Below, one piece after another: positions 1 through 37,342 of a DNA stretch of 37,342 nt. Origin of the DNA: an actinobacterium acAMD-2 (GTDB taxonomy: Bacteria > Actinomycetota > Actinomycetes > UBA12327); contig JNSE01000029.1 in assembly GCA_000754455.1 (NCBI GenBank), forward strand, positions 1 to 37,342. The letters run 5' to 3'. The notes beneath the pieces were generated by a model. That model did not search any database. It was not told where the DNA came from and worked only from the letters and a program-made list of their open reading frames with translations. The position numbers were made by a program, and so were the translations under genes. Positions within the stretch are counted from its first letter, which is position 1. Every line of letters starts with the position of its first letter.

Positions 1-2
1 GA

Positions 3-512
3 ATTGTTCGCTCTTTCCAAAATGCGCTGCTGTTTCCCACGTTGACCGTCTATCAGGCTGTTGAGTTAAGCCATGGTCGAGGTCGCTCGGCGGGGTTGAC
101 CGTTCCAGAGCTGTTAGAACTTGCTGGCTTGAGCGAGTTTGCGGATACCTTGATTTCTGATCTACCCACCGGTGTGCGTCGGGTAACGGAACTGACGTGC
201 GACATCACCTTGACGCCTGAGCTGATCTTGCTCGACGAGCCCTCGGCTGGAATCGCTCACTCGGAGATTCCCGCCTTGGCCAAGTGGATTCGCGCTCTTC
301 GTGAGGATCTGCATATGACGGTCTTGGTCGTTGACCACGATATGAATCTCTTGCGTTCGGTGTGTGATGAGTTTGTCGCCATGGATCTGGGACAAGTTAT
401 TGCGCGCGGCACTGCGGACGAAGTGGCTGCCAATCCGAAGGTGATCGAGGCCTTCCTCGGCACCAGTGTGGCTGCGGTGGAACGGTCGGCTGTCGCAACT
501 GTTGCTGAGTAG
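3..512 (+). CDS. Branched-chain amino acid type ABC transporter ATP-binding protein (LivG-like), 5'-truncated by the window edge
   Basis: Frame is open from the window start (IVRSFQNALLFPTLTVYQ...). Walker B LILLDEPSAG, H-loop VVDHDMNLL and LivG-like C-terminus are present. Confidence 0.8.
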   Translation: MVRSFQNALLFPTLTVYQAVELSHGRGRSAGLTVPELLELAGLSEFADTLISDLPTGVRRVTELTCDITLTPELILLDEPSAGIAHSEIPALAKWIRALREDLHMTVLVVDHDMNLLRSVCDEFVAMDLGQVIARGTADEVAANPKVIEAFLGTSVAAVERSAVATVAE

Positions 513-641
513 AACGGGCCCCGCTGGCTGGGCGCTTAAAAATCGCCTCGGCGAGCCACGGGTCGGCCTTTCGCGGTAGCCTGAAGCCACTAGATCTGCT
601 TCCTCACGAGCAAGGGGGGATGGGGCTTAGGCCTTTTTCCT

Positions 642-2609
642 ATGGATATCAAGCGCATTCTTCGTGGTCCGATTGTCTGGATTGGCGTGGCCATCTTGGT
701 GGCCTTGCTGGCCGGTCAATTTATTTCCTCTGCCTCGGCACCTAAGAAGGTGGACACATCCGCGATCATCGCCTCGATCACCAAGGGCGATGCCAAGTCG
801 GCCACGATTGTTGATCGTGAGCAGCGTATTGAGATCGTGCTTAAAAATGGAGACAAGAAGCAATCTCAGTACGTGACAGGTCAGGGTGTGGAGTTGCAGC
901 AGCTCCTACAGACCAAGGTTGATGGTGGGCAACTCAGTGGCGGCTACAACATCAAGGTGCCTAAAGACAATGTCTTAATTTCTCTCCTTGCCACGTTGCT
1001 CCCCATAGCGATCATCGTTTTCTTGCTGTTCTTCTTCATGAACCAAGTGCAAGGTGGCGGATCCAAGGTCATGAACTTTGGTAAGTCCAAGGCCAAGATG
1101 ATGTCTAAGGACACCCCGCAGACCACGTTTGCTGATGTGGCTGGTGCGGACGAAGCCATTGAGGAACTAGAAGAGATCCGAGACTTTCTTACCGACCCTG
1201 CTCGTTACCAAGCCGTAGGCGCCAAGATCCCCAAGGGAGTATTGCTTTACGGCCCGCCCGGAACTGGAAAGACGCTGCTCGCCCGCGCTGTTGCTGGTGA
1301 AGCCGGCGTACCGTTCTATACGATTTCTGGTTCGGACTTTGTCGAAATGTTTGTCGGTGTTGGAGCATCACGAGTGCGCGACCTCTTCGAACAAGCAAAA
1401 GAAAACGCTCCCGCCATCATTTTCATTGATGAAATTGATGCGGTCGGTCGGCACCGTGGCGCAGGTCTGGGTGGTGGCCATGACGAGCGCGAGCAGACCC
1501 TGAACCAAATGTTGGTTGAGATGGACGGATTTGATGACAAGGGCACGGTCATTTTGATCGCGGCTACGAACCGACCTGACATCTTGGACCCAGCGTTGCT
1601 ACGTCCAGGCCGCTTTGACCGACAGATTGCCGTTGATCGCCCTGACCTGCAGGGACGCGCCGACATTTTGACGGTGCATGCCAAGGGCAAGCCCATTGAG
1701 CCCGAGGTGGACATGCTCGGTGTGGCTCGCCGAACCCCAGGCTTTACCGGTGCCGACCTAGCTAACGTCCTGAACGAGGCGGCCTTGTTGACGGCACGCC
1801 ATCACCTGACCATGGTGAATAAGGAATCCATGGATGAGGCCATCGACCGTGTTATTGCCGGTCCGCAAAAGCATTCCCGCGTGATGAGCGATCACGAGAA
1901 GTCGATCACTGCGTATCACGAAGGTGGCCACGCTCTGGTCGCCGCGGCATTGCAGAACACCGACCCAGTGCACAAGGTGACCATCTTGCCGCGCGGTCGT
2001 GCCTTGGGTTACACGATGGTGTTGCCCGACCAAGAAAAGTATTCAACAACGCGCAACGAAATGTTGGATCAGTTGGCGTACATGCTCGGTGGCCGGGCTG
2101 CCGAGGAATTGGTTTTCCACGACCCCACTACTGGGGCGTCAAATGACATTGAGAAAGCTACCTCTGTTGCTCGCGCCATGGTGACGCAATACGGCATGAC
2201 TGAGCGTCTGGGCGCCATTAAGTTTGGCCAGGAATCCGGTGAGGTGTTCTTGGGCCGCGACATGGGGCACCAACGGGACTATTCAGAGGCTGTAGCCGGC
2301 GTTATTGACGAAGAGGTGCGGCACTTGATCAATCAAGCCCACACGGAAGCCTACGAAATCCTGGTTGATAACCGCGACGTCCTCGATCGCCTGGTCCTTG
2401 AGCTGTTGGAAAAAGAAACGTTGGACAAGGAGCAAGTCGCGGAAATCTTTACCGATATCCGGAAGCGATCTGAGCGACCGAAGTGGACTGGATCCACTGA
2501 GCGCATCCCGGCAGCTGGGCCAATCTCCGTTCCCGCGAAGGTGAATGGCTCGGGATCTGTGCAGGTGGCTCACAACGATGTCACCTCTCACGACAAGCCC
2601 ACGGACTAA
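642..2609 (+). CDS. ftsH: ATP-dependent zinc metalloprotease FtsH
   Basis: Walker [12 protein letters not shown] region [19 protein letters not shown], zinc motif HEGGH, N-terminal TM segments. Confidence 0.97.
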
Positions 2610-2614
2610 TCCTC

Positions 2615-3256
2615 ATGACTGATCGTCTCGTGGAGCAAGCCGCTTCCATTGATCCGGTAACCGACCTGGTCAGTGATTTTCGAGATGTTCCGGCTTTTGA
2701 TCAAGAGCGTGCCGAGAAGGCAGTTCGTGAATTGCTTCTCGCTGTGGGTGAGGACCCAGATCGTGATGGGTTGTTGGACACGCCGGCCCGCGTTGCTCGC
2801 GCCTACCAGGAACTTTTCGCCGGTATGCACCAAAAGCCGGAGGATGTTTTAGCAACTACCTTTGACCTGGGTCACCATGAATTAGTCATCGTGAAAGATA
2901 TTGAGTTGTATTCGACATGTGAGCACCACTTAGTGCCGTTTTTCGGCCGTGCGCATGTGGGCTACCTGCCTAATGCTGAGGGTCGCATCACGGGCTTGTC
3001 GAAACTGGCTCGATTGGTGGATGTATTCGCTAAGCGCCCCCAAGTTCAAGAACGGCTCACGTCTCAAGTTGCTGATTCGTTGATGCGGGTTCTCGCGCCA
3101 GAGGGCGTGATCGTTGTTGTCGAGTGTGAGCACCTGTGCATGTCTATGCGGGGCATTCGCAAGCCAGGAGCTACGACGATCACGAGTGCTGTTCGTGGTG
3201 TCTTCGCCGACCCTGCGCTTCGTTCCGAGGCCATGACCTTGATCCGTGGTCACTGA
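2615..3256 (+). CDS. folE: GTP cyclohydrolase I FolE
   Basis: Motifs [18 protein letters not shown] and [19 protein letters not shown]. Confidence 0.97.
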
Positions 3257-4133
3257 TTCAGCTGTTGTTGTGAGGCATCCCAAAGGTTTACCTGCTGAGT
3301 TGAGCCAACTCCCGCGCACGTTGGTGGTGGGTGTGCTGAATGTGACACCGGATTCATTCAGCGATGGCGGCCACTATCTCGATCCGCAGCAAGCTATCGA
3401 GCATGGCCTTGAGTTGGTATCGCAGGGCGCTGACATCGTTGATGTGGGCGGCGAGTCCACCCGCCCAGGTGCCACTGCGATCGATAGCGAAACTGAATTG
3501 TCACGAGTGATCGAGGTTGTCATGGGTTTAGCCAGTGAAGGCATCCCGGTCAGCATCGATACTCGCCGATCGCAGGTGGCTGAACGTGCCCTAGAAGCCG
3601 GCGCTGTCTTGGTGAACGATGTCAGCGGTGGTCGTGGTGATGGGGCGATGTGGCCATTGATGGCCTCGGTCCACGTGCCCTATGTCCTGATGCATAACCG
3701 AGGCGAAGGTGCGAGCCAGGACAGTCTCGCCAACTATGGGGATGTGCTTGCTGAAGTTAAGCGGGAACTCTTTGAGCAGGTTGAGGCAGCTATTGCAGCC
3801 GGAGTAGATGAATCACGCATAGTTTTGGACCCAGGGATCGGTTTTGCAAAAAGAGCTGAACACAATTGGCCGCTTGTTCATCAAAGTGCCCTGGACGACA
3901 TGGCGTTGTGGGGATTTCCGGTTTTGCTGGGTGCCTCTCGCAAACGTTTTCTCGGCGTGCACGAGACAGGTGAGCCGCGAATCGATGATTCCATGGACAC
4001 TCGTGACGCGTTGACTGTCGAACTGACTCAACGAGCAGTGTCGTCAGGCCTTTGGGCTGTAAGAGTGCATCGCGTAGAGGCGAATGTGGCGGTGGTCAAC
4101 TCGTCTAGAGTGAGGTCAGAGGAGGCGCCATGA
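3246..4133 (+). CDS. folP: Dihydropteroate synthase FolP
   Basis: [32 protein letters not shown] and GASRKRF motifs; start overlaps the folE stop. Confidence 0.96.
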
Positions 4134-4492
4134 CGGACATCATTGCTTTAACCGGTCTGCGGGCCTTCGGATATCACGGTGTCCTAGCCGAAGAGAAAGC
4201 AACAGGTCAGGAATTCGTTGTTGATCTGGCCTTGCATGTTGATACTGCTCGCGCTGCACGTACCGACGACCTAGCGGACACCGTTGATTATGGAGCACTG
4301 GCCCATGCCGTTGTCGCTGTCATTGAGGGTGAGCCGGTGGAGCTGATTGAGACGTTGGCGCAACGTATTGCTGATGTGGTGTTGATCGACACACGCGTTT
4401 CTACGGTCAACGTGGTGTTGCATAAACCCACGGCACCTATTCCGTTTGCTTTTTCCGATGTGCGCGTGGAGATTGAACGCTCGCAGCCATGA
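4130..4492 (+). CDS. folB: Dihydroneopterin aldolase FolB
   Basis: GLRAFGYHGVLAEEKATGQEFVVDL motif; ATGA overlap with folP. Confidence 0.95.
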   Translation: MTDIIALTGLRAFGYHGVLAEEKATGQEFVVDLALHVDTARAARTDDLADTVDYGALAHAVVAVIEGEPVELIETLAQRIADVVLIDTRVSTVNVVLHKPTAPIPFAFSDVRVEIERSQP

Positions 4493-4998
4493 CACATCAC
4501 GTGGTGTTAAGTCTGGGTGCCAACCTCGGCGATCCGTTGGGCGCTTTGACGTCAGCGTTGGAGGCACTGGCGCAGACGGAGGGCGTGGAGGTGCTGGCAA
4601 CATCAAGTTTCTACGGCACAGCACCCATCGGTGGCCCAGATCAACCTGACTACATCAACGCCGTTGCTGTGCTGGAGACCACGTTGGCACCGATGGCGAT
4701 CCTTGACCTTGCTCACCGGATAGAAGCCGACCATGACCGAGTCCGGCAGGAGAGATGGGGGCCGCGCACCCTAGATATCGATTTGGTGGTTTACGACGAT
4801 GTGGTCAGTGAAGATCCCACGTTGACGATTCCCCACCCGCGGGCGCATCAACGCGCGTTCGTCCTGGTTCCATGGCACGAACTTGAACCCGACGCGGTGC
4901 TCGCGACTTTTGGCCCAATCGCTGATTTGATAGAGCATGTGAAGGATCAAGAAATTGCGGTTGTGGCAACGCCACATCACCCAGGCTCTACTCAATGA
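4489..4998 (+). CDS. folK: 2-amino-4-hydroxy-6-hydroxymethyldihydropteridine diphosphokinase FolK
   Basis: LSLGANLGDP, RWGPRTLDIDLVVYDD and IPHPRAHQRAFVLVP motifs; overlaps folB. Confidence 0.96.
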   Translation: MTHHVVLSLGANLGDPLGALTSALEALAQTEGVEVLATSSFYGTAPIGGPDQPDYINAVAVLETTLAPMAILDLAHRIEADHDRVRQERWGPRTLDIDLVVYDDVVSEDPTLTIPHPRAHQRAFVLVPWHELEPDAVLATFGPIADLIEHVKDQEIAVVATPHHPGSTQ

Positions 4999-5471
4999 AG
5001 CTCACCACCTGGCGTGACCTCTTAGGACCATTTTTGGTTTCCAGTGCTGTGAGCCTTGCGGTGTTTCGCGTTATTGGTGCACTGACGAGCACGGTTCCCA
5101 ATGTCCCCATCGCCGCTGTGTTCACAATGCTGGGTGTCAGCGTGGCATTCGGCATATTGACGTTAGTAGTTAGACCGCGGTTGAAACTCAGCCCCGGTCG
5201 TGAACCTCTTGACTCCCTGACAGCCGGCCGAGTAGTGGCCTTGGCATTTGCGAGCTCTCGCGCAGGTGTGGTGATCGGTGGAATTTTCGTTGGTTGGTTG
5301 GCAGCTGGATGGTTTGCCGACGCCTTGAACACACCGTTTGCTAAAACCCGTGCCTTGCACGCCGTTCTTTGCATTGTGCTCTCAGCAGCATTGGTCGCCA
5401 TTGGAGTGATTCTCGAGAGAGCGTGTGTTGTGCGGGTCCCGCGCGACGACAATGACCAACCCAAGGCATAA
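4995..5471 (+). CDS. DUF3180-family membrane protein
   Basis: Four hydrophobic segments, directly downstream of folK as is usual for the actinobacterial DUF3180 family. Confidence 0.75.
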   Translation: MKLTTWRDLLGPFLVSSAVSLAVFRVIGALTSTVPNVPIAAVFTMLGVSVAFGILTLVVRPRLKLSPGREPLDSLTAGRVVALAFASSRAGVVIGGIFVGWLAAGWFADALNTPFAKTRALHAVLCIVLSAALVAIGVILERACVVRVPRDDNDQPKA

Positions 5472-5480
5472 GGTTTAAGC

Positions 5481-5771
5481 GTGACTGACAACCAAGCCCT
5501 TGAAGACCTGCCCTACATTGAACTTCGCGACAAGGCTTTTGACCTTGCTCGCGAGCGTCACGACCTCAAGTTCTTCCTTGAGTTGATGAATCACACCCCA
5601 GCCGCCGCTGCGATGGCAACTGAGGGCGGATCACTGGGTGAAATCAGCGGATCAATCGTGGAATCCATTGAGGCTGCTCGCGAAGCCTTCAGCGCAGATT
5701 CGGTGGGAGAGCTGGAGCCGTTGTTTGTGGCTCGATTTGCCACCTACATTCGAGAGCACACGTCTAAATAA
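5481..5771 (+). CDS. Conserved hypothetical protein (96 aa)
   Basis: Collinear with the upstream operon, starts 10 nt after the DUF3180 gene; soluble, acidic. Confidence 0.7.
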   Translation: MTDNQALEDLPYIELRDKAFDLARERHDLKFFLELMNHTPAAAAMATEGGSLGEISGSIVESIEAAREAFSADSVGELEPLFVARFATYIREHTSK

Positions 5772-5826
5772 CTGCGTCGACAATCTTCGCCGGATTCAGG
5801 CGTTGCAGTCGTTGTTCGCCCGGCAC

Positions 5827-6966
5827 CTACTTGTCGATGTCCCCGATGACGTAGACCATCGATTGCAAGAGTGGAACGAGGTCATCAATCGTGCAACCGG
5901 GAATGACCTGCGACAAAGCTTGTGCGTTGTTAAATGAAGCGGTCCGCATCTTTAAGCGCCATGGCATGGCCTTTCCTCGTGAGACGAGGTAATAGCCGCT
6001 AGTGCCCAGCGGCCCTTCGGTACTGACATACGTTGACCCCTCAGGTGCGCGCAACACCTTAGGAAGTTTGACGTTGACAGGTGCTCCGTTGAGTTCGTCA
6101 AGGTGCGGTAAGCAGGCATCAATCAGCGCAATGCTGAGCGTGAGGTGCTCAAACAAGCATTCATACCGTGCAAGGGCGTCACCGTCTGAACGTAAAACCG
6201 GTGTGAGGACTGACGAGAGTTCGCTATAGGCCAGGTAGGGGCTGCTACGACGTAAGTCAAGATCAACCCCAGTGGCGTGCGCAGCCACTCCGCTGACGCC
6301 AAAGTCAGCAACCGTGGATGCTGAGAGCACCCCCAGTCCCGTGAGTTGCGGTCCTAGGCGATCGAAAAGAACAGACTGCAAGTGCGGCAAAGTCTGACCC
6401 GCGAGATCAATCGCTTGCTTAACGTTTGTCGCCCAGGCCGGATCAACATCGGCCTTGAGACCTCCCACTTGATTCGCCATGAAGTGCAAACGCCCCCCGG
6501 TGGCCTGCTCCATGACCGCTTGAATGCCATCGCGGGCCTGCGAGGCAGGAGACGCACTCGCGAGATGAGGGTCTGGATACGCGACGGGGATGACGAAAGC
6601 GAGGTGGCTGAGCATTCGGTTGAGTTCATACATCGTGGTGCGCAACCACGTCGCCCGTTCGGGAACGCTCATGCCGATCAGTTGCTCAACAGCCAGAGCT
6701 ACTCCCACTTCACTAGCGAAGGCTCCGTGCCAGTCGTGGCGATTGGCTAGGCCGAGAATCTGTCGGTAATCGCGGGCTTCAAAGAGCTTTTCGGCGCCGC
6801 GATGCACATGGCCAATCAACGGCTGTGCGGATGCAATGCGATCACCGTCGAGACTGACTCGTAGGCGAATGAGTCCATGCGAGCTGGGGTGATGGGGACC
6901 TAATCGAAGTGCCAGATCTATGGCACCTGTTGGCGCAGTCGCTACATCGCCCACCGCAATGATCAT
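5827..6966 (-). CDS. NADH-quinone oxidoreductase subunit D-like protein (divergent NuoD paralogue)
   Basis: LGPHHPSSHGLIRL, HVHRGAEKL and terminal VIGDIDK match the NuoD/49-kDa family. Start ATG at 6966 lies 4 nt after the stop of the upstream gene (the ORF track start at 7119 is probably too far upstream). Confidence 0.85.
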   Translation of the reverse strand: MIIAVGDVATAPTGAIDLALRLGPHHPSSHGLIRLRVSLDGDRIASAQPLIGHVHRGAEKLFEARDYRQILGLANRHDWHGAFASEVGVALAVEQLIGMSVPERATWLRTTMYELNRMLSHLAFVIPVAYPDPHLASASPASQARDGIQAVMEQATGGRLHFMANQVGGLKADVDPAWATNVKQAIDLAGQTLPHLQSVLFDRLGPQLTGLGVLSASTVADFGVSGVAAHATGVDLDLRRSSPYLAYSELSSVLTPVLRSDGDALARYECLFEHLTLSIALIDACLPHLDELNGAPVNVKLPKVLRAPEGSTYVSTEGPLGTSGYYLVSRGKAMPWRLKMRTASFNNAQALSQVIPGCTIDDLVPLLQSMVYVIGDIDK

Positions 6967-6970
6967 GGAG

Positions 6971-7975
6971 TTATCGTCCCATCCCAATGTGGTGAATGAG
7001 CCAGGTGAACGCGCCAAAGCCTTGGGTGTCTCGGGCCAGCTCTCGCTGGCTGTGTTGGGCGATGGCGACGAGCGCTTCGTGGGGTGATTGCGGTGTAGCC
7101 GACCGACCGAGGACGCCAAGTGCGTCTCGTTGACTCACCAGGACGGTGGTCACCGGAAGCGGGGCGCAGGCTTGTTCAGCGGCAACCGCACACGCATCAA
7201 GCGCGACGTGCGCGGTGATGTTCATTGAGCCATCCGGGACGGGTTGGCATGGGTATCCATGACGAAATCCAGTCAGTGTTCCCGGGGCGAAGGCGCCAAG
7301 AGATCGTTGCTCACGGGTGTGTGCGTAATCAATGGCGATAGCGATTCCAGTGGACACGCTTGACGCGATAACCGCCCAGACCTGATCGCGAGCAGCACCG
7401 ATTTCGACACGGCCACCCACCGATTGGTGTGGCCACCACCGGCTCACCCACTCACCATCGTTCGCGCTGATGGGTGCGCCAAGCTCCTCGTCACCAGTGG
7501 CTGGATTAACCATGACTTGGCGCAGAGTGAAGGACTCGTCGTATTGAGCAAGAGTGAGTGGAACATCGTCAAGAACTTCATGAGCAAAAATCAATCCACG
7601 AATGGACTCCGGCAGATGAGTGTCTACCGGCCCATGTATCCACTCAATGGTTGACGCGAGATGGGATGGGCGAGGGCGCAGTTCGATCACCCTGGCGCGA
7701 AAGGTGACAGTTGGATGCTGCTGTCCTGCGAGTGCGAGGACTTGAGCCATCAACGTGCCGTCGCCACCTCCGACCTCCCACACGTCTATGACGCCGAAAT
7801 ATCCGCCATCGTGTAGGTGCTCAACAACGTGGGTGAGGTGGTGAACCAATCCCTCGGCTACAGCCGTTGAGTGGCTAGGGGCGGTAGCGAAGTGATCAGC
7901 CGGCCATTCGCCCGAGTAGAACGTGTTAGCGGATCGTGTCCAGGCCTCTACCCACGGTTCCATGGGGCTATCCAA
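6971..7975 (-). CDS. Class I SAM-dependent methyltransferase, MidA/NDUFAF7 (DUF185) family
   Basis: SAM motif DVWEVGGGDGTLM and MidA-type FAHEVLDDVPL motif. Confidence 0.8.
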   Translation of the reverse strand: MDSPMEPWVEAWTRSANTFYSGEWPADHFATAPSHSTAVAEGLVHHLTHVVEHLHDGGYFGVIDVWEVGGGDGTLMAQVLALAGQQHPTVTFRARVIELRPRPSHLASTIEWIHGPVDTHLPESIRGLIFAHEVLDDVPLTLAQYDESFTLRQVMVNPATGDEELGAPISANDGEWVSRWWPHQSVGGRVEIGAARDQVWAVIASSVSTGIAIAIDYAHTREQRSLGAFAPGTLTGFRHGYPCQPVPDGSMNITAHVALDACAVAAEQACAPLPVTTVLVSQRDALGVLGRSATPQSPHEALVAIAQHSQRELARDTQGFGAFTWLIHHIGMGR

Positions 7976-8031
7976 CCGCTACCCTTGAGATGATCGTCTG
8001 GTACCCGTCGCGGACTGGAACGGAGGCACTC

Positions 8032-8937
8032 ATGGACAACTCGCCCACACGGCCAGCTCGCTTGCGAGTGGGTCTGATTGGTGCGGGTCGGGCCGGCTCT
8101 GTTGTCACCGCTGCACTTGCGCGTGCGGGTCACCAGATTGTTGCCGTTTCTGCTGTTTCGGACAAGTCAAAGGCGCGTGCGGCACAGTTACTCCCGCAGG
8201 CGGTGGTGTGCGATCCGCTGGCTGTGTGCGAACAGGCCGAGCTCGTGGTCTTGGCCGTTCCCGATGACGCTCTTGCTGATCTTGTCTCTGGATTGGTTCG
8301 AGCCGGTGCAATCTCAGCGGGAAAGATTGTTGTTCACCTGAGCGGTCGCTTTGGCAGTGAAGTCCTTGCTCCGGCTCACGAGGTGGGTGCGCTCTGTGTC
8401 GCTTTACATCCAGCGATGACGCTGACGGGTGAGGCCTACGAGGTTGATCGGCTTGATGGGTGCCCATTCGGTATCAGCGCTTCTGAGGAATCACGACCGG
8501 TTGCCGAAGCACTGGTGGTGGAAATGGGCGGTGAACCGCAATGGATTGAACCCAACGCACGCGTGGTGTATCACGCTGCGTTATCCCACGCGTCTAATCA
8601 CCTCGTCACCCTTATCGCGCAGTCGCAGGACATGCTTGCCGAAGCCGGAATCGAAAACCCCGGACAGTTCCTTGGCCCACTCACCTCAGCCTCGCTCGAC
8701 AATGCGCTGCGATGGGGCGATGGGGCTCTAACTGGTCCGGTATCTCGTGGTGACGCCGCCACAGTGGCCTCGCACGTAAGTGGATTAGCTGAGGCTGCGC
8801 AGTCGGCGACACAACGAAGTGGTGTGGAGACCTACGTTGCCCTGGCTAAGGCCACGGCGATTCGAGCGGCTAGCAGTCAGCGCATTACCGCCGGTCAGGC
8901 CGACGCAGTTCTTGATGCTTTGGCATCAGATGACTAG
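8032..8937 (+). CDS. Rossmann-like / DUF2520 domain protein
   Basis: RVGLIGAGRAGSVVTAAL Rossmann motif and HPAMTLTG; 6PGDH-like C-terminal half. ATG at 8032 is preceded by GGAGG. Confidence 0.85.
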   Translation: MDNSPTRPARLRVGLIGAGRAGSVVTAALARAGHQIVAVSAVSDKSKARAAQLLPQAVVCDPLAVCEQAELVVLAVPDDALADLVSGLVRAGAISAGKIVVHLSGRFGSEVLAPAHEVGALCVALHPAMTLTGEAYEVDRLDGCPFGISASEESRPVAEALVVEMGGEPQWIEPNARVVYHAALSHASNHLVTLIAQSQDMLAEAGIENPGQFLGPLTSASLDNALRWGDGALTGPVSRGDAATVASHVSGLAEAAQSATQRSGVETYVALAKATAIRAASSQRITAGQADAVLDALASDD

Positions 8938-9796
8938 TCAGGAAGCGCCGATAGTGGCGCGAACAGTGGCGGAACTCAAAACCCAACTTGCCGATTTGCG
9001 AATTGAGCGCCCCAGTGCACCTGTGGTGTTCGTGCCAACCATGGGTGCGCTTCACGATGGGCATCGAGCGCTGATGACTCAAGCAAGTCACTACAACGGA
9101 ATATCAGTGGCTTCAATTTTTGTGAATCCCACGCAGTTTGGTCCCGACGAGGACCTGGCAAAGTATCCGCGCACCTGGGAAGCGGATTTACAACTATGCG
9201 CCGACGAGGGAATTGATGTTGTCTTCGCTCCCACTGTTGACCAGATGTACGGCGACCGTACTGAGAGCACGCTGTCGGCTGGACCTTTAGGTACGCGGCT
9301 AGAAGGAGCCCAGCGACCGGGTCACTTTGATGGTGTTGTCACCGTTGTTGCGAAGTTGTTTGACATGGTTCACCCGAATCGGGCCATTTTTGGTCAAAAG
9401 GATGCGCAGCAAGTGGCGGTCATCAGGGCGATGGTGCGCGATTTGGAATTACCTGTCGAGATTGAAGCATTCCCAACGGTGCGAGACAGTGATGGCTTGG
9501 CGATGTCATCTCGCAATGTCTATCTTTCAGACACTGAGCGCGAACAGGCGCTAGCTATTCCCCGCGCACTTGTCGCTGCATACCAAGCTGGCTCCGAGGG
9601 TGCACAAGCTGTACTAAAAGCTGCGACTAATGAACTAGCTGGTGAGCCTGAGGTGCACGTGCGGTATGTCGAGTTGGTGCATCCAGACACCCTTGAGGCG
9701 GTCTCTCCAACTTTTCATGGCCATGCGCTGTTGTTGATTGCAGCCATGGTGGGAACAACGCGCTTGATCGACAACTCAATGGTGACGGTGGGCTGA
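8930..9796 (+). CDS. panC: Pantothenate synthetase PanC
   Basis: PTMGALHDGH, SIFVNPTQF, RPGHFDGVVTVV, FGQKDAQQ and SSRNVYL motifs; start overlaps the DUF2520 stop. Confidence 0.96.
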   Translation: MTSQEAPIVARTVAELKTQLADLRIERPSAPVVFVPTMGALHDGHRALMTQASHYNGISVASIFVNPTQFGPDEDLAKYPRTWEADLQLCADEGIDVVFAPTVDQMYGDRTESTLSAGPLGTRLEGAQRPGHFDGVVTVVAKLFDMVHPNRAIFGQKDAQQVAVIRAMVRDLELPVEIEAFPTVRDSDGLAMSSRNVYLSDTEREQALAIPRALVAAYQAGSEGAQAVLKAATNELAGEPEVHVRYVELVHPDTLEAVSPTFHGHALLLIAAMVGTTRLIDNSMVTVG

Positions 9797-9821
9797 CTAT
9801 GTCAATCACTACGGTGACCTC

Positions 9822-11465
9822 ATGAGTATTTTCGCGCGCCAACCCTTGGCTGGCCGCCTTCTAGCACCGGCACCAGGCTGGACCACGAGTGCGGATGTGG
9901 TAATCGTCGGTAGTGGCATCGCGGGTTTGAGTCTGGCCCTACAGGCCAGGCGAAGTGATCTCAAAGTTCTCGTGGTGACTAAGACCGTGCTCGATGCTGG
10001 AGCGACTCGATGGGCGCAAGGTGGCATCGCCGCCGCGGTCGGCCCAGGTGATACTCCCGAACAGCACGAATCAGACACCTTGATCGCCGGTGTCGACTTG
10101 TGCGATGTGCAGGCAGTGCATGCCTTGGTAACTGAGGGACCCACTGCGCTAGAAAATCTCATTGCGTTGGGTGCGGACTTTGATCGGGATGCTTCCGGTG
10201 ATATTGCGCTTACTCGTGAGGGTGGTCACCATCGCGATCGCATCGCACATGCTGGCGGAGATGCCACAGGTGCTGAGGTATCACGCGCGCTGATCTCCGC
10301 AGTTCAGGCCGATGTTGGCATTGAAGTGATTGAACATGCGTTGGCCCTGGACTTACTTTTTGATGATCGCCGAGCAGTAGCAGGAATCACGCTGCACGTG
10401 ATTGGTGAAGGAACCCGCGATGGAGTGGGAGCGGTACATGCGCGCGCAGTGGTCTTGGCCACTGGAGGACTGGGGCAAACCTTTGCTCAAACCACAAACC
10501 CTGAGGTATCAACCGGGGATGGGGTGGCCATAGCTCTGCGAGGCGGAGCAACAGTTGCTGACATGGAGTTTGTGCAGTTCCATCCCACTGTTTTATGGCT
10601 CGGCCCTGGCTCGCGAGGGCAGCAACCGTTGGTGTCAGAGGCCGTGCGGGGCGAAGGCGCCTTCCTGGTTGACGATGCAGGCCGACGTTTCATGCACGGT
10701 ATCCATGAAATGGCGGATCTAGCTCCGCGCGATGTGGTGGCCAAAGCCATCATGCAACAGATGATCGAAACCGGTGCTCCGCACGTATGGCTTGACGGTC
10801 GCGAATTGGGCCAAGAAGTATGGGAAAATAGATTCCCCACCATCCTTGAATCGTGCCGCTTGCACGGCGTTGATCCCGTGACGGAATTGATTCCCGTTGC
10901 ACCGGCAGCGCACTACGCCAGCGGTGGAATCCTTACTGATCTTTCCGGGCGAACCAATGTTGAGGGTTTGTATGCCTGCGGGGAGTGTGCATGTACTGGA
11001 GTGCATGGTGCGAACCGGTTGGCCTCAAACTCTTTGCTGGAAGGTTTGGTGTTTGCCTCTCGGATTGCTCAGCATTTGGCCACCGACCTAGCGAGCCCAG
11101 GCGAGCCGAAGCCCGATGAACGAGTCCCTGCCCTTTTGACGCCCGAAGTACGCGAGCACGTGGCCTCGACAATGACTGATGGCGCAGGAGTTTTGCGTTC
11201 ACGTCGATCATTAGGACGAACGTTGTCGCGCTTACTGGAGCTGCGGTCGTGGCAATCCCAGCAGCCCTGTGTTGAAGCGTGGGAAGCAACCAATGTGCAT
11301 AGCGTGGCGACGTTTATCGCAGCCGCTGCGCGCGAGCGGGAAGAAACACGAGGAAGTCACTGGCGCGAGGACTTCCCTGAGCCCGATGACCTGCATTGGC
11401 GGGCGCGCATTAATAGTCAGTTAGTCGAAGGCACCGTCCACACCACAGTGAGGCCTATTTCATGA
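9822..11465 (+). CDS. nadB: L-aspartate oxidase NadB
   Basis: FAD motif VVIVGSGIAGLSLAL, RWAQGGIAAAV, EFVQFHPTVL, YACGECACTGVHGANRLASNSLLEGLVF. Confidence 0.96.
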   Translation: MSIFARQPLAGRLLAPAPGWTTSADVVIVGSGIAGLSLALQARRSDLKVLVVTKTVLDAGATRWAQGGIAAAVGPGDTPEQHESDTLIAGVDLCDVQAVHALVTEGPTALENLIALGADFDRDASGDIALTREGGHHRDRIAHAGGDATGAEVSRALISAVQADVGIEVIEHALALDLLFDDRRAVAGITLHVIGEGTRDGVGAVHARAVVLATGGLGQTFAQTTNPEVSTGDGVAIALRGGATVADMEFVQFHPTVLWLGPGSRGQQPLVSEAVRGEGAFLVDDAGRRFMHGIHEMADLAPRDVVAKAIMQQMIETGAPHVWLDGRELGQEVWENRFPTILESCRLHGVDPVTELIPVAPAAHYASGGILTDLSGRTNVEGLYACGECACTGVHGANRLASNSLLEGLVFASRIAQHLATDLASPGEPKPDERVPALLTPEVREHVASTMTDGAGVLRSRRSLGRTLSRLLELRSWQSQQPCVEAWEATNVHSVATFIAAAAREREETRGSHWREDFPEPDDLHWRARINSQLVEGTVHTTVRPIS

Positions 11466-12355
11466 CACTCAGCAGTGCACTGTCTGACCAAATTCGCGGG
11501 GCCGGGCTTGATCCAGCCGATATTGAGGCTGTCATTGAGCGATCCCTGGCCGAAGACTTGGCCGGTGGGGTCGACGTCACCTCGGTTGCCACTGTTCCTG
11601 CCACGCAACAGTCAATCTTGAAGTTGGTCGCTCGTGAAAGTGGTGTTGTGGCGGGCGTCGTGGCCGCATGTGCGGCGTTTGAGGTCGTGGGGCAAGGTCG
11701 CATTGCGGTTTCCGCCAACGTTGTTGATGGAGCATCAGTAGACGCGGGCAGTTGCGTCGTGACAGCGACCGGGCCCACAGTGGACTTGCTGACAGCAGAG
11801 CGAACAGCGCTGAATCTGTTGTGTCACCTGTCGGGTATTGCAACGCTGACTGCTCGCTGGGTAAGTGCAGTCGCGGGAACCGATGCTGCAATCCGCGATA
11901 CCCGAAAGACTACACCGGGGTTGCGATCGCTGGAGAAGTTTGCCGTGCGATGTGGGGGTGGAGTTAATCACCGGATGTCACTTTCCGACGCCGCCTTGGT
12001 GAAGGACAACCATGTTCTGGCTGCGGGCGGTGTTGAGGCCGCCTTTTCAGCGGTTCGCGCCATGTGGCCCGATCTTGACGTTGAAGTTGAGGTCGATTCA
12101 CTCGAGCAGTTAGACGAAGTCCTTGGTGCTGGTGCGGACTTAGTTCTGTTGGACAACTTCACCGTTGCGCAAACCCGCGAAGCCGTGCGAGCCACAGCTG
12201 GTCGAGCTCGACTCGAATCCAGCGGGGGATTGAGCCTGAGTGTGGCTCGAGATTATGCCGAAACCGGCGTTGATTTCCTCGCCGTCGGCGCCTTGACACA
12301 TTCCGCACCTGTGCTTGATGTCGGCGGAGACCTAGAGCAAGTACGGGAGGCCTGA
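11462..12355 (+). CDS. nadC: Nicotinate-nucleotide pyrophosphorylase NadC
   Basis: [44 protein letters not shown] overlap with nadB. Confidence 0.96.
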
Positions 12356-12356
12356 G

Positions 12357-13118
12357 ATGTTGCTCGCCATTGATGTGGGAAACACCAACACTGTTCTTGG
12401 ACTGTTTGATGGCGAGAGCCTGCATCAGTCATGGCGGATCAAGACTGATGCTCGAGATACAGCAGACGAACTCCATGTCATGTACCGGGGCTTGTTGGCT
12501 CAATCCCCTGACTTTTCTGGGATTGCTTTGTGCTCGACCGTCCCATCCACTCTGCGTGAAATGCGGAGCATGCTCAACCGCTATTACTCGGATATCGAAA
12601 CGGTCATTGTTGAGCCCGGAACCCGCACCGGTGTCCCCGTGCTTACCGATAACCCCAAGGAAGTGGGTGCGGATCGCATTGTCAATACGCTGGCAACACA
12701 CCATCTTTTTGGTGGGCCGGCCATCGTGGTGGACTTCGGCACTTCCACAAATTTGGACGTCGTCAGCGACAAGGGAGAATTCCTCGGTGGTGCTTTAGCG
12801 CCAGGAATTGAAATCTCCATTGATGCCCTCGCGGCTCGGGCGGCGCAACTGCGCAAGGTGGAATTGGTCAGGCCGCGTTCGGTCATTGGCAAGAACACCG
12901 TTGAAGCGCTGCAAAGTGGGGCCTTGTATGGCTTCGCTGGACAGGTCGATGGCTTGGTAGATCGCATTGAAGAGGAGCTCGGTCACGTTCAGGCTGTCGT
13001 CGCCACAGGTGGCTTGGCTCCCCTTGTCGTTGAGGAGTCACGCACGATCACCCATCATGAGCCCGATCTCACACTCATTGGGCTGCGTTTGGTGTTTGAG
13101 CGCAACACAGCTTCCTAG
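12357..13118 (+). CDS. coaX: Type III pantothenate kinase CoaX
   Basis: [56 protein letters not shown]. Confidence 0.96.
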
Positions 13119-13129
13119 GCAGACACGGC

Positions 13130-13135
13130 TAAACT
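13130..13135 (+). promoter_or_regulatory. Candidate -10 element for a leaderless lysS transcript
   Basis: TAAACT followed by exactly 6 nt then the GTG start at 13142. Confidence 0.4.
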
Positions 13136-13141
13136 GCGAGG

Positions 13142-14656
13142 GTGAACCAAGGACCAGAAGTCTCCGATCTCGATGATCTTCCAGAGCAAATGCGCATTCG
13201 CCGCGAAAAGCTCGATCGATTGCGGGCGGAAGGCGTAGATCCCTACCCCGTTGGCTTTGCCCGCACGACCACCTTGGCTCAACTGCGCACCGATTTTCCT
13301 GATCTCGAACCCGACGCGTCCACCGGCGTAGAGGTGGGCATCGTGGGGCGCGTTATTTTGCGTCGCGACGGCGGCAAGTTGTGCTTTGCTACTTTGCGTG
13401 ATGGATCAGGTGACCTGCAAGTCATGTTGCCCATCGATACCGTGGGCGAAGACCGGCTCAAGGCGTGGAAGACCGACGTTGACATTGGTGACCACGTAGG
13501 CATCATCGGTGAAGTGGTCTGTAGTCGCCGTGGGGAACTTTCGGTCAAGGCCTCGAGCTGGATTATCACCAGTAAGTGTCTGCGTCCGCTGCCCGAGAAG
13601 TTCAAGGGTCTGACTGACCCTGAGGCGCGCGTGCGCCAGCGCTATGTCGACCTGATCGTTCGTCCAGAGGCTCGGGAAATGTTGCAGATGCGCGCAACCG
13701 CCGTGGCTTCCGTGCGCAACTCGCTCACCACACGTGGATTTGTTGAAGTCGAAACGCCGATGTTGCAGGCCATTCACGGTGGGGCCAATGCTCGACCCTT
13801 CACCACCCACATCAATGCCTACGACATGGAATTGTTTCTTCGCATTGCCCCAGAGCTGTATCTCAAGCGTTTGCTTGTCGGTGGAATCGAAAAAGTTTTT
13901 GAGATCAACCGCAACTTCCGCAACGAAGGCGCTGACTCTTCACACAATCCTGAGTTCACGATGCTGGAGATGTATCAGGCGTATGGTGACTACAACTCGA
14001 TGCGTGAGCTGACGCAACAGGTCATTCACGAAGCGGCACTTGCTGTGCACGGGGATCTCTTAGTGCGCCATCGCGATGACGAGGGCAACGTCAGCGAGTA
14101 CGACATCAGTGGTGATTGGCCGGTTATCCCGATCAATCGCGGCATCAGCGAGGCCTTAGGCGAAGAACTCACGGCAGACACAGAGGCTGACCAACTGCGC
14201 ACGTGGTGTGCCAGTGCAGATATCGCGCTGGATCCAGCCTGGGGCCGCGGTCAGATCGTCCTGGAAATGTACGAACACCTGCTCGAGTCACGTACGACAG
14301 CTCCGACCTTCTATACGGATTTCCCCACCGAGGTGTCACCACTTACGCGTCAACACCGTGAAGACCCGAGGTTGGCTGAGCGTTGGGATTTGGTGGCCTT
14401 CGGATCAGAAGTAGGTACTGCCTATAGCGAATTGGTTGATCCCGTTGAGCAACGTGCTCGCCTAACCGCACAATCTTTGTTGGCTACGGGGGGCGATGTT
14501 GAGGCCATGGCTTTGGACGAGGACTTCCTGCGCGCGTTGGAATTTGCGATGCCGCCAGCTGGAGGCCAAGGAATGGGAATTGACCGACTCTTGATGATGC
14601 TGACCGGACGCAGTATTCGTGAAACCGTGTTGTTCCCCCTGGTCCGGCCCGAATGA
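13142..14656 (+). CDS. lysS: Lysyl-tRNA synthetase (class II)
   Basis: RQRYVDLIV, FVEVETPMLQAIHGGANARPF, FEINRNFRNEGADSSHNPEFTMLE, GIDRLLMMLTG. Confidence 0.97.
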   Translation: MNQGPEVSDLDDLPEQMRIRREKLDRLRAEGVDPYPVGFARTTTLAQLRTDFPDLEPDASTGVEVGIVGRVILRRDGGKLCFATLRDGSGDLQVMLPIDTVGEDRLKAWKTDVDIGDHVGIIGEVVCSRRGELSVKASSWIITSKCLRPLPEKFKGLTDPEARVRQRYVDLIVRPEAREMLQMRATAVASVRNSLTTRGFVEVETPMLQAIHGGANARPFTTHINAYDMELFLRIAPELYLKRLLVGGIEKVFEINRNFRNEGADSSHNPEFTMLEMYQAYGDYNSMRELTQQVIHEAALAVHGDLLVRHRDDEGNVSEYDISGDWPVIPINRGISEALGEELTADTEADQLRTWCASADIALDPAWGRGQIVLEMYEHLLESRTTAPTFYTDFPTEVSPLTRQHREDPRLAERWDLVAFGSEVGTAYSELVDPVEQRARLTAQSLLATGGDVEAMALDEDFLRALEFAMPPAGGQGMGIDRLLMMLTGRSIRETVLFPLVRPE

Positions 14657-15153
14657 GCCAAGTACTCGTTCGTCGCGCTCGGACTGCTGATGTTTCAGCC
14701 ATCGCTGCTCTCGTTGATCGCTACAGCACCGATCGAATCTTGTTGGCGAAGGCCAAGGTGACCCTGTATGAAGACGTACAGGAATTTTGGGTGGCTGAGG
14801 TTGACGGAAATATCGTGGGGTGCGGTGCGCTGCACGTTTTGTGGGATGACTTGGCTGAGATTAGAACGCTGGCTGTTGATGTCGCCATGCGTGGAACCGG
14901 CGTCGGTCGTGAACTCCTCGAACAACTAGCCAATGTCGCTCGTGAATTGGGTGTGCGGCGCTTGTTCTGCCTGACTTTTGAAGTCGATTTCTTCAAGCGC
15001 AATGGTTTTGATGTCATTGAGGGTGCGCCCGTAGAAGAGGATGTCTTTCAAGAACTCTTGCTCTCCTATGACGAAGGTGTGGCCGAGTTCTTGGACCTGG
15101 AGCGCGTTAAGCCCAACACGCTGGGTAACACGCGCATGCTGAGGCACCTGTAA
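14653..15153 (+). CDS. GNAT N-acetyltransferase, actinobacterial ArgA-like amino-acid N-acetyltransferase
   Basis: VRRARTADVSAIAALVDRY and MRGTGVGRELLEQL acetyl-CoA motif; ATGA overlap with lysS. Confidence 0.8.
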   Translation: MSQVLVRRARTADVSAIAALVDRYSTDRILLAKAKVTLYEDVQEFWVAEVDGNIVGCGALHVLWDDLAEIRTLAVDVAMRGTGVGRELLEQLANVARELGVRRLFCLTFEVDFFKRNGFDVIEGAPVEEDVFQELLLSYDEGVAEFLDLERVKPNTLGNTRMLRHL

Positions 15154-15176
15154 CCGCGCATTCACTAAACTTCGAC

Positions 15177-15227
15177 ATGAGCGAAACCAGTGCTGAGGAG
15201 AATCTGATTTGGCCGCCCCCGGTGTGA
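15177..15227 (+). other. Possible leaderless upstream ORF (MSETSAEENLIWPPPV*) overlapping the start of the Stealth gene
   Basis: ATG 5 nt after TAAACT (15166-15171); 16 codons ending in PPPV-stop; overlaps the TTG at 15209 in another frame. Confidence 0.3.
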
Positions 15228-16833
15228 CGATAAAGAAGCAGCTTCTCAAGCTGTCGAATTATGTCCCCACCTGGGTTGAAGGGCTGGGTCGCAATCCTCG
15301 AGGAGTGGTTTTTGCGCCGGGCGCCAAAACCTCATTCTTTTTGCACCCTCGGGCATCACGCCGGCCATTACTCGTAGGCCGTGGTCACGGTCGCTACTTC
15401 GTCGGCACAGTGACGGACCACCTCGGTTCTCAGCAGGCCATTCAAGCCAACCTCGATGGCGTGGTTGATGTACTCAAGAACGCCGGAATTGAACATTTCG
15501 TCTATGGGACCGCTGCCGGCCAGCACCCCGTCGTGGGTTGTTTGGCGAAAGATCGTGTGGCAGTGGTCTCGGAACTTGTTAAGACCCATGGGCATAGTGG
15601 CGCGTACGTCGCGGTAGTTAGCGGCACCGGAATTCGCGCTCGTCGCTACCTCAAGCGTTCGGCTCCTTCGGTGCTGACCAAAGCATCGGTCCTGCGATTC
15701 TTTAAACCACAGGTCAGCCCGACCGGGATCCTGCTCAGCGATGATCGCGCGGGATGTGACATTGAATTTTGGCGTTCCAGCGCCGGCGTGTGGACCTCTC
15801 CGGTAGCCAATCCCTATGCCACGCAATTGAGTGAAGGCGATCGTCAACGAGCGGACGTCCACATAGGTACGGGCACTTATGACAGTTATTCGGCCTTTGT
15901 CCAACCAGATCCGTTTGCTACTAACTACCCCATTGACGTGGTGTACACGTGGGTTGATGGCAATGATCCAGCGTGGCAATCGCGAAAGCGAGGAGCGTTA
16001 GGCCAGAACGAAGGTACCGAGCTCAATCCGCTGGCTGCCAATGAATCCCGATTCTCTTCGCGCGATGAACTGAAGATTGGGTTCGCCACATCTATCTAGT
16101 GACGGACGATCAGGTTCCGGATTGGCTCGATACGTCGAGTGGTCGAATCACGGTCGTGAGTCACAAGGAGCTCTTCCCGGACAGTTCGGCCCTGCCCACC
16201 TTCAATTCGCATGCCATCGAAACCGTCCTGCATCGCATCCCTGGACTTTCCGAGCATTTCCTGTACATGAACGACGATGTCTTCATCGGAAGGCCCATCG
16301 CTCCAGACCTATTCTTCTCCAGTGTTGGAGGCCCTAAGTTTTTTCGCAGTACTGCACTTTTTGGCGCAGGGCCTCGCACGGTGGACGATGCTCCTGTTGA
16401 TGCGGCGGGCAAGAACAACCGTGACCTGTTAGCCGAGGAATTTGGCGTTGCAGTGACGAATAAGTTCAAGCACACACCGCACGCGCTGCGCAAGAGTGTG
16501 ATTGAGCAAGTCGAGAAGCGATGGAGCGCGGAGGTGGAGCGCACGCGAGTGTCATCGTTCCGCGACCCAGACGACATCGCGATCATTTCGTTGTCGCACT
16601 ACTTCGGATTTTTCACCGAGCAGGCCACGGCAGGAAACATCCGGTACGAATACGTCAATATCGCACTGGCCAACGTTCGTCAGCGCTACCGAAAACTGTT
16701 GACTCAGGATTCCTGGGATGCCTTCTGCCTCAATGACACTGACAATGAGGGCGTGGACATGGTGCGCCAAGAACGCTTACTCAGCGATTTTCTTCAGGCG
16801 TACTTTCCAGTGAAGAGTCCGTTCGAAAAGTAG
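15209..16833 (+). pseudogene. Stealth-family capsular/exopolysaccharide phosphotransferase, disrupted (ORFs 15209-16099 and 16099-16833)
   Basis: CR1 IDVVYTWVDGNDPAW in the first frame. CR2 remainder EDWVRHIYLVTDDQVPDWL and LPTFNSHAIETVLHRIPGLSEHFLYMNDDVF in a different frame. The frames meet at 16070-16080, where the expected YSLRS...YA segment is missing. Confidence 0.75.
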
Positions 16834-16845
16834 TGCGAACGAGCT

Positions 16846-17712
16846 CTAGATAATCGGCGGACGACGAAGTGCCGTCATCGCCCAAACGGTTTTCCATTTC
16901 ATCGGCCTGCGCGGCCCCGCATCAGTGCGCAATCCCTCGCGAAGACCGGCAAACCATTGCCTAAACGACGACCCCAGCCCCAGGCGGGCCATGGTGATTA
17001 CTGTCCACACTGCCAGGTGGATCACTGCAAGTAGGAGGGGGAGATTGCGCTTGACTAACCACGCCCGATTACGTGCATTCAGTCGCAAGTAATCGGCATG
17101 GCGTGACGGGCTAGCAGCGGGGTGAAACATCGAGCAGTCGCTGTCGTAGGCAATCCGCCAGCCGGCGTCCATCAAACGCCACGCCAGATCAGATTCCTCA
17201 TGACCGTAGAAGAAATCACCAGGAAACCCACCGACATTTTTGACAGCACTCGATCTGATGGCGCATGCGCCACCAAGAAAAGCGGTCACATCGGATGAGA
17301 TCAACGGATCGCTCTTTCCCAGTCGCGGCACATGGCGTTGTTCGGTAGCCAAAGTGTCGGGATCAAGGATGCGAAATGAGATAACTGCTAAATCCGGCTC
17401 AAGGGCAAAGCGCGATCGCACATGATCGGCCACCGTGTTGTCGCAGTACCAGCCGTCATCATCGAGGAACAAGATGGCATCTGACTCGGTGTGTTCGATG
17501 CCGACATTGCGGCCCTCGGGAATTCCTACATTTTCGGGAAGCGCCATGGTGCGCACGTTTGAGCGAGGAGAATCGATGGGCGTGCCATTACCGATGAGCA
17601 GTACATCGATGGGGTCACCGGTTTGATTCAGTGCACTGTCAATGGCCCGCTCAAGTTCGGCAGGACGAGTACCCATCGTCAATACGACGCAGGAAAGTCT
17701 GAAGGAACTCAT
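16846..17712 (-). CDS. Glycosyltransferase family 2 (rhamnosyltransferase-like)
   Basis: SCVVLTMGTRPAELERAIDSALNQ, AILFLDDDGWY, GGFPGDFFYGHEESDLAWR; probable start at ATG 17712. Confidence 0.88.
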   Translation of the reverse strand: MSSFRLSCVVLTMGTRPAELERAIDSALNQTGDPIDVLLIGNGTPIDSPRSNVRTMALPENVGIPEGRNVGIEHTESDAILFLDDDGWYCDNTVADHVRSRFALEPDLAVISFRILDPDTLATEQRHVPRLGKSDPLISSDVTAFLGGACAIRSSAVKNVGGFPGDFFYGHEESDLAWRLMDAGWRIAYDSDCSMFHPAASPSRHADYLRLNARNRAWLVKRNLPLLLAVIHLAVWTVITMARLGLGSSFRQWFAGLREGLRTDAGPRRPMKWKTVWAMTALRRPPII

Positions 17713-18436
17713 CGCAGTCTTTGAGAAGACAAGATGGAAACACGGTGATGGCAGCGGTGGCGGTAAAGGATCCGGTGGCGGCATCAACGATTGCTGCACC
17801 CACGATGATCAAGGAAGCTTCCACAGCGCCCAGGATCTTGTGGTATCCCAGCATGGACGCAAACTTTCGCGCGGTGCTGAGAGCGCTAGAGCGAGGGACA
17901 AGGTCGGCGTCGGTCATCGCCGGCAAACCTGACGCAGCACGAGCCGACAAGACGAGGTCAGTTTCGGATTTGATCAGGACCACGCCCAATGCTGCTAAAA
18001 CTCCGATGGTGGCGAAGGTTTGCCCAGACTCGGCGGCAGCGCGGAATCCAAGGCCGACCATCAGAGCGGCCTCAGTGAGGTAGTGGCCGACGCGGTCGAG
18101 ATAAACACCGGTAGGTGAGGTGCGCTTGGTCCAGCGAGCGACTTCGCCGTCGCAGCAGTCCAAGAGCAAGTACAACTGAATGAGAACGACAGCCACGATT
18201 GGGCCGGCAACACCGGGTATGAGCAGTGCGGGAGCTGCTCCGATGCCACAAGCGATCATTAACCAGGTGATCTGGTTAGGTGACCAGCCGAGCGCAAGAA
18301 AAACGCGGGTGAGGTAGAGCGAAATCCGACGCATATACAACCGACCAGCCCAGTGCTCGCCGTTTCGACGATCCATGGTTGACGCTGGCTGGCACACCTG
18401 GCGCAATTCCTCAATGGAAGGCTTGGACAAACTCAC
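17651..18436 (-). CDS. CDP-alcohol phosphatidyltransferase family protein (variant motif)
   Basis: LDCCDGEVARWTKRTSPTGVYLDRVGH matches D-x2-DG-x2-AR-x8-G-x3-D-x3-(D), with H at the last position; multiple TM segments. Confidence 0.85.
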   Translation of the reverse strand: MSLSKPSIEELRQVCQPASTMDRRNGEHWAGRLYMRRISLYLTRVFLALGWSPNQITWLMIACGIGAAPALLIPGVAGPIVAVVLIQLYLLLDCCDGEVARWTKRTSPTGVYLDRVGHYLTEAALMVGLGFRAAAESGQTFATIGVLAALGVVLIKSETDLVLSARAASGLPAMTDADLVPRSSALSTARKFASMLGYHKILGAVEASLIIVGAAIVDAATGSFTATAAITVFPSCLLKDCDEFLQTFLRRIDDGYSSCRT

Positions 18437-19469
18437 GCACCTTCTCTCCGATTGCTTCGTGTGACAGGTCTAGGTGTTCCAGGATGGTGTAGCGCCCAGG
18501 TCGTGTAGATGGAGCATGCACAACCGCTGCGATGAACTCGTCAGTAGTCAACCCTAGGTCCTCAGGGAGCACTGGCATCGCATGCTGGCGCAAAGCGCGT
18601 GCGAGATGTTGCGCGGTGGGTTGATCACCTCGCAGGAATGAGGCGAAAACCGCACCAACGCCGACTTGAAAACCGTGGGGCTTGGATTTTTCGGGAAACA
18701 GTTGATCAATGGCGTGCGAGATCTCGTGACATGCGCCCGAACAAGGACGGCTGCTGCCACACATCGTCATGGCGATGCCGGAAAGTACGAGGGATTCGGC
18801 TAAGGCGATGAGAAAATCGTCATCCTGCACGGCTCCGGGGTGGAAGAGCATCGTGTCGGCCGCCGTCCGGGCCAGAGCGACGGCAACACCATCAACCGTT
18901 TCGCCGGTAGCCTCATGCGCCAACTCCCAGTCCGCAATCGCGGAGATATTGCTCAAGATGTCACCAATGCCCGCAGAGAGCATGGCTGGTGGAGTGGATT
19001 TCAAAAGATCGAGATCGACGATGACTGCAACGGGCGGAGTTACACCAACAGAGGTGCGACCGGTTTGTGCATCAAGGATGGAAACAGGTGATGCCAATCC
19101 ATCGTGAGCGAGGTTGGTAGCGATAGCGATTGACGGCCACTGGTTAGCAGCAGCTACAAATTTGGCGATGTCAAGGATGCGACCACCACCCACACCAATG
19201 ACCAGATCAAACCCGGTGGTGCGAAGTTCAGTTGCAAGAATTTGCGCGGCCTCTTCGGTGCCATTTTCAGCAGTCACCCACGTCGCATCGGGCACCAGTT
19301 CACGCAACTGTGCTGTGACTTCCTGGCTGGAATTTTTACCGGCGATAACGACAATTCGCGAACCTGGGCACAGTGCAGGATCAGCGAGGATGTCAGAGAG
19401 AGTGTTCAGGGTGCCGTGACCAATGTTGACCACGGAGGGAGCCGCGACCAGTCGGCTCAGCTCCGGCAT
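18411..19469 (-). CDS. Iron-containing alcohol dehydrogenase / sn-glycerol-1-phosphate dehydrogenase (AraM/EgsA)-like
   Basis: VIGVGGGRILDIAKF, AGIGDILSNISAIADWELAHE, GSSRPCSGACHEISHAI, KPHGFQVGVG (metal-ligand D/H/H positions present). Confidence 0.82.
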   Translation of the reverse strand: MPELSRLVAAPSVVNIGHGTLNTLSDILADPALCPGSRIVVIAGKNSSQEVTAQLRELVPDATWVTAENGTEEAAQILATELRTTGFDLVIGVGGGRILDIAKFVAAANQWPSIAIATNLAHDGLASPVSILDAQTGRTSVGVTPPVAVIVDLDLLKSTPPAMLSAGIGDILSNISAIADWELAHEATGETVDGVAVALARTAADTMLFHPGAVQDDDFLIALAESLVLSGIAMTMCGSSRPCSGACHEISHAIDQLFPEKSKPHGFQVGVGAVFASFLRGDQPTAQHLARALRQHAMPVLPEDLGLTTDEFIAAVVHAPSTRPGRYTILEHLDLSHEAIGEKVREFVQAFH

Positions 19470-20188
19470 GCGATGTCCTTTGCTCGTTCAAGATCCTCGA
19501 GGTTGTCCACTTCGATCCAGTCAACCGTACCGATGGGCGTCAAAGCCACCTGGTGACCTCGATTGACCAGTTCTTGGTAGGCGTCCTCGTAGTAGAGGTT
19601 GGGATCGCGAGTAAAGGTTGCTTCCAAAGCATCACTGAGGGCAGCACCGAAGTTCGGTCCGACGAGAGTGACTCCGATGTACTCACCAACTGCGCTGGTC
19701 GGTTCCATCAACTTCGTGATCCGAGAAAGCCACCCAGATGCATCGGTTTGAACTTTCATTTCCTCGTCAGCGAGAACTTTCACATTGTCAATGGCCAAGC
19801 GAAGGTCGTGCGGTTCCTGAGCGAGCAGGGTTTGTTCCACACTCACCGGGTGCAAGGTGTCTCCGTTAGCCAGGAGAAATCCCGAATCGAAGTAAGACCG
19901 AGCGCACCACAATGAGTACGCGTTGTTCCAGACCTCGGCTTTGTCGTTAAATACGACATCAATGGTCAGGCCGTACGTGGTTTCAAATTCGATGCGTCGA
20001 TCGTCGATGGCTTCTTTGCGGTAGCCCGCGACGATGACTGCTTCTTTGATGCCGACTTCGGCAAAGTTGCCCAACGTGCGTTCAAGAATGGTGGTTCCAT
20101 CACCGAGCGGCGCCAAGGCCTTAGGAATGTTGTCTGTGACTGGGCGGAGCCGACTCCCAGAGCCCGCAGCAAGGATCATGCCGATCAT
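19457..20188 (-). CDS. Sugar/alcohol-phosphate nucleotidyltransferase (probable cytidylyltransferase)
   Basis: MIGMILAAGSGSRLRPVTDNIPKAL signature, NGDTLH, YYEDAYQELVNRG; start at ATG 20188. Confidence 0.85.
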   Translation of the reverse strand: MIGMILAAGSGSRLRPVTDNIPKALAPLGDGTTILERTLGNFAEVGIKEAVIVAGYRKEAIDDRRIEFETTYGLTIDVVFNDKAEVWNNAYSLWCARSYFDSGFLLANGDTLHPVSVEQTLLAQEPHDLRLAIDNVKVLADEEMKVQTDASGWLSRITKLMEPTSAVGEYIGVTLVGPNFGAALSDALEATFTRDPNLYYEDAYQELVNRGHQVALTPIGTVDWIEVDNLEDLERAKDIACRS

Positions 20189-20198
20189 GGGTGTGCCC

Positions 20199-20945
20199 TT
20201 ATCCGCGGGGGGCGTCAGAGTCAGCGTGGTAGGCCGCCAACGCTTCTTCGAGTGGGGCATCCAGCTTGAGGTCACCCTTATTCATGTACAGGCCACGGTT
20301 GCAAAAACGTCGCAGGTCTCCATCGCTGTGAGAAACCATGAACAACGTGCGACCTTCACTGAGCATGGAGTCCAGTTTCTTGTAGCACTTTTCGCGGAAA
20401 CGACGGTCACCAACAGCGAGGACCTCATCGACCAACATGATGGGTTCGTCTAGTTGGCTAATGACGGCAAAGCCAAGCCGAACCTTCATACCGCTAGAGA
20501 AGTGGCGAAACGGTGTGTCAACGAAGTCTTCGATTTCTGCAAAGTCCACGATTTCGTCAAAGCGATCTTGAATGCTCTTTTTACTCAGACCGTGCAAGCC
20601 CGCAGTGATTTGGATGTTGTCTCGAGCTGTCAGGTCAGCGACGAATCCTCCGGTGAGTTCAATCAGCGGTGCCACACCACCATTGACGGTGACCTTGCCA
20701 TTGTCGGGAAGCAGCACGCCGGCGACGAGTTTGAGCAGCGTGCTCTTGCCCGAACCATTAGCCCCGATCAGTCCTACTGCTTCTCCGGGTTGGATCTCAA
20801 AGTTCACGTTATTGACCGCCCAGAAATCGCCAGGAGGTGTGCCAGTCTTTCCCTTGAAGAGGGTTTCGCGCACCTGACGGTGACGACGACGATTGCGGTG
20901 GAACCGGATTCCTAAGTTTTCTGCGGAGATGACGGGTTCAGACAT
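20199..20945 (-). CDS. ABC transporter ATP-binding protein, Wzt/TagH-type polysaccharide export
   Basis: Walker A GLIGANGSGKSTLLKL, HFSSGMKVRLGFAV, MLVDEVLAVGDRRFREKC (Wzt/TagH signature). Confidence 0.92.
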   Translation of the reverse strand: MSEPVISAENLGIRFHRNRRRHRQVRETLFKGKTGTPPGDFWAVNNVNFEIQPGEAVGLIGANGSGKSTLLKLVAGVLLPDNGKVTVNGGVAPLIELTGGFVADLTARDNIQITAGLHGLSKKSIQDRFDEIVDFAEIEDFVDTPFRHFSSGMKVRLGFAVISQLDEPIMLVDEVLAVGDRRFREKCYKKLDSMLSEGRTLFMVSHSDGDLRRFCNRGLYMNKGDLKLDAPLEEALAAYHADSDAPRG

Positions 20946-21731
20946 CTAGATCTCCTTCAAGGCTGCACGCTCAAGGGAGCGGAAGACGAAAATACCGAGA
21001 GTAAAGACGACCAAGGTAATGACGGAAGCGGTGATGAACGGACCCCAGCTAGTGAATTGATCCGGAAAGAAGCTTGCACGAATCAGGTCAATGATTCCGC
21101 TGAAGGGATTCAACGAGTACAAGGTGCGGAACTTTTCGGGAACATCGGTGATGCCATAGATGATGGGCGAGAGGTAGAACATGATGCGAAGGATGATGCG
21201 TACCAAACGTTGCATGTCAGTGAACAAGACGGTGAGCGGAGCCAGGATGAGACCCAGGCCAATCAAGAGCAGCCCTTGAACCAGTAGGGCAAGGGGGAGC
21301 AACAGCAGGTACCACGAAACCTTGGCGCCCGCGAAGATGGCGAAAGCTGCGATGACGGGGAGGCTGAACAAGAACTCCATGAACTTCGAAAACACCACCC
21401 GCAAAACCCATACTTCGCGGGGAATATTGCTGGAGCGAACAAGTTTTGCTTCGGCGGTCAGAGCCCGTGTGCATTCCTGAATCGAACTGGTGGCCCAGGT
21501 CCAGGGCAGCAGGCCGGCCAGTAAGAACACGATGTAGGGAGATTCGCCGACCCCGGCCCGGACAAAAATGACGGTAAAGACGAACCAATAGACCAACGCT
21601 GACAACAGCGGGTCAAGGATTGTCCAGAGGTAACCCAGCACTGAGGTGCTATAGCGAACCCGCAGGTCGCGATTGACGAGAAGGGCGATCATTCCGCGTG
21701 ATCGCCACAGCGCCACCCAGCGCGAAGACAC
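20946..21731 (-). CDS. ABC transporter permease, Wzm/TagG-type polysaccharide export
   Basis: RDLRVRYSTSVLGYLWTILDPLLSALVYWFVF, six hydrophobic segments; stop abuts the start of the ATPase gene. GTG at 21731 is preceded by AGGAGG; the ORF extends to 21809. Confidence 0.9.
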   Translation of the reverse strand: MSSRWVALWRSRGMIALLVNRDLRVRYSTSVLGYLWTILDPLLSALVYWFVFTVIFVRAGVGESPYIVFLLAGLLPWTWATSSIQECTRALTAEAKLVRSSNIPREVWVLRVVFSKFMEFLFSLPVIAAFAIFAGAKVSWYLLLLPLALLVQGLLLIGLGLILAPLTVLFTDMQRLVRIILRIMFYLSPIIYGITDVPEKFRTLYSLNPFSGIIDLIRASFFPDQFTSWGPFITASVITLVVFTLGIFVFRSLERAALKEI

Positions 21732-21870
21732 CGTGGAAGCCCTCCTCACCATGGGAAAACAGGCCTGATTTTTGCCCTTGTGAACGGTAGCACCCACGCC
21801 TGCCGGCACCCACGCTCGTGTAGAGATGTCGCGGGAGTCTTGGGTCTCACTGCCCTATCAACAGGGGGGT

Positions 21871-22662
21871 CTACTCCGGGTCGCGCGAACCTAATGCCAG
21901 GTCGGTCGACCGAGTTGCTGCGAAGACCCGCACTCCAACGGCAATCTCCGTCATCAGGATGAGGACAGCGCCTGCCAACGTGATGAATTGAACGCCCCAA
22001 CCCCAGCCAGCTTGAAGCAACGGGGCAATGACAAAAACGCTCATCTGATACTCAATGCCGCTAAAAAGGTGGAGCCGGATGCGGTACTTGGCAAGCGTGG
22101 TCTTCAAGCTAGGAGAGGCGGAGGAAGTCCGCTTAGGGCTTTCGGTTGAACCACGGTTCGCATCCAGGGCCGCTGACATGGCTTGCGTTAGTTGTTTGGC
22201 CTGGGCAGCGTTGAGATAGCGAACGAAGTTCAAGGTCAGAAAGACAAACCCCAGATACAGGTATGCGTTGTTGTCGGTGGCATGAAATAAACCGCCGAAC
22301 AACCCAATCGTGCAGGCGATGTCCTTGGTGCGGTCAAGAAAGAAATCCACCCACGTGCCCAAGAAGCTTTGCTGAGATTTCAGTCGAGCGAGTTTGCCGT
22401 CCATGCAGTCGAAAATAAAAGAGAGGTGAAAGGCGATAGCTCCCCAGACAAGGTAGATGGGGGTGGCTTGCCAAAAACATAGCGCGGCAACCAGGCCAGC
22501 GATGGCGGCGATGAAAGTTAAGTGGATAGGCCGTAGCGACGTGCGGTTGGCGATAGGCAGCAGCAATCGGCCAGCGATTGGATCAATAATCAGGACGGTC
22601 CACCAAGCATCCCGTGGCTTATAGGTGGCTTTGATGTCGTCCAAGGTGTACTGGCGGCGCAT
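21871..22662 (-). CDS. CDP-alcohol phosphatidyltransferase family protein (canonical motif)
   Basis: FDCMDGKLARLKSQQSFLGTWVDFFLD fits D-x2-DG-x2-AR-x8-G-x3-D-x3-D completely; multiple TM segments. Confidence 0.88.
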   Translation of the reverse strand: MRRQYTLDDIKATYKPRDAWWTVLIIDPIAGRLLLPIANRTSLRPIHLTFIAAIAGLVAALCFWQATPIYLVWGAIAFHLSFIFDCMDGKLARLKSQQSFLGTWVDFFLDRTKDIACTIGLFGGLFHATDNNAYLYLGFVFLTLNFVRYLNAAQAKQLTQAMSAALDANRGSTESPKRTSSASPSLKTTLAKYRIRLHLFSGIEYQMSVFVIAPLLQAGWGWGVQFITLAGAVLILMTEIAVGVRVFAATRSTDLALGSRDPE

Positions 22663-22808
22663 GGTTGTGCCTCCGGTGTGACGCGCACTGAATAGGAGTT
22701 GTCAGCGTACCGGCTGGCCTAAGCAGACGGTTCGGAACTTCGGTGGGTGATCGCGTGGCGTGATGGGATTCTTCCGGTTTTCGCTCCGTCAGTCGTAATA
22801 CTGTGCGC

Positions 22809-23600
22809 ATGACTGAAGCCACCCTCACGCCAATGACTGAACCCGACAACGCGGCCCGCTACCGTCGCCTTCGAATCTTCAACATCCTTGTAGGTCTGGC
22901 CTTTGTGGCCCAGATTGCCGTCATCCTTAAACTCAGTAAGCCATTGAGCATTCCGTTGGTTCTGGGATACCTCAATCGGGACCCGCTGATCAATCCCAAC
23001 GTTATTGCCAAGCCGGTCGAAGTCATTTCCATCGGAATCGCCAGTTCAGTGGCGATTTTCCTGGCTTGTGCCGCCCTAGACCACTTATTGGTGGCTTTCC
23101 CCCTGCGGTCTTGGTACGAGCGCCAGCTCGGGCGTCGCGCCAATTATGCGCGATGGATTGAGTACACGTTCAGCTCTTCACTCATGGTCGTCTTAATCGT
23201 TGTTGTCGTCGGGATTCGAGACCTAGGCGCGATCATTGCGATCATTTCGACAAATAGCGCGATGATCTTGTTTGGCCTATTGATGGAACGAAAGGAAACA
23301 CCAGGAAAAGCTGACTGGAGTGCATTCTGGTTTAGCTCTGCGGTGAGTTTGGCGCCGTGGATCATCATCTCCTTGTTCCTCACGAAGGCCAGTCCGCCGG
23401 CTTTCGTCTTCATCATTGTGATTCTTCAGTTCATCCTGTTCTTCTCGTTTGCCGCCAACATGGGTCTGCAGTACAAGCAGGTGGGCAAGTGGAAGGACTA
23501 CGTCTACGGCGAGTACGCGTACATCATTTTGAGCATCGTGGCCAAGTCGCTCTTGGCTTGGTTGATTTTCGCCAACGTGCTGCGTCCTGCTGGCAGTTAA
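22809..23600 (+). CDS. Heliorhodopsin
   Basis: Seven hydrophobic segments. RWIEYTFSSSLMVVLI (counterion Glu), NSAMILFGLLMERK, DWSAFWF, PPAFVFII, YAYIILSIVAKSLLAW (retinal Lys) are heliorhodopsin-family signatures. The ORF opens at GTG 22803; ATG 22809 is preferred. Confidence 0.93.
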   Translation: MTEATLTPMTEPDNAARYRRLRIFNILVGLAFVAQIAVILKLSKPLSIPLVLGYLNRDPLINPNVIAKPVEVISIGIASSVAIFLACAALDHLLVAFPLRSWYERQLGRRANYARWIEYTFSSSLMVVLIVVVVGIRDLGAIIAIISTNSAMILFGLLMERKETPGKADWSAFWFSSAVSLAPWIIISLFLTKASPPAFVFIIVILQFILFFSFAANMGLQYKQVGKWKDYVYGEYAYIILSIVAKSLLAWLIFANVLRPAGS

Positions 23601-23623
23601 ACCTCGGGGGTCATTGGTCTCCT

Positions 23624-23637
23624 GTTCGCGCAGGGCG
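23624..23637 (+). promoter_or_regulatory. Candidate ClgR operator upstream of clpC
   Basis: GTTCGC-GCAGG-GCG matches the actinobacterial ClgR consensus GTTCGC-N5-GCG; about 128 bp upstream of the clpC ATG. Confidence 0.55.
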
Positions 23638-23764
23638 CAACAGGGGTAAAACCGCCATTTTTCAAGCGGGGTAAGGGCTCGTGAGCAGTTTCGGCCCTTT
23701 TGACGAGGCTTCACGCGACGGCTTCTGCGAGTAAGGTGAAGTCATCGATCGTCAGGAGGAAATC

Positions 23765-26272
23765 ATGTTCGAGAGGTTTACCGACCGGGCCCGCCGTGTG
23801 GTGGTTTTGGCACAAGAAGAAGCCCGCATGCTCAACCACAACTACATCGGGACCGAGCACATCCTCCTGGGTCTGATTCATGAAGGCGAAGGCGTTGCCG
23901 CCAAGTCGCTGGAGTCATTGGGCATTTCTCTTGAGGCTGTGCGCAGCCAAGTTGAAGAGATCATTGGTCAAGGCCAACAAGCTCCCAGCGGACACATCCC
24001 CTTTACTCCGCGTGCGAAGAAAGTTCTTGAGCTGTCGTTGCGTGAAGCCTTGCAACTTGGCCACAACTACATCGGCACCGAACACATCCTCTTGGGATTG
24101 ATTCGTGAAGGCGATGGAGTAGCAGCACAGGTGCTGGTCAAGCTCGGCGCAGACCTGAACCGCGTCCGCCAACAAGTCATTCAGTTGCTGTCGGGGTACC
24201 AAGGCAAGGAACCAGCCGCCTCTGGTGGCCCAGCCGAAGGCACACCTTCTACCTCGCTGGTCTTGGACCAGTTTGGACGCAACCTCACCCAAGCTGCCCG
24301 CGAAGGCAAGCTGGACCCGGTTATTGGGCGCGAAAAGGAAATCGAGCGCGTCATGCAGGTGCTCTCACGCCGCACCAAGAACAACCCCGTCCTCATTGGT
24401 GAGCCCGGCGTCGGCAAGACCGCCGTCGTTGAAGGGCTAGCTCAGGCCATCGTTAAGGGCGAAGTACCCGAGACATTGAAGGACAAGCACCTCTACACGT
24501 TGGACCTTGGTGCTCTGGTGGCGGGTAGCCGTTACCGCGGAGACTTCGAAGAGCGCCTGAAGAAGGTGCTCAAGGAAATTCGAACTCGCGGAGACATCAT
24601 TTTGTTCATCGATGAACTGCACACCCTCGTGGGTGCCGGCGCGGCGGAAGGCGCGATCGATGCAGCGTCCATTCTCAAGCCCATGTTGGCTCGTGGTGAG
24701 TTGCAGACCATCGGTGCCACCACGCTGGATGAATACCGCAAGCACTTGGAAAAGGACGCCGCTCTTGAACGACGTTTCCAGCCCATCCAGGTACAAGAGC
24801 CTTCGTTGGCGCACACCATCGAAATCTTGAAGGGCCTGCGCGACCGCTACGAGGCCCACCATCGCGTATCAATCACCGACGAGGCCTTGGTCTCGGCTGC
24901 CACCTTGGCTGATCGCTACATTTCTGATCGCTTCTTGCCAGACAAGGCGATTGACCTCATTGACGAGGCTGGCTCGCGCATGCGTATTCGTCGCATGACC
25001 GCACCGCCGGACTTGCGTGAGTTTGACGAGCGGATCGCGAACGTGCGCCGTGAAAAGGAATCAGCGATCGATGCCCAAGACTTTGAAAAGGCTGCCGCAC
25101 TGCGCGACACCGAAAAAAACTTGTTGCTCGAAAAGGCCGAGCGTGAGCGTGAATGGAAGGCCGGCGACATGGACGTCGCTGCTGTTGTGGATGAGGAACT
25201 GATCGCTGAAGTGTTGGCCATCGCGACCGGCATCCCAGTCTTCAAGCTCACCGAAGAAGAATCCCAACGTCTGCTGCAGATGGAAGGCGAACTCCACAAG
25301 CGCGTCATTGGCCAAGAGCAAGCCATCAAGGCGTTGTCTCAAGCCATCCGCCGTACTCGTGCTGGCTTGAAGGACCCCAAGCGTCCAGGCGGATCGTTCA
25401 TCTTCGCCGGTCCATCGGGTGTGGGTAAGACCGAACTCGCCAAGACCTTGGCTGAGTTCCTCTTTGGCGACGAAGACTCCTTGATTCAGCTCGACATGTC
25501 CGAATTCAGCGAGAAGCACACGGTTTCGCGTCTCTTCGGATCGCCTCCCGGCTACGTCGGTTACGACGAGGGTGGCCAGTTGACCGAGAAGGTCCGTCGC
25601 AAGCCGTTCTCTGTGGTCTTGTTTGACGAGGTGGAGAAGGCGCACCCGGATATCTTCAACTCGCTGTTGCAAATCCTTGAAGACGGGCGCTTGACCGACA
25701 GTCAAGGTCGAGTTGTTGACTTCAAGAACACCGTCATCATCATGACGACCAACTTGGGTACGCGTGATATTTCCAAGGGCTTTGGAATGGGCTTTGCCGC
25801 TTCTGGCGACACCCAGTCGTCCTACGACCGATTGAAGTCCAAGGTCAACGAGGAGCTCAAGCAGCACTTCCGTCCTGAGTTCCTTAACCGCATTGACGAC
25901 ACCGTCGTCTTCCACCAGTTGAGTGAAGCCGAAATCGTTCAGATCGTTGATCTGATGATCGCCAAGCTTGATGCCCGCATGCAAGATAAGGACATGGCCA
26001 TCGACCTCACCTTCGATGCCAAGGCGCGGTTGGCCGCACGTGGCTATGACCCGGTCTTGGGTGCTCGTCCGCTACGTCGCACGATTCAACGCGATATCGA
26101 GGATGAACTTTCCGAAAAGATCTTGTTCGGTGAGCTTCGCCCCGGTCAGATTGTGTTGGTTGACGTTGCGGGTGAGGGCGAGGATGCCCACTTCACCTTT
26201 ACCGGCACCACAAAGGGCGAAATGCCAGACCTGCCACCGGTTGAAACCGCAGAAAGCGGTTCCTCGGAGTAG
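23765..26272 (+). CDS. clpC: ATP-dependent Clp protease ATP-binding subunit ClpC
   Basis: [38 protein letters not shown]-domain, two AAA+ modules ([18 protein letters not shown]), UVR-like middle domain; SD AGGAGG. Confidence 0.97.
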
Positions 26273-26303
26273 ATCAGGGTTGCTCTCAACCTAGGAGGTT
26301 GAC

Positions 26304-27050
26304 ATGAGCGAACCAGATTTTGAGTCAAAGGTGGCGATAGTCACCGGAGGCGGATCGGGTATCGGCGCGGCCTGCGTGCAACTTCTTGTTGAACGCGGGG
26401 CCAAGGTGTTAGTCGCGGACGTGGATCCGGTGGCGGCGGAAAAGGTGGCAAGCCAGTTCCTGGAATCGGCGCGACCTTTCGCGGTCGATGTCAGTGACTC
26501 GCAACGTTGCGAACTGATGGTGCAGCGCGCCATCGATACGTGGGGCGGCTTGCATATCGCCGTGAACAACGCCGGAATTGGTGGAGAACAAAACCCCATC
26601 GGCAGTTATAGCGTTGAAGGTTGGCGCTCGGTGTTGTCGGTCAATCTTGATGGTGTCTTCTATAGCATGCGTGCTGAAATCCCAGCCATGATCGAATCCG
26701 GCGGTGGCTCGATCATCAATATGTCGTCGATCTTGGGCTCGGTGGGATTTCCAGCAGCCGGCGCGTACGTTTCAGCGAAACATGGCGTTGTCGGTCTCAC
26801 CCGGGCGGCAGCTCTCGATCATGCGGCGCAATCCATCCGCGTTAATGCAGTCGGACCTGGATTTATCGATACGCCCTTGCTTAGCCAGTTGTCACCGGAG
26901 ATGAAGGCTGGCTTGAGCAGGATGCATCCGCGTGGGCAGATGGGAAGTTCACGTGAAGTCGCTGAGCTTGTAGCGTTTTTGGCTAGTGATCGCGCGGCCA
27001 ATATCACTGGTTCGTACTACACCGTTGATGGTGGGTACACCGCGCAGTAG
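26304..27050 (+). CDS. SDR family NAD(P)-dependent oxidoreductase
   Basis: VTGGGSGIGAA, NNAGIG, Y-x3-K in GAYVSAKHG; SD CTAGGAGGTTGAC. Confidence 0.92.
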   Translation: MSEPDFESKVAIVTGGGSGIGAACVQLLVERGAKVLVADVDPVAAEKVASQFLESARPFAVDVSDSQRCELMVQRAIDTWGGLHIAVNNAGIGGEQNPIGSYSVEGWRSVLSVNLDGVFYSMRAEIPAMIESGGGSIINMSSILGSVGFPAAGAYVSAKHGVVGLTRAAALDHAAQSIRVNAVGPGFIDTPLLSQLSPEMKAGLSRMHPRGQMGSSREVAELVAFLASDRAANITGSYYTVDGGYTAQ

Positions 27051-27052
27051 CC

Positions 27053-27946
27053 CTATGAGGGTAAGGAAAACGTGCCATCCTCACAAACGTCTATCAGGCC
27101 ATCGGCGACCAACGAATCCAATGCACGCGCGCGTTGTACGGGCTCGGGCCAGGCTTGATTGAGTAGCCCTAGTTCAACCGGACCGTCGCTGTCTCTCACG
27201 ACTGCTAACAGCTGGCCACGGCATTGGCGGTCAGTGCCTTCGTAGGTTTGACCCTTGCGAGCCGGCCCTTGCCATTCGGGCTTCCCGTTTAGCCGCCACA
27301 GGCACTCGGTGCGAATGGGGCAGACATCGCATTGGGGAGAACGTGAGGTGCACACTAATGCACCGAGTTCCATGACGGCTGCACTGAGTCGGGCTGAGGT
27401 ATGGGGATCAGTCGGCAAGAGTGCGTCAGCTCGTGTGCGTTCGCGTTCAGTGATGCTGGTTGTCGTTGCGAATTGCACGCCATCAAAAACCCGAGCATGC
27501 ACTCTGCGCACGTTGGTATCCAACACAGCACAACGTTGCTGGAAAGCAAAGGCTGCGATGGCGGCAGCGGTGTATTCGCCCACTCCGGGCAAAGATCGCA
27601 ACTGGCTGAGAGTCGAGGGAATTTCCCCACCGAATTGTTCGTCACACATCACTGCAGTTGCGTGGAGCCGCAACGCACGACGTGGATAGCCCAACCGACC
27701 CCACATCACGATGGCTTCGCCAGGAGTGGCGTTAGCGAGTGCGCTGGGTGTGGGCCATCGCTTCATCCACTGCGCAAAGGGTTCCAATACTCGACTGACG
27801 GGGGTCTGTTGAAGCATAAATTCACTCACGACCACGGCCCAGGGACTAGCACCCCGCCAGGGGAGGTCACGCTCGGCGAGATCAAACCACTCGAGGAGCC
27901 GCAAGCGCACTTCACGGGTGGTCTTAGGCGTGAGCACGGGCCCCAC
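27053..27946 (-). CDS. mutY: A/G-specific adenine glycosylase MutY
   Basis: LPWRGASPWAVVVSEFMLQQTPVSRV, LPGVGEYTAAAIAAFAF, FeS cluster C-x6-C-x2-C-x5-C (CTSRSPQCDVCPIRTEC). Confidence 0.94.
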   Translation of the reverse strand: MGPVLTPKTTREVRLRLLEWFDLAERDLPWRGASPWAVVVSEFMLQQTPVSRVLEPFAQWMKRWPTPSALANATPGEAIVMWGRLGYPRRALRLHATAVMCDEQFGGEIPSTLSQLRSLPGVGEYTAAAIAAFAFQQRCAVLDTNVRRVHARVFDGVQFATTTSITERERTRADALLPTDPHTSARLSAAVMELGALVCTSRSPQCDVCPIRTECLWRLNGKPEWQGPARKGQTYEGTDRQCRGQLLAVVRDSDGPVELGLLNQAWPEPVQRARALDSLVADGLIDVCEDGTFSLPS

Positions 27947-28015
27947 GCTAGGGGATCAGGGCTTTTGCGCAACCACAGTGCCCTGTCCGGTTTTACCCTC
28001 TCTACTCTGTTACCT

Positions 28016-28669
28016 GTGTCTTCCCTGCTCAATCCCGTAGGTGATAAGCCTGCGCGCGTGTATTGGCGCCGCCGCATAGAAATTCTTGTGGTGCTCGTCA
28101 TCCTTGTGCTGTTTGTCGGCAAAGCATGCAGCGGCGGTAGCCAGCCCGTTGCGGACAACACACCACTCCCCGCAGAGACCACCACGAGTTCGGCCATCCC
28201 GACGCCATCGGCCTCGACGGTCGTAAGCGCATCACCGACCTCTTCGCCCAGTGCTACTGCTACCCGAACTCCAGCCAAGGGCGAATGCAAGGACTCTCAG
28301 GTACGCGTTTATGTCACGGCAGAAAGCTTGGAGAACACCGTAGGCGGACCGGTTCTGATGCGCTTTGTTGTCGCAACGAACAGCGACACCACATGCTTGC
28401 GCGATGTGGGTGGCTCACAAAATGAAGTGCGCATTACTTCTGCCGGTGGAAAGCGCGTCTGGTCATCGGATGATTGCAGCCCTGGTGGCGCCGCCAATGT
28501 CCGACCGATTTCGAAGTCGTCGCCTTATGCGGTGACGGTGGAATGGAATGGAAAAGTCAGCAAGCCTGGCTGCAGTGGATCAAAGCCAGAAGCGTCAAAC
28601 GGTTCGTATGCAATCGTGGCTCGCAACGGCGACGTGAAGAGTGAGCCAGAGCCACTGATCTTGAACTAG
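28016..28669 (+). CDS. Hypothetical membrane-anchored protein with Ser/Thr/Pro-rich linker
   Basis: One TM helix (IEILVVLVILVLFVGKAC), low-complexity S/T/P linker and a C-terminal extracytoplasmic domain with paired Cys. GTG 28016 chosen because the longer ORF runs antisense through mutY. Confidence 0.7.
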   Translation: MSSLLNPVGDKPARVYWRRRIEILVVLVILVLFVGKACSGGSQPVADNTPLPAETTTSSAIPTPSASTVVSASPTSSPSATATRTPAKGECKDSQVRVYVTAESLENTVGGPVLMRFVVATNSDTTCLRDVGGSQNEVRITSAGGKRVWSSDDCSPGGAANVRPISKSSPYAVTVEWNGKVSKPGCSGSKPEASNGSYAIVARNGDVKSEPEPLILN

Positions 28670-28674
28670 AGCGG

Positions 28675-29754
28675 TTAGACGTAACGCTCAAGGATCGACG
28701 AGTCAGCTAAGCGGGACAAGCCTTCGCGTACCGTACGTGCCCGGTTTTCACCGACACCTTCCACAGCCTGCAAGTCATCGATGCTGGCGCCCAGCATCTT
28801 TTGCAAGGAGCCGAAGTGCTCCACGATGCGCTCGGCAACGGGTGCGGGCAGCCGCTGCACCTTGGAAAGCAACCGGAACCCGCGTGGGCTGAGCGGGAGT
28901 TCAAGGTCGGTGCCTGGGTGGCCCAGCGCCTTGGCTACCAAACTGAAGTCGAGGAGTTCCTCTGCCGAAAGCTCAGCCAAGGCGTCAAGTGAGGCTTGAA
29001 GTTTGCGGCTTCGCTTGCCAGTGCCGGGCAGGTAGTCACGGGCGATGAACTCGCGTTCGTTATCCATGCCGGCAGAGATTTCGTCATGCTGGAGTGACAA
29101 CAAGCGCCCATCAACTCCGAGTTCAATGATGTAACCACGAATTTCAGCCGCGATTCGCAACACCATTTCAATGCGCTGGGCCACCACAGCAACATCTCGG
29201 ATCGTGACGAAGTCGTCGATTTCCAGAGCGGTCAAGTTGCTCGCCACTTCGTTGAAGCGCTGCTTGTAACGCTCAAGCGTGGCTAGGGCTTGGTTCGCAC
29301 GAGACAAAATCGTGTCTGAATCCTCAAGTACATAGCGACGACCCGCAACATAGATGGCGATCATCTGCATGGACTGTGAAACCGAAATGACGGGGTAACC
29401 CGTTTGCTTGGCTACTCGCTCGGCCGTACGGTGGCGGGTACCTGTTTCGTCAGTGGTGATGCTGGGGTCAGGCACCAGCTGGGTGTTGGCCCACAAAATC
29501 TTTGAAGCAGCAGAGTCGATGACCATCGCCGCATCCATCTTGGCGAGTTCGCGCAGTTGCTGTGGCGAGAACGGCACGTCCAGAGCAAAGCCACCGCTGA
29601 GCAGACTGTCCATGCTCTTGTCGTAACCAAAGACAATCAGCGCACCGGTGCGGCCACGCAAAATGCGCTCAAGGCCATCGCGCAGTTCAGTTCCAGGGGC
29701 AACCGCGGCAAGGGTTTCACGAAGGACTAGTTCTTGGTCGATGTCACCGGCCAC
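28675..29754 (-). CDS. disA: DNA integrity scanning protein DisA (diadenylate cyclase family, variant DAA motif)
   Basis: LRELAKMDAAMVID, GTRHRTAERVAKQTGYPVISVSQSM, C-terminal HhH region LQAVEGVGENRARTVREGL. Confidence 0.95.
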   Translation of the reverse strand: MAGDIDQELVLRETLAAVAPGTELRDGLERILRGRTGALIVFGYDKSMDSLLSGGFALDVPFSPQQLRELAKMDAAMVIDSAASKILWANTQLVPDPSITTDETGTRHRTAERVAKQTGYPVISVSQSMQMIAIYVAGRRYVLEDSDTILSRANQALATLERYKQRFNEVASNLTALEIDDFVTIRDVAVVAQRIEMVLRIAAEIRGYIIELGVDGRLLSLQHDEISAGMDNEREFIARDYLPGTGKRSRKLQASLDALAELSAEELLDFSLVAKALGHPGTDLELPLSPRGFRLLSKVQRLPAPVAERIVEHFGSLQKMLGASIDDLQAVEGVGENRARTVREGLSRLADSSILERYV

Positions 29755-29911
29755 GATGATGGGTCCTTCCCCTGTGCTGCGTTCCTTTTGTTGGACTATA
29801 GCCCTGCATTAAGCGCGGGTTCGACTCGGATGAAGGGAAATAACGAGAACATGTGCGCTGGTGTTTACGCGATGGTGTCATGGAAGACGTTGACTGTGGC
29901 GGGCGAGACTC

Positions 29912-31270
29912 TTAAGCGCTGGAAGCGGCCCGAATCGCAGTAGAAATGTCGCTGGCTTGCAGAACCTGCAGGCCGGTGGGGACCTGTGGCAAGTCACCGC
30001 TGGGAATGATGGCTTTGGTGAAGCCCAAGCGGTGAGCTTCGGCTAACCGCCGCTCCACACCGGCGATGGGGCGTAACTCACCGGACAAGCCCACCTCGCC
30101 CATGGCAACGAGCCCGGGGAGTAGAAGGCGATCGGTAGCCGCTGATGCGATGGCCAAGGCAACGGCTAAGTCCACTGCTGGCTCCTGGAGTTTGACTCCG
30201 CCGACAGTGGCAGCGAAAACATCGTGGGGTGCGAGGACGACACCACCGCGTCGTTCTAGGACGGCCAAGATCATGGCCGTTCGTGAGGAGTCCAGGCCGC
30301 TGGTCGTGCGTCGAGGTGAATTGAGCGCAGAGGGCCCGACGAGGGCTTGAACTTCGGCGACGAGGGGACGCCGGCCTTCGAGGGTGACGGTGACACAGGT
30401 TCCGGCAACAGGATCATCGCGTCGGCTGATGAACAATCCGCTGGGGTCAGGCAGTTCAACGATGCCGGTATCAATGAGTTCAAAACATCCCACTTCATCG
30501 GTCGGCCCGTAGCGGTTCTTGGCCGCTCGAATCATGCGCAGGCTGTGATCGCGGTCGCCTTCAAATTGCAACACCACATCAACCAGGTGCTCAAGTACGC
30601 GAGGTCCGGCGATGGTCCCGTCCTTGGTCACATGACCGACCAGAACCGTGGCGATGGTGCGTTCTTTGGCAATCCTGATTAAGGCTCCTGCCACTTCGCG
30701 GACTTGAGTGACACCACCAGCGGCACCATCGAAGTCTGCACTGGCGATGGTCTGAACCGAATCCACGATCAACAGGGTGGGGTTGACTGCATCTATGTGA
30801 GCAACGAGCGCAGAAAGGTCAGACTCAGCTGCCAAATACAACGAGTCAGCTAGGGCGTTGATACGTCCGGCCCGCAGACGTACCTGGGCTGTGGATTCCT
30901 CTCCGGTGATGTACAGGACCGTGCCACCGGCTCGCGCAGCTTGAGCCGCAACCTCCAAGAGCAAAGTGGATTTGCCGACGCCAGGTTCACCAGCGACGAG
31001 GACGACGGCACCTTCAACGAGGCCACCCCCCAACACGCGATCAAGTTCGCCCACACCAGTGGGCGTGGCTTTGGCTGACTCAATCCCGATTTGTCCGATC
31101 GGCAATGCGGGTTCAGTCACGGCACCAGCGCGTACTTCGCGCAGCTTGGGTGCGCCAACTTCCGCGACGGTGTTAAAACTTTGGCACTCACCGCATCGCC
31201 CAGCCCACTTCGATGTTTTCCAGCCACATTCGCTGCACGCGAAGGCGGGACGCGCCTTGGAGGTTGCCAT
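29912..31270 (-). CDS. radA: DNA repair protein RadA/Sms
   Basis: Zinc finger CSECGWKTSKWAGRCGEC, Walker A GEPGVGKS, KNRYG (variant of KNRFG), Lon-like C-terminal domain. Confidence 0.96.
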   Translation of the reverse strand: MATSKARPAFACSECGWKTSKWAGRCGECQSFNTVAEVGAPKLREVRAGAVTEPALPIGQIGIESAKATPTGVGELDRVLGGGLVEGAVVLVAGEPGVGKSTLLLEVAAQAARAGGTVLYITGEESTAQVRLRAGRINALADSLYLAAESDLSALVAHIDAVNPTLLIVDSVQTIASADFDGAAGGVTQVREVAGALIRIAKERTIATVLVGHVTKDGTIAGPRVLEHLVDVVLQFEGDRDHSLRMIRAAKNRYGPTDEVGCFELIDTGIVELPDPSGLFISRRDDPVAGTCVTVTLEGRRPLVAEVQALVGPSALNSPRRTTSGLDSSRTAMILAVLERRGGVVLAPHDVFAATVGGVKLQEPAVDLAVALAIASAATDRLLLPGLVAMGEVGLSGELRPIAGVERRLAEAHRLGFTKAIIPSGDLPQVPTGLQVLQASDISTAIRAASSA

Positions 31271-31307
31271 GGCTAAAACCTAGGGCAGTCCCCTGACAAA
31301 GGGCTCG

Positions 31308-32057
31308 TTAACTCGGGTCAGCGGGGTGTGGCGCAATGAGCGGCAAAAGCGGCCGCACGGCTTTGATGGCTTCGCGCGCATCGCAGAGCTCAACCAACTT
31401 CTTGTAGGCCTTCTTGCCTAGCAATTCGGTGAGCTCGTCCTTCGATGAGAGGTAAAGAGGCTGGGTGGCTTGGTGGGCTTCGGGGTTTCCGGTGCAATAC
31501 CAATCAAAATCGTGTCCGCCATCGCCCCAGCCAGGGCGGTCGTACTCGCCGATGACCATGACGTTGCGCTCATCGCCGTTGGCCAATTCGACGGTGTCGT
31601 AGGTGCGACGAATGGGGAGTTGCCAGCAGACATCAGGCTTGGTCTCGACGTGGCTTACACCTTTAGCTGCCGCCAGGTGGTGCAGCGCGCAGCCGCCGCC
31701 GCCAGCAAAGTCGGGGTCGTTGTTGAAGATGCAGGCGCCATCAACAACGCGCGTCTTGCGATCGCCGTCTTCGTCTTTTTCAACCCATTGCTCGGCCTGG
31801 CGCTGCCACATCTCAGGGGTGAGTTCGGCCACTGCTTTTTTCACTCGTTTTTCATCGGACTTCGCACTGAAGTGCGCACCGTGAACACAACAGCCCGAGT
31901 CGGGCATCGATGCATCGATCCCCTTGCAACCGTTACCAAAGATGCAGGAAAAGCGAGACGTGAGCCACGTGAGGTCAGCACGAATCAGCTGATCCTCGTC
32001 AGCGGGATCAAAGAACTCCACCCATTCACGGGGGAATGTCAACGGAACCTCAGGCAC
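31308..32057 (-). CDS. Conserved hypothetical cysteine-rich protein
   Basis: Conserved-looking Cys positions: [48 protein letters not shown]. Confidence 0.75.
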
Positions 32058-32107
32058 GCGGACACCTTACGCGGTTAATCGCGGGAGTGGAAGGTAGCGT
32101 CAGACAT

Positions 32108-33052
32108 GTGCGATTAGGAGTGCTCGATATCGGATCAAATACGGTCCACCTGTTGATCGTTGACGCCTATCACGGGGCGGCTCCTGTGGCGACGGCCTCG
32201 CACAAGCTGGAATTGCGTCTATCCGAGCACGTTGACGCCGATGGGTCCATTGACGAGCCCGGAGTCGACTCGCTGATCTTCTTCGTTCGCGAAGCGTGTG
32301 AGTTTGCCGAGGAAGAGGGCGCTGAAACGGTCGTGGCCTTTGCGACCTCGGCCATGCGCGATGCACCCAATGGTCGCGCAGTGCTCAAAAAGGTGCAGCA
32401 AGCAAGCGGCGTGGAAGTTGCTGTCTTGTCCGGTGATGATGAGGCACGGACCACATTTCTGGCTGTGCGACGGTGGTTCGGCTGGTCTTCGGGTGAACTT
32501 TTCGTTGCCGACATCGGTGGTGGATCGTTGGAACTCGCCCTCGGCGCGGACGAAGAGCCTGCGATTGGCTTGTCATTACCCCTTGGTGCAGGTCGACTCA
32601 CTCGGCAGTTTGGTAAAGCTGGCGAAGTGGACTTCAAGGGTCTGCAAGCGATGAAGCGATTTGTTGACGATGAAGTCGGCACTGTTGTTGATAAATTCGC
32701 GGAACAAGAACTCGTTCGTCATTTCGTTGCGACATCAAAATCTTTTCGCCAGTTGGCTCGAATTAACGGTGCACCGCCGAGCTCGGAGGGGCACCACATC
32801 AGTCGGTTGCTCAAGCGCAGCGGTCTGGATGGCATGGCCGAGCGCTTGGTTGACATGCCATTGGATGAACGCGCGAAGTTGCCCGGGGTTTCTCGCGGAC
32901 GAGCCCAGCAATTGCCTGCCGCTGCGGTAGTGGCCCAGAGTGTGATGAACGCCTTCGGCATTGATGCCTTCGAGTTGTGCCCGTGGGCCCTGCGAGAAGG
33001 CATGATTTTGCAGTATCTGGACGCAATGCCTGTGCAACACCACCGTGCATAG
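32108..33052 (+). CDS. Ppx/GppA family phosphatase (exopolyphosphatase-like)
   Basis: RLGVLDIGSNTVHLLIVDA, ATSAMRDAPN, VADIGGGSLELA; GTG 32108 or an upstream GTG at 32087 (ORF opens at 32036). Confidence 0.92.
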   Translation: MRLGVLDIGSNTVHLLIVDAYHGAAPVATASHKLELRLSEHVDADGSIDEPGVDSLIFFVREACEFAEEEGAETVVAFATSAMRDAPNGRAVLKKVQQASGVEVAVLSGDDEARTTFLAVRRWFGWSSGELFVADIGGGSLELALGADEEPAIGLSLPLGAGRLTRQFGKAGEVDFKGLQAMKRFVDDEVGTVVDKFAEQELVRHFVATSKSFRQLARINGAPPSSEGHHISRLLKRSGLDGMAERLVDMPLDERAKLPGVSRGRAQQLPAAAVVAQSVMNAFGIDAFELCPWALREGMILQYLDAMPVQHHRA

Positions 33053-33106
33053 CATTTCCAGTGTCAAGATAGAAATCCTGATCGAACGGCGACCAAAGGA
33101 CACCTT

Positions 33107-33901
33107 GTGAATCAACTGACCTTCGTGGGTGGCGGTCGCATGGGGGAGGCGCTCATTGCCGGTGCCTTGCGGGGAAGTTTTATGCCAGCCGACATTTCGG
33201 TGGTCGAGCCCGATGGCGCACGCGCGCAGATCCTTACTCAGTCCTATGGTGTTGAGGTCTCGGCCGATCCGTCATCAATTGCTCGCGCATCCGTTGTAGT
33301 TTTAGCTGTCAAGCCTCAAGTACTCATGCAGGTGTGTGAACAACTCGCTCCACATCTTTCACCCAACACATTGATCATCTCGATTGCAGCCGGCGTACGA
33401 ACTAGTGCGTTGGAAGCGGCTTTGCCACCGGGCCTCGCGGTGGTCCGCGTGATGCCTAACACCCCTGCTTTCGTCAATGAAGGGATGAGCGTCCTGAGTG
33501 CCGGCTCGCAAGCCTCTGAGGCAGACATGGCGCGCGTTCGCGAACTATTTGAGCCGGTCGGAAAAGTTCTCGTTGTCGATGAGTCGGATCAAGATGCTGT
33601 CACCGCGATTAGCGGAAGTGGTCCGGCGTATTTCTTTTTCCTGGTGGAGGCCATGGAGGCCGCGGCGGTGGGGCTGGGGCTCTCACCAGAGGTTGCCCAT
33701 GTGTTGGCGGTTCAAACGGCCCGCGGCGCAGGAGTGATGGTGAGCCAAAGCGCTGCCTCTCCGGAAACGTTGCGGCACAACGTGACGTCGCCCGGTGGCA
33801 CGACGGCCGCTGCTATCGCTCAACTCGACGATCACCAGGTCAAGCAGGCTGTTGAGAGTGCAGTCAGGGCTGCACATCAACGTTCCATTGAGCTGTCCTG
33901 A
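33107..33901 (+). CDS. proC: Pyrroline-5-carboxylate reductase ProC
   Basis: FVGGGRMGEALIAGAL, VRVMPNTPAFVNEGMSVL, ISGSGPAYFFFLVEAM, VTSPGGTTAAAIAQL. Confidence 0.95.
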   Translation: MNQLTFVGGGRMGEALIAGALRGSFMPADISVVEPDGARAQILTQSYGVEVSADPSSIARASVVVLAVKPQVLMQVCEQLAPHLSPNTLIISIAAGVRTSALEAALPPGLAVVRVMPNTPAFVNEGMSVLSAGSQASEADMARVRELFEPVGKVLVVDESDQDAVTAISGSGPAYFFFLVEAMEAAAVGLGLSPEVAHVLAVQTARGAGVMVSQSAASPETLRHNVTSPGGTTAAAIAQLDDHQVKQAVESAVRAAHQRSIELS

Positions 33902-33955
33902 ACCGCACGTGACCTAGGCCACCGCTGTGAACGCGCGAGCGCGTCATCCCCTGCC

Positions 33956-33961
33956 TACGAT
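33956..33961 (+). promoter_or_regulatory. Candidate -10 element for a leaderless macA-like transcript
   Basis: TACGAT followed by exactly 6 nt then the GTG start at 33968; same spacing as lysS. Confidence 0.4.
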
Positions 33962-33967
33962 GGGGTA

Positions 33968-35305
33968 GTGAAAACACATCGTTTGGGATTTGTTGTGGTG
34001 GTTGCTGTCCTAGCCCTGGCAGGGTGTGGCGCAAATCAAGACACCGGTATTGAAACCGGTTCCGTCATCACGAGTTCGGTGTCGGAATCTGTTGAAGCCG
34101 CCGGTTCAATTTCGGCAAAAGCGGTCGTGACCATTTCCAGCCCTGCCTCGGGAACGATCGGCCAACTGTTTGTTCGCGACGGACAAAAGGTGCGTAAGGG
34201 CCAAAAGCTGGCCGTTATTTCTTCGCCTTCTACGCAAAAGCAGCTAGCGCAAGCGCAGTCTGCAGCGCAGTCCTCGTCCGTTTCCATCCCGACGCCAACC
34301 GCTACTCCTGCAGCAACCGCACTGGCCCAGGCCGATGCGACGGCGAATGCTGCTTTTGATGCGGCACAAACGGCGATTGATGCCCTCCCAGCCGGACCGG
34401 CCAAAACTCAAGCACAAACTGCGCTCGCGCAAGCCAAAGCTCAATACGCCTTAGCGCGCGTGCAAGTTAGCTCCACGACGTCGTCAACCAATGATGCACT
34501 CACGAATGCTCTGGCATCCATCTCACAACTTGTTAACGCGCAAGGAGGGACCGCTGACCTCGCAGTAACTGCTGCTCGCGATGCGGTCAAAGCTCTGACC
34601 ATTCGAGCGCCCATTTCCGGCATCGTCACCTTTGACGCGGTGGCGAATGCAAGTTCAAGTGTTGCGTCTGGTGTCTTGAGTCAGCTACCCAGTTCACTTC
34701 AAGGTCTGGCCTCAAGCGTCCTTGGCGGCGGCGGTGGCAGTTCGGCCTCGTCGAGTGGGTCTTTGATTAAGGGGTTACCGGTGTCTTCGGGCCAACCATT
34801 GTTGACGCTGACCGATGTAGCCGGCTTGACCTTGACAACGCAGGTTGATGAAACTGACATCTTGCTCGTCAAGACTGGAATTAGGGCCAACGTGCAGTTA
34901 GACGCGGTTCCCGATGCGACCTATAAAGGACGCGTCACCAGTGTGGGCGTGACTCCGTCAACGTCATCGCGTGGCGGGGTCTCGTATGTCGTGCGGTTGT
35001 CGTTTGGCAGCGGAACTACTGCCGAGGGGCTACGTGCCCCACGGCCGTTACCAGGTATGAGTGCGGTCGCTCAATTGCAGGTACGTACGGATCGGGCTGC
35101 TATCTCGGTTCCTGCGTCGGCGGTTTTCCGTGATCAGGGATCTGACTCGGTGTGGATCGTGGTGGATGGCGTTGCCAAGAAGCGGGTCGTGCGTTTGGGT
35201 GCGCAAGGCGCCGACACGATCGCGATTGCTTCTGGATTGAAGGTAGGCGACACGATTGTGATTCGCGGTGCTGATCGTGTGCGCGAGGGCCAGTCACTTT
35301 CATGA
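33968..35305 (+). CDS. HlyD/RND-type periplasmic adaptor-like lipoprotein (MacA-like)
   Basis: Lipobox LALAGC, biotinyl-lipoyl-like VVTISSPASGTIGQLFVRDGQKVRKGQKLAVI, coiled-coil hairpin, directly upstream of MacB-like genes. Confidence 0.87.
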   Translation: MKTHRLGFVVVVAVLALAGCGANQDTGIETGSVITSSVSESVEAAGSISAKAVVTISSPASGTIGQLFVRDGQKVRKGQKLAVISSPSTQKQLAQAQSAAQSSSVSIPTPTATPAATALAQADATANAAFDAAQTAIDALPAGPAKTQAQTALAQAKAQYALARVQVSSTTSSTNDALTNALASISQLVNAQGGTADLAVTAARDAVKALTIRAPISGIVTFDAVANASSSVASGVLSQLPSSLQGLASSVLGGGGGSSASSSGSLIKGLPVSSGQPLLTLTDVAGLTLTTQVDETDILLVKTGIRANVQLDAVPDATYKGRVTSVGVTPSTSSRGGVSYVVRLSFGSGTTAEGLRAPRPLPGMSAVAQLQVRTDRAAISVPASAVFRDQGSDSVWIVVDGVAKKRVVRLGAQGADTIAIASGLKVGDTIVIRGADRVREGQSLS

Positions 35306-36024
35306 GCGAGCCCGCAGTTGAGGCAATTGACGTCACGCGTTCCTATGAACTTGAAGGTGGCGTAGTCGTTAATGCTCTCCGCGGAGTCTCGTTACGCATT
35401 GATACGGGTGAATATGCAGCCATCATTGGACCGTCGGGTTCAGGCAAATCGACTCTGATGCACCTGTTGGGCTGCCTGGATCGCCCAACTACCGGTGCGT
35501 TGCGCATTGCCGGTACCGATGTCTCCAGTTTGGATGACACTCAACTGGCCCAACTGCGCAATGAAACGATTGGTTTTGTCTTCCAGTCGTTCCAACTACT
35601 GCCACGTATTAGCGCTACGGCCAATGTGGCTATGCCGTTGGTGTACCGAGGCACCAGTCGTGCTGAACGTATTGAGCGGGCCCGGACAGCATTGGAGTCA
35701 GTGGGGTTAGGGCATCGCCTTGACCATCGACCCACCCAACTCTCTGGTGGTGAGCAACAACGCGTAGCTATTGCCCGAGCACTTGTTTCGCAACCCACGC
35801 TGTTGCTCGCTGACGAACCGACTGGCAACTTGGATACGCAAAGTGGCGTCGATGTGATGCATTTACTCGAGCAGCTGAACACCGATCACGGTGTTGCCGT
35901 GATTTTGGTGACACATGACCACGAGGTAGCGGCTCGTGCTCGACGTCGGATTCGTATTCGGGACGGCTTGATTGAGTCCGATGATGGCGCACACTCGGTC
36001 GCTGATCAATCGGTGGCGCCATGA
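35302..36024 (+). CDS. ABC transporter ATP-binding protein (MacB/LolD type)
   Basis: [51 protein letters not shown]. Confidence 0.95.
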
Positions 36025-37205
36025 GGTTCGCTGAAGCTTTTCGGGTCGCTCTTGATGCTCTGCGTGCTAATCGCCTGCGCAGCATTTTGACCATGCTGGG
36101 TGTGATTATCGGTGTCGCTGCCGTGGTGATCTTGGTGGCCATTGGTTCGGGAGCAAAAGCTGAAGTAGAAAAGCAGGTAGAGGGCCTGGGCTCAAACCTG
36201 ATTCTTGTAGTGCCCGGGAGTTTGGAGATTGGGGGAGCACCGTCAGCTAGTCGCCTGGAGTTAACCGATGTTGAGTTGTTGGGACGAGCGGTCGGAGATG
36301 CCAGCGCGGTTGCCACCACTGTTCAGTCAGGCGAATTGGTCCGGGTGGGCGACAAGGAAGTCTTCACCACGATTAATGGCACCAATGAAACCGTGGTTAA
36401 TGTCTTTGATCGCCCCATCGCACGCGGGCGTTACATCTCGGCCGCCGATGTGGATACTCGGCGACGCGTTGCTGTCTTGGGCTCATCGTCTGCGCGCAAG
36501 CTCTTCGGCGATGTGGACCCGATCGGGCGGCAAGTCACTATCGCTGGCGTGCGTTTTCGCATTATCGGCACTTTTGTTGATGTCGGCTCAACGTTTGGTG
36601 TCGACCGTAATGCTGAAATCCACGTGCCAGTCACGTCAGCGCAACGACTCTTTGGTGTCGAGCGCATTGATGCGCTCGCGGTAAAGGCTCCAACCATCGA
36701 CAGTATTCCGGCGATCCAAAAGCGCATTCTTGATGCGTTGGCTGAGAAATACCCAGGAGACAAATTCTCGGCTGTTACGCAAACTCAAATCTTGGGCACC
36801 ATTGGACAGATTCTCGGACTGCTCACCTTGGTGCTAGCGGCTATTGCCGCGATTTCCTTGCTGGTAGGTGGCGTCGGGGTGTCCAACATCATGCTGGTGT
36901 CAGTGCGCGAACGTACCCGCGAGATTGGCTTGCGGAAAGCCTTGGGTGCTCGCCAGCGCGACATCCTCGTGCAATTCCTGATTGAGGCAGTCCTCTTGAC
37001 CTCCATCGGTGGGCTGATCGGGATTGCGCTGGGAGTGGGTGCATCGCTTGCGGCCTCGGCCCTGTCCCCATTGCCGGCCGAGATTTCGTGGTGGTCACCT
37101 CTGCTGGCCTTTGGGGTATCGGCAGCGGTGGGAATCTTCTTTGGTGTGGCGCCAGCGCGTCGAGCAGGTCGCCTGGACCCTGTGGTGGCATTGCGCACGG
37201 AGTAG
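36021..37205 (+). CDS. ABC transporter permease (MacB/FtsX family)
   Basis: ALRANRLRSILTMLGVIIGVAAVV, NIMLVSVRERTREIGLRKALGARQRDIL, PARRAGRLDPVVALR. Confidence 0.94.
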   Translation: MRFAEAFRVALDALRANRLRSILTMLGVIIGVAAVVILVAIGSGAKAEVEKQVEGLGSNLILVVPGSLEIGGAPSASRLELTDVELLGRAVGDASAVATTVQSGELVRVGDKEVFTTINGTNETVVNVFDRPIARGRYISAADVDTRRRVAVLGSSSARKLFGDVDPIGRQVTIAGVRFRIIGTFVDVGSTFGVDRNAEIHVPVTSAQRLFGVERIDALAVKAPTIDSIPAIQKRILDALAEKYPGDKFSAVTQTQILGTIGQILGLLTLVLAAIAAISLLVGGVGVSNIMLVSVRERTREIGLRKALGARQRDILVQFLIEAVLLTSIGGLIGIALGVGASLAASALSPLPAEISWWSPLLAFGVSAAVGIFFGVAPARRAGRLDPVVALRTE

Positions 37206-37215
37206 CGTTGGTTCA

Positions 37216-37342
37216 ATGAGTGAGTCAGTCGCGATTGTGTGGGATGACGCGATGGTCGCCTATGACTTTGGTCGTGGCCATCCGCTGTCGCCCATTCGCG
37301 TTCGCTTGACCATGGATCTTGCGCATCAGTTGGGATTGCTTG
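37216..37342 (+). CDS. Acetoin utilization protein AcuC / histone deacetylase-like, 3'-truncated by the window edge
   Basis: MSESVAIVWDDAMVAYDFGRGHPLSPIRVRLTMDLAHQLGLL; open to the window end. Confidence 0.75.
   Translation, partial: MSESVAIVWDDAMVAYDFGRGHPLSPIRVRLTMDLAHQLGLL

Follow-up and report, generated by a model that had tools for sequence, protein, structure and literature searches.

A heliorhodopsin gene without the His23 and Ser76 residues, and its constant neighbour clpC, in an actinobacterial family

Heliorhodopsins (HeRs) are light-absorbing membrane proteins whose function is unsettled and disputed. A gene apparently encoding one lies between a cluster of surface-polymer genes and clpC in the 37,342-nucleotide stretch of DNA analysed here (the window), which raises the question of whether the protein is a genuine heliorhodopsin and whether either neighbour reveals what it does. 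The window is contig 29 of a 0.97-Mb assembly (G000), estimated 60% complete and searched family by family, and the window gene is the sole heliorhodopsin in G000. The relatives used for comparison were G001 and G003 (same genus as the window), G005 (sister genus) and the congeners G002 and G004; the host family is probably an uncultivated, freshwater actinobacterial one.

The open reading frame extends over 22803-23600 on the plus strand, as first annotated, and the start was revised: the GTG at 22803 is an upstream alternative that would add two residues (265 aa), and it was rejected in favour of the ATG at 22809, from whose methionine the four closest relatives align. The gene thus spans 22809-23600 (+) and encodes 263 amino acids. 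The protein matches the Pfam family Heliorhodopsin (PF18761) over profile positions 1-242 of 242 (E 7.5e-75, 251.8 bits vs a cut-off of 26.7) and the NCBIfam HeR equivalog NF038020 with 244.7 bits vs a cut-off of 100. In the Pfam search PF18761 was the sole family listed, with no match to Bac_rhodopsin, and this comparison of the two models, proposed in the first-pass annotation, was decided by the full-length Heliorhodopsin match. A phmmer search of the PDB matched the window protein to heliorhodopsins only. An AlphaFold2 model built from an alignment of 25 relatives (mean pLDDT 89.9, pTM 0.86) contains seven long helices, and its best fold matches in the PDB (7u55, 6is6, 6uh3, and 6su3) are all heliorhodopsins with TM 0.85-0.87; heliorhodopsins filled the ten top places (E 1.6e-17 to 2.8e-15), and type-1 rhodopsins came next, with E near 1e-4. 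The Lys/Arg count (12 vs 7, with 4-residue margins) leans towards an N-in orientation and the fold resembles N-in structures. The dN/dS of the gene was 0.056 vs G001, 0.125 vs G003 and 0.138 vs G005 (dS being near saturation for G003 and G005), evidencing purifying selection, and these values (0.06-0.14) together with the E-values exclude a chance origin of the match. Altogether, PF18761, NF038020 and the predicted fold bear out the original identification: the window gene is an intact, genuine heliorhodopsin, ordinary by kind and unusual in its substitutions.

The motifs RWIEY, NSAMILFG and SIVAKSLLAW and the two key codons were found exactly where they had been placed. By alignment to 48C12 and TaHeR, the Glu codon at 23160-23162 (+) specifies the Schiff-base counter-ion (window E118, 48C12 E107), invariant in the 68 heliorhodopsins compared and accompanied in TM3 by the preceding Arg (R115 and E118 for 48C12 R104 and E107), and the Lys codon at 23544-23546 (+) specifies the site of retinal attachment (window K246, 48C12 K241), within a TM7 SxxxK motif in which S242/K246 correspond to S237/K241. 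In 48C12 numbering, the protein also keeps N16, Q26, H80 (the second histidine, window H92), Y92, Y108, M115, N138, E149, E230 and W246. Five positions are substituted: H23 to F (codon 22902-22904, +, a natural H23F), S76 to A (codon 23070-23072, +), N207 to F, Q213 to M and Q247 to L. His23, His80 and Ser76 are the positions debated as proton acceptor, and His80 alone remains of this 48C12-like relay. In 48C12 a hydrogen-bond chain His80-His23-Gln26-Trp246 leads to the outer surface and another, His80-Asn16-Tyr92-Glu230-Arg104, leads to Glu149 at the inner surface; the H23F mutation strongly slows the photocycle, with the M state still formed (PMC9726877). When these published chains are read against the window residues, the inner chain is intact and the outer chain is broken: Ser76 and His23, which lead from the Schiff base out to Trp246 on the extracellular side, are both lost, and the cytoplasmic network (N16, Y92, R104, E149, and E230) is complete.

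In the set of 68 heliorhodopsins, a mostly actinobacterial and hence biased sample, position 23 is His in 46, Leu in 19 and Phe in 3, these last being the window protein and its two congeners. Eight others carry Leu at both positions 23 and 80, indicating that His23 is not generally required for function. A maximum-likelihood tree of 39 heliorhodopsins groups the window family with proteins of Micromonosporaceae, Acidimicrobiia and Nitriliruptoraceae (99/97), whereas the 48C12-like HeRs from other actinobacteria of fresh water, for example those in the f25 genomes (each a single contig of 1.2-1.4 Mb), branch elsewhere. S76A and Q247L occur in every full-length member of the window's subclade, and loss of His23 is limited to 13 rows nested within it (87/85, a grouping without firm support), a distribution that suggests one loss event. 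Judged by tree and alignment, the new element is a distinct HeR subclade without Ser76, in which a nested group is also without His23; a literature search on HeR H23 and subfamilies found nothing. Its treatment as a new kind within the HeR family was rejected because it is set apart by sequence and not by a demonstrated function, and because both histidines are missing in some other HeRs. The subclade constitutes a natural mutant series at His23, His80 and Ser76, by which the need for His23 in signalling becomes directly testable.

Some features of other loci were recorded along the way. In Verrucosispora sioxanthis (L059:9082-10783) the gene that immediately precedes HeR, on the same strand and about 100 bases away, encodes a type-1 rhodopsin (PF01036). 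In three Micromonospora species (L062:9326-10750, L063:9350-10756, and L069:9328-10714) the gene directly upstream of HeR encodes a pentapeptide-repeat (MfpA/Qnr-like) protein, and a pentapeptide-repeat gene also lies just upstream of the type-1 rhodopsin gene of the congener G004 (L093:346-1964). The HeR of Acidimicrobiia FR_3 (L068:10007-10782) is split into two overlapping frames by a frameshift near 10600, either a sequencing error or a pseudogene.

It is reasonably probable that the window HeR functions as a slow sensor or switch for light and not as an ion pump, with a cytoplasmic output to a partner protein. Light would isomerise the retinal and the Schiff-base proton would then pass to Glu/His80; without His23 the cycle would be slow, an extrapolation based on one point mutant of a protein with about 37% identity, and the Trp switch on the extracellular side would be weakly coupled, leaving the conformational signal to reach mainly the cytoplasmic face, where it would alter the activity of the partner. 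Precedents are available in which a HeR is a light-dependent modulator of glutamine synthetase (PMC9529153), of an ABC exporter (PMC11109279) and, as outlined in a further report, of photolyase (PMC9769723), and genomic surveys tie HeRs to signalling and redox genes (PMC8612252). Against this reading, the only gene never separated from HeR is clpC, and that gene has a regulatory box of its own. The HeR gene would probably be expressed from its own promoter and clpC probably from its own ClgR-controlled promoter, the surface-polymer cluster would be unrelated cargo, and retinal would be supplied by an unknown oxygenase or from outside, since neither a Blh/Brp nor an RPE65-type gene was found in the family. 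It was also considered, with little confidence, that a rewired Schiff-base relay (S76A, Q247L and a replaced Asn207, then loss of His23) may have produced a very slow, cytoplasm-facing light memory switch with ArgA or ClpC as partner; if true, either partnership would be a regulatory link not described before.

These two partner candidates are defined by a fixed gene order in a small-genome lineage. In G001, G003 and G005, lysS, argA, HeR and clpC follow one another on one strand. In the window, lysS (13142-14656, +; lysyl-tRNA synthetase by sequence and place) comes first in this order, followed by an argA-type N-acetylglutamate synthase gene of the GNAT type (14653-15153, +) and, downstream of HeR, by clpC (23765-26272, +; Pfam Clp_N, AAA, AAA_2, ClpB_D2-small, and UVR), argA and clpC being assigned also by synteny. 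HeR and clpC are adjacent in the four family genomes with the locus assembled, belonging to two genera, with a gap of about 140-165 nt, and from this shared gene order the adjacency is judged to be old and evolutionarily stable. G002 and G004 gave no HeR match, and absence of the gene was rejected because contig ends flank the locus on both sides: one G002 contig ends inside an ABC ATPase gene and the next begins at codon 56 of clpC, and one G004 contig ends 39 bases after argA and the next begins at codon 496 of clpC. On the other side of clpC, a short-chain dehydrogenase gene (26304-27050) separates it from mutY in the window and in G002 and is absent in G001 and G004.

Among possible partners, ArgA is the most interesting candidate owing to the glutamine synthetase precedent, which also comes from a freshwater actinobacterium (AbHeR-GS; PMC9529153): HeR would bind ArgA and alter its N-acetylglutamate synthase activity in the light, providing a control of nitrogen or arginine metabolism. 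ArgA is identified by its matches to NF005921 (273.6 bits vs a cut-off of 180) and PDB 5yge/5yo2 (amino-acid acetyltransferase, E 4e-58), and argA is the next gene 5' of HeR in relatives without an insertion; in G001 and G005 the two genes share a strand and lie about 40-80 nt apart. However, the two genes are separated by 7.6 kb in the window and by an amidase gene in G003, and HeR apparently has its own leaderless start. Moreover, argA is outside the ten published HeR neighbour groups (PMC11109279), and searches around more distant HeRs did not find it: no clpC, lysS or argA was detected at loci L032-L048 and L058-L069 (1-10 kb per side) or within about 1.5 kb at L106-L134. A contig scan by two short peptide patterns gave only 15 loci, and in high-GC sister genomes the genes flanking HeR were called roughly, by a home-made GC3 score. 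No paper on a HeR-argA link was found in the literature search. With insertions in two of the four genomes and an apparent separate promoter, the ArgA reading is speculative and considered unlikely.

Blh/Brp-like genes (PF15461) were found in none of the genomes G000-G005, the same search being positive in four other genomes, and RPE65-type genes in none of these six, the search being positive in two control genomes. The earlier observation that the window holds no retinal-forming genes is therefore correct and extends, for Blh and RPE65-type oxygenases, to the six family genomes. Type-1 rhodopsin (PF01036) was likewise not found in G000, with the same search positive in six other genomes. The negative oxygenase searches, which covered one genome estimated 100% complete (G003), would fit an apoprotein that carries no chromophore in the native cell and has a light-independent role. 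This is improbable considering that the retinal-binding residues are strictly kept under purifying selection, that G001 and G004 also encode type-1 rhodopsin, and that G003 has the beta-carotene genes crtE, crtI, crtB and two lycopene-cyclase-domain genes, one of which scores just under the curated cut-off. In addition, an actinobacterium without any known retinal genes makes retinal and has a functional rhodopsin (PMC7734400), so a missing Blh does not imply a blind protein. The family, having HeR and type-1 rhodopsin and no known retinal-forming genes, probably also uses the actinobacterial route to retinal that is yet to be discovered.

The 164-bp gap from the HeR stop to clpC contains a ClgR-type box (23624-23637, +; GTTCGCGCAGGGCG). 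GTTCGC-5N-GCG is the ClgR recognition motif in Streptomyces, where ClgR affects clpC expression (PMC9775585). G001 and G005 carry an exact copy of the box and G003 a copy with one mismatch; the window contains one match to the pattern, as many as chance predicts for 37 kb, and the box counts only because of its place in the HeR-clpC gap and its recurrence in these three genomes. A Shine-Dalgarno-like sequence also precedes clpC in the intergenic region. Upstream of HeR, a possible -10 element, AATACT (22797-22802, +), stands six bases before the ATG at 22809, and a hexamer xATA(C/A)T was aligned by eye 6-7 bases before the HeR start in four of four genomes (in G005 counted from an ATG that lies three codons further upstream). 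The scan before HeR detected no sigma-70 consensus pair, and the sigma-70 and terminator scans were not above shuffles. HeR may possibly be expressed from its own leaderless promoter, and the signals on both sides suggest that HeR and clpC are separate transcription units; given the ClgR-type box in the gap and the putative leaderless promoter ahead of HeR, co-transcription is not indicated.

It was considered less probable still that HeR controls proteostasis in response to light by acting on ClpC itself or on the expression of its gene. HeR is immediately upstream of clpC in all four assembled loci and in two genera, which makes clpC its most constant neighbour. Nevertheless, clpC has its own box and Shine-Dalgarno-like sequence in the gap, ClpC is a general, cytosolic protein, clpC adjoins no other HeR examined, no paper joining heliorhodopsin and clpC was found in the literature search, and gene order over short distances can simply be retained through inertia where genomes are small. 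The clpC adjacency as a functional pointer, as originally suggested, is only partly supported: the adjacency itself was upheld in four of four loci, but the ClgR-type box in the gap argues for separate transcription, and the more distant HeRs examined included no HeR-clpC pair.

A role in proton transport, as a transporter or channel activated by light in the manner of the viral V2HeR3, is about equally improbable. As outlined in one report, a viral HeR conducts protons (PMC9448325), and the proton-relay path of the window protein is altered; however, the loss of His23 and Ser76 takes away relay groups and adds no path, and a survey stated that no ion pumping by a HeR had been demonstrated at that time (PMC8612252).

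The other neighbour, the accessory surface-polymer cluster between argA and HeR (15209-22662), lies outside the heliorhodopsin unit and encodes a Stealth phosphotransferase, a glycosyltransferase, two CDP-alcohol phosphatidyltransferases, an Fe-ADH, a nucleotidyltransferase and an ABC-2 transporter. In G002 the same cluster follows argA up to the contig end, in G001 and G005 no gene lies between argA and HeR, and in G003 the gap holds instead a gene for N-acetylmuramoyl-L-alanine amidase (L029:17739-18506). G004 is probably without the cluster at this site, as judged by the 39 nt after argA, which resemble the argA-HeR gap of G001. Comparison of these sites indicates that the cluster is an accessory insertion and that its adjacency to HeR is incidental; being accessory and missing at the site in other relatives, it provides no evidence for envelope control. 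The neighbourhood survey in related genomes thus found clpC constant and the envelope-polymer cluster not. Control of this operon by HeR, to which the first-pass annotation had pointed, could invoke a divergent neighbour in the window genome and a short intergenic region able to hold divergent promoters, but it is largely refuted and very improbable, since the cluster is at the site only in the window and G002, the G004 flank is without it, and G001, G003 and G005 keep HeR without it there.

The argA-HeR gap, with an amidase gene in G003 and the polymer cluster in the window, is possibly an insertion hot spot. Within the cluster, the Stealth-type gene (15209-16833) consists of two overlapping frames, disrupted near 16075 by the loss of about 30 bases compared with L101, through assembly error or decay; in G002 it is an intact ORF of 551 aa (L101:3841-5496, minus strand). 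The genes for CDP-alcohol phosphatidyltransferase and glycosyltransferase share about 150 bases (17651-17799); compared with G002, in which the gene ends are clean, the window has a short deletion near 17745 that causes this overlap.

Among known systems, AbHeR of Actinobacteria bacterium IMCC26103 resembles the window HeR in being a freshwater actinobacterial HeR near a nitrogen-metabolism gene, but its partner glnA is in one operon with it, whereas the gene in the window lineage is argA, separated in two of the four genomes and a candidate partner. With 48C12, from a freshwater actinobacterial fosmid (PDB 6su3 and 6uh3), the window protein shares the fold (TM 0.86-0.87), the retinal Lys, the Glu counter-ion, Ser237, Arg104, the cytoplasmic network and Met115; unlike 48C12, to which it is 36-38% identical over the structural alignment, it is without His23 (Phe), Ser76 (Ala), Asn207 (Phe), Gln213 (Met) and Gln247 (Leu). 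TaHeR of Thermoplasmatales (PDB 6is6 and 7u55) is the best PDB sequence match (38-40% identical) and is alike in fold, Lys, Glu and the Met at position 213, but it retains His23, Ser76, Asn207 and Gln247. The HeRs of Micromonosporaceae and Acidimicrobiia (L058-L067 and L106) differ from the window protein in having Leu rather than Phe at position 23, Glu at 26, other neighbouring genes and, in Micromonosporaceae, Ala at 207; they are 52-56% identical to it, belong to the same subclade (99/97) and share S76A and Q247L, most of them being also without His23.
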